Assembly (NCBI GenBank): GCA_000716465.1
Contig: JNWL01000018.1
Coordinates: 62,001-126,000 of the forward strand
Source of the DNA: Streptomyces bikiniensis
Lineage (GTDB): Bacteria > Actinomycetota > Actinomycetes > Streptomycetales > Streptomycetaceae
DNA: 64,000 nucleotides
Direction of reading: 5' to 3'
Shown: positions 1 to 64,000 of the stretch, piece by piece
Numbering within the stretch: the stretch's first letter is position 1
Layout of the letters: the number at the start of each line of letters is the position of its first letter
Position numbers and translations under genes: made by a program
The notes under the pieces: model-generated
Told to the model about the DNA's origin: nothing
What the model saw: only the letters and a program-made list of their open reading frames with translations
Database searches by the model: none

Positions 1-1469
1 GGCAGCTTGTTGGGGAGGACGCTGGTGTTGTCGGCGTCGAAGGCCCCCCAGGCGCCGTCGCGGGACTGCATGCCGAGCGTCCAGCGCGCGCCCCGGGCGA
101 CGGCGGCCTCGACCCGGGCGGGGTCGGGGTGCCGGACCCGGCGCAGGGCGAGCAGGACCTCGGCGGTGTCGTCGGTGTCGGGGTAGTTGTCGTTGTGGAA
201 CTCGAACGCCCAGCCGCCCGGCGGGAGTCCGGGCCGGCGCACCGCCCAGTCCCCGGCCCGGGTGATCTCCTCGTCCAGCATCCAGTCGACGGCCTTCACC
301 AGGGCCGGGTGGTCGGGCGGGAGCCCGGCGTCGGCGAGGGCGATGGTGGCGAGGCAGGTGTCCCAGACCGGGGACTGGCAGGCCTCGATCATCCGGGAGC
401 CGTCCTCGCGCCGGACGGCGAAGCGGTCGAGGGACTCCAGGCCGGCCCGCATGACGGGGTGCCCGAGGTCGTAGCCGAGGAGGTGGAGGGCGATGATCGA
501 GTAGACGGCGGGGGGCTGGATGCCGCCCCAGCAGCCGTCGTTCTCCTGGCGCTCGACGATCCAGCGGGCGGCGAGGTTCATGGCCACCTCGCGCACCGGG
601 CGCGGCGCCACCCGGTGGTAGAGGTGCAGCGCCTTGTCGATCCGCTGGAAGATCCCGTCCCAGCCGGTCGCCGGGGCGAGCGGGCGGGGCGGGTTCGGGC
701 GGGCCGGGTCGGTGTGCAGCTCGTCCAGGGGGAAGGGCGCGGGGCGGACCGGGCGCTTGGCGGAGACCACGGTGAGCGGCACGATCGTCTGGCGGGCCCA
801 GCAGCCGAAGTCGTAGATGTTGAGCGGGAACCACTTGGGCAGGAAGAGCATCTCCGGGGGCAGCTCGGGCAGGTCCTCCCAGCGCCACCATCCGAAGAGG
901 GCGAGCCAGATGCGGGTGAAGACCCGGGTGTCCGCGATGCCGCCGTGGGCGCGGACCCACGCGGAGGCGCGGGCCATGTGCGGGGCGTCGGGCGGGTCCC
1001 CGGCGAGCCGCAGGGCCACATAGGCCTCGACGGTGGTGGAGAGCTCGCCGGGTCCGCCGTAGAAGGTGGACCAGGTGCCGTCCTCGCGCTGCTCGCGGCG
1101 GACGTGGAGGGCCGCGGCCCGGGTGGTCCCGGGGTCGAGGATGCCCAGGAACTGGCGGAGGAGCAGGTCCTCGGCGTCCATGGTGACGTTGGTCTCCAGG
1201 TCGCCCTTCCACCAGCCCGCCGGGTCCTGGAGGGCGAGGAGGTGCTCGGCGGCCCGTGCCGCGGCCCGCGCGGCGGTCTCGTCGAGTCTTCCCGGGGCGG
1301 GGGCGGTCCCCTCCGGGAGGGTTCTTCCCGGGGCGGGGGCGGCCCCTTCCGGGAGGGTTCTTCCCGGGGCGGGGGCGGCCCCTTCCGGGAGGGCGGTGTC
1401 GGTCGTCTCGCCGTCCACGGCCGTCCGGGGGCTCGCGGCCCCGGCGCTTCCGTCGGTCGTCGCTGTCAT
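1..1469 (-). CDS. shc: Squalene-hopene cyclase, 3' end outside window
   Basis: This enzyme cyclises squalene to hopene at the membrane, the committed hopanoid step. The frame starts at ATG 1469 after a good AAGGGG site and stays open to the window edge (489 codons seen; the family is about 630-680). The DXDD protonation motif is read as DTDD at residues 431-434 (bases 168-179). The N-terminus carries an Ala/Pro-rich extension with three 12-residue repeats (about residues 27-62) ahead of the first helix, which shifts DXDD well downstream of its position in the Alicyclobacillus enzyme. It is the last hopanoid gene visible, 108 bp after the polyprenyl synthase. The call is secure; only the C-terminal quarter is missing. 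Confidence 0.96.
   Translation of the reverse strand, partial: MTATTDGSAGAASPRTAVDGETTDTALPEGAAPAPGRTLPEGAAPAPGRTLPEGTAPAPGRLDETAARAAARAAEHLLALQDPAGWWKGDLETNVTMDAEDLLLRQFLGILDPGTTRAAALHVRREQREDGTWSTFYGGPGELSTTVEAYVALRLAGDPPDAPHMARASAWVRAHGGIADTRVFTRIWLALFGWWRWEDLPELPPEMLFLPKWFPLNIYDFGCWARQTIVPLTVVSAKRPVRPAPFPLDELHTDPARPNPPRPLAPATGWDGIFQRIDKALHLYHRVAPRPVREVAMNLAARWIVERQENDGCWGGIQPPAVYSIIALHLLGYDLGHPVMRAGLESLDRFAVRREDGSRMIEACQSPVWDTCLATIALADAGLPPDHPALVKAVDWMLDEEITRAGDWAVRRPGLPPGGWAFEFHNDNYPDTDDTAEVLLALRRVRHPDPARVEAAVARGARWTLGMQSRDGAWGAFDADNTSVLPNKL
1285..1392. repeat. Three tandem 36-bp repeats in shc
   Basis: Three head-to-tail 36-bp copies (1285-1320, 1321-1356, 1357-1392) lie inside the 5' end of shc. 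Copies 2 and 3 are identical and copy 1 differs at a few bases. The length is twelve codons, so the frame is kept and each copy encodes a TLPEGAAPAPGR-type block. This looks like a recent slippage expansion in a disordered N-terminal tail. Confidence 0.9.
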
Positions 1470-1577
1470 GGCTTCCCCTTCGTGCAGTCTGTTTCCTTCT
1501 GCTCCTGCGGGTCTGCCGTCGGCCGGCGCCGGGTGGCACCGGCCGGCGACCGCGAACTCATATCAGGGTGATGGCGC

Positions 1578-2675
1578 TCACCTCTTCCGCACCACCACGA
1601 AGTCGGCCAGGGCGGTGAGCTGGGCCCGTACGCGGGCGGGCATGTCCACGTCCAGGGCCCCGATCGCCACGGCGTGCTGGCGGCGGGCCTCCTGGGAGGT
1701 CCACTCCCGGCCGCCGGCCTCCTCGATGAGGGCGGCCCGGAAGGCGAACTCCTCCTCGGAGAAGGAGGCGAAGTCGGCGGACTTGGCGTCCGCGGCGAGC
1801 AGTTCGCCGAGCCGCTCGGAGGCCGGTCCGCCGGCGGCGAGGGCGGCGACGACGGGCAGGGACTTCTTGCGCTGGCGCAGGTCGCTCCAGGTCTGCTTGC
1901 CGGTGGCCTCCGGGTCGCCCCAGATGCCGAGCAGGTCGTCCACGGCCTGGAAGGCGAGCCCGAGGTGGTAGCCGTACTCCTCCAGCTTGTCGGCGGTCCG
2001 GTCGTCGGCCCCGCCGAGGACGGCGCCGATGGAGACGGCGCAGGCGAGGAGGGCGCCGGTCTTGTTGCCCTCCATCTCCAGGCACTCCTCGACGGTGACC
2101 CGCTCGCGGTGCTCGTAGGAGATGTCCTGGGCCTGCCCGTCGATGAGCTTGCGGGTGGCCGTGGTGAGCCGGCGGGTGGCGCGCCCGGCCTCGACGGTGC
2201 CGAGTTCGAGGAGCAGTTCGTTGGCGAGGGCGAAGAGGGCGTCGCCGACGAGGATGGCCTGCGCGGGGCCGTGCACCTTCCACACGGTGTCGCGGTGGCG
2301 GCGCTGCTCGTCGCCGTCCATCAGGTCGTCGTGGAGCAGCGAGAAGTTGTGGACGAGCTCCACGGCGACGGCGCCGGGGATCCCGACCTCGGGCGCGGCG
2401 CCCGCGGCCTCGGCCGACAGCAGGGCGAGCGCGGGGCGGACGGCCTTGCCGCCGTCGCCGTCGGCGGGGTTGCCCTGGGCGTCGATCCAGCCGAAGTGGT
2501 AGGCGGCCACGGTGTCCATGGGCGGCGCGAGGCGGTCGACGGCCGCCCGCAGTACGGGGGCGGACAGGGTCCGTCCCCGCTCCAGCAGTGCGGACACGTC
2601 CGCGGTGTCGACGACCGGGTGTCCCGGCGGCGCTGTCGGCACGGTCTCTCCTCTTGTTCCGGTACTCACACTCAT
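1578..2675 (-). CDS. Polyprenyl diphosphate synthase of the hopanoid operon
   Basis: A trans-isoprenyl diphosphate synthase of 365 aa, likely making farnesyl diphosphate (or a slightly longer chain) for squalene formation. The first Asp-rich motif is LLHDDLMDGD and the second is DDLLGIWGD, where the fifth position is Gly rather than Asp. The ATG at 2675 overlaps the hpnE stop (ATGA), so the two are probably translationally coupled. Position between hpnE and shc matches the Streptomyces hopanoid operon. The exact chain length cannot be told from sequence alone. Confidence 0.93.
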   Translation of the reverse strand: MSVSTGTRGETVPTAPPGHPVVDTADVSALLERGRTLSAPVLRAAVDRLAPPMDTVAAYHFGWIDAQGNPADGDGGKAVRPALALLSAEAAGAAPEVGIPGAVAVELVHNFSLLHDDLMDGDEQRRHRDTVWKVHGPAQAILVGDALFALANELLLELGTVEAGRATRRLTTATRKLIDGQAQDISYEHRERVTVEECLEMEGNKTGALLACAVSIGAVLGGADDRTADKLEEYGYHLGLAFQAVDDLLGIWGDPEATGKQTWSDLRQRKKSLPVVAALAAGGPASERLGELLAADAKSADFASFSEEEFAFRAALIEEAGGREWTSQEARRQHAVAIGALDVDMPARVRAQLTALADFVVVRKR

Positions 2676-4072
2676 ACCGCCTCCTGCAGCGGATGGTCAT
2701 GGCGGCGGCCGAGGGCGGAGAGCGCCGCGCCCGCGGCGCTGAAACCACTGCGGACGGCCCCCTCCATGGTCGCGGGCCAGCCGGTGGCGGTCCAGGCTCC
2801 GGCCAGGTGGAGGCCCGGTGCCCGGGTGCGGGCGCCGGGGCGGAGCCGGCCGGTGCCCGGGGCGGGGTCGAACGTCGCCGTCCGCTCCCTGGTGACGAAG
2901 AAGTCGCGCACCCCGGCGCCGCGGGCGGCGGGCAGCAGCCGCTCCAGCTCCGGGAGGTAGCGCGCGCGCAGGACGGCGACGGGCTCGTCGATGTCGTCCT
3001 GGGCGGCGGACTGGGAGACGGCGAGGTACTGTCCGCCGCCCTTGAGCCCGGAGGCGTCGGTGCGGTCGAAGACCCACTGGACCGGGGAGCCGAGGGCGGT
3101 GAAGAAGGGCTGCCTCAGCACCTTGCGGTCGTAGACGACGTGCAGGTTGAGGATGGGGGCGGTGCCGATGTCGAGGAGCCGGTCGGGGTCGTCCAGGGCG
3201 CCGTCGGGCAGCAGGGCGCGGGTCTCGTGCTGCGGTACGGCGAGGACGACGGTGTCGGCCTCGACGGTCTCGCCGGGCACCTCCACGGCCCAGCGCCCGT
3301 CGCCGGTGCGGGAGATCCGCTCGGCCTTGGTGCGCAGTTCGGTGCGCACTCCGGCGGCGGCGAGGGCCTTGCCGGCCAGGGTGTCGTGGAGTTCGCCGAG
3401 CGGGACGCGGGCCCAGCCGATGTCGGCGGCGCCGGGCTCGGAGAGGAGTCCGGTCTTGAAGACCATGGCGGCCAGGGCCATGGAGGCGTTGGGGGCGGTG
3501 GCGTTGAGGGTGGCGACGCCGACGAGGTCCCACAGGGCCTCGACGGCGCGCGGGGACTGCCCGTGGCGGCCGAGCCAGGTGGCGAAGTCGATGCCGTCGA
3601 GGGCCGGGTCGGCGGGGTCGAGCCGGCTCAGGGCGAGCGCGGCCCGGCCGACGCTCACGCGCTCGACGGCGCTGAGGTGCGGGTAGGTCGCCAGGCTGCG
3701 GGCGAGGTGGAACGGGACGGGCAGGTCGTCGCGGCGGATCCGGCCGAGCCGGGGGTCCCGGCGGTGGCCGACGTCGAGGACGGGCACGTCGAGGCGGTCC
3801 TGCACGGGGGCGAGGCGGGCGCCGTCGATCCGGTCGAGGAACCAGCGGTAGGCGGTGCAGCAGCGCAGGTAGACGTGCTGGCCGTTGTCGACGGTCAGCT
3901 CGCCGCGGCGGAAGGAGAAGGCGAGGCCGCCGAGCCGGGGCCGGCCTTCGAGGAGGGTGACGCGGACGCCCGCGTCGGCGAGCTGGAGCGCGGCGGTGGT
4001 CCCGGCGAGCCCGCCGCCGACGACGACGGCGTGGGCCTGCCGGGCGCCCTGCCCGGTTGCGTCGCGGGTCAC
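2672..4072 (-). CDS. hpnE: Hydroxysqualene dehydroxylase / squalene-associated FAD desaturase HpnE
   Basis: A 466-aa FAD-dependent amine-oxidase-fold protein. The family reduces hydroxysqualene to squalene, the third step of the HpnC-HpnD-HpnE route. The dinucleotide-binding VVVGGGLAG lies near residue 20 and is followed by the TLLEGRPRLGG segment. I chose GTG 4072 because it overlaps the stop of the preceding small ORF (GTGA), has GGAGG just upstream, and places the FAD motif at the usual distance. The frame stays open further upstream, but that stretch is read by the 59-codon ORF and hpnD. Confidence 0.93.
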   Translation of the reverse strand: MTRDATGQGARQAHAVVVGGGLAGTTAALQLADAGVRVTLLEGRPRLGGLAFSFRRGELTVDNGQHVYLRCCTAYRWFLDRIDGARLAPVQDRLDVPVLDVGHRRDPRLGRIRRDDLPVPFHLARSLATYPHLSAVERVSVGRAALALSRLDPADPALDGIDFATWLGRHGQSPRAVEALWDLVGVATLNATAPNASMALAAMVFKTGLLSEPGAADIGWARVPLGELHDTLAGKALAAAGVRTELRTKAERISRTGDGRWAVEVPGETVEADTVVLAVPQHETRALLPDGALDDPDRLLDIGTAPILNLHVVYDRKVLRQPFFTALGSPVQWVFDRTDASGLKGGGQYLAVSQSAAQDDIDEPVAVLRARYLPELERLLPAARGAGVRDFFVTRERTATFDPAPGTGRLRPGARTRAPGLHLAGAWTATGWPATMEGAVRSGFSAAGAALSALGRRHDHPLQEAV

Positions 4073-4248
4073 GCGGCCTCCGATCGGTTCGTCGTGGTCG
4101 GTCCCGCCGCACGCGGGGCCGACGGGGCCGGGCCGTGCGCGACGACCGTGATCAGGGACGCCGGGGCGGCGCCGGGGGTTGCGGCGGGGGCGGTCGCACG
4201 GGGGCCGGTGCCGGGTGCGGTCGGGAGCGCGGGCGCGTGCGGGGTCAT
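4069..4248 (-). CDS. 59-aa Ala/Pro-rich small ORF between hpnD and hpnE
   Basis: Unrecognised small protein. Its ATG overlaps the hpnD stop (ATGA) and its TGA overlaps the hpnE GTG (GTGA), so it fills the hpnD-hpnE gap exactly. A perfect AGGAGG site sits 8 nt before the ATG. About 53 of 59 codons end in G or C. The product is rich in Ala, Pro and Thr with a short hydrophobic stretch (ASLITVVAHG, about residues 29-38). It could be a real peptide, or a coupling device that carries ribosomes from hpnD to hpnE. No domain is recognisable. Confidence 0.6.
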   Translation of the reverse strand: MTPHAPALPTAPGTGPRATAPAATPGAAPASLITVVAHGPAPSAPRAAGPTTTNRSEAA

Positions 4249-5195
4249 CGGGTGCGCCTCCTGACGTCGCGGCGGGCGATGTGGCGGGTGTCGAGGCCGG
4301 AGAGGCCGCGCACCGCGACGTACGCCTTCTCGCGGCCCGGCAGCGAGACGCGGCCGCGCAGGACCGCCTCCGGGTCGCGCTCGATCCGGTCGAGCAGGCG
4401 CCGGTAGATGCCGGCCATGGCGGCGACGCAGGCGCCGCTGCGCCGGTCGAGCAGGGGAAGCAGCCGGTAGCCCTCGGCGAACAGGGCGCGGGCGCGCCGC
4501 ACTTCGAAGTGGACGAGCCCGGCGAAGTCGGAGCCCTCGGGCAGGGGGCCGGCGAAGCCGTCCCCGCAGCCGAACTTGGCGAGGTCGTCGGCGGGCAGGT
4601 AGGTGCGCCCGTTCTCCGCGTCCTCGCGCACGTCCCGGAGGATGTTGGTGAGTTGGAGCGCGAGCCCGAGGGTGTCGGCGTACTCGGGGGCGCGGTCGGC
4701 GCCGGGGGCGCCCGGGTGGGTGCCGAAGACGCCGAGGGAGAGGCGGCCGATGGCGCCGGCGACGCAGCGGCAGTAGGCCTTGAGGTCGTCCCAGGTCTCG
4801 TAGGTGGCGCCGTGGACGTCCATGAGGACCCCGTCGATGAGCTCGTCCAGGCCGTCGAGCGGGATCGGGAAGCGCCGGGCGGAGTCGGCGAGGGCGACGG
4901 CGACCGGGTCGGTGTCGTCCTCGTCGACCTTGTCGGAGCGGATCCGGTCGAGCAGGTCCCGGGTGGCCTCCAGGCGCTCCTTCTTCTCGCCGGGCGCGAG
5001 CGTGCCGTCCCCGATGTCGTCGACGCGCCGCGAGAAGGCGTACAGGGCGGACATCGCCCGGCGCTTCCCGGCCGGCAGCAGCCGGATGCCGTAGGCGAAG
5101 TTGCGGGCCTGCTGCCCGGTGACCGCCTCACAGTAGCTGTAGGCGGCCTGTACCGGTGCGGACGGCTGGTGCTGTCCCTCCACGGTCACGGTCAC
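4245..5195 (-). CDS. hpnD: Presqualene diphosphate synthase HpnD
   Basis: A 316-aa squalene/phytoene synthase family enzyme that condenses two farnesyl diphosphates to presqualene diphosphate. Both Asp-rich motifs are seen: SRRVDDIGDG in the N-terminal third and LTNILRDVREDAENG in the middle. GTG 5195 overlaps the hpnC stop (GTGA). In-frame GTGs at 5189 and 5183 are alternatives that shorten the product by two or four residues. The 3' end overlaps the small ORF by 4 bp. Confidence 0.93.
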   Translation of the reverse strand: MTVTVEGQHQPSAPVQAAYSYCEAVTGQQARNFAYGIRLLPAGKRRAMSALYAFSRRVDDIGDGTLAPGEKKERLEATRDLLDRIRSDKVDEDDTDPVAVALADSARRFPIPLDGLDELIDGVLMDVHGATYETWDDLKAYCRCVAGAIGRLSLGVFGTHPGAPGADRAPEYADTLGLALQLTNILRDVREDAENGRTYLPADDLAKFGCGDGFAGPLPEGSDFAGLVHFEVRRARALFAEGYRLLPLLDRRSGACVAAMAGIYRRLLDRIERDPEAVLRGRVSLPGREKAYVAVRGLSGLDTRHIARRDVRRRTR

Positions 5196-6103
5196 CCCTC
5201 TCTCCGCGCCCTGAGCAGGACCTCTCCCGCCCGGCGCATCAGGCTCGGCTTGGTGGGCCCCGGCGGGCCGGTCAGTACGTCGAATCCGGCGTCGGCGATC
5301 GCGTCGAGGGCCGCGAGTCCCCCGGCGGTGAATCCGGCGAGGAGGAGGCGGAGGCGGCCGTGGACGCTGCCGACGAGCGGGACGCCCGCGTGGAGCAGGG
5401 CGCGGGCCCGATCGGCCTCGAAGGCGATCAGGGCGCGGACGGAGGCTCCGGCGGTGGGCCGGGCGAGGTCGTCCTCGGTGACGTGGAACCGCTTGAGGTC
5501 CTCGGCGGGCAGGTAGATCCGGTCGCGGCCGAGGTCCTCGGCGACGTCCTGGAGGTGCTCGACGATCTGGAGGGCGGTGCAGATGCCGTCGGAGAGCCGG
5601 ATCCGCTCGGGGGTGGCGGTGCCGGTGATCCCGAGGACGAGGCGGCCGACGGGGTTGGCGGAGAGCTCGCAGTACGCGAGGAGGTCGTCGTACGTCTCGT
5701 ACCGGCCGACCAGCTGGTCCTGGCGGTTGGCGGCGATCAGGCCGAGGAAGGGCTCGGGGGTGAGGCCGCACCGCCGGACGGTCGGCTGGAGGGCGCGCAG
5801 CAGGGGGTGACGCGGGGTGGAGTCGAAGACGCGGCGGAGGTCGGCCTCGAAGGCGTCGAGGAGGGCGAGCCGGTCGTCGGCGGCCTCCGGGGGGACGCCG
5901 AGGTGCCGGGCGTCCGCGCCGCCGGGGGCGAGGTCGCCGTCGCCGATGTCGTCGACGAGCCGGGCGTAGCCGTAGACGGCCATGAGGTCGTCGCGCCGGG
6001 CGCGGGGCAGGAAGAAGGGGGCGACGGGGAAGTTCTCGTCCGCAGCCTTGCCGAGGGTGGCACGCGAGGTGGCGCCGGGGCGCGCCTGCCGGGGGTCCGT
6101 CAC
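5192..6103 (-). CDS. hpnC: Hydroxysqualene synthase HpnC
   Basis: A 303-aa squalene/phytoene synthase family protein. HpnC converts presqualene diphosphate to hydroxysqualene. The motifs are YARLVDDIGDG and VEHLQDVAEDLGRDRIYLP. It is the first enzyme gene of the operon. The GTG start at 6103 has no clear ribosome binding site but overlaps the TGA of a short upstream ORF (GTGA), so initiation may depend on coupling. It is a paralogue of hpnD next door. Confidence 0.92.
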   Translation of the reverse strand: MTDPRQARPGATSRATLGKAADENFPVAPFFLPRARRDDLMAVYGYARLVDDIGDGDLAPGGADARHLGVPPEAADDRLALLDAFEADLRRVFDSTPRHPLLRALQPTVRRCGLTPEPFLGLIAANRQDQLVGRYETYDDLLAYCELSANPVGRLVLGITGTATPERIRLSDGICTALQIVEHLQDVAEDLGRDRIYLPAEDLKRFHVTEDDLARPTAGASVRALIAFEADRARALLHAGVPLVGSVHGRLRLLLAGFTAGGLAALDAIADAGFDVLTGPPGPTKPSLMRRAGEVLLRARREG

Positions 6104-6162
6104 CGGTCGCTGCCCGGCGGAGGGACGGCGACGCCCTCGTGGAGCTGGAGATTCTGCGTCAT
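6100..6162 (-). CDS. 20-codon upstream ORF leading into hpnC
   Basis: A short ORF beginning MTQNLQLHEG and ending in a TGA that overlaps the hpnC GTG. An in-frame GTG at 6171 could add three residues. A GGGAG lies 11 nt before the ATG (3 nt before the GTG), so spacing is not ideal for either. Its likely role is translational coupling, since hpnC itself has no clear Shine-Dalgarno site. Coding is inferred from the overlap pattern only. Confidence 0.4.
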   Translation of the reverse strand: MTQNLQLHEGVAVPPPGSDR

Positions 6163-6171
6163 GGCCGTCAC

Positions 6172-6617
6172 GTCTCCCGTTCTACACTGCTGACCCAATC
6201 CATCCTATTTCGGACACGCCGCCGACCCCTGCCCGTAGGGCCGCCACCCGGGGCCCGATGGCCGTGGGGTATCGCCCTACTTGCCGCGAAACAGACCGGT
6301 CCAGCTTACGTTGTACGACGACCGTCGCCATTCGGGGGTCGCGCGCACCAGGGATTTCACCCGCACCGAACGTCAACCTGCCACGGAATCAGGGGAGTTG
6401 AGTACGACCGGGCTTCGGGGAGCGCGTGTCCCGGCGGCGGCCGCGACGAGGACGGATCCGGCGACGGCCCTCCCGGGCCACACGGAAAGGCCGCGAGAAG
6501 GCCCCCCGAACAGCGGAAGTGACGCTCCGTACACGCCGGAACGCGCTGTGACGCCGGGAAAGGGGGCGCCCCCGGCGCGGGAGCTGCGACGGGGGCGGGA
6601 ACCTCGGGCGGGGTCGC
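6172..6617. other. Intergenic region upstream of the hopanoid operon
   Basis: About 450 bp between the start of the hopanoid operon and the stop of the exporter ATPase gene, both on the minus strand. It should hold the end of the exporter transcript and the hpn promoter. A minus-strand TAGGAT near 6205 is a weak -10 candidate, but no convincing -35 was found. Open frames here are short and lack ribosome binding sites. No long hairpin was seen. Confidence 0.5.
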
Positions 6618-7403
6618 TCAGCGGGCGGTCTCCCGCTCGTACGCCTTGAGGACCTCGTCCGTGGGGCCGTCCATGAGGAGCTGGCCCTTCTCCAGCCAGA
6701 GCACCCGGTCGCAGGTGTCCCGGATGGACTTGTTGCTGTGGCTGACCAGGAAGACCGTGCCGGCCTCCTTGCGCAGCTCGCGGATGCGCTCCTCGGAGCG
6801 GATCTGGAACTTGCGGTCGCCGGTGGCGAGGGCCTCGTCGATGAGGAGGACGTCGTGGTTCTTGGCGGCCGCGATGGCGAAGCGGAGCCGGGCGCCCATG
6901 CCGGAGGAGTACGTGCGCATGGGCAGGCTGATGAAGTCGCCCTTCTCGTTGATGCCGGAGAAGTCGACGATGCCCTCGTAGCGGGAGCGGACCTCCTCGC
7001 GGCTCATGCCCATGGCGAGGCCGCCGAGGATCACGTTGCGCTCGCCGGTGAGGTCGTTCATCAGGGCCGCGTTGACGCCGAGGAGCGAGGGCTGGCCGTC
7101 GGTGTAGACCTTGCCGCTCTCGGTGGGGAGCAGGCCGGCGATGGCGCGCAGCAGCGTGGACTTGCCGGAGCCGTTGGAGCCGATGAGGCCGATGGCCTCG
7201 CCCCGGTAGGCGGTGAAGGTGACGCCGCGGACCGCGTGGACCTTGCGGACGCCCCGGGTGACCTCGGCCTTGCCGCGGCCGACGATGCGGCTGAGGGCCG
7301 CCGTGGCGCTGCCCTTGCCCCCGCCGCCGGCGTTGACCCGGTAGACGATGTGGACCTCGTCGCAGATGACGGTGGGAACGCTGGACCGGTTCGTGTCAGC
7401 CAC
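6618..7403 (-). CDS. ABC exporter ATPase, TagH/Wzt-like
   Basis: A 261-aa ATPase for export of a cell-surface polysaccharide or teichoic-acid-like polymer. Walker A is GSNGSGKST, the signature is YSSGMGARL rather than LSGGQ (as is common in the TagH/Wzt/RfbE branch), and Walker B is VLLIDEAL. It lacks the long C-terminal carbohydrate-binding domain of some Wzt proteins, so export may not need recognition of a capped chain end. Its start overlaps the permease stop by 8 bp. Confidence 0.92.
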   Translation of the reverse strand: MADTNRSSVPTVICDEVHIVYRVNAGGGGKGSATAALSRIVGRGKAEVTRGVRKVHAVRGVTFTAYRGEAIGLIGSNGSGKSTLLRAIAGLLPTESGKVYTDGQPSLLGVNAALMNDLTGERNVILGGLAMGMSREEVRSRYEGIVDFSGINEKGDFISLPMRTYSSGMGARLRFAIAAAKNHDVLLIDEALATGDRKFQIRSEERIRELRKEAGTVFLVSHSNKSIRDTCDRVLWLEKGQLLMDGPTDEVLKAYERETAR

Positions 7404-8325
7404 GGCCGTACCTCTCCTCGGCCTTCCAGAAGTAGACGAAGCCGCCGATGCCGAAGACGAGGGCCCAGCCGAGGGCGGTCATCCAGACGTGGTCCGGCAG
7501 GTTCTCCGCGCCGTAGCCCTCGATGAGGGAGAAGCGGATCAGGTCCATGTAGACCGCCGCCGGGTTGTACATGAGGACGTCGGCGATCCAGGCGGGCTTG
7601 TCGGCGAGCATCGCGGGGATCGAGAACATCACGCCGGAGGCGTACATCCAGGTGCGCATGACGAACGGCATGAGCTGGGCGAGGTCGGGCGTCTTGGCGC
7701 CCATCCTGGCCATGATCATCGCCAGGCCGACGTTGAAGACGAACTGCAGGAACAGCGCCGGGACCAGCAGCAGCCAGCTGAGCGAGGGGTAGCTGCCGAA
7801 GGCCATGACGATCGCCACCAGGACGATCATCGAGAACAGCAACTGCTGGAGTTGCTGGAGCGAGAAGGAGATGGGCAGCGAGGCGCGCGGGAAGTGCAGG
7901 GCCCGGACGAGGCCGAGGTTGCCCGAGATCGCCCGGACGCCGGCCATCACCGAGCTCTGGGTGAAGGTGAACACGAAGATGCCGGTGACCAGGAAGGGGA
8001 TGTAGACCTCTTTGGTCATGCCCCGGCCGGCACCCAGGATGAGGCCGAAGATCAGGTAGTAGACCAGGGCGTTCAGGAGCGGGGTCGCCACCTGCCACAC
8101 CTGGCCCAGCTTCGCCTGGCTGTACTGGGCGGTCAGCTTGGCCGAGGAGAAGGCCAGGATGAAGTGGCGGCGGCTCCACAGCTCCCGGACGTACTCGAAC
8201 AGTCCGGGCCGGGCGCCGCTGACCGAGAGGCCGTACTTCGCGGCGAGGTCGGCCGGAGCCAGGCCCTCGTCGACGGACGGGGGCGCGCTCGTCGCGACCG
8301 CCCCGCCCTGGTGTGTGTCACTCAC
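7396..8325 (-). CDS. ABC exporter permease, TagG/Wzm-like
   Basis: A 309-aa ABC-2 family membrane protein with about six transmembrane segments after a roughly 65-residue cytosolic N-terminus. It pairs with the TagH-like ATPase to move a lipid-linked polymer across the membrane. The GTG start at 8325 lies 50 bp after the glycosyltransferase stop. An 11-bp palindrome just upstream might allow separate control of the exporter pair. Confidence 0.9.
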   Translation of the reverse strand: MSDTHQGGAVATSAPPSVDEGLAPADLAAKYGLSVSGARPGLFEYVRELWSRRHFILAFSSAKLTAQYSQAKLGQVWQVATPLLNALVYYLIFGLILGAGRGMTKEVYIPFLVTGIFVFTFTQSSVMAGVRAISGNLGLVRALHFPRASLPISFSLQQLQQLLFSMIVLVAIVMAFGSYPSLSWLLLVPALFLQFVFNVGLAMIMARMGAKTPDLAQLMPFVMRTWMYASGVMFSIPAMLADKPAWIADVLMYNPAAVYMDLIRFSLIEGYGAENLPDHVWMTALGWALVFGIGGFVYFWKAEERYGRG

Positions 8326-8329
8326 AAGT

Positions 8330-8340
8330 CGAAACTTTCG
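8330..8340. promoter_or_regulatory. 11-bp palindrome before exporter genes
   Basis: CGAAACTTTCG is a perfect palindrome around its central base. It lies 5 bp upstream of the permease GTG in the only real gap of the operon. It could be an operator for an internal promoter; no -10/-35 pair is obvious. Confidence 0.3.
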
Positions 8341-8375
8341 TGTTCAAGATGCGCGGCACGTCGGGTACCACGATG

Positions 8376-9260
8376 TCAGACGACCGGGGGGCGACCCAGC
8401 CGGGTCAGCCGCCATACCGTACGCCACCTCATGGGGCGGCGCGGTCCGCAGGGGGTGGTCCAGCCCGCCCGGAATCCGCCGCACCACGCCTTCAGCGCGG
8501 GGACCGAGGGGCGCCGGGCCAGGGTGAGCAGCAGCCAGACGCCGAGATAGGCCGGCACCAGGGGCGCGGGCAGATTGCGACGGGCCAGCCACACTCGGTT
8601 GCGCGCCACGTTGAAGTGGTAGGAGGCGTGCCGGGAGGGCGCTGTCGTGGGGTGCAGCAGCACCATGTCCGCACGGTAGTCGATCATCCAGTCGGCGTCG
8701 AGCGCCCGCCAGGCGAGGTCGGTCTCCTCGTGCGCGTAGAAGAACTCGTCCGGAAGGCCGCCGACTTCGGCGAAGACCTTGGTGCGGACGGCGTTGGCGC
8801 CGCCGAGGAAGGTGGTCACCCGCGAGGAGCGCATCGGGTCGGAGGCGCGCAGCCGGGGCACGTGCCGGCGCTGGGTGGCACCGGTCTCCGGGTCGGCGAT
8901 CCGGAAGCTGATGATGCCCAGGCGCGGGTCGGCGGTGAAGGCCTGGCGGACCAGCTCGGCGGTGTCGGGGTGGGCGAGCAGGCCGTCGTCGTCGAGGAAG
9001 AGCAGGACGTCGACGTCGGTGCCGCCGGGGCCGAAGGCCTCGATGCCGACGTTCCGGCCGGCGGGGATGCCGACGTTCTCGGGCAGGTCGACGGTGCGGA
9101 CCCCGTCGGGCACCCCGGTGACCGGGGTGCCCTGGCCGACGACGACGACCTCGACCGGGTCGCCCTCCTGCGCGGCGACCGAGTCGAGCAGCGCGCGCAG
9201 GTCGTCGGGGCGGTTGCCCATGGTGATGACGACGGCGCCCACCTTGAGCGGCGTGTTCAC
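8376..9260 (-). CDS. Family 2 glycosyltransferase
   Basis: A 294-aa GT-A fold glycosyltransferase. The N-terminus KVGAVVITMGNRPDDLRAL is the nucleotide-sugar strand, LLFLDDDG holds the DxD-type metal site, and EETDLAWRA is the ED-containing catalytic region. Start GTG 9260 has GAGG 6 nt upstream; GTG 9272, which overlaps the preceding stop (GTGA), is an alternative adding four residues. A hydrophobic stretch near the C-terminus (PAYLGVWLLLTLA) suggests membrane association. It probably adds a sugar to the lipid-linked product made by its neighbours. Confidence 0.88.
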   Translation of the reverse strand: MNTPLKVGAVVITMGNRPDDLRALLDSVAAQEGDPVEVVVVGQGTPVTGVPDGVRTVDLPENVGIPAGRNVGIEAFGPGGTDVDVLLFLDDDGLLAHPDTAELVRQAFTADPRLGIISFRIADPETGATQRRHVPRLRASDPMRSSRVTTFLGGANAVRTKVFAEVGGLPDEFFYAHEETDLAWRALDADWMIDYRADMVLLHPTTAPSRHASYHFNVARNRVWLARRNLPAPLVPAYLGVWLLLTLARRPSVPALKAWCGGFRAGWTTPCGPRRPMRWRTVWRLTRLGRPPVV

Positions 9261-9268
9261 GGCCGGCC

Positions 9269-10048
9269 TCACTTCAGCCTGCTGGAGACCAGGATCGACA
9301 CCAGGTGCAGCAGGGTCTGGAGCAGGGCGATGCCGGCGAGGACGGCGACGCCGAGCCGGGAGAAGAAGAGGTCGCCCCTGATCTGGTCCGCGATCGCGAG
9401 GACCAGGATGAGCAGGGAGGCCTCGATGCCGAGGATCAGCCGGTGGAACTTGAGCGCGGCGGCGGCCCGGCGGGCCAGCGCCATGCCGGAGGAGCGCGGC
9501 TCGGAGGCGGACTCCTTGACGGGCGGGAGGCCGCCCTGGTGGCGGGCGACGCCGACGAGGTCGGTCTCGGCCTTGATCAGGATGGCGCCGAGGGCGGCGA
9601 GGGTGCCCAGGAAGGCCCACAGCCAGTCGATCCGTCCGGTGCCCCACAGGTCGGCGGCGCGCAGGCCGAAGCCGACGAGGACCGCCGCGTCGCACAGGTA
9701 GGCGCCGACCCGGTCCAGGTAGACGCCGCCGAGGGAGAACTGCTTCTTCCAGCGGGCCAGCTCGCCGTCGACGCAGTCGAGCAGCAGGTAGAGCTGGACC
9801 ATCAGCACGCCGAGGACGGCGCCCGGGACGCCCGGCACGAGGAGCGCCGGGGCGGCGAGCACGCCGAAGACGGTCATCAGGTAGGTCAGCTGGTTGGGGG
9901 TGACCCGGGTGTTCGCCAGCTGCCGGGTGATCCGCAGGGAGATCTCCCGCATGTACAGGCGGCCGCCCCAGTGCTCGCCGCTCCGCCGGTCCTTCACGCC
10001 CGGGGGGTGGACGACCGGTCGGAGCTCAGCTACCGATGGCTTGTGCAT
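9269..10048 (-). CDS. CDP-alcohol phosphatidyltransferase-like protein lacking the fourth motif Asp
   Basis: A 259-aa integral membrane protein of the CDP-alcohol phosphotransferase family, with about six membrane segments. The family motif is D-x2-D-G-x2-A-R-x8-G-x3-D-x3-D. Here it reads DCVDGELAR, then GVYLDRVGA, so the last Asp, the proposed catalytic base, is Ala. The other residues are intact. The protein may use a different base, act on an unusual alcohol, or be inactive. Its start overlaps the dehydrogenase gene by 23 bp. Confidence 0.85.
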   Translation of the reverse strand: MHKPSVAELRPVVHPPGVKDRRSGEHWGGRLYMREISLRITRQLANTRVTPNQLTYLMTVFGVLAAPALLVPGVPGAVLGVLMVQLYLLLDCVDGELARWKKQFSLGGVYLDRVGAYLCDAAVLVGFGLRAADLWGTGRIDWLWAFLGTLAALGAILIKAETDLVGVARHQGGLPPVKESASEPRSSGMALARRAAAALKFHRLILGIEASLLILVLAIADQIRGDLFFSRLGVAVLAGIALLQTLLHLVSILVSSRLK

Positions 10049-11087
10049 AGTCGGCGTACGCGTCCCTGATCTCGTCGTCGGACAGGTCGAGGTGTTCGAG
10101 GATGGTGAAGCGGCCCGGTCGCGTCTGCGGGGCGAAGGAGACCGCCCGGACGAACTCGTCCACGGTGAAGCCCATCTCCTGCGGGGTGACGGGCAGGCCG
10201 TGCCGGCGCAGGGTCTCGACGATCAGGCCGGACTCCTCGCGGGCGCCGCGCAGGTGCATGGCGAAGGCCGCTCCGAGGCCGCACTGCTCGCCGTGGCTGG
10301 CGGCGCGGGTGGGGAAGAGCAGGTCGAAGGCGTGGCTGATCTCGTGGCAGGCGCCCGAGGAGGGGCGGCTGTCGCCGCTGATCGACATGGCGATGCCGGA
10401 CATGACCAGGCCCTCGGAGAGGGTGACGAGGAAGTCGTCGTCGCCGACGCCGCCGGGGTGGCGGAGCACGGCCTCTCCGGCGCTGCGGGCCATGGCGGCG
10501 GCGAGACCGTCGACCTTCTCGCCGGTCTCGCGGTGCGAGAGCTCCCAGTCCGCGATGGCGGAGAGGTTGGAGACCGCGTCGCCGATGCCGGAGCGGACGT
10601 AGCGGACCGGGGCGTCCCTGATCACGTCCAGGTCGACGACCAGGGCGATCGGGGTGGGGACGCCGTAGGAGCCGCGCCCGTTGTCGTTGTCCAGGGTGGA
10701 GATCGGGGAGCAGATGCCGTCGTGCGACAGGTTGGTGGCGATGGCCACGAGCGGCAGCCCGACCCGGGCCGCCGCGTACTTGGTCACGTCGATGATCTTG
10801 CCGCCGCCGAGGGCCACCACCGCGTCGTACCGCTTGCCGCGCATGGCGTCGGCGAGCTTGACGGCCTCGTCGATGGTGCCGCCGGCGACCGGGTACCAGT
10901 CGGCTCCGGGCAGCTCGGCGGCGAACCGGTCGCGCAGCTTGAGGCCGGAGCCCCCGCTAATGGCGACCGCGATCTTGCCGTTGCTGGAGATCCGCTGGTC
11001 CGCGAGGAGCGCGGACAGGTCGTCCAGCGCTCCCCCGCGGATGTCGACGACGACCGGCGACGGGATCAGCCGGGTCAGTACTGGCAC
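10026..11087 (-). CDS. Glycerol-1-phosphate dehydrogenase-like (AraM/EgsA-type) oxidoreductase
   Basis: A 353-aa protein of the metal-dependent polyol dehydrogenase family that includes sn-glycerol-1-phosphate dehydrogenase and dehydroquinate-synthase-like enzymes. The NAD-binding loop is ALGGGKIIDV. Likely metal ligands lie in ATNLSHDGICSP, CHEISHAFDLL and SHGEQCGLG. With a nucleotidyltransferase and two CDP-alcohol transferases beside it, the simplest reading is that it makes the polyol phosphate to be activated. The true substrate is not proven. Confidence 0.85.
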   Translation of the reverse strand: MPVLTRLIPSPVVVDIRGGALDDLSALLADQRISSNGKIAVAISGGSGLKLRDRFAAELPGADWYPVAGGTIDEAVKLADAMRGKRYDAVVALGGGKIIDVTKYAAARVGLPLVAIATNLSHDGICSPISTLDNDNGRGSYGVPTPIALVVDLDVIRDAPVRYVRSGIGDAVSNLSAIADWELSHRETGEKVDGLAAAMARSAGEAVLRHPGGVGDDDFLVTLSEGLVMSGIAMSISGDSRPSSGACHEISHAFDLLFPTRAASHGEQCGLGAAFAMHLRGAREESGLIVETLRRHGLPVTPQEMGFTVDEFVRAVSFAPQTRPGRFTILEHLDLSDDEIRDAYADYAQAIGS

Positions 11088-11812
11088 GCGATCTCACGGC
11101 CCTTCGCGAGGTCGTCGTGGTTGTCGATCTCGACCCACTTGACGTCGCCGATGGGGGCCACGTCGACGGTGAAGCCGCGGTTGACCAGCTCCTGGTAGCC
11201 GTCCTCGTAGTAGAGGTCGGGGTCGCGCTCGAAGGTGGCCTTGAGGGCGTCGGCCAGCTCCTCGGCGGCTTCGGCCTCGATCAGGGTGACGCCGATGTAC
11301 TCGCCGGTGGCGGTGGCCGGGTCCATGAGCTTGGTGATGCGCTGGACGCCCTTGCCCTCGGCGGTGATGACCTTCATCTCCTCGTCGGCGAGGCTCTTCA
11401 CCGTGTCGAGGGCGAGGATGATCCTCTGACCGTCGCCGCGGGCGGCGAGCAGGGTCTTCTCGACGGAGACGGGGTGGACGGTGTCGCCGTTGGCGAGGAT
11501 CACGCCGCGCTTGAGGACGTCACGGGCGCACCACAGGGAGTAGGCGTTGTTCCACTCCTCGGCCTTGTCGTTGTCGACGAGGGTGATCGTGAGCCCGTAC
11601 TTCGCCTCCAGGGCCTCCTTGCGGTCGTAGATGGCCTCCTTGCGGTAGCCGACGACGATCGCGACCTCGGTGAGGCCGATCTCGGCGAAGTTCTTCAGGG
11701 TCAGGTCGAGGATCGTGGTGTCCCCGTCGACCGGCACGAGGGCCTTCGGAAGGGTGTCGGTGTAGGGGCGCAGACGCCGCCCGGCACCGGCTGCCAGGAC
11801 GAGACCGATCAT
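11075..11812 (-). CDS. Sugar/polyol-phosphate nucleotidyltransferase (LicC/RmlA-like)
   Basis: A 245-aa nucleotidyltransferase with an intact N-terminal signature: LVLAAGAGRRLRPYT followed by LPKALVPV, plus NAYSLWCARDV and ILANGDTVH. The closest general type is phosphocholine/polyol-phosphate cytidylyltransferase (LicC-like). It likely makes the CDP-activated head group for the CDP-alcohol transferases in the operon. The ATG overlaps the upstream stop (ATGA), and the 3' end overlaps the dehydrogenase start by 13 bp. Confidence 0.88.
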   Translation of the reverse strand: MIGLVLAAGAGRRLRPYTDTLPKALVPVDGDTTILDLTLKNFAEIGLTEVAIVVGYRKEAIYDRKEALEAKYGLTITLVDNDKAEEWNNAYSLWCARDVLKRGVILANGDTVHPVSVEKTLLAARGDGQRIILALDTVKSLADEEMKVITAEGKGVQRITKLMDPATATGEYIGVTLIEAEAAEELADALKATFERDPDLYYEDGYQELVNRGFTVDVAPIGDVKWVEIDNHDDLAKGREIACQY

Positions 11813-13608
11813 GCTGTTTCTCCTTCGTCGTGAACGGCGGGTGCTCCGGCGGAGACCCAGAAGCGGATGGACTCCACGAGCACCACCAGCGCGACGGCGA
11901 CCGCGAGGGCGGTCAGTGCCAGGGTGAAGTCGTCGCCGCGGCCCGCGAGGAGGGCGGCGAGGACGGTCACCAGGAGCGTGCGCCCCTCGTGTCCGCCGGT
12001 GACGCGCACCAGCCAGGCGGGCGGCGCGCCGGTGCCGCCGCGGATGCGGTACACCGTGTCGTAGTGATGGTAGGCGACCGCCGCGACCAGCCCGAACGCC
12101 GCCGGGAGGGCCCCCGGGGAGTCGGAGCGGGCGGCCAGGACGAGGACGGTGGTGTACTCGGCGGCGCGGAAGAGCGGGGGGACGAGCCAGTCGAGGGCGC
12201 CCTTGAGGGGCTGGGCGACGGCGAGCCCGGCGAAGATCGTGTAGCCGACGGCGGCGATCACGGTCTGCCGGTCGCCGAACGGCCACGTGAGGACGGCGAA
12301 CAGCAGGCCGGCCGTCGCGATCGCGGCGAGGACGACGCCGAGGCTCCGGTCGCCGGGGCGGCGGAAGAGCCGGGCGGCGAGCTGGGCCAGCGGTCCGGAG
12401 TCGGTGAGGTCGAAGAGCGCCCGGGCGGCCCGGTCGCTCCTCCTCCCCTTGCGGGTCAGGGAGCGCAGGACGCGGCCGGCGGTGGTGTAGCAGGCGCCGA
12501 AGGCGCAGCCGGCGATCAGGGCCCAGAAGACGATCCGGGGGCCGGTGACGGCGGTGAGGACGGCGATCATCGCCCAGCGCTCGCCGATCGGCAGGATGAT
12601 CATGCGGCGGGCCCAGACGGTCCAGCCGACGCCGTCCAGCCTGCTGGAGAGGGCCAGGCTGGTCTTGGCCGCGGCGCCGGTGCTCTCGGCGTTCGCCTCG
12701 TTGAAGGAGAAGTCCACGACGTGCCGGCAGGTCATCAGGACCATGGCGCCGAGCGCGAGGGCCCAGACGTCGTCGCCGTTCCGGGCGGCGCCGAGGGCGA
12801 GGCCCGCGTAGAAGGCGTACTCCTTGGCGCGGTCGAAGGTGGCGTCGAGCCAGGCGCCCATCGTCGAGTACTTCAGCGCGTAGCGGGCGAGCTGCCCGTC
12901 GGCGCAGTCCAGGACGAAGGAGACGAGGAGGAGGACGCCGGCGGCGACGTAGCCGGCGCGCTCGCCGGTCGCCGCGCAGCCGGCCGCGACCAGGGCGGTG
13001 AGCAGGGAGGCGGTGGTGACCTGGTTGGGGGTCAGTCCGCGGCGCGCGCACCAGCGGGCGATGTGGCGCGAGTACGGGCTGATGAAGAAGGTGGTGAAGA
13101 AGCCGTCGTGCGCCTTCACGGCCGAGCGGAGGCGTACGGCCTCGTCGTCGACGGCCTCGACGGCGGCGCGCGCCGCGTGGCGGGCCTCGGCGTCGGTGGG
13201 CACGGTGGCGACGAGGGTGCCGAGCTGGGGCCGGTGCACGGCGACGCCGCCGGCGTCGAGGGCGTCGGCGAGGGTGCCGGGGAGGTCGTCGGCGGGTGTG
13301 CCGGCGGGCGCGGGGGCGCCGCCCAGGGCGCGGGCCAGCGCGGGGCGGGCCTCGGCCTGCGCGGTGAGCGCGCCGGGGACCGCGGCGGCCGGGAAGCGGG
13401 GGTCGGTGAGGGCGAGGCGCAGCGCGTGCAGATGGCCGACGAACCGGGGGTCGACGAGCGCGACGCGCTCGCCCGCCGGGACGACGGCCAGCAGGGCGCC
13501 GGCCTCCTCGGCGCCGGAGGCGATCCGGACGTCGAAGCCGAGCGACCGCAGATCACCGTCGAGCGAGGATCCGGGTGCCGGCGGGCCGGTGAGGATGGCG
13601 GTCGACAG
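11809..13608 (-). CDS. DUF5941-type CDP-alcohol transferase, probable CTG start
   Basis: A 599-aa protein. About residues 1-125 form a degenerate nucleotidyltransferase-like domain (STAILTGPPAPG start, no Lys-containing signature). This is followed by a CDP-alcohol phosphotransferase domain with a complete motif (DCADGQLAR, then GAWLDATFD) and several further membrane helices. From 13608 the frame is clearly coding, but the only plausible start between the in-frame stop at 13617 and GTG 13239 is CTG 13608, with AAGGAG 9 nt upstream. Starting at GTG 13239 would lose 123 residues. First gene of the envelope operon. Confidence 0.82.
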   Translation of the reverse strand: MSTAILTGPPAPGSSLDGDLRSLGFDVRIASGAEEAGALLAVVPAGERVALVDPRFVGHLHALRLALTDPRFPAAAVPGALTAQAEARPALARALGGAPAPAGTPADDLPGTLADALDAGGVAVHRPQLGTLVATVPTDAEARHAARAAVEAVDDEAVRLRSAVKAHDGFFTTFFISPYSRHIARWCARRGLTPNQVTTASLLTALVAAGCAATGERAGYVAAGVLLLVSFVLDCADGQLARYALKYSTMGAWLDATFDRAKEYAFYAGLALGAARNGDDVWALALGAMVLMTCRHVVDFSFNEANAESTGAAAKTSLALSSRLDGVGWTVWARRMIILPIGERWAMIAVLTAVTGPRIVFWALIAGCAFGACYTTAGRVLRSLTRKGRRSDRAARALFDLTDSGPLAQLAARLFRRPGDRSLGVVLAAIATAGLLFAVLTWPFGDRQTVIAAVGYTIFAGLAVAQPLKGALDWLVPPLFRAAEYTTVLVLAARSDSPGALPAAFGLVAAVAYHHYDTVYRIRGGTGAPPAWLVRVTGGHEGRTLLVTVLAALLAGRGDDFTLALTALAVAVALVVLVESIRFWVSAGAPAVHDEGETA

Positions 13609-14022
13609 ACGAACTCACTCCTTGGAGCTGACGGAGGGCCGGCGGGGCCCATGGCGGCCCCGGGCGCGGCGGTGCGGCCCGGCACCGGGCGGCGACACGT
13701 CGGCTGAGGCTATCCGATGAACAGAAGGACGAGTTCACCGAGGCTTCGCGGGCAGGACTCCCCCGGGCCCGCTCGTGTCCGCCCCGATGCGCTCGGTCCG
13801 TCGCGGATCATGATGGGTGATCATCCGGCCGCCCCACAAACCCCGGTCGCGCGCCTCCTGCCGGGCTGTCTCCGAGCGCTTCTCGCCACACCCCGTCCGG
13901 ACGGCATCACCGCAGGTCAGAGCATATGACAACGGTGTTCAGTACCGTGTTGCGCATACCCCCCACCCGTAGTTGACTTGCGCATCGGGGCACACGGACG
14001 ACACGACCGGGAGGCCAATGTC
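13609..14022. promoter_or_regulatory. Divergent promoter region with ACGGT/ACCGT inverted repeat
   Basis: About 410 bp between the envelope operon (minus) and the cation transporter (plus). ACGGT (13932-13936) and ACCGT (13944-13948) form an inverted repeat with a 7-bp spacer inside a longer imperfect palindrome bounded by CATATG and CGCATA (13923-13958). A TTGACT at 13973-13978 could be a -35 element for the transporter. No gene is seen. Confidence 0.4.
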
Positions 14023-14976
14023 ATGGGGGCTGGACACGATCACGGGCACGGCCATGGGCACGGCCACGTGGGCCCGCCGCCGACGGGTACCGCGGGGGCC
14101 GCGTACCGGAGCCGGTTGCGGATCGCGCTCGGCATCACGCTCTCCGTGATGGTGGTCGAGATCGTCGGCGGCGTCGTCGCGGACTCGCTCGCGCTGATCG
14201 CGGACGCGGCCCACATGGCGACCGACGCGGTCGGCCTCGCGATGGCGCTCCTGGCGATCCACTTCGCCAACCGGCCGCCCTCGGGGAACCGCACCTTCGG
14301 CTACGCGCGGGCCGAGATCCTGGCGGCGCTCGCGAACTGCCTGCTGCTGCTCGGCGTCGGCGGCTACGTGCTCTTCGAGGCGATCCAGCGGTTCATGGAG
14401 CCGGCCGGGACCAAGGGCGGCCTCGCCATCGCGTTCGCGGTGGTCGGCCTGGTGGCGAACGTGATCTCGCTGACGCTGCTCATGCGGGGGCAGAAGGAGA
14501 GCCTCAACGTGCGCGGGGCGTACCTGGAGGTGCTCGCGGACGCCCTGGGCTCGGTCACGGTGATCGTCGCGGCCGGGATCATCCTGCTCACGGGCTGGCA
14601 GTACGCGGACCCGATCGCCTCGCTGGTGATCGGTCTGATGATCGTCCCCCGGACGGTCAAGCTGCTGCGCGAGACCCTGGACGTGCTCCTGGAGGCGGCC
14701 CCCAAGGGCGTCGACATGACGGAGGTACGGGCCCACATACTGGCCCTGCCGGGGGTCGAGGACGTGCACGACCTGCACGCGTGGACGATCACCTCGGGGA
14801 TGCCGGTCCTCTCGGCGCACGTGGTCGTCGACCAGGGGGCCCTGGACTCGGTGGGCCACGAGAAGATGCTGCACGCGCTCCAGGGCTGCCTGGGCTCGCA
14901 CTTCGACGTGGAGCACTGCACCTTCCAGCTGGAGCCGGTCGGCCACGCGGAGCACGAGGCGAAGCTGTGCCTGTAG
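14023..14976 (+). CDS. Cation diffusion facilitator (zinc-type efflux)
   Basis: A 317-aa CDF transporter that exports Zn2+ or a similar divalent metal by proton exchange. It has a His-rich N-terminus (HDHGHGHGHGH), six membrane segments, HMATD in TM2 as the metal site and EVLADALGS in TM5, followed by a cytosolic ferredoxin-like C-terminal domain. ATG 14023 is chosen because GGGAGG lies 8 nt upstream; in-frame TTG 13978 is less likely. It is monocistronic and probably metal-regulated. Confidence 0.93.
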   Translation: MGAGHDHGHGHGHGHVGPPPTGTAGAAYRSRLRIALGITLSVMVVEIVGGVVADSLALIADAAHMATDAVGLAMALLAIHFANRPPSGNRTFGYARAEILAALANCLLLLGVGGYVLFEAIQRFMEPAGTKGGLAIAFAVVGLVANVISLTLLMRGQKESLNVRGAYLEVLADALGSVTVIVAAGIILLTGWQYADPIASLVIGLMIVPRTVKLLRETLDVLLEAAPKGVDMTEVRAHILALPGVEDVHDLHAWTITSGMPVLSAHVVVDQGALDSVGHEKMLHALQGCLGSHFDVEHCTFQLEPVGHAEHEAKLCL

Positions 14977-15036
14977 CGCACCGGAGCGCCTGTTAGTCTT
15001 TTCGTACGAACGCGTGGTGGAGAGGAGCTGGGGTTG

Positions 15037-15108
15037 ATGACCGTCGCGATGGAGGCTGCCCCCTGCGGCAGCGCCCGGTCGTCCCTCAGCCTCCGGGTCT
15101 CCGGCTGA
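15037..15108 (+). CDS. 23-codon leader ORF upstream of the methyltransferase-acetyltransferase gene
   Basis: A short ORF beginning MTVAMEAAPCGSARSS, preceded by GAGGAG 9 nt upstream (a TTG at 15034 is in frame). It ends 70 bp before the TTG start of the downstream fusion gene. Placement and ribosome binding site suggest a leader peptide. It contains one Cys but is not the HIDL-type sulfur leader. No family is recognised. Confidence 0.4.
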   Translation: MTVAMEAAPCGSARSSLSLRVSG

Positions 15109-15178
15109 CCTGATCCCGGTCCTCGCACCGGTACGTCACGTCGTCGGCCGGGGCCCTCTCATCCAAGGGTTTCCCACG

Positions 15179-16444
15179 TTGTCCGACAACGCTCTTCGCG
15201 ATTCCTTCTTCGCCCTGCACCACGGCCTGCCGCGCCAGGGTCCGGGCTCCGACACCACCACCCGTCGGCTCCTCGCGCTCGCGGGACCGCTCCCCGAGCG
15301 TCCGCGCGTGCTCGACCTGGGCTGCGGCCCGGGCCGCTCCGCGCTGCTCCTGGCCGCCGAGGCGGGCGCCGAGGTGACCGCCGTCGACACCCACGAGCCG
15401 TTCCTCGCCGAGCTGCGGGAGTCCGCCGCCGCGCGCGGACTCGACGGCACGGGCCCCGGCGGCGGTTCCGTCCGCGCCCTCCGCGCCGACATGGGCGCCC
15501 TGCCCTTCCCCGACGGTTCCTTCGACCTGGTCTGGGCCGAGAGCTCGGTCTTCGTGCTCGGCTTCGACCGGGCCCTCGCCGCGTGGCGCCGCCTCCTCGC
15601 GCCCGGCGGCACGCTCGTGCTCACCGAGTGCGTGTGGACCACCGGGGAGCCGGGCCCGGCGGCCCGCGCCTTCTGGGAGGAGCACTACCCGCTCCGTACC
15701 GTCACCGGGAACGCGGCGGCGGCGGTCGCGGCCGGCTACCACGTCCTGGGCACCTTCGTCCAGCCGGAGGGCGACTGGGACGAGTACTACGGTCCGCTGG
15801 CCGCGCGCGCCGGTGCGGCCGACACCTCCGTGCCCGGCATGGCCGAGGCGGTCGCCGGGGCGCGCGCCGAGATCGCGCTGCGGCGCGAGCACGGCGCCGA
15901 CTACGGCTACGCCGGTTTCGTCCTCCGGCCCGCCGATCCGCGCTGGCGCACCCGGCCGGAGGCGCCCGGCGAGGAGGCGGAGGTCCGGCGGGTCGAGGCG
16001 GCGGCCTTCGGGTCGGCGGCGGAGGCCGACCTGGTCGACGCGCTCCGGGCGGACCCCGACGCGTGGCTGCCGGGCCTGTCGTACGTGGCCGAGGCCCCGG
16101 ACGGCACGGTCGCGGCGCACGCCCTGCTCACCCGGTGCCACGTGGACGGCGCCCCGGCGGCGGCGCTCGCGCCGGTCGCGGTCGCGCCCGAGCACCAGCG
16201 GACGGGGGCCGGGCAGGCCGTCGTCCGGGCGCTCCTCGACGCGGCCCGGCTGCGGGGCGAGACCCTGGTGCTCGTCCTGGGGCATCCGGAGTACTACCCC
16301 CGGTTCGGGTTCGAACGGGCGTCCGCGTATGGAATCCGGCCAGGTTTCGAGGTTCCGGACGAGGCGATGAGGGCGCTCGTCCTGGACGGCTCCGCCCCCG
16401 TCCCCTCGGGTGCGCTGCGCTATCCCGCGCCTTTCGGGGTGTAG
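15179..16444 (+). CDS. Fused SAM methyltransferase - GNAT acetyltransferase
   Basis: A 421-aa two-domain protein. Residues about 1-210 form a class I methyltransferase with the SAM motif VLDLGCGPG (44-52), then TAVDTHEP and FDLVWAESSVF. Residues about 255-421 form a GNAT N-acetyltransferase ending in the GHPEYYPRFGFERA segment typical of the YhbS-like branch. The start is TTG 15179 with AAGGG upstream. The fusion joins two enzymes usually encoded separately, so both may act on one substrate, which is unknown. Confidence 0.88.
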   Translation: MSDNALRDSFFALHHGLPRQGPGSDTTTRRLLALAGPLPERPRVLDLGCGPGRSALLLAAEAGAEVTAVDTHEPFLAELRESAAARGLDGTGPGGGSVRALRADMGALPFPDGSFDLVWAESSVFVLGFDRALAAWRRLLAPGGTLVLTECVWTTGEPGPAARAFWEEHYPLRTVTGNAAAAVAAGYHVLGTFVQPEGDWDEYYGPLAARAGAADTSVPGMAEAVAGARAEIALRREHGADYGYAGFVLRPADPRWRTRPEAPGEEAEVRRVEAAAFGSAAEADLVDALRADPDAWLPGLSYVAEAPDGTVAAHALLTRCHVDGAPAAALAPVAVAPEHQRTGAGQAVVRALLDAARLRGETLVLVLGHPEYYPRFGFERASAYGIRPGFEVPDEAMRALVLDGSAPVPSGALRYPAPFGV

Positions 16445-16596
16445 TGCCCCCTCTGACCCCTGCCGCTCCCGCCGCCCCGGTCGTGCTCCGGTGCGGTGGG
16501 AGCGGCCGCGTCCGGCCGTCGAAGTACGGACAAGCCGCTTTTGTACGGCAGACTGAGGGGGCCCCACCGGGCCGAGGACCGAAGCGAAGGATGGGT

Positions 16597-17217
16597 ATGC
16601 CGACCACACCAGCCCCCGCGGCTCAGATCTCGCCGGAGATCGCGTCGAACGGCGTCCAGCCGTCCGGAGACCCGGCCCCGATCATGCTCGAACTGGTCGA
16701 CGAGGACGGAAGGACCATCGGCACGGCGGAGAAGCTCGCCGCCCACCAGGCGCCGGGGCAGCTGCACCGCGCCTTCTCCGTCTTCCTCTTCGACGAGTCG
16801 GGCCGGCTGCTCCTCCAGCGGCGGGCCCTCGGCAAGTACCACTCCCCCGGCGTCTGGTCGAACACCTGCTGCGGCCACCCCTACCCGGGCGAGGCGCCGT
16901 TCGCGGCGGCGGCCCGGCGCACCTTCGAGGAGCTGGGCGTCTCGCCCTCGCTGCTCGCGGAGGCCGGCACGGTCCGCTACAACCACCCGGACCCGGCCTC
17001 GGGCCTGGTGGAGCAGGAGTTCAACCACCTCTTCGTCGGCCTGGTGCAGGCCGAGCCGCGCCCGGACCCGGAGGAGATCGAGGACACCGCCTTCGTGACC
17101 CCCGCCGAGCTGGCCGAGCGGCACGCGGCCGCGCCGTTCTCCGCCTGGTTCATGACGGTGCTCGACGCGGCGCGTCCGGCCGTCAGGGAGCTGACGGGTC
17201 CGTCCGGGGGCTGGTGA
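16597..17217 (+). CDS. idi: Isopentenyl-diphosphate delta-isomerase, type I
   Basis: A 206-aa Nudix-fold enzyme interconverting IPP and DMAPP. Key residues: the active-site Cys in WSNTCCGHPYPGE and the Glu in EQEFNHLFVG. It supplies balanced C5 units, which fits the nearby hopanoid and polyprenyl genes although it is not in the same operon. ATG 16597 has GAAGG at sensible spacing; ATG 16591 sits directly against it and is less likely. The 3' end overlaps the convergent ATPase gene by 35 bp. Confidence 0.96.
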   Translation: MPTTPAPAAQISPEIASNGVQPSGDPAPIMLELVDEDGRTIGTAEKLAAHQAPGQLHRAFSVFLFDESGRLLLQRRALGKYHSPGVWSNTCCGHPYPGEAPFAAAARRTFEELGVSPSLLAEAGTVRYNHPDPASGLVEQEFNHLFVGLVQAEPRPDPEEIEDTAFVTPAELAERHAAAPFSAWFMTVLDAARPAVRELTGPSGGW

Positions 17218-17740
17218 CCACCGGCTCGTGCGGCACCGCTCCCGGCCCCGGTGCCATCGGGGCCAGGGGCAGGGCCGCCCAGATGATCTTGCCGCCGCTC
17301 GCGGTGTGCTCGACGTCGCAGGTGCCGCCGGCCTCCTGGGCGACCTCGCGGACCAGGAGCAGTCCCCGGCCGCCGGTCTGCCCCCAGTCGGCCTCCAGGG
17401 CCTTGGGCCGGTAGGGGTGGTTGTCCTCGACGGACACCCGGATCCACTCGGGGCCGATCGCCACCTCGACCGCTATCTCCGGGGACAGCAGCGCCGCGTG
17501 CCGCACGGCGTTGGTGACCAGCTCGGAGACGATCAGCAGCAGGCCGTCCATGATCTCGTCGTGGAGGGGGACGCCCTGGCGGACCAGCAGGTCGCGCACG
17601 GCGTGCCGGGCCTGCGGGACGGAGACGTCGACCGCGGCAGCGGTGAAGCGCCAGACTCCTTCGTAGGACGGGTGCCGGGTGGGGCCGCCTTCGCGCGGCT
17701 CCACCGTCCGGTTCCCACCCTCGTGCTCGATTCTCGCCAC
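17183..17740 (-). CDS. Anti-sigma-type HATPase_c protein
   Basis: A 185-aa GHKL ATPase-domain protein of the RsbW/SpoIIAB-like type, abundant in Streptomyces. The N box is VSELVTNAVRHA and the G1/G2 region is GQTGGRGLLLVREVA. Such proteins bind sigma factors or anti-sigma antagonists. GTG 17740 is the start but has no obvious ribosome binding site. The last 35 bp are antisense to idi, so transcription of either could affect the other. Confidence 0.85.
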   Translation of the reverse strand: MARIEHEGGNRTVEPREGGPTRHPSYEGVWRFTAAAVDVSVPQARHAVRDLLVRQGVPLHDEIMDGLLLIVSELVTNAVRHAALLSPEIAVEVAIGPEWIRVSVEDNHPYRPKALEADWGQTGGRGLLLVREVAQEAGGTCDVEHTASGGKIIWAALPLAPMAPGPGAVPHEPVVTSPRTDPSAP

Positions 17741-17834
17741 GGATCGAGTCTTGGCAATGCGCGGGGGCGGGCCGACCTACTGACCAGAAGTCGACACTTA
17801 TCGGCCGCCTTCTGATCGGGTGAGTATGCCGATG

Positions 17835-17850
17835 TCAGTTGTTCGACTGA
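17835..17850. promoter_or_regulatory. TCAGT/ACTGA inverted repeat
   Basis: TCAGT-6-ACTGA is a perfect inverted repeat between the divergent ATPase and enoyl-CoA hydratase genes, about 65 bp before the hydratase ATG. It is a possible operator. No clear -10/-35 was identified. Confidence 0.3.
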
Positions 17851-17915
17851 TCGCGCACGCTTTCTGAGGGCTCCGGAGAGCCCGACGTCCGAGCCCGCCG
17901 GATAGCATCCGGCCC

Positions 17916-18659
17916 ATGGAGCCGCAGCTGAAGGACAGCGTCACGGACGGGATCGCCACCGTCGTCATCGCCAACCCCGCCAAGCGCAACGCGATGAGCG
18001 CCGGCATGTGGCGCGCCCTGCCGGGCGTCCTGGAGCGGCTCGCCGCCGACCCGGAGGTCCGGGTCCTGGTCCTGACCGGCGAGGGCGACACCTTCTGCGC
18101 CGGGGCGGACATCTCGGCGCTGCGGGAGCCCGGGGACGAGCAGCAGAGCCTGGCGGTACGGGCCGAGGAGGCGCTCGCGGCCTTCCCCAAGCCGACCCTG
18201 GCGGCCGTCCGGGGCTTCTGCGTCGGGGGCGGCAGCCAGCTCGCCGCCGCCTGTGACCTGCGGTTCGCCGAGGAGGGCGCCCGCTTCGGGGTCACCCCGG
18301 CGAAGCTCGGCATCGTCTACCCGTCCTCGTCGACCCGCCGCCTCGCCGCCCTCGTGGGCCCGTCGGCCGCCAAGTACCTGCTGTTCTCCGGTGAGTTGAT
18401 CGACGCGGAGCGGGCGCTGCGGACGGGGCTCGTGGACGAGCTGCACCCGGCGGGCGGACTGGACAAGCGGGTGGCGGAGTTCTGCCGGGTGCTCGTCTCC
18501 CGCTCGCTGCTCACCCAGGCAGCGGCCAAGGAGTTCGCCGACGGGCGCACGGACCGGGAGGCCCACTGGGCGGAGCAGGCGCGCGGCAGCGGCGACACCG
18601 CGGAGGGCGTCGCCGCCTTCCTGGAGCGCCGCCCGCCCCGCTTCACGTACGGGATCTGA
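17916..18659 (+). CDS. Enoyl-CoA hydratase/isomerase family protein
   Basis: A 247-aa crotonase-fold protein that processes an acyl-CoA. The oxyanion-hole segments are CAGADISAL and RGFCVGGGSQLA. The two classic catalytic Glu positions of enoyl-CoA hydratase are not both obvious (GGGSQLA replaces the usual GGGCEL), so an isomerase or other crotonase activity is possible. It stands alone and converges on the DJ-1 gene 12 bp downstream. Confidence 0.88.
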   Translation: MEPQLKDSVTDGIATVVIANPAKRNAMSAGMWRALPGVLERLAADPEVRVLVLTGEGDTFCAGADISALREPGDEQQSLAVRAEEALAAFPKPTLAAVRGFCVGGGSQLAAACDLRFAEEGARFGVTPAKLGIVYPSSSTRRLAALVGPSAAKYLLFSGELIDAERALRTGLVDELHPAGGLDKRVAEFCRVLVSRSLLTQAAAKEFADGRTDREAHWAEQARGSGDTAEGVAAFLERRPPRFTYGI

Positions 18660-18671
18660 GGACCGTACGGG

Positions 18672-19325
18672 CTACTCGGTCCCCGCCGGGGCGGTCTCCG
18701 GCCGCCCGGCCTCCGCGCGCCACTTCGCGACGAGTGCGGCCGGGGCCTTCTCCGGCGAGCCCGCGTCGTACGGCGGCTGGGGGTCGTACTCGGTGAGGAG
18801 CTGGATCGTCTGCGCGGTCTCGTCCCCGGCGATCCGGCCGAGGAGGTGGAGCGCCATGTCGATGCCGGAGGAGACCCCGGCGGAGGTGACGTACTTGCCG
18901 TCGAAGACCACCCGCTCGCCGGTGGGTTCGACGCCGAGGGCCCGCAGTTCGTCGAAGGCGAGCCAGTGGGTGGTGGCCCAGCGCCCGCCGAGGAGGCCGG
19001 CGGCGGCGAGGACCAGCGAGCCGGTGCAGACGGAGGTGGTCCAGGTGCTGGTGGCGTCGGCGGCGCGGAGCCAGGCGAGGGTCTCCGGGTCGTCCATGGC
19101 CGCCCGGGGGTCGGGGCCGCCGGGCACGAGGACGATGTCCGGGGCCGGCACCTCGGCGAGGGCGCGGTCGGCGACGAGGGCGAGGCTGTCCTGGTCGTTG
19201 CGGACCGGGCCCCTCTCCTTGGCCACGAAGACGGTCTCGGCTCCGGGGAGGTGGGCGAGCAGTTCGTACGGCCCGACGGCGTCGAGGGCGGTGAAGCGGT
19301 CGTAGAGCAGGACGGCGATCTGCAC
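18672..19325 (-). CDS. DJ-1/PfpI family protein (isonitrile hydratase-like)
   Basis: A 217-aa glutamine-amidotransferase-like protein. The nucleophile elbow is SVCTGSLVLA with the conserved Cys. It resembles the DJ-1 domain of GlxA regulators and isonitrile hydratase InhA; substrate unknown. GTG 19325 is preceded by AGAGGAA. It follows a GlxA-type regulator gene on the same strand with a 172-bp gap, which probably controls it. Confidence 0.85.
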   Translation of the reverse strand: MQIAVLLYDRFTALDAVGPYELLAHLPGAETVFVAKERGPVRNDQDSLALVADRALAEVPAPDIVLVPGGPDPRAAMDDPETLAWLRAADATSTWTTSVCTGSLVLAAAGLLGGRWATTHWLAFDELRALGVEPTGERVVFDGKYVTSAGVSSGIDMALHLLGRIAGDETAQTIQLLTEYDPQPPYDAGSPEKAPAALVAKWRAEAGRPETAPAGTE

Positions 19326-19497
19326 GGTGGTTCCTCTCGGTGGGCGGAGACAGGTGGGCGGAGACATCGGTGGCGGGCCCGGTCGGTCGCGGGCGCACGG
19401 ACGGACGGAAGGCCCGCGGAGGGATCCCTTCCGGACGGCGCTCGACCGGCCACGAGGACGGCCGGCGGCGGAGGCCGACGACGGCATGGGCGGACGG

Positions 19498-20469
19498 TCA
19501 GGACAGGACCGCGTGGAAGCGGCGGCGGTACTCCGCCGGGGAGGTCTCCAGGGCCTTGAGGAAGGCGCGGCGCATCGCCTCCGGCGTCCCGTAGCCCGAG
19601 GCGCGGGCGACCTCCTCGACGCCGCGCGGGGTGTCCTCCAGGAGGCGGCGGGCGTGTTCGAGCCGGACCCGGTCGACGTAGCGGCCCGGTGGCGTGCCGG
19701 TCTCCGCGTGGAAGGCGCGGGCGAAGTGGCGGGGCGAGAGCCGGGCGCGGGCGGCGAGCGCCGGCACGGAGAGGTCCGCGTCCGGGTGCTCGGTGATCCA
19801 GTGCTGGAGGTCGCGCAGCGGCTCCCGGCGGGCGGTCTGGGCGGAGAGCTGGACGCTGAACTGGGCCTGGTTGCCGGGGCGGCGCAGGAACACGACCAGG
19901 TGACGGGCGACGGCGAGGGCGACGTCCCGGCCGTGGTCCTCCTCGACCAGGGCGAGCGCCAGGTCGATCCCGGCGGTGACCCCGGCCGAGGTGGAGAGGC
20001 GCCCGTCCCGTACGAAGATCGGGTCCGGGTCCACCTCGACCTCGGGGTGGCAGCGGGCGAGGTGGTCGCAGGCGTTCCAGTGGGTGGTCGCCCGGTGCCC
20101 GTCGAGGAGCCCGGCCCCGGCCAGGAGCAGCGCCCCGGTGCAGACGGAGACCAGGCGCTCGGCGCGCGGTCCGTGTGTCCGCAGCCAGTCGATCAGCGCC
20201 GGGTCGGGCGTCCGGGTGCCCTCGCCCCCGGGGACGACCAGGGTGTGCGGGGCGCCGCCGGCGACGGCGTCCGCGAGCGTGGAGTCGGGCAGCAGGCGCA
20301 GCCCGCTCTGCGTACGGACCGGTCCGCCGTCCGGGGAGGCGGTGCGGACCGGGTAGGCGGACGGGTCCCCGGCGGCCAGGCCGGCACCGGCGAACACCTC
20401 GACGGGGCCGGTGACGTCGAGGCTCTGGACGCCGTCGAAGAGGACGACGAGGAGGGGGCGTGAGGGCAT
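19498..20469 (-). CDS. GlxA-type transcriptional regulator (DJ-1 domain + AraC HTH)
   Basis: A 323-aa regulator with an N-terminal DJ-1/PfpI sensor domain (LVSVCTGALLLAG elbow) and a C-terminal AraC/XylS DNA-binding domain (LSVPALAARARLSPRHFAR and VEEVARASGYGTPEAMRRAF). It likely senses a small molecule and controls the DJ-1 gene downstream. ATG 20469 is used. Upstream lies a 0.5-kb degenerate tandem repeat, so the distance to its promoter is unclear. Confidence 0.9.
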   Translation of the reverse strand: MPSRPLLVVLFDGVQSLDVTGPVEVFAGAGLAAGDPSAYPVRTASPDGGPVRTQSGLRLLPDSTLADAVAGGAPHTLVVPGGEGTRTPDPALIDWLRTHGPRAERLVSVCTGALLLAGAGLLDGHRATTHWNACDHLARCHPEVEVDPDPIFVRDGRLSTSAGVTAGIDLALALVEEDHGRDVALAVARHLVVFLRRPGNQAQFSVQLSAQTARREPLRDLQHWITEHPDADLSVPALAARARLSPRHFARAFHAETGTPPGRYVDRVRLEHARRLLEDTPRGVEEVARASGYGTPEAMRRAFLKALETSPAEYRRRFHAVLS

Positions 20470-20530
20470 GCCCCCATCCTTGGCCGGGACGGCCCGCGTC
20501 CACAATGCCGAGGACCCCACCTTTCCTGCC

Positions 20531-21033
20531 ATCGCCTCTCGTCGGCGGAAGGTGGTGGACCTTCTCCCGCCGGCGGAAGGGCGCGCCTGCTCCCGCCGAT
20601 GGCGGGGATGCGGCTGCTCCCCCGGCGGTGGGGCGCGCCGGCACCTGCCCCGCCGCCCGAGGCGACGCGCCGGTTCCCGCCGGTGGAGGAGATGTGCCCG
20701 CCCCTCGTGGCGGTGGAGAGCGTCTGCGCCTGCCGGCGGGAGGGAGCGCCTGCTCCGCCGTCCGAGAGAACACCCTTGCTCCTGCCCGCGGAGGGGATGC
20801 GTCCGCTCCCGCCGAGGACGGGAATGCTCCTGCGCCCGGCGGCGGTGGGACGCGCCTGCCCCCACCGGCCGGGGGAACGCACCTGCGCCTGCCGCCGGAG
20901 GGGACGCGTCGGCTTCCCTCAGTCGAGGGGACGTGCCCGCTCCCGCCGACGAGAAGGAGCGTCCGCCCCGACGCCGGAGGCCACGCATACCCCCCCGCCG
21001 GTCGAGGCGACGCGCCCGCCCCCGCCGGAGGCC
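20531..21033. repeat. Degenerate 27-bp tandem array (about 19 units)
   Basis: About 19 imperfect head-to-tail copies with a period near 27 bp fill the region between the GlxA-type gene and the SCO6745 family gene. Typical units begin GCGCCTGCTCCCGCCG and end GGAGGGGAC. Exact 27-bp units include 20583-20609, 20772-20798, 20799-20825, 20852-20878, 20879-20905, 20906-20932 and 20985-21011; others are 22-28 bp. Because 25-, 26- and 28-bp units break the frame, it is probably non-coding even though frames stay open. Confidence 0.75.
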
Positions 21034-21051
21034 GCGTGCCTGTTCCCGTCG

Positions 21052-21067
21052 TACCGACCAGTCGGTA
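21052..21067. promoter_or_regulatory. Operator-like palindrome before SCO6745 family gene
   Basis: TACCGACCAGTCGGTA has perfect 6-bp arms and a 4-bp spacer and lies 11 bp upstream of the ATG at 21079. The form (ACCGACC-type, short spacer) is typical of TetR-family operators. No TetR gene is adjacent, so the regulator would act in trans. Confidence 0.55.
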
Positions 21068-21078
21068 ACGTTCGGGGC

Positions 21079-21945
21079 ATGACGAACACCCTGCCGCCGC
21101 GTGCCGGGCGCCGCTGCCACAACGCCCTGAACCCGCTGCACTCCTCGCTGTACTTCTCGCCGGACCTGGACCGCGAGCTCTCCGCCCTCGGCTTCGAGGA
21201 CCAGAGCGCGATGCGGCTCGCCGCCCGGAGCGCCCCGCTCGGCGCGGTGGGCGCGGGCACGGTCGCCGCGACCTTCTACAACTACAACCACGAGCTGCTC
21301 GCCCGCCACCTGCCCGCCGTGTGGGAGACCGCCTCCCCCGCCGAGGTCCTGGCCGCACGGCTGCGCGCCGTGGACGCGACCCTGCGCCGGCTGCTCGGCG
21401 AGGACGCCGTCGCCTCCCCAGAGATGGCCGAGGCGGCGGAGCTGGCGCTGCGGGCCGCCGAGGCCTGTACGCGGCACGCCCGGCCCCTGTACTCGGCCAA
21501 TGCCGACCTGCCGGTCCCCGAGGAGCCCCACCTCGCCTACTGGCACGCCACCACCCTGCTGCGCGAGCACCGGGGCGACGGGCACCTCGCGGCCCTGCTC
21601 TCCGCCGGGCTCGACCCGATCGAGGCCCTGGCCTCCCACACCGCCACCGGCAAGGGCATGGCCCCGCGCTGGGTCCTCGGCTCCCGGGGCTGGCGGCGGG
21701 TCGACTGGGAGGGGGCGGTGCAGCGGCTGCGCGACCGGGGCCTGATCGACGCCGAGGGCGAGCTGACCGAGGCCGGGACGACCCTGCGCGCCGACCTCGA
21801 GGAGCACACCGACCGGCTGGACTCCGCCCCGTACGAGCACCTCGGCGCGGCCGGCGTCGAGCGCCTGACCGAGCTGGGGCGCGGCTTCCTCTTCGCGGCG
21901 GCCGCCGCGGGCGCCTTCCCGGAGGACCTCGTCGGCAAGGGCTGA
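21079..21945 (+). CDS. SCO6745 family protein
   Basis: A 288-aa protein matching, from memory, the family named after S. coelicolor SCO6745, a conserved actinobacterial protein without known function. It is mostly helical. A GKGMAPRWVLGSRGW segment precedes a winged-helix-like C-terminal part (VQRLRDRGLIDAEGELTEAGTTLRADL, split here at about residues 214-240), which suggests ligand or DNA binding. ATG 21079 follows a TetR-type palindrome, so its expression is probably repressed. Confidence 0.7.
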   Translation: MTNTLPPRAGRRCHNALNPLHSSLYFSPDLDRELSALGFEDQSAMRLAARSAPLGAVGAGTVAATFYNYNHELLARHLPAVWETASPAEVLAARLRAVDATLRRLLGEDAVASPEMAEAAELALRAAEACTRHARPLYSANADLPVPEEPHLAYWHATTLLREHRGDGHLAALLSAGLDPIEALASHTATGKGMAPRWVLGSRGWRRVDWEGAVQRLRDRGLIDAEGELTEAGTTLRADLEEHTDRLDSAPYEHLGAAGVERLTELGRGFLFAAAAAGAFPEDLVGKG

Positions 21946-21959
21946 AGGACGCGCGGGAT

Positions 21960-21990
21960 GGGTCGGTTGCCGCGTACGGGTGACCGACCC
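21960..21990. terminator. GGGTCGGT/ACCGACCC inverted repeat
   Basis: Eight-bp perfect arms with a 15-bp spacer lie between the SCO6745 family stop (21945) and tex. It could end the first transcript or act as an operator for tex. The long loop makes a strong terminator less likely. Confidence 0.35.
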
Positions 21991-22040
21991 GGCACAATGC
22001 AGTCGCAAGCTTGAGGCACGAGAAGGCGAGTCGGGACACC

Positions 22041-24470
22041 GTGACGACGTCCATCGAAGCAAGGATCGCCGAGGAGCTCGGCGTACGCGAGCGACAGGTG
22101 AGGGCAGCCGTCGAGCTCCTCGACGGCGGTTCGACCGTGCCGTTCATCGCGCGCTACCGCAAGGAAGCGACCGAGATGCTCGACGACGCGCAGCTGCGCA
22201 CCCTGGAGGAACGGCTGCGCTACCTGCGCGAACTGGAGGACCGCCGGTCGGCCGTCCTCGACTCGGTCCGCGAGCAGGGCAAGCTGACGGAGGAGCTGGA
22301 GGCCCGCATCCTGGGCGCCGACACCAAGGCGCGCCTGGAGGACGTCTACCTGCCCTTCAAGCCGAAGCGCCGGACCAGGGCGCAGATCGCCCGCGAGGCC
22401 GGTCTGGAGCCGCTGGCGGAGGGGCTGCTCGCGGACCCGTCCGTGGAGCCGTCGGCCGCCGCGGCGGCCTTCGTGGACGCGGACAGGGGCGTCGCGGACG
22501 CGGCGGCGGCCCTGGAGGGCGCGCGGGCGATCCTCGCGGAGAAGTTCTCCGAGGACGCCGACCTCATCGGCGAGCTGCGCGAGCGCATGTGGGGCCGGGG
22601 GCGCCTCGTGGCGAAGGTCCGCGAGGGCAAGGAGGAGGCGGGGTCGAAGTTCGCCGACTACTTCGACTTCGCGGAGCCGTTCACCGCGCTGCCCTCGCAC
22701 CGGGTGCTCGCCATGCTGCGCGGCGAGAAGGAGGACGTGCTCGCCCTGGACCTCGAACCGGAGGAGCCCGCCGAGGGGCCTTCCTCGTACGAGGGGATCG
22801 TCGCGCACCGCTTCGGCGTCGCCGACCGGGGGCGCCCCGGGGACAAGTGGCTCCAGGACACGGTCCGCTGGGCCTGGCGGACCCGGATCCTGGTGCACCT
22901 GGGGATCGACCTGCGGCTGCGGCTGCGGACGGCCGCCGAGGACGAGGCCGTACGGGTCTTCGCGGCGAACCTGCGGGACCTGCTGCTCGCCGCGCCGGCC
23001 GGCACCCGGGCGACCCTGGGCCTCGACCCCGGTTTCCGTACGGGCGTGAAGGTCGCCGTCGTGGACGCGACCGGCAAGGTCGTCGCCACCGACACGATCC
23101 ACCCCCACGTCCCGGCGAACAAGTGGGACCAGTCCCTGGCGACCCTGGCGCGGCTCGCGAAGGAGTACGCGGTCGAGCTGGTCGCGATCGGCAACGGCAC
23201 GGCCTCCCGCGAGACCGACAAGCTGGCGACCGAACTCATCGCCAGGCACCCCGAGTTGAACCTGACCAAGGTGATGGTCTCGGAGGCCGGCGCCTCGGTC
23301 TACTCGGCCTCCGCGTTCGCCTCGCAGGAACTCCCGGATCTGGACGTGTCGTTGCGCGGCGCCGTCTCCATCGCCCGGCGGCTCCAGGACCCGCTGGCGG
23401 AGCTGGTGAAGATCGACCCGAAGTCGATCGGCGTCGGCCAGTACCAGCACGACCTGGCCGAGGTGAAGCTCTCGCGCTCGCTCGACGCGGTGGTCGAGGA
23501 CTGTGTGAACGGCGTCGGCGTGGACGTCAACACCGCCTCCGCACCGCTCCTCTCGCGCGTCTCGGGCATCAGCTCCGGCCTCGCGGAGAACATCGTCGCG
23601 CACCGGGACGCCAACGGCCCCTTCCGCTCCCGCCGGGCGCTCAAGGACGTGGCCCGGCTCGGCCCGAAGGCGTACGAGCAGTGCGCGGGCTTCCTGCGCA
23701 TCCGGGGCGGCGACGACCCGCTCGACGCGTCGGCGGTGCACCCGGAGGCGTACCCTGTGGTGCGCCGGATGGCAAAGACGACGGGCGGCGAGGTCGCTTC
23801 CCTGATCGGTGACACGGGCACGCTGCGCTCGCTGCGGGCGGACGACTTCGTCGACGAGACCTTCGGTCTGCCGACGGTGACGGACATCCTGCGCGAGCTG
23901 GAGAAGCCGGGCCGCGACCCGCGTCCGGCGTTCCGGACGGCCACCTTCAAGGAGGGCGTCGAGAAGATCGGCGACCTGGCGTCCGGGATGGTCCTGGAGG
24001 GGGTCGTCACCAACGTGGCGGCGTTCGGGGCGTTCGTGGACGTCGGTGTGCACCAGGACGGTCTGGTGCACGTGTCCGCGATGTCGAGGACCTTCGTGAA
24101 GGACCCGCGCGACGTGGTGAAGCCCGGCGACGTGGTCAAGGTGAAGGTCCTGGACGTGGACGTCCCGCGCAAGCGGATCTCGCTGACGCTGCGGCTCGAC
24201 GACGAGCCGGGCGCGGACGCGACGGGCGGCGCGGGCGGCCGGGGCCGGGGCCGGGGCGAGCGCGGTGACCGGGGCGAGCGCTCCGGCCGGCCGCCGCAGC
24301 AGCGGCAGGGCGGCGGTGGCGGCGGTCGCCGGGCCGAGCGCGGCGACCAGGGCGGCCGGGGCGGTGGCGGCCGGGACCGCGGCGCGGCCCCCGCTCCCGC
24401 CAACAGCGCGATGGCCGACGCCCTCCGCAAGGCGGGCCTGCTGGGAGAGGGCGGCGGCAAGCGCCGGTAG
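22041..24470 (+). CDS. tex: Tex-family RNA-binding transcription accessory protein
   Basis: An 809-aa Tex protein. Order: N-terminal helical region with FIARYRKEAT, a YqgF/RNase H-like domain (TLGLDPGFRTGVKVAV), helix-hairpin-helix motifs (VSGISSGLAENIVAHRD and ALKDVARLGPKAYEQ), and a C-terminal S1 domain (VLEGVVTNVAAFGAFVDVGV). An unusual Gly/Arg-rich tail (about residues 725-790) follows S1 and may strengthen RNA binding. GTG 22041 is the usual family start; in-frame TTG 22011 is an unlikely alternative. Confidence 0.95.
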   Translation: MTTSIEARIAEELGVRERQVRAAVELLDGGSTVPFIARYRKEATEMLDDAQLRTLEERLRYLRELEDRRSAVLDSVREQGKLTEELEARILGADTKARLEDVYLPFKPKRRTRAQIAREAGLEPLAEGLLADPSVEPSAAAAAFVDADRGVADAAAALEGARAILAEKFSEDADLIGELRERMWGRGRLVAKVREGKEEAGSKFADYFDFAEPFTALPSHRVLAMLRGEKEDVLALDLEPEEPAEGPSSYEGIVAHRFGVADRGRPGDKWLQDTVRWAWRTRILVHLGIDLRLRLRTAAEDEAVRVFAANLRDLLLAAPAGTRATLGLDPGFRTGVKVAVVDATGKVVATDTIHPHVPANKWDQSLATLARLAKEYAVELVAIGNGTASRETDKLATELIARHPELNLTKVMVSEAGASVYSASAFASQELPDLDVSLRGAVSIARRLQDPLAELVKIDPKSIGVGQYQHDLAEVKLSRSLDAVVEDCVNGVGVDVNTASAPLLSRVSGISSGLAENIVAHRDANGPFRSRRALKDVARLGPKAYEQCAGFLRIRGGDDPLDASAVHPEAYPVVRRMAKTTGGEVASLIGDTGTLRSLRADDFVDETFGLPTVTDILRELEKPGRDPRPAFRTATFKEGVEKIGDLASGMVLEGVVTNVAAFGAFVDVGVHQDGLVHVSAMSRTFVKDPRDVVKPGDVVKVKVLDVDVPRKRISLTLRLDDEPGADATGGAGGRGRGRGERGDRGERSGRPPQQRQGGGGGGRRAERGDQGGRGGGGRDRGAAPAPANSAMADALRKAGLLGEGGGKRR

Positions 24471-24476
24471 GGCCGG

Positions 24477-24510
24477 CGTACGGGGAGGGGCCTCGGTCCC
24501 TTCCCGTACG
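24477..24510. terminator. Hairpin after tex
   Basis: CGTACGGG...CCCGTACG arms extended by GAGGG/CCCTT around a 7-nt loop give a strong stem 7 bp after the tex stop. It lies between convergent genes and can serve both. There is no U-tract, as is common in Streptomyces. Confidence 0.7.
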
Positions 24511-24511
24511 G

Positions 24512-24559
24512 ACGGCGTTACGGCGTTACGGCTCTACGGCCCTACGACTCTACGGCAGG
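24512..24559. repeat. Six 8-bp tandem repeats
   Basis: ACGGCGTT, ACGGCGTT, ACGGCTCT, ACGGCCCT, ACGACTCT and ACGGCAGG follow one another without gaps. The array starts right after the tex terminator and runs over the stop codon of the convergent gene (24550-24552). Confidence 0.7.
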
Positions 24560-24954
24560 AAGCGCAGCGCCCAGTCGGCACGGTGGGCGACGGCGAGGTC
24601 GTCGTCCTCCGTCAGGGGCCGCAGCAGGCCCTCGGCCTTCTTCGGGTCCGCCTGGACCAGGTCCACGATCTCGGCGGCCAGGCCGTCCTGGTCGTCGCCG
24701 AGGTCGACGGCGGAGGCCCGCACCAGGACCGGCAGGCTGCCGGTGCCGCCGATGCCCGCGACGACGCCGCCGAGCAGCTCGCGGGCGTACCCGTTGCGCT
24801 CCTCGACCGCCCGGCCGAGCTCGGTCTCCAGGCGCGGCAGCAGCTCCGGACCGCCCGTCGCCGCGATCTCGTCCGCGAGGTCGATGGTCGCGTCGACGTC
24901 CGCGTCGAGGTCGTCCAGCATCGCGAGGAGCCGGGTGATGCCGTCGTCGGTCAT
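24550..24954 (-). CDS. Hypothetical 134-aa helical protein
   Basis: Not assigned to a named family. An acidic protein of repeated amphipathic helices (ITRLLAMLDDLDADVDATID at the start; ELLPRLETELGRAVEERNGY; SLPVLVRASAVDLGDDQDG), similar to a short HEAT-like repeat solenoid. AGGAGG lies 6 nt before ATG 24954, so expression is well supported. No signal peptide or membrane segment. Possibly a protein-interaction adaptor. Confidence 0.8.
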   Translation of the reverse strand: MTDDGITRLLAMLDDLDADVDATIDLADEIAATGGPELLPRLETELGRAVEERNGYARELLGGVVAGIGGTGSLPVLVRASAVDLGDDQDGLAAEIVDLVQADPKKAEGLLRPLTEDDDLAVAHRADWALRFLP

Positions 24955-25082
24955 GTGGTGCCTCCTGGAGAGTGCCCTCCGGGGCGACGGGACCGGTCGC
25001 GTCCCGCGGAGAGCCGTTGTGCGTACAAGTTCACGGCCCGGGTCGCGTCCGTGCAAGACGGGCGGCCCGGGCCGGGGGTGTC

Positions 25083-26720
25083 TCAGACCTCGGTGACCTT
25101 GCCGTCCGCCACCTCGATACGGCGGGTGGTGCGGACGGCGTCGAGCATGCGCCGGTCGTGGGTGACGAGCAGCAGCGTGCCGGTGTACGAGTCGAGGGCG
25201 GACTCCAGCTGCTCGATCGCCGGGAGGTCCAGGTGGTTGGTCGGCTCGTCCAGGACCAGCAGGTTGACGCCCCGGCCCTGGAGCAGCGCGAGCGCGGCCC
25301 GGGTCCGTTCGCCCGGCGAGAGGGTGGTGGCGGGCCGCAGCACGTGGACGGCCTTCAGGCCGAACTTGGCGAGCAGGGTCCGGACCTCGGCGGGCTCGGT
25401 GTCGGGCACGGCCGCGCAGAACGCCTCCAGAAGGGTCTCGGTGCCGTGGAAGAGCTTGCGGGCCTGGTCGACCTCGCCGACGACGACGCCCGAGCCGAGG
25501 GACGCGTCGCCCGAGTCCAGCGGGAGGCGGCCGAGGAGGGCGGCGAGCAGGGTCGACTTCCCGGCGCCGTTCGCGCCGGTGACGGCGACCCGGTCGGCCC
25601 AGTCGATCTGGAGGGTGACGGGGCCGAAGGAGAAGTCGCCGCGCTCGACCTCCGCGTCGCGCAGGGTCGCCACGACCGAGCCGGAGCGCGGGGCGGCGGC
25701 GATCTCCATGCGCAGCTCCCACTCCTTGCGGGGCTCCTCGACGACGTCGAGGCGCTCGATCATGCGCTGGGTCTGCCGGGCCTTCGCGGCCTGCTTCTCG
25801 CTGGCCTCGCTGCGGGCGTTGCGGCCGAGCTTGTCGCCGTCGGTGGCCTTGCGGCGGGCGTTCCGGACGCCCTTGTCCATCCAGGACCGCTGCATGTGGC
25901 CGCGCGCTTCGAGGGCCGCCTTCTTCCCGGCGTACTCCTCGAACTCCTCGCGCGCGTGGCGCCGGGCGGTCTCCCGCTCCTCCAGGTAGGCCTCGTAGCC
26001 GCCGCCGTACAGGGTGATCTGCTGCTGGGCGAGGTCGAGTTCGAGGACCTTGGTGACGGTGCGGGCGAGGAACTCGCGGTCGTGGCTGACGACGACCGTC
26101 CCGGCGCGCAGCCCCTTCACGAAGGCCTCCAGGCGCTCCAGGCCGTCGAGGTCCAGGTCGTTGGTGGGCTCGTCCAGGAGGAAGACGTCGTAGCGGGAGA
26201 GGAGGAGGGAGGCGAGCCCGGCGCGGGCGGCCTGGCCGCCGGAGAGGGAGGTCATCGGCTGGTCGAGGCCGACGGTGAGCCCGAGGGAGGCGGCGACCTC
26301 CTCGGCGCGCTCGTCGAGGTCGGCTCCGCCGAGGTTCAGCCAGCGCTCCAGACCGACGGCGTACGCGTCGTCGGTGCCGGGGGTGCCGTCGACCAGGCCC
26401 TGCGTGGCCTCGTCCATCGCGGCCTGGGCGGCGGCGACGCCGGTGCGCCGGGCGAGGAAGGCGCGCACGGTCTCGTCCGCGCGCCGCTCGGGCTCCTGCG
26501 GGAGGTGGCCGACGGCGGCGGTGGGCGGGGAGAGCTTCAGCTCGCCCTCCTCCGGGGCGTCGAGCCCGGCGAGCAGCCGCAGCAGGGTCGACTTGCCGGC
26601 GCCGTTGACGCCGACGAGGCCGATGACGTCGCCGGGGGCGACGACGAGGTCGAGCCGGGCGAAGAGGGTGCGCTCGCCGTGGCCGGCGGCGAGGTCCTTG
26701 GCGACGAGGGTTGCAGTCAT
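25083..26720 (-). CDS. ABC-F family ATPase
   Basis: A 545-aa soluble tandem-ABC protein without membrane domains. Two Walker A motifs (GVNGAGKST, GANGAGKST), two signatures (SLSGGQAARAG and TLSPGERTRAAL) and two Walker B motifs (FLLDEPTNDLD and LVLDEPTNHLD) are intact. A charged linker lies between the domains. ABC-F proteins act on the ribosome as translation or resistance factors; this type resembles the housekeeping branch. Start ATG 26720. Confidence 0.92.
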   Translation of the reverse strand: MTATLVAKDLAAGHGERTLFARLDLVVAPGDVIGLVGVNGAGKSTLLRLLAGLDAPEEGELKLSPPTAAVGHLPQEPERRADETVRAFLARRTGVAAAQAAMDEATQGLVDGTPGTDDAYAVGLERWLNLGGADLDERAEEVAASLGLTVGLDQPMTSLSGGQAARAGLASLLLSRYDVFLLDEPTNDLDLDGLERLEAFVKGLRAGTVVVSHDREFLARTVTKVLELDLAQQQITLYGGGYEAYLEERETARRHAREEFEEYAGKKAALEARGHMQRSWMDKGVRNARRKATDGDKLGRNARSEASEKQAAKARQTQRMIERLDVVEEPRKEWELRMEIAAAPRSGSVVATLRDAEVERGDFSFGPVTLQIDWADRVAVTGANGAGKSTLLAALLGRLPLDSGDASLGSGVVVGEVDQARKLFHGTETLLEAFCAAVPDTEPAEVRTLLAKFGLKAVHVLRPATTLSPGERTRAALALLQGRGVNLLVLDEPTNHLDLPAIEQLESALDSYTGTLLLVTHDRRMLDAVRTTRRIEVADGKVTEV

Positions 26721-26784
26721 CAGGGAAGGAATCCTAGGCGACCGGGGGACCCGCCGAGGGGGCCGGGGCCGTGGGCCTCCGCGG

Positions 26785-27261
26785 TCAGCGGCGGGAGGCG
26801 CCCGCCGGGGCGGGGGCGGCGCCCCGCCGGGTCCCGTCGAGGAGGCGCAGGAGCACGGTCCGGTAGGAGGCGCCGTGGAAGCGGTACGGGCCGGTGCCGG
26901 GGTAGCCGTCGCGCGCAAGGTCCACGGCGGGGCCGGTCCACCAGGCGAAGTCGCGCCAGACGACGTCGTCGCCGTCGCGCTCCACGACGGCCGTGACGGC
27001 TCCGCAGCCGGGGTCGTCGCAGTCGGGGCAGGAGTGGAGCACGTGGCGGCCGCCGGGGAGGCCGTGGTCACCGGCGTCGAGGAGGCGGCGGACGTGCTCG
27101 GCGCGGAGGACGGGCGGGAGGTCCGCCGCGAGGGGGGAGACGGTGTCCGCGCCGTCGGCCCCGTCGAGCCGGTGGAGCAGCGGCCTGCCGTCGACCAGGA
27201 GGTCGGTGGGGGCGGTGCGGGTCGCGGGGGTGAGGTCGAGGCTGGTGTACGCGGACGGCAT
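26785..27261 (-). CDS. Hypothetical protein with Cys cluster
   Basis: A 158-aa protein of unknown function. The N-terminal part (LDLTPATRTAPTDLLVDGR) is followed by a Cys/His-rich segment HSCPDCDDPGCGAVTAVVE, a likely zinc site, and a Trp-rich stretch VVWRDFAWWTGPAVD. ATG 27261 is the likely start. It lies 64 bp upstream of the ABC-F gene on the same strand and may be co-transcribed with it. Confidence 0.75.
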   Translation of the reverse strand: MPSAYTSLDLTPATRTAPTDLLVDGRPLLHRLDGADGADTVSPLAADLPPVLRAEHVRRLLDAGDHGLPGGRHVLHSCPDCDDPGCGAVTAVVERDGDDVVWRDFAWWTGPAVDLARDGYPGTGPYRFHGASYRTVLLRLLDGTRRGAAPAPAGASRR

Positions 27262-27386
27262 GCTTCGAGTATTTCCCCGCGGAGGGGCCCGTTCCATGGC
27301 TGATGCGTCCTGGAAATGTCCCGATCCGGGTACGGGGGCCGGCCTCCGGGAAGCGTGCGCCCGACGGCGGGAACGCCCGGAACGGC

Positions 27387-27428
27387 CGCGGGGCGGTTGC
27401 CGTCCTTTCGGATGGCAACCGCCCCGCG
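27387..27428. terminator. Perfect 15-bp stem terminator
   Basis: CGCGGGGCGGTTGCC (27387-27401) and its exact reverse complement (27414-27428) enclose a 12-nt loop, just after the stop of the small secreted protein gene (27434, minus strand). It is one of the strongest hairpins in the window and a clear intrinsic terminator without a U-tract. Confidence 0.9.
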
Positions 27429-27433
27429 AGGTG

Positions 27434-27736
27434 TCACTTGCCGAACGGCGGGCGGCTGCTGTTGTCCGCGTCGGCGCACTGCCTGGCGCGCTTCTCCAGG
27501 GCTGCGGCGTTGGCGAGGGCCTTCTTGGCCTCCACCGTGGCGCCGAGGCGCTTGAGCTTGGCGGCGCGGTCGCGCTCCTTGCGGGCGTCGGCCTTCAGCT
27601 TGCCGATGTTGCAGGTGATGGCACCGGCGGCCGCGGGCTCGGCGGTCACCGTCTGGCCGACGAGCACGCCTCCGGCAAGGAGCGTGGTGGCGAGCAGGGC
27701 CGGCAGGACGCGGCGCACGGTCTTGAGGGGACGCAT
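27434..27736 (-). CDS. Small secreted protein
   Basis: A 100-aa protein with a Sec signal peptide: basic MRPLKTVRR, hydrophobic VLPALLATTLLAGGVLVG, likely cleavage after AEPAAAG. The mature part begins ITCNIGKLKADARKERDRAA and forms a Lys/Ala-rich helical, coiled-coil-like segment with two Cys that could form a disulfide. Unknown function. A palindrome (27794-27807) lies about 60 bp upstream and a strong terminator follows, so it is an independent unit. Confidence 0.78.
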   Translation of the reverse strand: MRPLKTVRRVLPALLATTLLAGGVLVGQTVTAEPAAAGAITCNIGKLKADARKERDRAAKLKRLGATVEAKKALANAAALEKRARQCADADNSSRPPFGK

Positions 27737-27793
27737 GGTGGTTCTCCAACTTCCGGGCGGGGACAGCCCGTTCGAGGCATGGTCAGTACCAGC

Positions 27794-27807
27794 AGGTAAC
27801 TTTACCT
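27794..27807. promoter_or_regulatory. AGGTAA/TTACCT palindrome
   Basis: AGGTAACTTTACCT has perfect 6-bp arms with a 2-bp centre. It lies upstream of the small secreted protein gene in the 118-bp gap to the carboxypeptidase stop. Probable operator; the regulator is unknown. Confidence 0.45.
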
Positions 27808-27854
27808 CGGCAAACATCGGAACCGTGCCATGGGTTCGGGGCCCCACAGGGTCG

Positions 27855-29201
27855 TCAACACTTCTCCACAGGACTCCCACTGACGAGGTGGTGGGCGGCC
27901 CGCCCGTCGAGCAGCAGCGGGACGAGCGCGCGCTGCGACTGCCGCAGCGGTACGAACGCCCCCGTGCCCTCCCGGCGCACGGTGACGCCGTGCAGGGCGA
28001 GTTCGTCGCCGGCCTCGGCGTACTGCGCGGCGTCCAGGCGGTAGCCGCAGGGCGGGTCGGCCAGGACCTCCTCCGGCTCCGGCGGGTCGTTGTCGGCGCC
28101 GCCGAGGAAGACCGGGCCCCGGTCGGCGAAGCCGGTGAGCCGGGCGCGGGCGGTGACCGCCGCCAGCGGGCCGCGCCGCTCGTCGAGGTGGGCGAACAGC
28201 CCCTTCAGGGCGGCGTGCTGGGTGGCGACCCGGCGCCGGTGGTTGAGGGCCGGGTCGTCCTCCTCGGCCCGGTCGAGCGCGTCCACCCGGGTCTCGACCA
28301 GCAGGCCGGCGGCGTGCTTGATGCCGACCGTGTTGCGCAGGATCCGCTCCTGGCCGTCGCCCGCGACCTGCCGGACCGGCTCGCCGGTGAGGGGGTCGGT
28401 CCAGATGCCGTAGATCCCGGTGGTGTACCCGGCGAGTCCGGCGGCGGGGCGGACGTACCTCTCGGAGAGCGTCCGGGACTCGTCGTGGACGTGCGGGTCG
28501 GCGTCGAGGCTGCGGGGCCAGAGCGCGAGCAGGTCCTTCTCGTAGTACCGGGGAGTGGCGCCGTACTCGTGCAGGTCGTAGACGAGGTGGGGGCGCCGGT
28601 CGCGGAGGAGGGCGGCGATCGCCCGCGCCTCGGCGGTCCGCAGGGCGATGTGGTCGCGGTTGACGTCGACGCCGTCGGCGTTGCCCCGGGTGTCCGCCTC
28701 CCGGCCGTCGGGGTTCGCGGTCGGGACGACCAGGACGGTGGTGCGGTCGAGGAGGCGGCGGGTCTCCGGGTCCCGGGCGAACGCGAGGTCGCGCACCGTG
28801 CTCAGACAGGCCTCGCGGCCGGCGGGCTCGTCGCCGTGCTGGCTGCACACGAGGAGCACGGTCGTGGCGCCGGGCCGGGTCGTGCCGAGGGCGGCGAGCC
28901 GGAGCGGGCGGCCCCGCGCGGTGGTGCCGATCTCGCGCAGCGACACCCGGTCGCCCACCCGGTCGACGGCCGCGAGGAAGTCCCGCTCCTCGGTCTCGGT
29001 GGTCCAGCGGGCGCCCCGGCTCGTCTCGAAGCCGGTGCGCGGCGGCGGCTGCGCGGGGGCGCTGCCGGCCGTCTCGGCGGGGACGGCGACGAGCGGCAGG
29101 GCGAGGGCGGCGGCGCCCGCCGCGAGGGCGAGCGCGCGCCGTGAACTCCGCCGCGCGGTACGGGTCTCCGGGGTACGGGTCTTCGCGGTACGGATCGTCA
29201 T
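27855..29201 (-). CDS. Secreted M14 zinc carboxypeptidase
   Basis: A 448-aa exported metallopeptidase. The N-terminus has an Arg-rich region (RTARRSSRR) followed by a long hydrophobic stretch, suggesting a Tat-type or long Sec signal. Zinc ligands: His and Glu in [12 protein letters not shown] and His in [28 protein letters not shown] carries the substrate-binding Asn-Arg of M14. ATG 29201 overlaps the stop of the S15 peptidase gene (ATGA), so the two secreted peptidases are coupled. Confidence 0.9.
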
Positions 29202-31243
29202 CGGGCGGCCCCCGTTCCGGGCAGGCGCGGACCGGCGACGGCGGCCGGCGGCGCGGAGACGCCCGGTTGCAGGAGCGCGGACGGCGGCCGGAGCGCGTGC
29301 GGCGGGGCGGAGAGGGCCGGGGCCGGTCCCGTGGTGGCCCGGGCGAAGGCGCCCGCGCCGCCGACCAGCGGCACCTCCGCCCGGGTGCGGACGAGGTCCA
29401 GGGTGAGGGTCGGGGTGGTCGACGGGGGGTCGAGCAGGTCCCGGTCGGTGCCGCCGACGATCAGGGCGAGCCGGTGGCCGGCCGGGACGACGTAGTCGGC
29501 GGCGGCGAGGTCCAGGGTGAGGGTGTACGTCCTGCCGGGGGTCAGCGGGCGCCCCTTCCGGGGGTCGGCCCAGGTGCCGAGGTCGGCCCAGCCCCGGCTG
29601 ACGACCGTGTGCGCGACGTCGGCGGTGCGGGCCTCGGTCTCCTTGAAGCAGGCGCTGTCGCCGGGGGTGCTCGCGCCCCAGCAGGTGCGGTGGGCGAGGG
29701 TGGTGATGCCCTCCCCCGCCGCCGTGTAGTCGCGGATGGCGGCGGGGCCGAGGTCGACGAGGACGGCGGAGAGGTGGGCGGTGGCGGTGGTCGGGGTGGC
29801 GGTGACCGTCACCCGGGAGGAGCCGGCGATCCGCAGGTCGCGGGAGAGCGGGCGGGTGACGAACCCGGCCTTCTCGGGGGTCGCGGCGTCGATCCGGGCC
29901 GCCCAGTCCAGTTCCCCGAGGGACGGGTCGTCGGTGAAGGCGGCGGTGGAGCCGGGGGCGGCGGGGGTGCGGCCGAGGACGCCGGGGCCGGCGGCGGCGC
30001 CGGGTGCGGGGCGCAGGGCGGTGGTCGCGGTGCCGCGCGGCGGCCAGTGCCGGTCGGTGGTCCAGCGGTCCGGGGCGCGCTCGATGTCGGCGACGGGCTC
30101 GCGGTCGACGCCGTTGTCGTAGCCGAGGAGGTAGTGGTCGAACCAGCGGTGCAGGGTGCGGACCCAGTCGGCGCGCCGGAAGTCGAAGGGGTCGACGTGA
30201 CCGGTCTGCGAGAGCCAGACCTTCCGCTCGACGCCGTGGGCGGCGAGGGCGTCCCACCACTTGCCGAACTGCCCGGCCCGCACGTTGAGGTCCTGCTGCC
30301 CGTGCACGGCGAAGACGCTGGCCCTCACCTTGTGGGCGTCCTTGACGTGGTCGCGCTCGCCCCAGGCCGCCGTCCAGTCGCCGCTGTAGGGGGTGGCGGC
30401 GGTGATCCGGTCCTGGACGGCGCCGCAGCGGACCCGCGCGTCGGGGCTGTTGACGTAGTCGGAGAGCCAGCTCGGGTTGGCGTCGTAGAGCGGGGCGCCC
30501 TGGGAGTGGAAGTAGTCGTACCAGGAGGAGATGGCGCCGATGGGGACGATCGTTTTCAGCCCTTCGACGCCGGTGGCGGCCACGCCGTTGGCGACGGTGC
30601 CGTCCCAGCTCTTGCCGATCATGCCGACGTTCCCGGTGCTCCAGCCGGTGGCGCGGGCCGGGGCCGTGCCGGTGCGGGTGGTGTAGCCGCGGGCGCGGCC
30701 GTTGAGCCAGTCGACGACGGCCTTGGCGGACCGCACGTCGGAACGTCCGCCGACGTCGTCGCAGCCGTCGGACCGGTTGGTGCCGGCGAGGTCGACGGCG
30801 ACGAAGGCGTAGCCGCGCGGGACGAAGTAGTTGTCGTAGTAGAGCGGGAACTGAACGGGCTTCCCGTCCGCGTCGTACGTCTTCTTCTGGCTCTCGTTGC
30901 CGCGTCCGCAGCAGGCGTAGTACGGGCTGGCGTCCATGATGACCGGGATCTTCCGGCCGGCCGCGGCGGGTTCCCGGGGGCGGACGACGTCGACGGCGAC
31001 CCGGTCGGCGCGTCCGTCGCCGTCGCCGTCGAGTCCGGTGTCCACCCAGACGGACTCGCGGACGGCGTCGGCGTACGAGTGGACGGGGCGCGACTCGCGC
31101 ACGGCCCCGGCCGCGGGCGCGGCGGGGTCGGTCCGGGCGCCGGCCGGGGTGACGAGGGTCGCGAGCAGCGCGGCCGTGGCCGCCGCCACGAGGGTTCCGT
31201 ACGGCGCTCGGGCTCCGCGGGTGATCCGCTTTCGCATCGGCAT
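29198..31243 (-). CDS. Secreted Xaa-Pro dipeptidyl-peptidase, S15 family
   Basis: A 681-aa exported serine peptidase releasing X-Pro dipeptides. The signal peptide ([16 protein letters not shown], then hydrophobic to ATLVTPAGA) leads into an alpha/beta hydrolase domain: nucleophile Ser in [13 protein letters not shown], Asp in HGQQDLNV, His in [13 protein letters not shown]-terminal jelly-roll domain and a Pro/Ala-rich tail follow. ATG 31243 is used; ATG 31237 is close behind. First gene of a two-gene peptidase operon. Confidence 0.92.
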
Positions 31244-31377
31244 GGGCGGGAACGTACCCCGGTCAACTCCCGTGCAAAAGAGCGCCGGAGGGAATCGGGG
31301 TCCATTCGGGGGGATCCCGTGGGCGGAGGGGTTCGTGTCGGCCGAATGGCGATCGTGTGACAGGAGGTCCTCTGGAC

Positions 31378-31407
31378 GTGACGGTCCGTCGGGGCTCTGA
31401 ATAGGGT
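31378..31407 (+). promoter_or_regulatory. Candidate promoter of the M1 peptidase gene
   Basis: GTGACG (31378-31383), an 18-bp spacer and TAGGGT (31402-31407) match the Streptomyces housekeeping pattern TTGACN/TAGRRT except for the first base of the -35. The -10 lies about 60 bp upstream of the M1 peptidase start. Confidence 0.5.
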
Positions 31408-31468
31408 CGAGAGCAAGGACCGACGACCACCCGCGCGTCTTACGTTTCTTATGACTTGGGGAGCACCT

Positions 31469-33034
31469 GTGCACCGCAGAATCATCGTTCCGAGCGCCCT
31501 CGCGGCCTCCCTGATGCTGGCGATCCCGGCGTCGGCGGCCGACTTCGTCCCTGGGGCCCCGGGCATCGGCGACTCCTACTACCCCGCCAGCGGCAACGGC
31601 GGCTACGACGTCTCGCACTACGACCTGCGCCTGAAGTACGAGCCCGCCACGGACCTCCTGGAGGGCACGGCGACGATCGTCGCCACCACCAAGCAGAACC
31701 TGTCCCGGTTCAACCTCGACCTCGGACTGAAGGTCAGCGAGGTCCGGGTGAACGGCCGGATCGCGAAGTTCGCCGCCTCCGGCGCCCACGAGCTGGAGGT
31801 CACCCCGGCCGTCCCGCTGGAGAAGAACAAGGAGATCTCGGTGGTCGTCCGCTACGCGGGCAAGCCCTCCGAGTTCAAGATAGACGGCTGGTCGGCCTGG
31901 GCCCGCACCCCGGACGGCGGTGTCGCCGCCCAGGAGCCGGACTCGGCCGTGTGGTGGTTCCCGTCCAACGACCACCCGCTGGACAAGGCCACCTTCGACG
32001 TCTCGGTCTCGGTGCCGGCCGGTCACCAGGCCATCAGCAACGGCGTGCTGCAGTCGCAGTCCACGTCGCTGGGCCGGACCCGTTTCAACTGGCGCTCCGA
32101 CAAGCCGCAGGCGACGTATCTGGCCACGCTCGCCGTCGGGAAGTTCGACATCACGACGGACCGCACGGCGAACGGCCTGCCGGTCCTCAACGCGTACAGC
32201 AAGGACCTGGGCGCCCACGCGGGCGCGGCGCGCGCCTCGATCGAGCGCACGACCGAGGTGGCGGAGTGGCTGGAGACGGTCTTCGGGCCGTACCCGTTCA
32301 ACTCGCTCGGCGGTTACGTGCCCAATGTGACCAGCGGTTTCGCCCTGGAGACGCAGACCCGGCCGTTCTACAGCCCGCGGCAGTTCGCCAACGGCGCGAA
32401 CGTGTCGGTGGTCGTCCACGAGCTGGCGCACCAGTGGTACGGCGACAGCGTGTCCGTCCGGGACTGGAAGGACATCTGGATCAACGAGGGCTTCGCCCGG
32501 TACAGCCAGTGGCTGTGGTCGGAGAAGGAGGGCGAGGGCACGGCGCAGGAGCTGGCGGACTACGTGTACGCCCTGCGGGGCGCGGACGACCCGTTCTGGA
32601 CGGTGAAGCCGGGCGACCCGGGCCCGGAGAACCAGTTCCACGGCGCCGTCTACGACCGGGGCGCGCTGGCGCTCCATGCGCTGCGCAACGAGATCGGGGA
32701 CGAGGACTTCTTCGCGGTCCTGAAGGGCTGGCCGAAGCAGTTCGCCTACGGCAACGCGCGGGTGGCCGACTTCGTACGGTACGCGGAGCGGGTCTCCGGC
32801 GAGCCGCTGGCCGAGCTGTTCGACACCTGGCTGTACGAGCCGTCGAAGCCGGCCGCTCCGGCGGCGGCCGCGGCGGGCCTGTCCGCCCCGGCGGCCGGGC
32901 GGCAGACGGCCCCGAAGGCGGGGGCGAAGGCCGCGAAGCCGGTGCAGCCGAAGTCGTGGAAGAAGATCGCGGCGACGAACACGGTCCACGACCACGAGCG
33001 CGGCCGTGGCCACGAGGGCCACGGCAGTCACTGA
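31469..33034 (+). CDS. Secreted M1 family aminopeptidase
   Basis: A 521-aa exported zinc aminopeptidase. Signal peptide: RRIIVPSALAASLMLAIPASA. Catalytic motif HELAHQWYG with the third ligand in INEGFARYSQWLW. It is a short M1 enzyme without the large C-terminal HEAT domain. Instead it ends in an Ala/Lys-rich linker and a His-rich tail (HDHERGRGHEGHGSH) that could bind metal. GTG 31469 with GGGGAG 5 nt upstream is chosen over in-frame ATG 31451. Confidence 0.92.
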   Translation: MHRRIIVPSALAASLMLAIPASAADFVPGAPGIGDSYYPASGNGGYDVSHYDLRLKYEPATDLLEGTATIVATTKQNLSRFNLDLGLKVSEVRVNGRIAKFAASGAHELEVTPAVPLEKNKEISVVVRYAGKPSEFKIDGWSAWARTPDGGVAAQEPDSAVWWFPSNDHPLDKATFDVSVSVPAGHQAISNGVLQSQSTSLGRTRFNWRSDKPQATYLATLAVGKFDITTDRTANGLPVLNAYSKDLGAHAGAARASIERTTEVAEWLETVFGPYPFNSLGGYVPNVTSGFALETQTRPFYSPRQFANGANVSVVVHELAHQWYGDSVSVRDWKDIWINEGFARYSQWLWSEKEGEGTAQELADYVYALRGADDPFWTVKPGDPGPENQFHGAVYDRGALALHALRNEIGDEDFFAVLKGWPKQFAYGNARVADFVRYAERVSGEPLAELFDTWLYEPSKPAAPAAAAAGLSAPAAGRQTAPKAGAKAAKPVQPKSWKKIAATNTVHDHERGRGHEGHGSH

Positions 33035-33064
33035 GCCGTACGGCGGGTCCCGGGAGGCCGTCCG

Positions 33065-33928
33065 TCAGCGCTTCGCGCGGCGGGCGGCCTTCCGCGCCTC
33101 CCTGGCGAGGGGCAGGTAGCGCAGCCGCTCGGGCAGGACGGGGACCACGGCCCGCAGCACCCGGCAGAGCCGGCGCAGGGTGCGCTCCTGCGCGTCCGTC
33201 CACTCCAGGCCGACGGCCTCGCGGGCGTCCGGGGGCATGAAGCCGGCGGTGAGGAAGGCGCGCAGCCGCAGGAAGGGGCGGCGCAGGAGGGGCCAGAGGA
33301 GGCGGAGGGCGAGCCGGACCGGCAGCGGGCCCCGGTCGGGCGCGGGGACGGGCAGGTCGGTGTCGAGGAGTTCCCGGACGACGACGGTGGCCTCCAGCTC
33401 CTCGGCGAGGACCTTGCGGTAGTACGGCCAGAACTCCTCGATCGTCTGCGGCATGTCCCGGTCGTGGATGCCGAGGACCCGGCCGACCTGGAGCCATTCG
33501 GCGTACAGCTGTCGTTCCTGGGCGCCGGTGAGGGGGCGGGCGAGCAGGCGGAGGCCGTGCCGGTAGACGGGGAAGCCGGTGGCGTGCACCCAGGAGTAGT
33601 AGGCGGGGGTGAGGGCGTGGTAGCGGCGTCCGTGGGCGTCGGTGCCCCGGATCGTACGGTGCAGCTCCCGGAGCCTGCGGCCCTCGCGGGCGGCTTCCTC
33701 GCCGCCGTAGACCCAGAGCTGGACCGAGCGCAGGGAGCGCTCGCCGCGGCCCCAGGGGTCGGTGCGGAAGACGGAGTGCTCGTCGACGCCGGCGCCGATC
33801 GCGGGGTGGGCGACCTGCATGGTGAGGGCGGCGGGCAGCATGAGGAGCGACCGGACGTCGCCGGCGACGCTCCACAGCACTCCGCCCACGGGCGGTGGCG
33901 CGGGGTCGGCCTGCTTCGCGCGTTCCAC
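33065..33928 (-). CDS. DUF2236 oxygenase (MpaB/Lcp-like)
   Basis: A 287-aa helical protein of the DUF2236 family, which includes the fungal oxygenase MpaB and the rubber oxygenase Lcp. The conserved parts are MLPAALTMQVAHPAIGAGV, RSVQLWVYGGEEAAREG, LHRTIRGTDAHGRRYHAL and EEFWPYYRKVLA; the conserved His and Arg probably serve haem binding. GTG 33928 has GGAGGAG 4 nt upstream. A second family member lies at 46.5-47.8 kb. Substrate unknown. Confidence 0.85.
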   Translation of the reverse strand: MERAKQADPAPPPVGGVLWSVAGDVRSLLMLPAALTMQVAHPAIGAGVDEHSVFRTDPWGRGERSLRSVQLWVYGGEEAAREGRRLRELHRTIRGTDAHGRRYHALTPAYYSWVHATGFPVYRHGLRLLARPLTGAQERQLYAEWLQVGRVLGIHDRDMPQTIEEFWPYYRKVLAEELEATVVVRELLDTDLPVPAPDRGPLPVRLALRLLWPLLRRPFLRLRAFLTAGFMPPDAREAVGLEWTDAQERTLRRLCRVLRAVVPVLPERLRYLPLAREARKAARRAKR

Positions 33929-33994
33929 GGTGCTCCTCCTCTGCGGTCGTCCCCAGGGTGCACCCGTGGCGGGGTGCGCGGCGAGGGACATGAC

Positions 33995-34026
33995 GAAGGG
34001 GCCGTCGCCCGGGCGACGGCCCCTTC
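33995..34026. terminator. Perfect 32-bp palindrome terminator
   Basis: A 16-bp arm starting GAAGGGGCCGTCGCCC and its exact reverse complement meet without a spacer, just after the stop of the F0-b-like gene (34039, minus strand). It insulates that gene from the oxygenase gene downstream. Confidence 0.88.
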
Positions 34027-34038
34027 CGGGTGTACAGG

Positions 34039-34524
34039 TCAGGCGCGGTCGGCGCCGACCGGCTCGCCGACGATGCGGCCGGCGAGGGCGTGGGCCCAGG
34101 CGTCGACGTCGGCGTTGAGCTCGCGCTCGGCGTTGGCGCGCTCCTCGGCGATCTTCGCGGTGCCGGCGGCGAGGATGGCGTCGCGCTCGGCGGAGCCCTC
34201 GGCGCGGGCGGCGGCGATGGCGGCGGAGCCCTCCTCGACGGCCTTGGAGCGGATGCGCGCGGCCTCGTGGCGGGCCTCGGCGAGCTCGGCCTCGTACTGC
34301 TCGCGGACGCGGGAGGCCTCGGCGCGCAGGTCGTCGGCGCGGTCGGTGCCGCCCTCGATGGCGTCCTCGCGCTCCTCGATCGTCCGCTTGATCTTCGGCA
34401 GGACGCCCTTCGCCAGGATGAGGAAGGTGATGCCGAACAACACCAGGCCGAGGATGAGCTCGGCCCAGACGGGGTTGAGCGGACCGAGGTCCATGTTGAA
34501 GATCTGCGAGTTCGCGAGGGTCAT
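34039..34524 (-). CDS. Orphan F0F1 ATP synthase subunit b-like protein
   Basis: A 161-aa protein with one N-terminal membrane segment (VWAELILGLVLFGITFLILA) followed by a long charged coiled coil (ERED, RADDLRAEASRVREQYEAEL and onward), the layout of ATP synthase subunit b. The full atp operon is not here, so it is a stand-alone paralogue. It might replace subunit b under some conditions or anchor another complex. It is divergent from the sphingomyelinase gene. Confidence 0.82.
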   Translation of the reverse strand: MTLANSQIFNMDLGPLNPVWAELILGLVLFGITFLILAKGVLPKIKRTIEEREDAIEGGTDRADDLRAEASRVREQYEAELAEARHEAARIRSKAVEEGSAAIAAARAEGSAERDAILAAGTAKIAEERANAERELNADVDAWAHALAGRIVGEPVGADRA

Positions 34525-34694
34525 GCGCGCATTCTACCTGGAGCAAATGGGTGCAATGGAGACACCGGAGTGAGAGTTGGCACGCCCGTGCGGACGCGGC
34601 CAGATTCCGGGCACCCAGAGGCTACCGGAAGGTAACCGCGGCTGATTGTATGTGCGGCGCCAGCCCAATCCCCCACGCCTCCACGGGAGTTCAC

Positions 34695-35675
34695 GTGACG
34701 TTCGCCGCGCTCCGCCGCGCCCCCGGCGCCGCCCTTTCCCTCGCGCTCGCCGCCGCCACCCTGGCGGCGACGGCCCCGGCCGCGTCCGCCGCGCCCGCCG
34801 AGGCCCCTCGCCTGAAGGTCCTCACCTACAACGCGTTCCTCTTCTCGAAGACGCTGTACCCGAACTGGGGGCAGGACCACCGGGCGAAGGCGATCCCCGC
34901 CGCGCCCTTCTTCCAGGGGCAGGACGTCGTCGTCCTCCAGGAGGCCTTCGACAACTCCGCCTCCGACGCCCTCAAGGCGAACGCGGCCGGGCAGTACCCG
35001 CACCAGACCCCGGTCGTGGGCCGGAGCAAGAGCGGCTGGGACGCCACCGGCGGCTCCTACTCCGCGACCACGCCCGAGGACGGCGGCGTGACGATCCTCA
35101 GCAAGTGGCCGATCGTCCGCAAGGAGCAGTACGTCTACAAGGACGCCTGCGGCGCCGACTGGTGGTCGAACAAGGGCTTCGCGTACGCCGTGCTCGACGT
35201 GAACGGCAGCCGGGTCCACGTCCTCGGCACCCACGCGCAGTCCACCGACCCGGGGTGCTCGGCGGGCGAGGCGGCGCAGATGCGCAGCCGCCAGTTCAAG
35301 GCGATCGACGCCTTCCTCGACGCGAAGAGGATCCCGGCGGGCGAGCAGGTGATCGTCGCGGGCGACATGAACGTCGACTCGCACACGCCCGAGTACGGCA
35401 CGATGCTCGCCGACGCGGGCCTGGTGGGGGCCGACGCCCGCACCGGCCACCCGTACTCCTTCGACACCGACCTGAACTCGATCGCCTCCGAGCGCTACCC
35501 GGACGACCCGCGCGAGGACCTCGATTACGTCCTCTTCCGCGCCGGGAACGCGCGGCCGGCCGGCTGGACCAACCACGTGGTCCTGGAGAAGAGCGCCCCG
35601 TGGACGGTCGGCAGCTGGGGCACGAACTACACGTACACCAACCTTTCGGACCACTATCCGGTCACGGGCTTCTGA
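34695..35675 (+). CDS. Secreted sphingomyelin phosphodiesterase
   Basis: A 326-aa exported enzyme of the endonuclease/exonuclease/phosphatase fold that hydrolyses sphingomyelin. Signal peptide to about residue 32 (LALAAATLAATAPAASA). Catalytic segments: KVLTYNAFLFS, VVLQEAFDN (metal Glu), GTHAQSTD, VIVAGDMNVDSHTPEYG and the final LSDHYPVTGF (catalytic His). GTG 34695 has GGGAG 5 nt upstream. Residue set and length match bacterial neutral sphingomyelinases. Confidence 0.93.
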   Translation: MTFAALRRAPGAALSLALAAATLAATAPAASAAPAEAPRLKVLTYNAFLFSKTLYPNWGQDHRAKAIPAAPFFQGQDVVVLQEAFDNSASDALKANAAGQYPHQTPVVGRSKSGWDATGGSYSATTPEDGGVTILSKWPIVRKEQYVYKDACGADWWSNKGFAYAVLDVNGSRVHVLGTHAQSTDPGCSAGEAAQMRSRQFKAIDAFLDAKRIPAGEQVIVAGDMNVDSHTPEYGTMLADAGLVGADARTGHPYSFDTDLNSIASERYPDDPREDLDYVLFRAGNARPAGWTNHVVLEKSAPWTVGSWGTNYTYTNLSDHYPVTGF

Positions 35676-35684
35676 CGGCCGGCC

Positions 35685-35716
35685 CGGGGGCCGCGGCTCA
35701 GTAGCCGCGGCCCCCG
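35685..35716. terminator. Bidirectional hairpin terminator
   Basis: CGGGGGCCGCGGCT (35685-35698) and its exact complement (35703-35716) flank a CAGT loop, between the convergent sphingomyelinase and membrane-protein genes. It overlaps the last codons of the membrane protein. Confidence 0.88.
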
Positions 35717-36189
35717 AAGAGGCTGTAGAGCCAGGCGCCGAGCACCGCGACGACACAGAGCATGACGAACCACGAGCCGGCGCTGGTGTGCCGCTCCTTC
35801 CGGGGGCGGCGGCCGGGGCGGGGGGCGCGGGCCTTCCGCCCCGGCTTCTCGCGCTTCCCGCCCTTCCCCGCGCGGTCCGGCGCGGGCGCCGGCTCGTCCA
35901 TCGCGGCGACGTCGGCGAGCATCCGGCGGCAGACCGCCGCCAGCTCCGCCGTCCCGGCCGTCAGGTCCACGACCACCTCGGTGCGCGCCGGCGCCGTCGT
36001 GCCGCCGTCCAGTATCCGTCCGGCGCGCAGCAGCGCCCGGTCCTTGCCCCCGGTCGGGGCCAGGCTGATCCAGCGGCGCACGTGCTCGCCCCGGATCACC
36101 ACCCCGCCGCCCCGCTCGCGGTAGACGGTGTGCTCCCGCCACAGGATCCCGGCCAATTCCCCCGCCGTGTCCCTGAGTTCCGCGTACAT
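35698..36189 (-). CDS. Hypothetical C-terminally anchored protein
   Basis: A 163-aa protein of unknown function. A roughly 100-residue cytosolic domain (VYRERGGGVVIRGEHVRRW; VVVDLTAGTAELAAVCRRML) is followed by a very basic linker (KGGKREKPGRKARAPRPGRR) and one C-terminal membrane helix (GSWFVMLCVVAVLGAWLYSL). It resembles a tail-anchored protein. Start ATG 36189. Confidence 0.72.
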   Translation of the reverse strand: MYAELRDTAGELAGILWREHTVYRERGGGVVIRGEHVRRWISLAPTGGKDRALLRAGRILDGGTTAPARTEVVVDLTAGTAELAAVCRRMLADVAAMDEPAPAPDRAGKGGKREKPGRKARAPRPGRRPRKERHTSAGSWFVMLCVVAVLGAWLYSLFGGRGY

Positions 36190-36282
36190 CGAATCCCCCC
36201 TGTCTCTCTGCCCCCGTCGCGCCGGCGGCCGACTCTAGCCCCCGCGCCCGAGGCCGCTCACCACACCCCGGCCCCGCGCCCC

Positions 36283-36777
36283 TTACGCGCCGAAGTCGTA
36301 CACCGTGACCGGTATCCCCCGGTCCACGAGCCGCCGGAGGACCAGCGGCTCGACCCGGTCCCAGGAGCCGCCCGCGAGTCCGCAGCCGATCCGGGGCATG
36401 TACACGGAGGCACCCAGCTCGGCGGCCTTGTCCGCCAGCGTCCCGAGGGCCGTGTCGATCGCCTCGTACCGTACGGGGACGCCCGTGCTCCGTCCTGTGC
36501 GCATTCCCCGCTGCCCCACCAGGTTGGCCACCCAGACGTACGGCTCGACGCGGACGAACTGGACCGCGCCCAGGCCGAAGTCGTTCCCCGCCCGCTCCCG
36601 GTGCCACCGGCGGTAGGCGGCCTCCGGCTCGGGCCAGCGGCGGGAGAGGGCCAGGACGAAGCCCTTGCCCCAGCCGCCGAGGTCGTTGCAGACATGGGCG
36701 ATGATCTTGACGCCCTCGCCCTGCGGGGAGGTGGCGTCCCCCCGGACGTGGGCCATCCCGTTCGCACTCCCGTTCAT
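36283..36777 (-). CDS. Macro-domain protein (TARG1/Poa1-like)
   Basis: A 164-aa (or 157-aa from ATG 36756) macro domain, a fold that binds or hydrolyses ADP-ribose derivatives. Typical parts: GDATSPQGEGVKIIAHVCND, GGWGKGFVLALSRRWP, and YMPRIGCGLAGGSWDRV, the phosphate-binding loop. The layout resembles the TARG1/Poa1p branch that removes ADP-ribose from proteins or phosphate esters. It is divergent from a MerR gene and not linked to a visible toxin partner. Confidence 0.85.
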   Translation of the reverse strand: MNGSANGMAHVRGDATSPQGEGVKIIAHVCNDLGGWGKGFVLALSRRWPEPEAAYRRWHRERAGNDFGLGAVQFVRVEPYVWVANLVGQRGMRTGRSTGVPVRYEAIDTALGTLADKAAELGASVYMPRIGCGLAGGSWDRVEPLVLRRLVDRGIPVTVYDFGA

Positions 36778-36900
36778 GACGATCACGCTACGGGTGGCCA
36801 CTGACAATCGCGCCGGTCTTTTACAGCGGTGGTGAGACAGCAATACTGTTCCAGCGGTCCGGACACGCGGGCCGACGGCTGGGGAAGCGAGGCGGCTCGG

Positions 36901-37638
36901 ATGGACGTCGAGAGCGACGTGGAGCGCGGACCGCGCTACACCGTCGACGAGCTGGCCGCGCGGGCCGGGGTCACGGTGCGGACCGTGCGGTTCTACGGGA
37001 CCCGGGGGCTCCTGCCGCCGCCCGTCATCGGGGCCCGGCGGGTGGGGCACTACGGGCCGGAGCACCTCTCCCGGCTCGCGCTCATCGAGGAGCTCCAGCG
37101 GCAGGGCATGACGCTCGCCGCGATCGAACGGTACCTGGAGCAGCTGCCGCCCGACCTCAGCGCGCGGGACCTGGCGGTCCACCGGGCCCTGGTGGCCTCC
37201 TGGGCGCCCGAGTCCGCCGAGTCGATCACCCTGCGGGACCTGGAGCGGCGGGCCGGGCGGGCGCTGACCGGGCGGGACGTCGACCGGCTCGCCGCGATGG
37301 GGGTCCTGGAGCGGACCGACGACGCCGACACGTACCGGCTCGACGGCTCGCTGCTGCGGCTCGGCGTGGAGATGCTGGACGTGCCCATCGAGCACGAGAC
37401 GATCCTGGCCTCCCGGACCGTGCTCCTGGAGCACGCGCGGGCCGCCGCCCAGGAGCTCGCCCGGCTCTTCCGGGAGGAGGTGTGGAACCCGTACCGGGAG
37501 AGCGGCGAGGACCCGGACCACCTGAGAGCGATGAGGTCGCTCTCGGCCCACATGCAGCCGATGGTGATCCAGGCCCTCGTCACGGCCTTCCAGCGCTCGC
37601 TCAGCGAGGAGCTGAGGACGGCGTTCCGCGGTCCGTGA
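36901..37638 (+). CDS. MerR family transcriptional regulator
   Basis: A 245-aa regulator with the MerR HTH at the N-terminus (YTVDELAARAGVTVRTVRFY; HLSRLALIEELQRQGMTL) and a long helical C-terminal domain without the Cys of metal sensors. It converges on the beta-oxidation operon with only 4 bp between stop codons, so it may sense an acyl-CoA or lipid, but this is inference from position only. ATG 36901 is chosen because the HTH follows closely. Confidence 0.85.
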   Translation: MDVESDVERGPRYTVDELAARAGVTVRTVRFYGTRGLLPPPVIGARRVGHYGPEHLSRLALIEELQRQGMTLAAIERYLEQLPPDLSARDLAVHRALVASWAPESAESITLRDLERRAGRALTGRDVDRLAAMGVLERTDDADTYRLDGSLLRLGVEMLDVPIEHETILASRTVLLEHARAAAQELARLFREEVWNPYRESGEDPDHLRAMRSLSAHMQPMVIQALVTAFQRSLSEELRTAFRGP

Positions 37639-37642
37639 CCGG

Positions 37643-39817
37643 TCAGGCGTCGGTGAAGACCTCGCCCCGCTCCGCCTTCTCCACCAGGAGGGCCGGCGGG
37701 GCGAAGCGCTCGCCGTACGTCTCCGCCAGCTCGCGGGCGCGGGCCGTGAAGCCGGCGACGCCGCCTTCGTAGCCGTTGATGTACTGGAGGATGCCGCCGC
37801 TCCAGGCCGGGAAGCCGATGCCCATGATGGAGCCGATGTTGGCGTCGGCGACCGAGGTCAGGACGCCCTCCTCCAGGAGGCGGACGGTGTCGATGGCCTC
37901 GGAGAACAGCATCCGCTCCTGCATGTCGCGGAAGGGGATCTCGTACCCCGGCTTGGTGAAGTGCTCGCGCAGGCCGGTCCAGAGCTTGCCGCGCTTGCCG
38001 TTCTCGTCGTACTCGTAGAAGCCGGCGCCGCCGCTGCGGCCGGGGCGCCCGAACTCGTCGACCATGCGGTCGATCACGGCCTCGCCCGGGTGGGTCGCCC
38101 AGACGCCGCCGGCCTCCTCGATCGCCCGCTTGGTCTCGTTGCGGATCTTGCGCGGCAGGGTCAGGGTCAGCTCGTCCATCAGGGAGAGGATCTTCGCCGG
38201 GTAGCCGGCCTGCGCCGCCGCCTGCTCGACGGAGGCGGGCTCGATGCCCTCGCCGACCATGGCGACGCCCTCGTTGAGGAACTGGCCGATCACCCGCGAG
38301 GTGAAGAAGCCGCGCGAGTCGTTGACGACGATCGGGGTCTTGTTGATCTGCCGGACCAGGTCGAAGGCGCGGGCCAGGGCCTCGTCGCTCGTCCGCTCGC
38401 CCTTGATGATCTCCACGAGCGGCATCTTGTCGACGGGCGAGAAGAAGTGCAGGCCGATGAAGTCGGCCTGGCGCTCCACGCCCTCGGCGAGGACGGTGAT
38501 CGGCAGGGTGGAGGTGTTGGAGCAGAGCAGCGCGTCGGGCTCCACGACGGACTGGATCTCCTGGAACACCTTGTGCTTGAGGGCGGTGTCCTCGAAGACG
38601 GCCTCGACGACCGCGTCGCAGCCCGCGAGGTCGGCGACCTCGGCGGTGGGGGTGATGCGGGCGAGGAGGGCGTCGGCCTTCTCCTGGGTGGTGCGGCCGC
38701 GCGAGACGGCCTTGGCGCACAGCTTCTCGGAGTACGCCTTGCCCTTGGCCGCGGACTCGGCGGAGACGTCCTTGAGGACGACCTCGATGCCGGCGCGGGC
38801 GCAGGAGTAGGCGATGCCGGCGCCCATCATGCCGGCGCCGAGGACGGCGACCTTGCGGACCTGGCGGGGCTCGACGCCCTTGGGGCGGCTGGCGCCGGAG
38901 TTGACGGCCTGGAGGTCGAAGAAGAACGCCTGGATCATGTTCTTCGCCGTCTGGCCGGTGACCAGCTCGGTGAAGTAGCGGGACTCGATGACGGAGGCGG
39001 TCTCGAAGTCGACCTGGGAGCCCTCGACGGCGGCGGCCATGATGGCGGCGGGCGCCGGGTAGGGGGCGCCGTTCAGCTGCTTGCGCAGGTTGGCCGGGAA
39101 GGCCGGCAGGTTGGCGGCGAACTTCGGGTGCGCGGGGGTGCCGCCGGGGATCTTGTGGCCGGGCAGGTCCCAGGGCTGGTGCGACTCGGGGTGGGTGTCG
39201 ATGAAGGCGACGGCCTTCGCGAGCATCTCCTCGGGGGTGGCCGCCAGCTCGTGCACCAGGCCGTTGTCCAGGGCCCGCCTGGGGTTGTACTGGGTGCCCT
39301 GGAGCAGCACCTTGAGGAGGGCGTCGGTGATGCCCATCAGGCGCACGGTGCGGGTGACGCCGCCGCCGCCCGGCAGCAGGCCGAGGGTGACCTCGGGCAG
39401 GCCGATCTTGGAGCCGGAGGCGTCGAGGGCGATCCGGTGGTGGGAGGCGAGGGCGATCTCGTAGCCGCCGCCGAGCGCGGCGCCGTTGATCGCGGCCACG
39501 ACCGGCTTGCCGATGGTCTCGATGCGGCGCAGGGCCTTCTTCATCTCCAGGGCGCCCTCGAAGATGTCCCGGGCGTGCTCGGGGCCCGCCTGGATCATGT
39601 CCTTGAGGTCGCCGCCGGCGAAGAAGGTCTTCTTCGCGGAGGTGTAGACGATGCCCCGGATGGAGTCCTTCTCGGCCTCCACGCGGTCGGCGATCGCGAT
39701 GATGGAGGCCCGGAAGGCCTGGTTCATGGTGTTGGCGGACTGGTTCGGGTCGTCCAGGACGAGGGTGACGATCCCGGTCTCGTCCTGCTCCCAGCGGATG
39801 GTGGTGCTCTCGCTCAT
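37643..39817 (-). CDS. FadB-type enoyl-CoA hydratase / 3-hydroxyacyl-CoA dehydrogenase
   Basis: A 724-aa bifunctional beta-oxidation enzyme. The N-terminal crotonase domain has FAGGDLKDM and INGAALGGGYEIAL. The central NAD-binding domain starts VAVLGAGMMGAGIAYSC and contains LHFFSPVDKMPLVEII. The C-terminal 3HCDH domains include DSRGFFTSRVIG. It is the last gene of the CaiB, acyl-CoA dehydrogenase, thiolase, FadB operon and pairs with the thiolase 40 bp upstream to form the trifunctional complex. Confidence 0.95.
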   Translation of the reverse strand: MSESTTIRWEQDETGIVTLVLDDPNQSANTMNQAFRASIIAIADRVEAEKDSIRGIVYTSAKKTFFAGGDLKDMIQAGPEHARDIFEGALEMKKALRRIETIGKPVVAAINGAALGGGYEIALASHHRIALDASGSKIGLPEVTLGLLPGGGGVTRTVRLMGITDALLKVLLQGTQYNPRRALDNGLVHELAATPEEMLAKAVAFIDTHPESHQPWDLPGHKIPGGTPAHPKFAANLPAFPANLRKQLNGAPYPAPAAIMAAAVEGSQVDFETASVIESRYFTELVTGQTAKNMIQAFFFDLQAVNSGASRPKGVEPRQVRKVAVLGAGMMGAGIAYSCARAGIEVVLKDVSAESAAKGKAYSEKLCAKAVSRGRTTQEKADALLARITPTAEVADLAGCDAVVEAVFEDTALKHKVFQEIQSVVEPDALLCSNTSTLPITVLAEGVERQADFIGLHFFSPVDKMPLVEIIKGERTSDEALARAFDLVRQINKTPIVVNDSRGFFTSRVIGQFLNEGVAMVGEGIEPASVEQAAAQAGYPAKILSLMDELTLTLPRKIRNETKRAIEEAGGVWATHPGEAVIDRMVDEFGRPGRSGGAGFYEYDENGKRGKLWTGLREHFTKPGYEIPFRDMQERMLFSEAIDTVRLLEEGVLTSVADANIGSIMGIGFPAWSGGILQYINGYEGGVAGFTARARELAETYGERFAPPALLVEKAERGEVFTDA

Positions 39818-39857
39818 GACTGATGCTTCTCCGTAAGAAGGGGTTCGGACGGGACGG

Positions 39858-41072
<1,215 letters not shown>

Positions 41073-41132
41073 GGGAAGCCTTTCGCGATGAGGGTGGGAG
41101 GGGTTGCGCCGGGGGTGTCGCGGGGGCGGAGG

Positions 41133-42275
41133 TCAGCCGAGGAGGGAACGGCCGATGATCTCCTTCATGATCTCGGTGGTGCCGCCGTAGATGGTCTGGA
41201 TGCGGCCGTCGGTGTAGGCCCTGGCGACCGGGAATTCAGTCATGTAGCCGTATCCGCCGTGCAGTTGCAGGCAGCGGTCGGCGACCTTCTTCTGGAGTTC
41301 GGTCGCCCACCACTTGGCCATCGAGGCGTCCACGGCGTCCAGCGCGCCGTTCGCGTGCTCCTCGATGCAGCGGTCCAGGAAGGCCCGGGTGACGGCGCAC
41401 TCGGTGGCCATCTCCGCGATCTCGAAGCGGACGTGCTGGAGCCGGGAGAGCGGGCGGCCGAAGGCCTCGCGCTCCTTGACGTAGGTGGTGGTGATCTCCA
41501 GGAGGTGTTCGGCGGCGGCAATGCCGGCGACGGCGATGGCCATCCGCTCCTGGGCGAGGTTGGTCATCAGGTGGATGAAGGCGCCGTTGAGCTCGCCGAG
41601 CAGGTTCTCCTTGGGGACGCGGACGTCGTGGAAGAACAGCTCCGCGGTGTCCTGGGACTTCTGGCCGATCTTGTCGAGGTTGCGGCCGCGCTCGAAGCCC
41701 TCCGCGCCCCGCTCCACGACGAGGAGGGAGAGGCCGTGGGCGCCGCCCTCGGGGGTGGTGCGGGCGACGACGACGACCAGGTCGGCCAGGATGCCGTTGG
41801 AGATGAAGGTCTTGGAGCCGTTGAGGACCCAGTGGTCGCCGCGGTCCTCGGCGGTGGTGCGGATGCCCTGGAGGTCGGAGCCCGCGCCCGGCTCGGTCAT
41901 GGCGATGGCGGTGATGGTCTCGCCGGAGCAGAAGCCGGGCAGCCAGCGCCGCTTCTGCTCGTCGGTGGCGAGGGAGGTGAGGTACGGGCCGATGATGTCG
42001 TTGTGCAGGCCGAGGGCGAGGCCGGGGGTGCCGGCCCGGGTGAACTCCTCGGCGAGGACGGCTCCGTAGCGGAAGTCGGGGTTGCCGCCGCCCCCGTACT
42101 CCTCGTCCACGGCGATGCCGAGCAGGCCCTGCCGCCCGGCGGCGAGCCAGGCCTCGCGGGAGACGATGCCGTCCTTCTCCCACTGCTCGTAGTGGGGCAG
42201 CACCTCCTTCTCCAGGAAGGTGCGCACGACCGCCCGGAAGGCTTCGTGGTCCTCGGTGTAGATGCGGCGCTTCAT
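41133..42275 (-). CDS. Acyl-CoA dehydrogenase
   Basis: A 380-aa FAD-dependent acyl-CoA dehydrogenase. Family signatures: AMTEPGAGSDLQGIRTTA and QLHGGYGYMTEFPVAR, and the C-terminal YGGTTEIMKEIIGRSL. It performs the first oxidation step for the enzymes encoded downstream. ATG 42275 overlaps the CaiB stop (ATGA). A 60-bp gap separates it from the thiolase gene. Confidence 0.95.
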   Translation of the reverse strand: MKRRIYTEDHEAFRAVVRTFLEKEVLPHYEQWEKDGIVSREAWLAAGRQGLLGIAVDEEYGGGGNPDFRYGAVLAEEFTRAGTPGLALGLHNDIIGPYLTSLATDEQKRRWLPGFCSGETITAIAMTEPGAGSDLQGIRTTAEDRGDHWVLNGSKTFISNGILADLVVVVARTTPEGGAHGLSLLVVERGAEGFERGRNLDKIGQKSQDTAELFFHDVRVPKENLLGELNGAFIHLMTNLAQERMAIAVAGIAAAEHLLEITTTYVKEREAFGRPLSRLQHVRFEIAEMATECAVTRAFLDRCIEEHANGALDAVDASMAKWWATELQKKVADRCLQLHGGYGYMTEFPVARAYTDGRIQTIYGGTTEIMKEIIGRSLLG

Positions 42276-43420
42276 GCGGAAGTCTCCTGGGGGTGCAGGG
42301 AGGGTACGGCCCAGTCGCGGGCGACCTCGGCGGTGTCGGCACCGGGCAGGGCGGGGCCCGTGCGCAGGGTGCCGGGGGTGGCGGAGAAACGGGGTGCGGG
42401 GGCCGGCTGGACCTGCCCGCCGTGCTCGGCGAAGGTGCCGCGGGCGGCGAGGTGGGGGTGGGACGGGGCCTCGTCCAGGGAGAGGACGGGGGCCACGCAG
42501 GCGTCGGACCCGTCGAAGACGTCGGTCCACTCCTGCCGGGTGCGGCCCAGGAACGCCTTGGCGACGGCCTCGCGCAGCTCGGGCCAGCGGGCGAGGTCGT
42601 AGCGGCCGGCGGCGGCCTCCTCGCCGATCCCGAGGAGGCGGACGAACTCGGCGTAGAACTGCTCCTCCAGGGCGCCGACCGCCATGTGGCCGCCGTCGGA
42701 GGTCGCGTACACCCCGTAGAAGGGGCAGCCGCCGTCGAGCAGGTTGGTGCCGCGCCGGTCCTGCCAGCTCCCGGCGGCCAGCATGCCCCGGATCATGGTG
42801 GTGAGGTGGGCGGTGCCGTCGACGATCGCGGCGTCCACGACCTGGCCCTCGCCGTGGGAGCGGGCGTGCTGGAGGGCGGCGAGGACGCCGATGACCAGGT
42901 AGAGGGAGCCGCCGGCGTAGTCCCCGAGCAGGTTGGCGGGGATCGCCGGCGGTCCTTCGGGGTCCGGGCCGATCATGCCGAGGGCGCCGGTGATCGCGAT
43001 GTAGCCGATGTCGTGCCCGGCGGTCGGGGCGAGCGGTCCGTCCTGGCCCCAGCCGGTCATCCGGCCGTAGACCAGGCGCGGGTTGCGGGCGAGGCAGGTG
43101 TCCGGGCCGACGCCGAGGCGTTCGGCGACGCCGGGCCGGTAGCCCTCGATCAGGACGTCCGCGCGCTCGACCAGGTCGAGGACGGTGGCGGGGCCGTCGG
43201 CCGCCTTGAGGTCCACGAGCACCGAGCGCTTGTTGCGGTTGGTGAGGTCGCGGGCGGGGTCGATGCCGAGGCCGGGGCCGCCGGGCCGGTCGACCCGTAC
43301 GACGTCCGCGCCGAGGTCGGCGAGGAGCATGGCGGCGAAGGGGCCGGGGCCGATGCCGGCCAGTTCCACCACGCGGACCCCGGTCAGGGGGCCGTTGCGG
43401 GCGGTGTGCGTCGTGCTCAT
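42272..43420 (-). CDS. CaiB/BaiF family CoA transferase or alpha-methylacyl-CoA racemase
   Basis: A 382-aa class III CoA-transferase-fold protein. GIGPGPFAAMLLADLGADVV is the N-terminal signature and AGHDIGYIAITGALGMIG resembles the AMACR active-site stretch more than formyl-CoA transferases. A racemase role would let branched methyl fatty acids, abundant in Streptomyces, enter beta-oxidation. First gene of the operon; a promoter with an operator-like palindrome lies just upstream. Confidence 0.88.
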   Translation of the reverse strand: MSTTHTARNGPLTGVRVVELAGIGPGPFAAMLLADLGADVVRVDRPGGPGLGIDPARDLTNRNKRSVLVDLKAADGPATVLDLVERADVLIEGYRPGVAERLGVGPDTCLARNPRLVYGRMTGWGQDGPLAPTAGHDIGYIAITGALGMIGPDPEGPPAIPANLLGDYAGGSLYLVIGVLAALQHARSHGEGQVVDAAIVDGTAHLTTMIRGMLAAGSWQDRRGTNLLDGGCPFYGVYATSDGGHMAVGALEEQFYAEFVRLLGIGEEAAAGRYDLARWPELREAVAKAFLGRTRQEWTDVFDGSDACVAPVLSLDEAPSHPHLAARGTFAEHGGQVQPAPAPRFSATPGTLRTGPALPGADTAEVARDWAVPSLHPQETSA

Positions 43421-43463
43421 CGAACCCCCGGGAGTGTGTGACACCAATGATGTAACACCAGAG

Positions 43464-43492
43464 ATGCTAGGAACGTGTTCCACTCGGCACAA
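43464..43492 (-). promoter_or_regulatory. Promoter with embedded GGAAC-GT-GTTCC operator
   Basis: On the minus strand TTGTGC (43492-43487), a 17-bp spacer and TAGCAT (43469-43464) form a plausible promoter for the beta-oxidation operon. A perfect palindrome GGAACGTGTTCC (43470-43481) sits in the spacer, an ideal place for a repressor. Downstream, two TGTYACA repeats (minus strand) flank ATCATTGG-like sequence. Confidence 0.55.
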
Positions 43493-43634
43493 GCCCCCCG
43501 GCCGAGCAAGCGCTTGGAAAATTCGGAGGGACCCCTTCGCCCGAGGGCTCGGGAGATCCGGAGGGGGTCTTCCGCTATCCTCCGCCGACGACGACCGCGC
43601 ACGGCGGCGCGGTCCGGCCGAAGCGAGGGGCTGC

Positions 43635-44858
43635 ATGGACATAGGGGCGGACGTGGCGGACGAGGCCGGGGCGGACCCGGAGCGCGGGGGCAGGCCGTAC
43701 GACGTGGTCCTCTTCGGGGCCACCGGGTTCGTGGGCGAGCTGACCGCGGAGTACCTGGCCGGGCACGCCCCCGCCGGGTGCCGCTGGGCGCTCGCGGGGC
43801 GCAGCCTCGGCAGACTGGAGGCGCTGCGGGACCGGCTGGCCTCGGGCCGGCCGCACCTGGCCGGCCTCCCGCTGGTCGTGGCGGACTCCGCCGACCCGGA
43901 CTCGCTGCGCGAACTGGCCGCGTCCGCGCGGGTGGTGGCGACGACGGTCGGGCCCTACGTCTGGTACGGCGAGGGGCTCGTCGCCGCCTGCGCGGAGGCC
44001 GGCACGGACTATCTGGACCTGACGGGCGAGGCCGAGTTCGTGGACCTCGTGTACGTACGGCACGACGCGCGCGCCCGGGAGACCGGCGCCCGGATCGTGC
44101 ACGCCTGCGGCTTCGACTCGATCCCGCACGACCTGGGCGTGCACTTCACCGTGGGGCAGCTCCCGGAGGGCGTGCCGCTGCGGGTGGACGGTTTCGTACG
44201 GGCCGGGGCCGCGTTCTCCGGCGGCACCTTCGCCTCCGCGCTGACCGCGCTCGGCCGGGGCCGGGAGGTCCTGCGGGCCGCGCGCGAACGACGCCTGCAC
44301 GAGCCCCGGTTGGTGGGCCGCCGGTCGCGGGCCCCGCTCGGCGGTCCCCGGTTCAGCCGGGAGACGGGCACGTGGGCGCTGCCGCTGCCGACGCTCGACC
44401 CGCAGGTCGTGGCGCGCTCGGCGGCGGCCCTCGACCGGTACGGACCGGACTTCCGCTACCGGCACTACGCCTCCGTGAAGACGCTCCCGATGGCGCTCGG
44501 CGGCGCCGCCGCCGTCGGCGCGGGCGTGGCGGCGGCCCAACTCCCGCCCGTACGCGGCTGGCTGATGGAGCGTTACAGCGCCGGGGAGGGCCCGTCGGCC
44601 GAGCGGCGCGCCCGCAGCTGGTTCTCCGTGCGGTTCGTGGGCGAGGGCGGCGGGCGGCGGGTCTTCACCGAGGTGTCGGGCGGTGACCCGGGCTACGACG
44701 AGACGGCCAAGATGCTCGCCGAGTCTGCCCTCTGCCTCGCCTTCGACCCGCTGCCGAAGACCGCCGGGCAGGTGACGACGGCGGTCGCGATGGGTGACGC
44801 CCTCACCGCCCGCCTGCGCGAGGCGGGCATCCGCTTCCGGGTGGCGCACCGGGGGTAG
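43635..44858 (+). CDS. Saccharopine dehydrogenase-like / trans-acting enoyl reductase family protein
   Basis: A 407-aa NAD(P)-binding protein. The Rossmann motif is YDVVLFGATGFVGELTAEYL, followed by GRSLGRLEAL and TVGPYVWYGEGLVAACA. It resembles mycobacterial trans-acting enoyl reductase and saccharopine dehydrogenase-like oxidoreductases, which act on lipid substrates. ATG 43635 follows GAGGGG. It is divergent from the beta-oxidation operon. Confidence 0.88.
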   Translation: MDIGADVADEAGADPERGGRPYDVVLFGATGFVGELTAEYLAGHAPAGCRWALAGRSLGRLEALRDRLASGRPHLAGLPLVVADSADPDSLRELAASARVVATTVGPYVWYGEGLVAACAEAGTDYLDLTGEAEFVDLVYVRHDARARETGARIVHACGFDSIPHDLGVHFTVGQLPEGVPLRVDGFVRAGAAFSGGTFASALTALGRGREVLRAARERRLHEPRLVGRRSRAPLGGPRFSRETGTWALPLPTLDPQVVARSAAALDRYGPDFRYRHYASVKTLPMALGGAAAVGAGVAAAQLPPVRGWLMERYSAGEGPSAERRARSWFSVRFVGEGGGRRVFTEVSGGDPGYDETAKMLAESALCLAFDPLPKTAGQVTTAVAMGDALTARLREAGIRFRVAHRG

Positions 44859-44883
44859 GGCCCGGATCGGGGCCGTGCGGTCC

Positions 44884-45255
44884 TCAGGGCCGTACGAGGC
44901 GGAAGGGATGGCCGGCCGGGTCCGCGTAGACGCGTCGGGCCGGGTCGCCTCCCCCGTCGTCCAGCGGTACGGCTCCGAGGGCGAGGACGGCCTCGTCGGC
45001 GGCGGCCAGGTCGTCGACCCGCACGTCGAAGTGGAACTGCTGCTCGGGCGCGCCCCAGGCGGGCGACCGGTGGCCGGGGACGCTCTGGAAGGCGAGGACC
45101 GGGCCGCAGTCGCCGCGCAGCACGACGCAGCCCTCGCCGGCGGTCCACCGGGGGTCGGGCGCGTCGACCACACCGCCAACCAACCGCTGGTAGAACAGGG
45201 CGAGTTCGTACGCGTCGGGGCAGTCGAGGACGACGCACCGCAGCCGCCCGATCAT
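44884..45255 (-). CDS. VOC (glyoxalase-like) family protein
   Basis: A 123-aa vicinal-oxygen-chelate fold protein with two beta-alpha-beta-beta-beta modules. RLRCVVLDCPDAYELALFYQ starts the first, and QQFHFDVRVDDLAAADEAV starts the second. The terminal YADPAGHPFRLVRP motif is typical. Substrate unknown; it could be a resistance or isomerase protein. Confidence 0.88.
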   Translation of the reverse strand: MIGRLRCVVLDCPDAYELALFYQRLVGGVVDAPDPRWTAGEGCVVLRGDCGPVLAFQSVPGHRSPAWGAPEQQFHFDVRVDDLAAADEAVLALGAVPLDDGGGDPARRVYADPAGHPFRLVRP

Positions 45256-45383
45256 GCGCGGCCCCCGGTGGCGGCGGGGGTCGGGTTCGGGTCGCGCCGG
45301 GCGGAACGCGGCGGAACGGAGAGGGGAGGCGTCATGCCTCCACTCTGCCGGGCGGTCCCGGGAACCGGTATCCGTACGCGTAC

Positions 45384-46109
45384 TCAGAGGGAGTCGGGCG
45401 TTCCGGAAGGACTCGGGCGGTCCCCGAGCGCCTCCGCGAGGGCGCGGCGGCAGAGGGAGTCGGCGCGGCGGGTGGTCTCCGGGAGGCGGTAGCGCGGGGT
45501 GAGGTGGAGGGTGTGGGCGCAGGCGCCCGCGAGGGAGACCCGGTGTCCGACGGAGACGAAGACCGGCTTGACCCCGGCCCGGGTGCGGACCGCCCGGCCC
45601 ACCTCCTCCCCGCACGCGAGCAGCGGGGACGTGTCGCCGCGCGCGGGCCCCGGCTCCTCGTACGCGAAGGCGAAGGGGTTCTTGGCGACGCCGACGGACG
45701 GGCGCCCGGTGAGCACGCCGAGGTGGCAGGCGAGGCCGAAGCGGCGGGGGTGGGCGAGGCCGTAGCCGTCGCAGACCAGGAGGCCGGGGTCGGCGGTCAG
45801 GGCGCCGAGCGCGGCGAGCACGGTCGGGATCTCCCGGAAGGCGAGCAGGCCGGGGACGTACGGGAAGGAGACCCGGCCGACCGCCGTCGCCTCCTCCACC
45901 ACCTCCAGGGTCCGCGCGTCGAGCACGACGGCCGCGGCGGCGACGAGATCCCGCTCGTCGTCGTAGGCCACGTCGAGCCCCGTGACGTGCCCCTCGCCGA
46001 CCACCGGCCCCTCCTCGTCCCGTACCAGCCGCTCCCTCAGTTCCCGCTGGACGGCGAGGGCGGCGGCCTCGTCGGCGGGCCAGCCCGCCGGAATCTCGAT
46101 GATCGTCAT
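45384..46109 (-). CDS. nfi: Endonuclease V
   Basis: A 241-aa deaminated-base repair nuclease that nicks DNA near deoxyinosine. Catalytic acids: Asp in GLDVAYDDE, Glu in LLAFREIPTVLAAL, Asp in LLVCDGYGLAHPRRFGLA; GVAKNPF follows. ATG 46109 is used. It is divergent from the YciI-like gene, with a perfect hairpin between the two. Confidence 0.93.
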   Translation of the reverse strand: MTIIEIPAGWPADEAAALAVQRELRERLVRDEEGPVVGEGHVTGLDVAYDDERDLVAAAAVVLDARTLEVVEEATAVGRVSFPYVPGLLAFREIPTVLAALGALTADPGLLVCDGYGLAHPRRFGLACHLGVLTGRPSVGVAKNPFAFAYEEPGPARGDTSPLLACGEEVGRAVRTRAGVKPVFVSVGHRVSLAGACAHTLHLTPRYRLPETTRRADSLCRRALAEALGDRPSPSGTPDSL

Positions 46110-46132
46110 GATGCGGGCCAGCCTACGGCCGA

Positions 46133-46169
46133 CCGGGCCTCCGTTCCGAGGGGCGGAACGGAGGCCCGG
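46133..46169. other. Perfect 15-bp stem hairpin in a divergent region
   Basis: CCGGGCCTCCGTTCC (46133-46147), a 7-nt loop and the exact complement (46155-46169) lie between divergent nfi and the YciI-like gene. As both genes start here, this is not a simple terminator; it could be a 5' leader structure or a DNA-level site. Confidence 0.7.
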
Positions 46170-46200
46170 GGCCGGGGAGGCGGCCGGTAGCCTGGCGATC

Positions 46201-46500
46201 ATGTTCGTACTGGAATTGACCTACACCGCCCCCGTCGAGCGGGTGGACGCCCTGCTCGACGCGCACGTCGAGTGGCTCGACGCGCAGTACGCCGCCGGCG
46301 TGTTCCTCGCGTCCGGCCGGAAGAACCCCCGGGACGGCGGGGTGATCCTGGCCGCCGGGGTCGACCGCGCGGAGATCGAGCGGATCGCGGCGGCCGACCC
46401 GTTCAGCGCCGAGGGCGTGTGCGCGTACCGGATCACGGAGTTCTACGCGACCAAGACGGTCGACGGGATCGCGGCGTACCGGGAGCGGCTGCCCTCCTAG
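46201..46500 (+). CDS. YciI family protein
   Basis: A 99-aa dimeric alpha/beta-barrel protein of the YciI type. MFVLELTYTAPVERVDALLD and HVEWLDAQYAAGVFLASG carry the conserved His-Asp pair; GGVILAAGVDRAEIERI follows. Often linked to metabolism of small chlorinated or polyketide-like compounds, but no specific substrate is suggested here. TAGCCT a few bases upstream of the ATG suggests a leaderless or near-leaderless message. Confidence 0.85.
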   Translation: MFVLELTYTAPVERVDALLDAHVEWLDAQYAAGVFLASGRKNPRDGGVILAAGVDRAEIERIAAADPFSAEGVCAYRITEFYATKTVDGIAAYRERLPS

Positions 46501-47813
46501 GAGGTGTCCCGCCGGGCGGTCACGCGTCGGCGAGGAGCGGGTCGTAGGGGGTGGTGCGGCGGCGTCCGGACATGAAGGACAGGAAGTCGTTGACGAACGC
46601 GCCGCGGCCGTAGGTGCCGCCCGCGTCGACGGCGTCGCGGTGGAAGGCGGTCCGGAACAGGGCCCTCCTCGGGTTCGTCGAGGTCGAGGCGGGTGGAGAG
46701 CTCGCGTGCCATGGCGGCGAGGTCGGGCCAGTCCAGGTACCCGTCCCCCGTCTGGTCGAGGACCTCGGTGAAGAACTCCCGCGCGCCGCGCTCCGTCCCG
46801 CCACCCGGGTCGGGCTCCGGTTCGGGGGACAGCGGGGCGATGAGCCGGATGAGGGCGCCGGCCCGTTTCATCCGGTCGCGCAGGGCGCCGACCGTCCGCG
46901 CGCGGGGGTCGTCGCCGTCGGGGGAGAGCGTGAGCAGTCCGAGGACGTCCTCGGCCCTGAGCCAGCCCTCGGGCAGGAACCGGGCCAGGCCGGCGACGAG
47001 GTAGGTGCCCTGCATGACGGTCTGCGCCCCCGCGAGTTCGGGCAGGCCGGCGCGTCGGCGGAACGGTTCCGGCAGGGAGGCCACGGTGATCGCTCCGACG
47101 ACCGGCCCGGCGACGGTCCGGCCGGTCGCCCACAGGGCGGGAAAGCCGCTCAGCACGGGCGGCGCGGGGAGGTGGTCGAAGAGCTTGTAGAGGATGATGC
47201 GCATCGCCTCGGTGTTCTCCAGGTCCTCGGCGACCACCCGGTCGTAGTAGGGCCAGAACTCGTCGAGGGTGCCCGGCAGGTGGCCCTCGTCTTCTCCCAG
47301 GGCGACGTGGAAGGCCTGGAACTCGGCGTACAGCCGCTCCATGGTCCTCTGTTCGAGAGGTTGTCCGCTGAGCCGGCACATGGTGACGGTGCTCTCGAAC
47401 AGGGTCGCCACCACCCAGGCGCGCGCGTCGGGGTCCATGGCGTCGTAGGGCCGGTCGTGCGGGTCGGTGCCGCGCAGCCGTGCGTGCAGCCGGTTGAGGC
47501 GCGCCGCCTCCCTCTGCCGGGTGTGGTCGTCGGTCCCGAACATGCGCTGCAGGCTGGTGAGGGTGTTGCGGAGGCGTCGCCAGGGATGGGCGACGAAGGT
47601 GGAGCTGTCGATCAGTGCGGCGCCCACCTGCGGGTGCGCGGCCTCCAGTACGGTGGCCCGGATCATGGCCAGGGCCCAGCGCGGGTCGTTGAAGAACCCG
47701 TGGAACTGCGAGCCGGGCCCGAACAGGGGCTCCTCTCCGGCGTCGCCGTTCCCGCCGCGGTGACCGCCGGCACCGGTGGTCGTCGTGGAGTGGTGACCGT
47801 CTGCGGTCGTCAT
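46497..47813 (-). CDS. DUF2236 oxygenase with EF-hand tail, frameshifted near the 3' end
   Basis: The reading frame codes for 438 aa. The first about 380 residues are a DUF2236/MpaB-Lcp-like oxygenase (MIRATVLEAAHPQVGAAL; LHARLRGTDPHDRPYDAM; DEFWPYYDRVVAEDL) followed by an EF-hand loop DQTGDGYLDWPD. After LDLDEPEE the frame turns into an Arg-rich tail. The +1 frame continues naturally as ALFRTAFHRDAVDAGGTYGR and ends DPLLADA at 46520. Removing one G of the run complementary to 46663-46665 restores it. ATG 47813 overlaps the cis-prenyltransferase stop. Confidence 0.85.
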   Translation of the reverse strand: MTTADGHHSTTTTGAGGHRGGNGDAGEEPLFGPGSQFHGFFNDPRWALAMIRATVLEAAHPQVGAALIDSSTFVAHPWRRLRNTLTSLQRMFGTDDHTRQREAARLNRLHARLRGTDPHDRPYDAMDPDARAWVVATLFESTVTMCRLSGQPLEQRTMERLYAEFQAFHVALGEDEGHLPGTLDEFWPYYDRVVAEDLENTEAMRIILYKLFDHLPAPPVLSGFPALWATGRTVAGPVVGAITVASLPEPFRRRAGLPELAGAQTVMQGTYLVAGLARFLPEGWLRAEDVLGLLTLSPDGDDPRARTVGALRDRMKRAGALIRLIAPLSPEPEPDPGGGTERGAREFFTEVLDQTGDGYLDWPDLAAMARELSTRLDLDEPEEGPVPDRLPPRRRRRGRHLRPRRVRQRLPVLHVRTPPHHPLRPAPRRRVTARRDTS

Positions 47814-48610
47814 GATTCGGGTTCTCCGTTCCGGGACGGCGGCACGGCGCCGAAGCGGCGTTCGCGCTGCCGGTAGGCGTGCAGGCACCGGAGGAAGTCC
47901 GGTGCGCGGAAGTCGGGCCACAGCACCGAGGGGAAGACCCACTCGGCATAGGCGACCTGCCAGAGCATGAAGTTGGAGATGCGCTGTTCGCCGGAAGTGC
48001 GGATGACCAGGTCCACGTCCGGGGTGTCGGAGAAGGGCAGATGCGCGGCGAAGCTCTCCTCGGTCACGGATCCGGCCGGCACGCCGCTGCGGATCAGCGA
48101 CCGGGCCGCCTCGACGATGTCCTTGCGGCCGCCGTGGTCGAAGGCGACGGTCAGCGTCATCTGCCGGTTCCGGCCGGTCAGCGTCATCAGGTCGGCGATG
48201 TCCCGGGCCAGGCCGGGAGGGATGCGGGGGTCGGTCATGCCGAGGAAGCGGCAGCGGATGCCCCGCGCGTGCAGCAGCGGGGCGTGCTTGCGCACCACCC
48301 GGCGCACCAGGTGCATCAGGAACTCGATCTCGGTGTCCGGACGGCGCCAGTTCTCGGTGGAGAACGCGAACAGGCTCAGCCAGCCCACCCCGGCCGAGCG
48401 TGCCGCCTCGATGACGTCGATCACCGTCGTCTCCGCGGCGCGGTGGCCCGCCGTGCGCGGCAGGGACCGCCGCGCCGCCCACCGGCCGTTCCCGTCCATC
48501 ACGCACGCGACGTGACGCGGCACCTCGCCCCGCGCCCCGGACGACCCGGCGCCCCGGGGAGCGGCGAGAGGGAAGGAAGACCCCTCGTTCGTGGACTGTC
48601 CTGTCGTCAC
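47810..48610 (-). CDS. cis-Prenyltransferase (UPP synthase-like)
   Basis: A 266-aa cis-isoprenyl diphosphate synthase. HVACVMDGNGRWAARR contains the catalytic Asp; FAFSTENWRRP and DLVIRTSGEQRISNFML complete the active site. It lengthens a prenyl diphosphate in cis, usually to undecaprenyl size. Streptomyces normally carry more than one copy, and this one is coupled (ATGA) to a DUF2236 oxygenase rather than to cell-wall genes, so a specialised product is possible. GTG 48610. Confidence 0.92.
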   Translation of the reverse strand: MTTGQSTNEGSSFPLAAPRGAGSSGARGEVPRHVACVMDGNGRWAARRSLPRTAGHRAAETTVIDVIEAARSAGVGWLSLFAFSTENWRRPDTEIEFLMHLVRRVVRKHAPLLHARGIRCRFLGMTDPRIPPGLARDIADLMTLTGRNRQMTLTVAFDHGGRKDIVEAARSLIRSGVPAGSVTEESFAAHLPFSDTPDVDLVIRTSGEQRISNFMLWQVAYAEWVFPSVLWPDFRAPDFLRCLHAYRQRERRFGAVPPSRNGEPES

Positions 48611-48764
48611 GCCCGCCCCTTCGGCGTCCGGGACGGACGCCGTCCCACGACGGGGCCCGCGGGCCCCGTACGACGATCACCGACGGCAGACTGTCAGCGC
48701 TCGGCCCCCGGCGGGCCGCACATCCCGCAGGTTCACCCCTGGCACTCGTGTCCGAGTCCGGCGC

Positions 48765-50045
48765 CTACGTCCGGGGGCGCACCAGGTTCGCGACGCGGCC
48801 CTGCTCCCCCGAGGCCCAGCAGGAGCCGTCCGGGGTGCAGTCGACCGTGTCGTAGGAGCCGGTGTCGACCGTGCGCCAGGTGCGGCCGCCGTCCGTGGTC
48901 AGGTCCGTGCCGGTGGGGCCCACGGCGAGCGCGGACGTCCTGCCGTACGGGAGCCAGGCGACGCCCGAGCGGTAGGCGGGCGGCGGCGCGGCCGAGGGAC
49001 GCCAGGTGCGGCCCCCGTCGGCGGTGACGGCGGCGGCCTCGGGGGACGGCTGGTCCTTGCGGTAGTCGCCGCCGACGGCGATGCCGTGCGCACGGTCGCG
49101 GAAGGCGAGCCCGAAGACGCCCCGGGCCGGGTCCCCGGCCGGGATCGGCGAGGCCGTGACCGTCCAGTTCAGGCCCCGGTCGGCGGAGTGCAGCACCCGC
49201 GCGGTGGCCGCGCCGCCCGTGGCGAGCCACACGTCCCGGGGCCCGGCCGACACCAGGCACTGGCCGCTCGCCGCGAAGCCCGCCTCGCCGGGGAGCGCGT
49301 CCGGCATCCCCGCGTTCGGCAGGACCCGCCAGGACCGGCCGCCGTCGCGGGTGGAGAGGATGCGGTACTTGCCGTCGACCGGGTCGCTCATGGCGAGGCC
49401 GTTGCGGTGGTCGAAGAAGGTCAGGCAGTCGTAGAAGGCGCGCGGGTCGGTGTTGCGGAAGGACTCGGTCCAGGTGGCGCCGCCGTCCTCGGTGCGCAGC
49501 ACCCGCGAGGCCTCCCCCTCCCCGATGGCGAGGACGACGGCCCGGCGGGCGTCGAAGGCCTCCACGTCGCGGAACTCCAGCCCCTCCGCGCCGGGCGGCG
49601 AGACGTTCCGCCAGCTCCGGCCCCCGTCGGTGGTGCGCAGCACCGTGCCCCGGGAGCCCGCGGCCCAGGCGGTGCGGCGGTCGACCGCCGCGAGTCCCCG
49701 GAAGCGCGCGTCGGTGCCGGTGGGCGTGGGCCGCCAGCCGAGGGAGGGCGTGCGGCGGTGGTCGGCGGTGGGCGGCGGCTGCAGGGCGGTGGTGGGCAGC
49801 GGCTGCAGGGCGGTGGTGGGCGCCGGCTGCAGGGCGGTGGTGGGCAGCGGTTGCCGGTCCGCGGTGGGCGGCTGCTGCAGGGCGGTCGTGCGCGCGAGCT
49901 GCCCGGCGTTCGTCGTCGTGGACCGGTCGCCGGTCGCGGCCGTGGGGGTCTCCCCGGCCCGCGCCGGGACGGCCAGGGTCAGCGCGAGCGCCGCCCCGAC
50001 CAGTCCCGCCGACATCGTTCGTCTCGTCTTCCCCATGGACGTCAT
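48765..50045 (-). CDS. Secreted YCF48/BNR-like beta-propeller protein
   Basis: A 426-aa exported protein. The signal peptide ends near VPARAGE. A Pro/Thr/Gln-rich linker of roughly 8-residue repeats (TTALQPAP, TTALQPLP) follows, then a beta-propeller with repeated BNR/YCF48 motifs: RTTDGGRSW, RTEDGGATW, STRDGGRSW, TADGGRTW. The family is often labelled oxidoreductase without proof; sialidase-like BNR repeats bind or scaffold. ATG 50045, or ATG 50036 nine bases on. Confidence 0.87.
   Translation of the reverse strand: MTSMGKTRRTMSAGLVGAALALTLAVPARAGETPTAATGDRSTTTNAGQLARTTALQQPPTADRQPLPTTALQPAPTTALQPLPTTALQPPPTADHRRTPSLGWRPTPTGTDARFRGLAAVDRRTAWAAGSRGTVLRTTDGGRSWRNVSPPGAEGLEFRDVEAFDARRAVVLAIGEGEASRVLRTEDGGATWTESFRNTDPRAFYDCLTFFDHRNGLAMSDPVDGKYRILSTRDGGRSWRVLPNAGMPDALPGEAGFAASGQCLVSAGPRDVWLATGGAATARVLHSADRGLNWTVTASPIPAGDPARGVFGLAFRDRAHGIAVGGDYRKDQPSPEAAAVTADGGRTWRPSAAPPPAYRSGVAWLPYGRTSALAVGPTGTDLTTDGGRTWRTVDTGSYDTVDCTPDGSCWASGEQGRVANLVRPRT
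49753..49896. repeat. Six 24-bp tandem repeats in the YCF48-type gene
   Basis: Three nearly identical 24-bp copies (49777-49800, 49801-49824, 49825-49848) begin GGCTGCAGGGCGGTGGTGGG. Degenerate copies flank them (49753-49776, 49849-49872, 49873-49896). The unit equals eight codons and encodes the Pro-rich linker repeat after the signal peptide. Confidence 0.88.
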
Positions 50046-50244
50046 GGCGCCGGAAGCTAGTGCCCCGCCCGCCCGCCGTCCAGAGCGCCTTCCCGGCCCG
50101 CCCGGGCCCCGTCGCCTCCCGGCACCGCCGGGACCCGCCCGGCGGCGCCGCCGTCCGGAGGGGCCGGCCGGAAAGTTTTCCGGCCAGAGTCGAGGAGCGG
50201 CGGGAGGGCTCCCACCTGCCCGGACGCCCCTGCCGGTGGGCCCG

Positions 50245-50258
50245 GTGACGCAGCTCAC
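50245..50258. promoter_or_regulatory. CRP-like site upstream of ssgD
   Basis: GTGA-6-TCAC (GTGACGCAGCTCAC) matches the core of CRP-type operators and lies 110 bp before the ssgD start, in the 322-bp gap to the divergent YCF48-type gene. The rest of that gap shows no gene. Confidence 0.4.
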
Positions 50259-50367
50259 GTGGATCCGGAGTGCACGTTCCGGCCGTCCCACCCGTCTTCC
50301 CGGGTGTCAGGAGCCCCGCTGTCGGGGAGACGCACAGGATCCGAAACCCGCGCGAGAGGAGCCGGTC

Positions 50368-50784
50368 TTGTCCGCCGTCATCGAGCAGGCCGTCCAGGCC
50401 CGTCTGGTCGCATCCGCTCCCCGGATGGAGACCGTCCCCGCCACCCTGCGCTACGACCGCGAGGATCCGTACGCCGTCAGCATGGCCTTTCCTCCTCCCG
50501 CGACCCTGGAGGGCGTCGAGGTCTCCTGGGCCTTCGCGCGCGAGCTGCTCGTCCAGGGGGTCGAGCGCCCGGCCGGTGTCGGGGACGTGCGGTTGCGCCC
50601 GTACGGGTACGACCGGACCGTGGTCGAGTTCCACGCCCCGGAGGGGGTGGCCATGGTCCACGTCCGGACCTCGGAGCTGCGCCGCTTCCTGGAGCGCTCG
50701 CAGCACCTGGTGCCGGAGGGGCGCGAGCACCAGTACCTGGACTGGGACCAGGACCTGACGGAGCTGCTCCGCGAGCGCCCGTAG
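50368..50784 (+). CDS. ssgD: SsgA family sporulation/cell-division regulator (SsgD-like)
   Basis: A 138-aa SsgA-like protein, a family restricted to sporulating actinobacteria that controls peptidoglycan events during septation and spore maturation. LRYDREDPYAVSMAF, VSWAFARELLVQG and YGYDRTVVEFHAPEG are diagnostic, and the N-terminal SAVIEQAVQARLVASAPRM resembles SsgD as I remember it. The start is TTG 50368 with GAGGAG 6 nt upstream. It stands alone, with the ABC-F gene following. Confidence 0.88.
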   Translation: MSAVIEQAVQARLVASAPRMETVPATLRYDREDPYAVSMAFPPPATLEGVEVSWAFARELLVQGVERPAGVGDVRLRPYGYDRTVVEFHAPEGVAMVHVRTSELRRFLERSQHLVPEGREHQYLDWDQDLTELLRERP

Positions 50785-50852
50785 CCCTCGCCCCCATCCC
50801 CGCCCCCGCCCCCGCCCTGGAAAGATCCGCCGTCAAATCGTTTGCCGCCCTC

Positions 50853-50921
50853 CCGATCGGGCTCGTATCGTCGGTATCGACCTTGTCGTCACCCGATCGG
50901 AGAAGGACGTTGCTCGTCTGA
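50853..50921 (+). promoter_or_regulatory. Leader of the ABC-F gene: paired CCGATCGG sites and three-codon uORF
   Basis: CCGATCGG occurs at 50853-50860 and again exactly 40 bp later at 50893-50900. Directly after comes GGAGAAGG (50899-50906) and a minimal ORF TTG CTC GTC TGA (50910-50921, Met-Leu-Val). The ABC-F start is 150 bp further on. Such leaders often couple ABC-F expression to ribosome stalling. Confidence 0.4.
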
Positions 50922-51069
50922 GGTTGCGAGACACCGCGCCGCGCGTGCCCCCTGTGCCGCGTGTGCCGTTCTCGACCTCGGCGTACGAGCCGTTCTCCCA
51001 CAGCCCGCGCCCCGGTGTCTCCACGCGTTGCATCCCGTCACGCCCGCGCTCGCGCATCCGGAGGCCCTT

Positions 51070-52713
51070 ATGGCGCATCACCCCACCTTCCTCACCTGTT
51101 CCTCGCTCTCCTTCTCCTGGCCGGACGGCACCGAGGTCTTCGACGACTTCCGGCTCGCCGTCGGCCCCGGCCGCACCGGGCTCGTCGGGCTCAACGGCTC
51201 CGGCAAGTCCACGCTCCTCAAGCTGCTCGCGGGCGAGCTGACGCCCACCTCCGGCACGGTCCGGGTCACGGGCGAGCTCGGGTACCTCCCGCAGAACCTG
51301 GTCCTGGACACCTCGCGCCGGGTGGACGAGATCCTCGGCGTCCACGCGAAGCGGGCCGCCCTGCACGCCATCGAGGCGGGCGACCCGGCCGAGGAGCACT
51401 TCACCGCCCTCGCCGACGACTGGGACGTCGAGGAGCGGGCCCGGGCCACGCTCGACCAGCTCGGGCTCGGCGGCATCGGCCTGGACCGGACCGTCGGCGA
51501 GATCTCGGGCGGCGAGTCCGTGCTGCTGCGCCTCGCCGCGCTGCTGCTCGCCCGGCCCGACGTCCTGCTGCTCGACGAGCCGACCAACAACCTGGACCTG
51601 CACGCCCGCGCGCGCCTCTACGAGGCGGTGGAGAAGTGGTCCGGGGTCCTGGTCGTGGTCAGCCACGACCGCGAACTCCTGGAGCGGGTCGACCAGATCG
51701 CCGATCTGCGGGACGGCGAGGTCGCCTGGTACGGCGGTTCCTGGTCGGACTACGAGGCGGCGCTCGCCGCCGAACAGGAGGCGGCCGAGCGGATGGTGCG
51801 GGTCGCCGAGGCCGACGTGCAGCGGCAGAAGCGGGAACTCGCCGACACCCAGACGAAGTTGGCGCGCCGGAAGCGGTACGGGCAGAAGTCCTTCGAGAAC
51901 AAGGTCGCCTCCAAGCTGGTGGCCAACAGCCAGAAGCGCAACGCCCAGGTCACGGCCGGCAAGCAGCGCACGCTCCACGCCGAGCGCCTCTCGGAGGCCC
52001 GGGAGCGGCTCGACGCGGCGGTGGAGGCGGTGCGGGACGACGACGAGATCCGGGTCGAGCTGCCGCGCACCTCGGTGCCGCCGGGCCGCGAGGTGCTGCA
52101 CCTGCGGGACCTGGAGCTGCGGTACGGGGCGCGCGTCGAGGGCGCGTTCGAGCTGCGCGGCCCGGAGCGGATCGCCCTCGTGGGGCGGAACGGCGCCGGG
52201 AAGACGACGCTGCTCCGGACCGTCGCCGGGGAGCTGGAGGCGTCGGCGGGCGAGGTGGACGCACGGGTGCCGCTGCGCTTCCTGCCGCAGCGGCTCGACG
52301 TCCTGGACGACGGGCTGAGCATCGTGGAGAACGTGGCTCGTTTCGCACCCACGGCGACGGCGAACGCGATCAGGGCCCGGCTCGCCCGGTTCCTGTTCCG
52401 GGGCGCGCGGGCCGACCAGCCCGTGGGGACGCTCTCGGGCGGGGAGCGGTTCCGGGCGACGCTCGCGGCGCTGCTCCTCGCGGAGCCGGCCCCGCAGCTG
52501 CTGATGCTGGACGAGCCGACGAACAACCTGGACATGGCGTCGGTGCGGAAGCTGACGGCGGCGCTCGACGCCTACGAGGGGGCGCTGGTCGTGGCGAGCC
52601 ATGACGTGGCGTTCCTGGAGTCGCTCGGGATCACCCGCTGGCTGCTGCTCGACGGCGCGCTGCGGCCGACGACCGCCGAGGAGGTCCGGGAGGTGGCCGG
52701 GGGCGGGGCCTGA
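51070..52713 (+). CDS. ABC-F family ATPase, possible antibiotic-resistance type
   Basis: A 547-aa soluble tandem-ABC protein. Walker A motifs GLNGSGKST and GRNGAGKTT, signatures EISGGESVLLR and TLSGGERFRAT, Walker B LLLDEPTNNLD and LMLDEPTNNLD. The interdomain linker (about residues 235-345) is charged, with RRKRYGQKSFENKVASKL. It differs from the other ABC-F gene at 25.1-26.7 kb and has a long leader with a tiny upstream ORF, as in regulated ribosome-protection genes. Resistance is inference only. Confidence 0.9.
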   Translation: MAHHPTFLTCSSLSFSWPDGTEVFDDFRLAVGPGRTGLVGLNGSGKSTLLKLLAGELTPTSGTVRVTGELGYLPQNLVLDTSRRVDEILGVHAKRAALHAIEAGDPAEEHFTALADDWDVEERARATLDQLGLGGIGLDRTVGEISGGESVLLRLAALLLARPDVLLLDEPTNNLDLHARARLYEAVEKWSGVLVVVSHDRELLERVDQIADLRDGEVAWYGGSWSDYEAALAAEQEAAERMVRVAEADVQRQKRELADTQTKLARRKRYGQKSFENKVASKLVANSQKRNAQVTAGKQRTLHAERLSEARERLDAAVEAVRDDDEIRVELPRTSVPPGREVLHLRDLELRYGARVEGAFELRGPERIALVGRNGAGKTTLLRTVAGELEASAGEVDARVPLRFLPQRLDVLDDGLSIVENVARFAPTATANAIRARLARFLFRGARADQPVGTLSGGERFRATLAALLLAEPAPQLLMLDEPTNNLDMASVRKLTAALDAYEGALVVASHDVAFLESLGITRWLLLDGALRPTTAEEVREVAGGGA

Positions 52714-52729
52714 CGGCCGCACGCCCGCC

Positions 52730-52825
52730 GCCGCGGGACCTCCCGGGACCGCGCATCCAGCGCTGCGGGGCTTCCCGGGACCGCGAATCCGGCGCCGCGA
52801 GATCTCCCCGGGCCGCGCACCCAGC
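52730..52825. repeat. Three 32-bp tandem repeats
   Basis: Copies at 52730-52761, 52762-52793 and 52794-52825 share GC[CT]GCG at the start, CCCGGG in the middle and ATCC or ACCC before a final GC. They fill the intergenic region after the ABC-F gene. No gene is seen between 52714 and 53051. Confidence 0.8.
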
Positions 52826-52981
52826 GCCGCCGGACGCTCGCGCCGTGTAGTCGGCCGGGCGTCCGGTGGGCGCCGTCCCGGACGTGACCTGCGTCTCGGC
52901 CGTCCGCACGAGCAGGGATCATAACGGAACGTAACCGGACAACGCCCGGAGCGGGGTTGGTGGACGCCTTACGGAGCCTTA

Positions 52982-53014
52982 ACCTACGGTCTCGTAACCT
53001 ACGAAGCCGTAGGT
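52982..53014. promoter_or_regulatory. ACCTACG operator cluster before the desaturase gene
   Basis: ACCTACG occurs directly at 52982-52988 and 52997-53003, 15 bp apart, and inverted (CGTAGGT) at 53008-53014. The last two form a perfect palindrome with a 4-bp spacer. The cluster ends 37 bp before the desaturase start and probably binds a lipid-responsive repressor or activator. Confidence 0.6.
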
Positions 53015-53051
53015 ACGCCCGTATGTCCTTCTCCGTCCCCAGGAGTTCCCC

Positions 53052-54026
53052 TTGACGCTCACCTCTCCCCACCTCGGCAGCTCGGCAGAGTGGACCGACG
53101 CGCGGTTGCTCCACGCCCTGGAAGAGGTCGTGGAGAAGGAGCTCAACCGGCACCTGAAGGTCACCAAGGACTGGATGCCGCACGAGTACGTGCCCTGGTC
53201 CGACGGCCGGAACTTCCCGGGCTTCTTCGAGGACGGCGAGGCCTGGGACCCGAAGCAGTCCAAGGTGACCGAGATCGGGAAGATCGCCCTCGTGGTCAAC
53301 CTCCTCACCGAGGACAACCTGCCGAGCTACCACCACGAGATCGCCACCCTCTTCGGCCGCGACGGCGCCTGGGGCACCTGGGTGCACCGCTGGACCGCCG
53401 AGGAGGGCCGGCACGGCATCGTGATGCGCGACTACCTGCTCGCCTCGCGGGCCGTGGACCCGGACAAGCTGGAGCAGTTCCGGATGACGCACATGAGCGA
53501 GGGCTTCGAGTCCGACAACCGGCACTCGATGCTGCACTCCGTGGCGTACGTCGCCTTCCAGGAGCTGGCCACCCGCATCTCGCACCGCAACACCGGCCAC
53601 CAGTCCGGCGACCCGGTCTGCGACCGGATGCTCGCCCGCATCGCCACCGACGAGAACCTGCACATGGTCTTCTACCGCAACCTGCTGGGCGCGGCCTTCG
53701 AGATCGCCCCGGACCTGACCATGCAGGCCGTGCGGGACGTCGTGGTCAACTTCCGGATGCCCGGACACGGCATGCCGGGCTTCGAGCGGGCGGCGGCGCA
53801 GATGGCGATCGGCGAGATCTACAACATGCGCATCCACCACGACGACGTGCTCCAGCCCGTGCTGCGCTTCCTCAAGGTCCTCCAGATCGACGGCCTGGGG
53901 CCGGAGGGGCTGCGCGCCCAGGAGGAGCTGGGGCTCTACATGAACGGTCTGGACGTCGAGGCGAGCAAGTTCGACGAGAAGCTCGCGGCCCGCAAGGCCC
54001 GGCTGGCGGCCCGCGCGGCGGGCTGA
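53052..54026 (+). CDS. Acyl-[acyl-carrier-protein] desaturase
   Basis: A 324-aa soluble di-iron desaturase of the stearoyl-ACP type that inserts a double bond in acyl-ACP. Iron ligands lie in the two EEGRHG and DENLH motifs and in LLTEDNLPSYH. The start is TTG 53052 with AGGAG 6 nt upstream. Controls membrane fluidity; regulation is probably through the ACCTACG sites just upstream. A strong terminator follows. Confidence 0.93.
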   Translation: MTLTSPHLGSSAEWTDARLLHALEEVVEKELNRHLKVTKDWMPHEYVPWSDGRNFPGFFEDGEAWDPKQSKVTEIGKIALVVNLLTEDNLPSYHHEIATLFGRDGAWGTWVHRWTAEEGRHGIVMRDYLLASRAVDPDKLEQFRMTHMSEGFESDNRHSMLHSVAYVAFQELATRISHRNTGHQSGDPVCDRMLARIATDENLHMVFYRNLLGAAFEIAPDLTMQAVRDVVVNFRMPGHGMPGFERAAAQMAIGEIYNMRIHHDDVLQPVLRFLKVLQIDGLGPEGLRAQEELGLYMNGLDVEASKFDEKLAARKARLAARAAG

Positions 54027-54049
54027 CGCCCGACGACGGCCGGCCGGCC

Positions 54050-54088
54050 GAGCCCGTGCGGCGGACGTACGGTCCGCCGCACGGGCTC
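54050..54088. terminator. Perfect 17-bp stem terminator
   Basis: GAGCCCGTGCGGCGGAC (54050-54066), a 5-nt loop and its exact complement (54072-54088) separate the convergent desaturase and Wbl genes. It overlaps the Wbl stop codon, so it serves both directions. Confidence 0.92.
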
Positions 54089-54344
54089 AGCCCCGGTTGC
54101 GCTTCAGCCGGAACCGCTCCTTCTCCGAGAGCCCGCCCCACACGCCGAACCGCTCGTCGTGCGCGAGGGCGTACTCCAGGCAGGCCACCCGCCCCTCGCA
54201 GGCCCCGCACAGCTGCTTCGCCTCACGGGTGGAGGAGCCGGGCGCCGGGAAGAAGAACTCCGGGCCGGCCTGGGCGCACAGCGCGTTCTCCTGCCAGGTC
54301 ATGTCGGGCTCCGGTGCGGTCAGTACGCTCGTGTCGGTCTGCAT
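54087..54344 (-). CDS. WhiB-like (Wbl) iron-sulfur regulator
   Basis: An 85-aa Wbl protein, a [4Fe-4S] transcription factor that works with the principal sigma factor. The four Cys are in ALCAQAG, LCGACEGRVACLE (Cys-x2-Cys-x5-Cys), followed by the GVWGGLSEKERF turn and a basic tail (RLKRNRG). ATG 54344 gives the usual size; GTG 54353 would add three residues. Which Wbl paralogue it is cannot be fixed. Confidence 0.92.
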   Translation of the reverse strand: MQTDTSVLTAPEPDMTWQENALCAQAGPEFFFPAPGSSTREAKQLCGACEGRVACLEYALAHDERFGVWGGLSEKERFRLKRNRG

Positions 54345-54479
54345 GTCGTACACCGTGCCGGAGCGTCGTAAACGAGCCATCAACGTTCGATCAATGCGGC
54401 GCGCCGAAAGGATTCGTCAGGTGGCCCCGTCCCCCGCGGCGTCCGGCCGCGCCCCCCCGACCGCCCACCCGGAGAGCCC

Positions 54480-55340
54480 GTGCACGAGATCGCCCTCGTC
54501 CCCCACGCCCGGCTGCCCCGCGCGCACCACGACCGCCACGTCCTGGCCAGTACCGTCGACGCCTTCGGCGCCGCCCACTGGCTGCTCGCCGAGCGCGCCC
54601 CGGAGCCGGGCGGTGACCTCCACCCCTTCGACGCGCTGGTCGTCTCCGTCCATGACGGCGGTGCCGTCGAGACCACCGAGCTGAGCGCCGTACGGCCCCG
54701 GTGGCCCCTGCTGGACCGGTTGCCGGACGGCGGGTTCGTCGTGGCCTCGGCCCGTGACCGCCGGGGCGACGAGAAGAGCCAGGTGCAGGTCTTCGACGCG
54801 CTCGGCCGCGAGACCTGGTCCTTTCACGTCGGGGACGCGATCGAACACCTGCTCGCGGACGAGGCCGGCGATCTGTGGGTCGGACACTTCGACGAGAACC
54901 CGCTGGGCATCCGCCGCTGGAGCGCGACGGGACAGATCCGCTGGGCGTCCGGAGAGGTTCCCGGAGCCGGGTGGATCATGGACTGCTACGCCCTGAACGT
55001 GTCCGGCACCGGCGTCTGGGCCTGCCCGTACACCGATTTCCCGCTCCTGGAGATCAGGCCCGACGAACCCGTGCGGGTACGGACCAACACCGTGCGGGGC
55101 GCGAAGGCGGTGGCGGTGCACGGGGAGCGGGTCGCCTTCTTCGGCGGCTATCGCGGAGAGCGGGACCGGATCGCCTACGGAGAGCTCACCGAGACCTCGG
55201 TCGAGCCGGTGGACGTCGCCCGGCTCACCCGGCCCGACGGCGGTGCTCCGGGCCGCCGCCGGGTCGCCGCCCGGGGAAGCAGGGTCTACGTCGGGTACGG
55301 CTCCCTCGCAGACTGGGGCGTCTTCGACCTCAGCGTGTGA
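54480..55340 (+). CDS. Hypothetical beta-propeller-like protein
   Basis: A 286-aa protein with no known function. Repeated beta-rich segments such as DGGFVVASARDR, AGDLWVGHFDENPLGIRRW and GTGVWACPYTDFPLLEIRPD suggest a five- or six-bladed propeller. No signal peptide, so probably cytosolic. GTG 54480 is used without a strong ribosome binding site. Its end overlaps the convergent lipoprotein remnant by 11 bp. Confidence 0.75.
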   Translation: MHEIALVPHARLPRAHHDRHVLASTVDAFGAAHWLLAERAPEPGGDLHPFDALVVSVHDGGAVETTELSAVRPRWPLLDRLPDGGFVVASARDRRGDEKSQVQVFDALGRETWSFHVGDAIEHLLADEAGDLWVGHFDENPLGIRRWSATGQIRWASGEVPGAGWIMDCYALNVSGTGVWACPYTDFPLLEIRPDEPVRVRTNTVRGAKAVAVHGERVAFFGGYRGERDRIAYGELTETSVEPVDVARLTRPDGGAPGRRRVAARGSRVYVGYGSLADWGVFDLSV

Positions 55341-55881
55341 CCCCCAGGGCCGGCAGGACCGTTTCGGCCACCCGGTGGGCCTCCTCCAGGAGGGGGTTGC
55401 CGGAGAGGATGAAGGTGTCGACGCCCAGGTCCCGGAAGACGAGGTCCTTCACGGCGGTGATGCCGGAGCCCTCGCGGACGAGGATGCCCTCGCCGACGGG
55501 GTCGGGGTCGGTCGCGGTGAAGAAGGCGAAGCCGGGGCTCTGGGAGAGGGAGGTGATGCCGGAGGTGATCGACCCGGTCGCGATGTCGAGCTGGTCGGCG
55601 TTCATCGCCTGGGCGGCGGGGGCGAAGGGGCCGGCGCTGCCGGTCCAGGCCACCTTGGCGCCGACGGCGGCGAGGGCCTCGTCGAGGCTGCCGTCCTTCT
55701 TGCCGAGGGCGAGGACGCCGGAGTTGCCGGGGTCGGGGATGCGGACGGTGACCGTTCCCTTCGCTCCCTCGCCGTCGCCCCCGCCCCCGGCCGCGTCGGC
55801 GGCCGGGCTGCCGCCGCAGGCGGTGACGGTGGCGAGGGCGGCGAGGGCCGCCAGGGCGGCGAACGGGGTGAGTGGGCGCAT
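55330..55881 (-). pseudogene. Deletion fusion: sulfonate-type substrate-binding lipoprotein N-terminus joined to flavin monooxygenase C-terminus
   Basis: The frame codes for 183 aa. Residues 1-146 are a lipoprotein signal (lipobox VTAC, Cys22) and the first part of an SsuA/TauA-type binding protein (VRIPDPGNSGVLALGKKDG; GEGILVREGSGITAVKD). The last about 36 residues (FRDLGVDTFILSGNPLLEEA and on) belong to the C-terminus of an SsuD-type LLM monooxygenase. The binding protein's second lobe is missing. An in-frame deletion between two genes of a sulfonate locus best explains it. Probably non-functional. Confidence 0.75.
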
Positions 55882-55956
55882 GGCGGTCGTCCTTCGGGGT
55901 CGGGTGTGCGGGTCTGCTCGTGCCGGCTGCGGGGCGGGCGGGTTCGTGCGGATCGG

Positions 55957-56967
55957 TTACGGAGCGGGGGCGGGGGTGCCGACCGTGAGCAGGCGGGCGC
56001 GGCGCAGGGGCTCGGGATCGGCCCAGGCCCGTACGTCCACGGCCTCGGGCAGGAAGCCGTGGGCGCGCAGGGCCTCCTCCTGCCGGGCGAGGAGGTCGAG
56101 GCGGGTGTCGGACAGGTCGGGGTGGAGGGTGCGGTGGGTGCCGGGCCGGTAGGCGCCCGCGACCCCCTCCGCGCCCGCGCCGGTCTCGGCGCCGAGGATG
56201 CGGGCGACCTCGTCCGGTTCGCCGGCGGCCCAGTCGGCGGCGCGGAGCAGGACGGAGAGGAACCGGGCCACGAGGCCGGGGTGCTCGTCCAGGAGGTCCT
56301 GGTGCACGGTGAGGGGGCGGGGGGTGCCGTTGTTGACGCGGTGCGCCGGGTCGGGCAGTTCGTCCAGTTCGACGGCCACCTCGGCGCCGGCCCGCCGGGC
56401 GGCCTCGACGGCGAGGGCGCCCTTCGCGTAGACGGCGTCGACCTCGCCCCGGCGCAGGGCGTCCAGTTCGGCGGCCCACTGGCCCTCGTACCCGTCGGCG
56501 GGCATGTCCACGAGGGCGGCGTCGGCGAGTCCGTACCCCGCCGAGGCGAGGGCCCCCTCGAAGCCGCGCAGGGCCATCGCGCGCCAGAAGTCGACGGGCA
56601 CGGAGTGGCGGGGGACGGCGAGCCGGAGCCCGCGCAGGGCGGCGGCCCCGCGCACCGGGGAGCCGGGGGCGACGAGTACCGCCTGCCGCTCCTCGATCCA
56701 GGTGAGTCCGACGAGCCGGGTGCGCTCACCCCGGGAACGGGCCCACAGGGCGGGCACGTTGCCGCCCTCGCGGAAGAGCCCGGGGAGGGCGTGGGTGAAG
56801 TGGGTGGCGCGGTCGGCGCCGGGCTCGGCGTCCTGGAGCGAACGGACGGCGATGCCGTCGGCCGCGAACTCCCCGGCCAGCCATCCCCGGTCGGCGGCGA
56901 CGCCGGTGGCGGTGGGGACGGGGCAGCGGGTGAACCAGAGCGTGTCGGGAACGCGGGCGTGCGTCAT
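55957..56967 (-). CDS. DszB-like desulfinase candidate (NMT1/SsuA-fold, no signal peptide)
   Basis: A 336-aa protein of the fold shared by sulfonate-binding proteins and the sulfinate desulfinase DszB. It has no signal peptide or lipobox, so it is likely a cytosolic enzyme. Cys15 in WFTRCPVPTA aligns with the DszB catalytic Cys (YSNCPVP context), and His56 in THFTH and Arg66 in LFREGGNVPAL have the same 10-residue spacing as His60/Arg70 of DszB. It lies downstream of a sulfur-type leader peptide. It could release sulfite from an organic sulfinate. Annotation pipelines would call it an ABC substrate-binding protein. Confidence 0.75.
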   Translation of the reverse strand: MTHARVPDTLWFTRCPVPTATGVAADRGWLAGEFAADGIAVRSLQDAEPGADRATHFTHALPGLFREGGNVPALWARSRGERTRLVGLTWIEERQAVLVAPGSPVRGAAALRGLRLAVPRHSVPVDFWRAMALRGFEGALASAGYGLADAALVDMPADGYEGQWAAELDALRRGEVDAVYAKGALAVEAARRAGAEVAVELDELPDPAHRVNNGTPRPLTVHQDLLDEHPGLVARFLSVLLRAADWAAGEPDEVARILGAETGAGAEGVAGAYRPGTHRTLHPDLSDTRLDLLARQEEALRAHGFLPEAVDVRAWADPEPLRRARLLTVGTPAPAP

Positions 56968-57293
56968 GGAGGGCTTCCCGGGGTGTGGTGGGTCGGGACG
57001 TGGGTGGGCCGGGGACGGCGGCGGGCGCGCCGGGGTACGGGGTAGGGGTACGGGGGCGGAGGACGGCAGCCGCGTGCCGTTCCGGCCCGGAGGCGGGGCG
57101 CGGTCCCGGCAGGCGTCGGCTTGAGGTGTTTTCGGCCACGAGCCGGGGCGGGTGCCACCGGGCGCGGGCACCACCGGGCGCGAGCGCCGCAACGGGCCGT
57201 CAGAGGTGCCGCCGGGGTGGCATGCCGGTGACGGCGGCGACAGGGTCGACGGCGACGGCCGTCAGGCGCGGCCGGGACCGCTCACCGCTCGCG

Positions 57294-57362
57294 TCAGCGA
57301 CAGGTGGCGCCCGCGACGCGGGCCAGGTCGATGTGACGGCGGCGGGTGAGGCCGAGCGGCAC
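57294..57362 (-). CDS. Leader peptide of the sulfur (HIDL) type
   Basis: A 22-aa leader starting at GTG 57362 and containing TRRRHIDLARVAGATC just before the stop. The RxHIDLxRxxxAxC pattern is the actinobacterial leader found before sulfur-assimilation and sulfonate operons. It ends 326 bp upstream of the DszB-like gene, leaving room for an attenuator. The Cys codon near the end suggests control by cysteine supply. Confidence 0.75.
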   Translation of the reverse strand: MPLGLTRRRHIDLARVAGATCR

Positions 57363-57504
57363 GGGGGAGGCGGCGGGCACGCAGCGCGCCGTACGACGTC
57401 CGTTCGTCACCGGCTCGTCTCCCTCCCGCTCGGCACCACCGCGGTGGTGGTGCGTTGGCCGGAACCTTGCCACGGAAGCCGGACCGCCCACAACACGCTC
57501 ACCA

Positions 57505-57577
57505 CCATGTGGGATTGCGTATGAACGGAGTGTTTCCGACCTGGCGGGGCCGCTGATTCGGCTCCCGCCATGTGGGA
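57505..57577. promoter_or_regulatory. Paired CCATGTGGGA sites between leader and IclR gene
   Basis: CCATGTGGGA occurs at 57505-57514 and 57568-57577, 63 bp apart. The second copy is part of GCTCCC-7-GGGAGC, a perfect inverted repeat. They lie in the divergent promoter region and are good candidates for IclR-family binding. Confidence 0.55.
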
Positions 57578-57613
57578 GCGTGGGGGCCCGATCACCCACG
57601 GGGAGCGAACCCT

Positions 57614-58405
57614 ATGACGACCGAGGCCGGCACCGTCCGACCCCCGGCGGGCGCCCAGGCGGTCCGCCGCGCACTGGACGTGCTGCACTGCTTCCACGAC
57701 AACGGACCCGACCTGAGCGCCTCCGACCTCGCGCGGCGGCTCGGGCTCTCCACCTCCACGGCGCACCGGCTCGCCCGGACGCTGCTCGGCGCGGGCTTCC
57801 TCGAACAGGACGCCAGAACGGCCCGCTACCGGCTCGGTCCGGCGATGACGGAGCTGGGCCGCCTCTCGTACCACCAGCGGGGGCTCCACCTGGCCGCGCC
57901 CGAGCTGTCCGACCTGGCCGGGCGGACGGGTGCGACGGCCGACCTGGCGCTGCGCAGCGGCCCGCACGTCGTGATCGTGGCGGGCGGCTCGGTGACCCCG
58001 AAGGTGGGGCTGCGCAGGCCGCTGCACTCGACGGCGCTCGGGAAGGTGCTCCTCGCCTGGCCGAGGGCGGGCGAGGGCGGGCCGCGCTCCCTGCCGCCGC
58101 TGTACGCGTTCACCGAGCGGACCATCGTCGAACCGCCGCTGCTCGCGGCCGAGTTGGAGCGCGTACGGGAGGCGGGGTACGCGCTCAACGACGGCGAGTC
58201 GGCGCACGGGGTCCGGACCGTGGCCGTGCCCGTCCTGGAGCGGGCGGGGCACGCGCGGTTCGCGCTCGCGCTCCGCGGGACCCCGGCGCTGATCACCGAC
58301 GAGCGGCTCGACTGGTACCTGGCGCAGGCGCGGGCGACGGCGCGCGCCCTGGAGGTGCTGCTGCTCGCCCCGGCGGAGCGGCGCGGCTTCGACGAAGGCG
58401 CCTGA
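57614..58405 (+). CDS. IclR family transcriptional regulator
   Basis: A 263-aa regulator: N-terminal winged helix (VRRALDVLHCFHDN; LSASDLARRLGLSTSTAHRL) and the C-terminal effector domain (LHSTALGKVLLAW; GYALNDGESAHGVRTVAVPV). ATG 57614 follows GGGAG. It is divergent from the leader/DszB-like unit and likely regulates it and itself through the paired CCATGTGGGA sites. Confidence 0.9.
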   Translation: MTTEAGTVRPPAGAQAVRRALDVLHCFHDNGPDLSASDLARRLGLSTSTAHRLARTLLGAGFLEQDARTARYRLGPAMTELGRLSYHQRGLHLAAPELSDLAGRTGATADLALRSGPHVVIVAGGSVTPKVGLRRPLHSTALGKVLLAWPRAGEGGPRSLPPLYAFTERTIVEPPLLAAELERVREAGYALNDGESAHGVRTVAVPVLERAGHARFALALRGTPALITDERLDWYLAQARATARALEVLLLAPAERRGFDEGA

Positions 58406-58453
58406 AGGCGCCGGGGGCGTCCGGGGGCCCCGGGGGCGCCTCGCCGATCATTC

Positions 58454-58478
58454 CGCACGGTCGTGCGTTCAGTACGAT
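58454..58478 (+). promoter_or_regulatory. Autoregulatory operator and leaderless promoter of the TetR gene
   Basis: CGCAC-GGTC-GTGCG (58454-58467) is a perfect palindrome. TACGAT (58473-58478) is a -10 element 6 bp before the ATG, so the message probably starts at or near the start codon. ACGGTCGTGC within the palindrome recurs upstream of the hydrolase gene. Confidence 0.6.
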
Positions 58479-58484
58479 GGGGGT

Positions 58485-59150
58485 ATGAGCGGCGGCACCG
58501 GCGGTACGGGCACGAAGACGGACGGGCGCGTCGAGCGCGGCAACCAGACCCGGCGGCTCGTGCTCGGCCGGACGATGGACATCGCCTCGGTCGAAGGCCT
58601 CGAAGGGCTGTCCCTGGGCCGGATCGCGACCGAGCTGAGCCTGAGCAAGAGCGGCGTCTTCGCCCTCTTCGGCTCCAAGGAGGAGCTTCAGCTCGCCACC
58701 GTCAGGGCCGCCGTCTCCGTCTTCTCCCGCCGGGTGGTCGCCCCGCTGCGGGACGTGCCGCCGGGGGCCGTGCGGGTGCGCGAGCTGTGCGGGAACTGGC
58801 TGGCGTACTCCTCGGAGCGGGTCTTCGAGGGCGGCTGCTTCTTCTACGCGGTCTCCGCCGAGTTCGACGCCCGTACGGGTCCGGTCCACGACGCCGTCGC
58901 CCGGGCCCGCCACGACTGGTCCGCGTACGTGGAGCAGACCCTGTCGGAGGCGCGCGCCGCCGGGGAGCTCGTGGCGGACCTGGACGTGGAGCAGCTGGCC
59001 TTCGAGGTGATCGCCCTGATGGAGGCGGCCAACGCGCACTCGGTGCTGTTCGACGACCCCGGGGCGTACGGCCGCGCCGAGCGGGGCATCGCGGCGCGGC
59101 TGCGCGCCGCGGTCACGGACCGGGGCCGGGAGGCCCTGGGCACCGCGTAG
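58485..59150 (+). CDS. TetR family transcriptional regulator
   Basis: A 221-aa TetR-type repressor. HTH: LSLGRIATELSLSKSGVFAL with the following FGSKEELQLATV. The C-terminal ligand-binding domain contains FEGGCFFYAVSAEFD, typical of the YcdC/LfrR-like branch. It is probably autoregulated and likely controls the convergent alpha/beta hydrolase gene through a shared operator motif. Confidence 0.9.
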   Translation: MSGGTGGTGTKTDGRVERGNQTRRLVLGRTMDIASVEGLEGLSLGRIATELSLSKSGVFALFGSKEELQLATVRAAVSVFSRRVVAPLRDVPPGAVRVRELCGNWLAYSSERVFEGGCFFYAVSAEFDARTGPVHDAVARARHDWSAYVEQTLSEARAAGELVADLDVEQLAFEVIALMEAANAHSVLFDDPGAYGRAERGIAARLRAAVTDRGREALGTA

Positions 59151-59192
59151 CCTCGCCGGAAAGCGGGACCCGCCCCGGGGCCCGACGCCGGT

Positions 59193-60077
59193 TCAGCCGG
59201 TCGCCACCCGCTCCCCCGGCGTTTCCACCGCCGGCGCCGTCACGAACTCGACGGCCTCGGCGACGACGGCCGGGTCCTTCAGAATGCGCCGGTGGCCGAG
59301 GCCCCGGGTGGCGACGAGCCGGGCGCGGTCGCCGTGGGCGCGCAGGAGCAGGCGCGCCTGGGAGGGGGAGACCATGTCGTCCTCCTCGTCGTGGAGGAGC
59401 AGGACGGGCACCCCGAGCGGTTCGGGGTCGCGGTCGGCCTCCAGGCGGTGCCAGAGGCCGGGCTCGCCCGGTGCGAGCCGGCGCTCGACGTGACCGCGCA
59501 GGGCCCGGACCACCCGCTCGTCCACGCCGAGGAGGCCCTGGAAGCCCGTCGTGAGGTACGTGAAGGAGCCGACCGCGCCGATGCCGACGAAGCGGGCCGT
59601 GCGCACGCCGTCCCGCAGCGCGAAGAGGGCGGCGAGGGCGCCGAAGGAGTGGGCGACGACAGCGTCGAAGTCGCCGTGCCGGGCGTGCAGCCGCCGGATG
59701 ATCTCGCGGTACTCGACGACGTTCGACGCCCGGCCCGGGGAGTCGCCGTGGCCGGGCGCGTCGAAGGCGACCGGGCTGTGGCCGCGCGCGAGCAGCGCTT
59801 CGGCGAGGGCGCTGAGGCGGGAGGCGCGCGAGGACCAGCCGTGGACGAGCAGGACGGGCCGCCGGCCGTCGCCCCAGGCGTAGGTGACGACGTCCTTGCC
59901 GCGGACGCGGAGGCGTTCGACGCGGGCGGCGGCCATGATCTCCCGCTCGTCGGGCCTGGGCCGGGCCCGGCCGAGCGGGCGGACGAAGAGGTGGAAGGCC
60001 AGGCGTCCGGCCGGGCCGGGGGCGACGCGGGCGGTGGCGTTCAGGAAGGTGCGGACGAGCGGAGTCATCGGGTGCAT
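59193..60077 (-). CDS. Alpha/beta hydrolase
   Basis: A 294-aa alpha/beta-fold hydrolase. LLVHGWSSRASRLSAL is the oxyanion-hole region, the nucleophile Ser is in AHSFGALAALFA (AxSxG instead of GxSxG), the acid in LLLHDEEDDMVSPSQ and His in RGLGHRRIL. A hydrophobic N-terminus with RLAFHLFVRPLGRARPR could bring it to the membrane. ATG 60077 has GGAG 7 nt upstream. Confidence 0.9.
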   Translation of the reverse strand: MHPMTPLVRTFLNATARVAPGPAGRLAFHLFVRPLGRARPRPDEREIMAAARVERLRVRGKDVVTYAWGDGRRPVLLVHGWSSRASRLSALAEALLARGHSPVAFDAPGHGDSPGRASNVVEYREIIRRLHARHGDFDAVVAHSFGALAALFALRDGVRTARFVGIGAVGSFTYLTTGFQGLLGVDERVVRALRGHVERRLAPGEPGLWHRLEADRDPEPLGVPVLLLHDEEDDMVSPSQARLLLRAHGDRARLVATRGLGHRRILKDPAVVAEAVEFVTAPAVETPGERVATG

Positions 60078-60116
60078 GCCGGATCTCCTCGGTGACCAGG
60101 GTGGGAAAAAATGCTA

Positions 60117-60126
60117 GCACGACCGT
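60117..60126. promoter_or_regulatory. Operator half-site shared with the TetR promoter
   Basis: On the minus strand ACGGTCGTGC, followed by TAGCAT as a possible -10, lies about 40 bp upstream of the hydrolase ATG. The 10-mer is identical to the core of the palindrome at 58454-58467. Confidence 0.55.
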
Positions 60127-62998
<2,872 letters not shown>

Positions 62999-63016
62999 GG
63001 GCGGCCGGGGGCGGGA

Positions 63017-63463
63017 CTACTCGGTCACGTCCCCGTCCACGTACACCCACGCCCCCTCGTGGCGGGCGAAGCGGCTGCGCTCGCGCAGTGCGCCCGGTTC
63101 GCCGTCGTGGAGGTAGCGGGCCGTGAAGGCGACGGTGCCGTGCCGGTGGAAGGCGGTGCCCTCGGTGGTCGCCTCGATCTCCAGGCCGGTCCAGCGCAGC
63201 CCCGGGTCGAAGTCGACCTCGCCCGGCCGCGTCTCCGGCGCCCAGGTGCGCAGCAGATAGGACTCGTCGCGGACGGCGAAGGCGCTGTAGCGGGAGCGCA
63301 TCAGGAGCTCGGCGGTGGGCGCCGTGCCGCCCGTGCCCGCGTGGAAGCGGCCGCAGCACGCGCCGTACGCCGCGTCGAGGCCGCAGGGGCAGGGCGAGGC
63401 CGGGGTGACCGAGGGGGCGGCGGGGGCCGGGGCGGTGCGGGGGCGGGTCTTGCGTCGGGACAT
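63017..63463 (-). CDS. YchJ family protein with SEC-C zinc motif
   Basis: A 148-aa YchJ/UPF0225-like protein. The SEC-C motif SPCPCGLDAAYGACCGRFH binds zinc. LMRSRYSAFAVRDESYLLRTW and FTARYLHDGEPGALRERSRF are the conserved YchJ domain. A Pro/Ala-rich basic N-terminus precedes it. Function unknown; divergent from the GH4 gene. Confidence 0.9.
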   Translation of the reverse strand: MSRRKTRPRTAPAPAAPSVTPASPCPCGLDAAYGACCGRFHAGTGGTAPTAELLMRSRYSAFAVRDESYLLRTWAPETRPGEVDFDPGLRWTGLEIEATTEGTAFHRHGTVAFTARYLHDGEPGALRERSRFARHEGAWVYVDGDVTE

Positions 63464-63524
63464 GGCGCCATTGTCCCCCGGCCGGTCCAGGTCCGTGTGC
63501 GGGGCGTCCGAGTAGCGTACGGGC

Positions 63525-64000
63525 ATGAAACTGACGATTCTCGGAGGCGGCGGGTTCCGGGTGCCGCTGGTGTACGGCGCACTGCTCGGCGACCACGCCG
63601 AGGGGCGGGTCACCCGGGTCACCCTGCACGACCTCGACGGGGGGCGGCTCTCCGCCGTCGCGCGGGTCCTCGCGGACCAGGCCGAGGGGGTGCCGGACGC
63701 GCCGGAGGTGACGGCGACGACGGACCTGGACGAGGCGCTGCGCGGGGCGGACTTCGTGTTCTCGGCGATCCGGGTCGGCGGGCTGGAGGGCCGGGCGGCG
63801 GACGAGCGGATCGCGCTCGCCGAAGGGGTGCTCGGGCAGGAGACGGTGGGGGCGGGCGGGATCGCGTACGGCCTGCGGACCGTGCCCGTCGCGACGCACG
63901 TCGCCCGGCGGGTCGCGGAACTCGCCCCGGACGCCTGGGTCATCAACTTCACCAACCCGGCGGGCCTGGTCACGGAGGCGATGTCCCGGGTCCTCGGCGG
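63525..64000 (+). CDS. GH4 family 6-phospho-beta-glucosidase-like glycosidase, 3' end outside window
   Basis: 158 codons of an NAD-dependent GH4 glycosidase are visible. N-terminal LTILGGGGFRVPLVYGAL is the NAD motif; DFVFSAIRVGGLEGRAADER, GQETVGAGGIAYGLRTVPV and VINFTNPAGLVTEAM are family segments. GH4 enzymes use Mn2+ and an NAD+ redox step to cleave phospho-glycosides. TAGCGT lies 6 bp before ATG 63525, suggesting a leaderless message. Confidence 0.93.
   Translation, partial: MKLTILGGGGFRVPLVYGALLGDHAEGRVTRVTLHDLDGGRLSAVARVLADQAEGVPDAPEVTATTDLDEALRGADFVFSAIRVGGLEGRAADERIALAEGVLGQETVGAGGIAYGLRTVPVATHVARRVAELAPDAWVINFTNPAGLVTEAMSRVLG

Follow-up and report, generated by a model that had tools for sequence, protein, structure and literature searches.

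A seven-gene operon on the minus strand of the window (positions 13608-6618; the window is the whole stretch of 64,000 nucleotides that was analyzed) probably, on balance, makes and uses an "archaeal"-handed activated glycerol phosphate for a teichoic-acid-type envelope polymer. Read from 13608 downward, its genes encode a CDP-alcohol phosphotransferase (PT1), a nucleotidyltransferase (NTP), a dehydrogenase, a second CDP-alcohol-phosphotransferase-like protein (PT2), a GT2 glycosyltransferase, and the permease and ATPase of an ABC exporter. All seven were found among the open reading frames of the window, and Pfam supported each of the labels given in an earlier, sequence-only reading, with its coordinates confirmed. 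The scheme proposed there, in which a polyol phosphate is synthesized, activated, passed to a membrane carrier, and exported, fits the evidence. The substrate, acceptor, and product assigned to the operon enzymes below are predictions.

Conservation of the operon

Whether the genes are conserved together in other Streptomyces, on which the sequence-only reading had staked its claim, was checked in the best 80 of 515 dehydrogenase relatives in genome contigs. All seven genes were present in the same order and on the same strand at 69 of the 80 loci; seven lacked GT2 only and four were broken by a contig end. Because of this, the operon is confirmed as real and beyond chance. The dehydrogenase was present in 121/121 genomes sampled from the genus Streptomyces and, thus, the remark that glycerol-1-phosphate chemistry is rare in bacteria is misleading here. 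The gene set also occurs in other actinobacterial families. Among 20 loci picked by hand from the class, NTP and the dehydrogenase were neighbors in 19, and this pair is the kernel of the set.

Most junctions had been described as overlaps, and four of the six in the window do overlap (by 4, 13, 23, and 8 bases), with gaps of 8 and 50 bases at the other two. The PT1/NTP overlap of 4 bases was found in all 68 loci judged, the NTP/dehydrogenase overlap of 13 bases in 77 of 78 fetched loci, and the dehydrogenase/PT2 overlap of 23 bases in 75 of 79. In the window, PT1 starts with CTG after AAGGAG, with no ATG, GTG, or TTG there, and the CTG was retained in 70/70 loci with an aligned start. A promoter and terminator scan, which covers Streptomyces promoters poorly, gave no signal beyond chance, and a tRNA scan found none.

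The same neighborhood appears as Streptomyces synteny clusters 14531, 14532, and 14538 in the available text of a previous study, where these are syntenic with tagG, tagH, araM, and crtB and tied to teichoic acid biosynthesis (PMC13118837). Cluster 14531, a sugar-phosphate nucleotidyltransferase, is reported in that text to have a duplicate in 76 of the 929 genomes, in agreement with the second NTP copies described below. A literature search on SCO6752-SCO6757 gave one paper, on network inference.

Predicted synthesis and supply of CDP-glycerol

The dehydrogenase (10026..11087, minus strand) is of the AraM/EgsA type and matched Pfam Fe-ADH_2 at 102 bits against a cut-off of 28. With the NCBIfam G1PDH model PRK00843 it scored 236.5 bits, three times its score with the glycerol dehydrogenase model (77.8) and under the cut-off of 413; therefore, it is called G1PDH-like. 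The best PDB chains were those of G1PDH, 4rgq and 4rfl, to which an S-x-DG loop and Asp/His/His, presumably the metal ligands, align. Judging by its family, the enzyme would convert dihydroxyacetone phosphate to sn-glycerol-1-phosphate. The best solved relatives of NTP (11075..11812, minus strand; NTP_transferase, 53.3 bits) were 1jyk, a CTP:phosphocholine cytidylyltransferase, and 4jd0, titled an inositol-1-phosphate CTP transferase. We infer that NTP is a CTP:glycerol-1-phosphate cytidylyltransferase, which would make CDP-glycerol from sn-glycerol-1-phosphate and CTP. No paper was found that links glycerol-1-phosphate and its dehydrogenase to CDP-glycerol and teichoic acid in Streptomyces.

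Second copies of the dehydrogenase adjoin rplU-rpmA-obg in 11/11 stretches read, with NTP in eight and without it in three, and TagF-like matches, mostly partial, are visible in 7 of the 11. L21 and L27 are anchors of the Streptomyces TagF/TarIJ locus (PMC13274773). A TarIJ-like second IspD match was found in 0/12 two-copy genomes and in at least 32 of the 121 genus genomes; restricted to the genus sample, the contrast (0/9 two-copy genomes versus at least 32/121) is not significant alone among the matches listed.

The window's genome has a TagF/TarF-like protein at G000:C12 and another TagF-like protein at C2. A profile search for TagD gave no matches in this genome and none above the cut-off in the 121 genomes of the genus, 82 of which had weaker matches, the best reaching 70.4 of 165.4 bits. 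No TarIJ was detectable in the window's genome; the second IspD match, at C7, was rejected since it is GlmU, and a third, at C34, is weak. Because a TagF-like protein is present in the genome while neither TagD nor TarIJ could be detected, the best candidate for its CDP-glycerol source, via glycerol-1-phosphate, is the NTP-dehydrogenase pair. Further nucleotidyltransferases occur in this genome and, thus, CDP-glycerol could come from elsewhere. The wall-teichoic-acid locus is separate, and its TagF-type protein is probably also supplied with CDP-glycerol by the pair; the pair would then be a glycerol counterpart of TarIJ. The earlier statement that the operon does not belong to a standard teichoic acid may, therefore, be too strong, as the pair probably feeds ordinary machinery too. 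In vitro, two TagF-like capsule polymerases can use either enantiomer of glycerol phosphate (PMC8262930).

The transferases, the exporter, and the proposed product

PT1 (11809..13608, minus strand; CDP-OH_P_transf and DUF5941 in Pfam) consists of a degenerate cytidylyltransferase-like domain (about residues 1-153), a CDP-alcohol phosphotransferase (about 165-390), and the DUF5941 membrane domain (392-599). Its eight motif residues, D1xxD2G1xxAR...G2xxxD3xxxD4, are complete in the window (DCADGQLARYALKYSTMGAWLDATFD). The motif was matched in 79 of the 80 loci, the remaining one not being caught by the pattern, and in 14 copies outside Streptomycetaceae. It is degenerate in 4 of 11 class loci with DUF5941 (L159, L161, L162, and L178); therefore, PT1 catalysis is not universal, and the idea that PT1 is always intact was rejected. 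Foldseek gave AF2299, whose donor is CDP-glycerol (PMC4634129), as the nearest solved structure for both PT1 and PT2. When DUF5941 was included, CPT1 and CEPT1 ranked first for PT1 by VIA-align, at 11-14% identity, and were weak in Foldseek (E of 0.0045 or worse). As modeled, PT1 with DUF5941 resembles the lipid-acceptor cholinephosphotransferases. The model and the motif suggest that PT1 would use CDP-glycerol as the donor of glycerol phosphate and a lipid-linked molecule, bound by the CPT1-like DUF5941 helices, as the acceptor. No literature on DUF5941 was found.

PT2 (9269..10048, minus strand; CDP-OH_P_transf) lacks D4, the fourth and supposedly catalytic Asp of the motif, described as "absolutely conserved". 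This residue is Ala in the window, and PT2 so falls outside the eight-residue class I motif. At this position, Ala was found in 69 and His in 11 of the 80 loci (within Streptomycetaceae, Ala or His), and His in 15/15 non-streptomycete copies, found by a motif leaving D4 free. Changing the equivalent Asp to Asn nearly abolished a related enzyme (PMC4634129). PT2 may work like class I enzymes, and its membership in the class was dropped. Rows of the His type are interleaved with those of the Ala type on the tree, and we do not claim a single origin; a group test giving one change for His covers labeled rows only. No locus read combines a degenerate PT1 with an Ala-type PT2. PT2 might cooperate with PT1 through its altered active site, and could perhaps be the active partner in lineages whose PT1 lost the motif. 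The likeness of DUF5941 and the loss of Asp in PT2 are points that the sequence-only reading did not contain.

GT2 (8376..9260, minus strand; Glycos_transf_2, 37.4 bits) was absent from 7 of the 79 loci that could be judged, all in one Streptomyces clade (support 86/92), and would add a dispensable sugar. The ABC-2 permease of the TagG/Wzm type (7396..8325, minus strand; ABC2_membrane, 42.8 bits) had a galactan exporter as its nearest NCBIfam model, under the cut-off, and the TagH-type ATPase (6618..7403, minus strand; ABC_tran) had TagH as its best, at 169.6 bits and under the cut-off of 320. This TagGH-type pair would export the product. An exporter paralogue at G000:C15 in the same genome (permease 61-62%, ATPase 68% identity) adjoins a divergent TetR gene, and in layout it is like S. 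roseosporus tagR-tagGH. Loss of tagG in S. roseosporus is rescued by B. subtilis tagG (PMC10269677).

The seven genes include no TagB/TagF-type Glyphos_transf polymerase and no initiating phosphoglycosyltransferase by Pfam. Distant relatives of the operon adjoin Glyphos_transf (TagF-like), Bac_transf initiator, LCP ligase, and capsule genes, counted without a background rate. The sequence-only reading had offered a polymer or a lipid; a teichoic-acid-type polymer is favored because of the TagF-like, Bac_transf, and LCP neighbors and the recurrence of the pair at the wall-teichoic-acid locus, and the lipid is disfavored. The operon itself would make either a complete polymer or, for the wall teichoic acids of Streptomyces, their glycerol-phosphate linkage unit.

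It is possible, if unlikely, that PT1 instead has diacylglycerol or a glycolipid as the acceptor for CDP-glycerol derived from glycerol-1-phosphate and makes a Kennedy-type phosphatidylglycerol or a lipoteichoic-acid-like anchor. The enzymes to which PT1 with DUF5941 aligns best have a diacylglycerol acceptor. In phosphatidylglycerol and lipoteichoic acid, the outer glycerol has its phosphate at sn-1, the position that would follow directly from CDP-(sn-1)-glycerol. The operon also adjoins a hopanoid operon in Streptomyces, a neighbor that the sequence-only reading had noted in the window: squalene/phytoene-synthase genes (6103-5192 and 5771-4245) and an amine oxidase (5131-2672) are present in the window, and the first squalene/phytoene-synthase gene lies 0.3-3.5 kb downstream (median of about 0.5 kb) at 75 of 80 loci, the other five ending at a contig edge. 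However, the 17 non-Streptomyces loci read gave no hopanoid match, and eight distant loci gave no convincing one, a single 31.6-bit match lying inside a PT1 frame. A general hopanoid link was rejected since the cassette occurs in these other families without convincing hopanoid matches. The TagGH-type exporter, the LCP, TagF-like, and Bac_transf neighbors, and the recurrence of the NTP-dehydrogenase pair at the wall locus also argue against a lipid, as do the four class loci that keep the pair yet have lost the PT1 motif. A PT1-type transferase was rejected as proof of lipid synthesis because a PT1-like gene adjoins a TagF-like gene in the same genome (C2 locus).

Another polyol is doubtful. 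The dehydrogenase could reduce a different phosphorylated ketone, as its score under the G1PDH cut-off would allow, or NTP, which matches 4jd0, could activate inositol phosphate from elsewhere; PT1 and PT2 match PIP-synthase and DIPP-synthase models, with every score under the cut-off. The threefold preference for the G1PDH model, the aligned catalytic residues, and the adjacency of dehydrogenase and NTP across families speak against this. An inositol system was rejected since the seven genes include no inositol-phosphate synthase and every inositol model was under its cut-off, with PT1, PT2, and NTP at 50-52 of 580 bits for IPCT-DIPPS (NF041135). It is very improbable that glycerol-1-phosphate supplies a GGGPS-type synthase for an archaeal-type ether lipid. 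In the available text of PMC6431249, Streptomyces is listed as having the full set of three archaeal lipid genes and may make archaeal-like lipids, but the seven genes include no GGGPS-type prenyltransferase, dehydrogenase copies lie at the wall locus, and neither the cytidylyltransferase beside the dehydrogenase nor the teichoic-acid-type exporter fits. A soluble phosphodiester solute similar to di-inositol phosphate or diglycerol phosphate is scarcely credible: AF2299 and IPCT-DIPPS, the closest transferases of solved structure, do not act on lipids (PMC4634129), but the TagGH-type exporter, GT2, the CPT1-like extension on PT1, and the LCP and TagF-like neighbors of relatives all point away from it.

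Significance and comparison with known systems

Returning to the polymer, we tentatively extend the proposal, in a form that may well prove wrong, to Streptomyces and several actinobacterial families. These would build wall glycerol phosphate from sn-glycerol-1-phosphate through an AraM-cytidylyltransferase pair, the glycerol twin of TarIJ, with membrane CDP-alcohol phosphotransferases replacing TagB/TagF-type priming. PT1 would carry a CPT1-like lipid-acceptor module (DUF5941), PT2 would be a new subclass with the catalytic Asp changed to His, and the two may pair such that they are never both without an active site. In the lipid-divide debate, bacterial genes for G1P dehydrogenase have been interpreted as possible genes for archaeal lipids, with Streptomyces named in the available text (PMC6431249). 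Should the enzyme of actinobacteria act in making a teichoic-acid-type polymer instead, part of that interpretation would change, and the stereochemistry of the glycerol phosphate in Streptomyces walls would be directly testable. DUF5941 and a subclass of transferases lacking the presumed catalytic base would also gain functions, and the origin of CDP-glycerol in a TagD-less Streptomyces would be explained.

The operon dehydrogenase shares its G1P dehydrogenase family with AraM of B. subtilis, whose partner is PcrB; unlike AraM, it has a nucleotidyltransferase as its neighbor. AraM serves an archaea-type ether lipid, according to the available parts of PMC13400652 and PMC6431249. Like the class I CDP-alcohol phosphotransferases AF2299, IPCT-DIPPS, and PIP synthase, PT1 fuses a cytidylyltransferase-like domain to a transferase, but it differs in its DUF5941 extension and degenerate N-domain, and PT2 differs in the missing fourth Asp. 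CPT1 and CEPT1 are choline/ethanolamine phosphotransferases, whereas PT1 is bacterial, its donor is probably CDP-glycerol, and its acceptor need not be diacylglycerol. The synteny clusters of PMC13118837 are presented, in its available text, without a mechanism, the glycerol-1-phosphate logic, the loss of D4, a role for DUF5941, or the TarIJ comparison. Closest to the proposed pathway is wall teichoic acid synthesis by TagD/TarIJ, TagB, TagF, and TagGH. The operon likewise has a dehydrogenase-cytidylyltransferase pair, predicted to make a CDP-polyol, and a putative TagGH-type exporter; its relatives lie near TagF-like and LCP genes, and second copies lie at the wall-teichoic-acid locus. It differs in that it would use glycerol-1-phosphate rather than glycerol-3- or ribitol-5-phosphate, and has CDP-alcohol phosphotransferases in place of TagB/TagF, in a genome without detectable TagD.

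Layout and conservation of the operon

The sequence-only reading described a seven-gene operon in which most junctions overlap. The operon was confirmed on the minus strand of the window (13608-6618), with every gene label backed by Pfam and overlaps at four of the six junctions. These overlaps are nearly fixed in relatives: 4 bases in 68/68 loci judged, 13 in 77/78, and 23 in 75/79. PT1, the CDP-alcohol phosphotransferase with DUF5941, starts with a CTG (13608) preceded by AAGGAG. All 70 loci with an alignable start have this CTG, and 64 of them have no other in-frame start upstream.

A dehydrogenase search of genome_contigs was conducted, and the best 80 of 515 relatives were taken as loci. 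The genes proved to be conserved together, since all seven were found in the same order and on one strand in 69 of the 80. Among the remaining loci of these best 80, the GT2 glycosyltransferase alone was missing in seven and a contig edge cut four. The seven GT2-less rows form a single group on the dehydrogenase tree (support 86/92), suggesting that GT2 is dispensable for the core product, which is apparently made without it. All 121 sampled genomes of the genus contain the dehydrogenase, as do 100 of 394 genomes at class level (E up to 1e-30). At phylum level, DUF5941 was found in 19 of 396 genomes: 12 belong to the same genus and 7 lie outside it.

Two loci stood out. A record named Microtetraspora glauca (L011) has the Streptomyces form of the operon, with 95% dehydrogenase identity, and falls within Streptomyces on the tree; perhaps it is mislabelled. 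In another (L050:7263-9059), the nucleotidyltransferase (NTP) frame meets no stop before the dehydrogenase gene ends, reflecting a frameshift, a sequencing error or a fusion.

Distant relatives and their neighbors

Eight stretches from the seven DUF5941 genomes outside the genus were read. One (L114) carries all seven genes in the same order. L110, L111, L113 and L115 keep PT1, NTP, the dehydrogenase, the second phosphotransferase (PT2) and GT2, with a different order in L113. L112 and L117 have PT1/DUF5941 and lack the other operon genes, and no dehydrogenase was found within the stretch read for L116. Glyphos_transf occurs near L113 and, barely above the cut-off, near L116; other neighbors are Bac_transf (L116), LytR_cpsA_psr (L115) and Caps_synth (L113). 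Sulfotransferase genes near the cassette in L113 and L114, two distant actinobacteria, suggest a sulfated envelope product in those organisms.

A further 20 stretches were hand-picked from the class matches (17 non-Streptomyces, 3 Streptomyces). NTP adjoins the dehydrogenase in 19, and 11 also carry PT1/DUF5941 and PT2. An LCP gene was found in 10 and a TagGH-like pair in 9; LCP and ABC genes are common in general. The NTP-dehydrogenase pair in L171 has as neighbors a TagGH-like pair, two weak Glyphos_transf genes and a TagF-like gene whose match spans its full length. Hopanoid queries matched a single one of the 20, the Streptomyces locus L176, and none of the 17 non-Streptomyces stretches. 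In the eight distant loci, the sole hopanoid match (31.6 bits) fell within the L112 PT1 frame.

The dehydrogenase-NTP pair as a candidate CDP-glycerol supply

The dehydrogenase scored 236.5 bits with the glycerol-1-phosphate (G1P) dehydrogenase model versus 77.8 with that for glycerol dehydrogenase, neither reaching the cut-off. The solved structures that match it best are G1P dehydrogenases, and the metal ligands Asp, His and His line up with theirs. For NTP, the nearest structures are 1jyk (CTP:phosphocholine cytidylyltransferase) and 4jd0 (titled inositol-1-phosphate CTP transferase), and an N-x-YS motif is common to all three in alignments.

In the S. bikiniensis genome, TagD had no matches and TarIJ was not found, the IspD matches being IspD, GlmU and one weak match. 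Since neither is matched, the operon's NTP-dehydrogenase pair is the best candidate for this genome's CDP-glycerol source. Contig C12 encodes a TagF/TarF-like protein (237.7 bits with the TarF model, whose cut-off is 550) in the vicinity of obg-rpmA-rplU-RNase E, and contig C2 a PT1-like transferase next to a GT2-GT2-Glyphos protein. This second locus with a PT1-like transferase, at about 10075-16761 of the C2 stretch (L118, G000:C2:264600-284500), comprises the transferase, the ~1,500-residue GT2-GT2-Glyphos_transf protein and a GDSL hydrolase. The transferase and its GT2-GT2-Glyphos neighbor presumably resemble SCO2589/SCO2590. The latter two are described as teichoic acid genes in the available text of PMC3937824. 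In vitro, two TagF-like capsule polymerases took in Gro1P as well as Gro3P, according to excerpts of PMC8262930.

A second dehydrogenase was found in 12 genus genomes (9/121 in the genus sample and 3/40 same-genus genomes of the class search), and 11 of these copies were read, leaving out G847. All 11 adjoin rplU-rpmA-obg, at the wall-teichoic-acid locus, and in seven the stretch read also shows RNase E on the opposite side. Eight contain NTP and dehydrogenase, and three the dehydrogenase alone. TagF-like matches were in view in 7/11, mostly partial but near-complete in L174 and L179. The available part of PMC13274773 places the Streptomyces TagF/TarIJ locus by L21 and L27, and gives the S. 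griseus wall teichoic acid as ribitol-phosphate with a glycerol-phosphate unit. A 515-residue IspD-domain protein lies near obg, on the side away from rplU, in four of six such loci (obg is beyond view in the other two) and, judged by size and place, is taken to be TarIJ. It was found in none of the 12 two-copy genomes, where second IspD matches were E 1.6e-8 or weaker, versus a strong second IspD match in at least 32/121 genus genomes. Because the genus count is a lower bound, this contrast is suggestive, short of significance. The duplication in 76 genomes of a sugar-phosphate nucleotidyltransferase cluster from the operon's neighborhood, reported in the accessible text of PMC13118837, fits the second copies found here.

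A proposed teichoic-acid-type pathway and its probable exporter

The sequence-only reading proposed a polyol-phosphate polymer or lipid. This is supported in part, and the preferred interpretation is a pathway of teichoic-acid type built from G1P. We infer the chemistry throughout: the whole chain is somewhat favored, its G1P and CDP-glycerol parts are held more firmly, and the role of PT1, and especially that of PT2, less so. As for lipids, accessible text of PMC6431249 names Streptomyces, from gene content, as a possible maker of archaeal-like ones. That of PMC13118837 notes the neighborhood with tagG, tagH, araM and crtB and ties it to teichoic acid biosynthesis, giving no mechanism. No proposal of G1P-derived CDP-glycerol for teichoic acids was found in the text available to our literature search, which most subscription journals lay outside.

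The phosphotransferases vary among relatives. At the site of the fourth motif Asp (D4) of PT2 (window 9269-10048), His and Ala forms are interleaved on the Streptomyces dehydrogenase tree, which hints that alleles may have been exchanged between strains. L159, L161, L162 and L178 have PT1-like frames by the pair with a degenerate CDP-alcohol transferase motif, retaining DUF5941 and a His-type PT2. In L164 and L167, another transferase, with D4 present, adjoins the pair.

The operon's TagGH-type pair has a paralogue on contig C15 (permease 61-62%, ATPase 68%), adjoined by a divergent TetR gene. Given this paralogue and its layout, the operon's pair is probably a second teichoic-acid-type exporter. 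The C15 layout is the same as that of S. roseosporus tagR-tagGH, a likeness of gene arrangement only; there, the available text of PMC10269677 reports that tagG deletion causes sporulation and plasmolysis defects, rescued by B. subtilis tagG.
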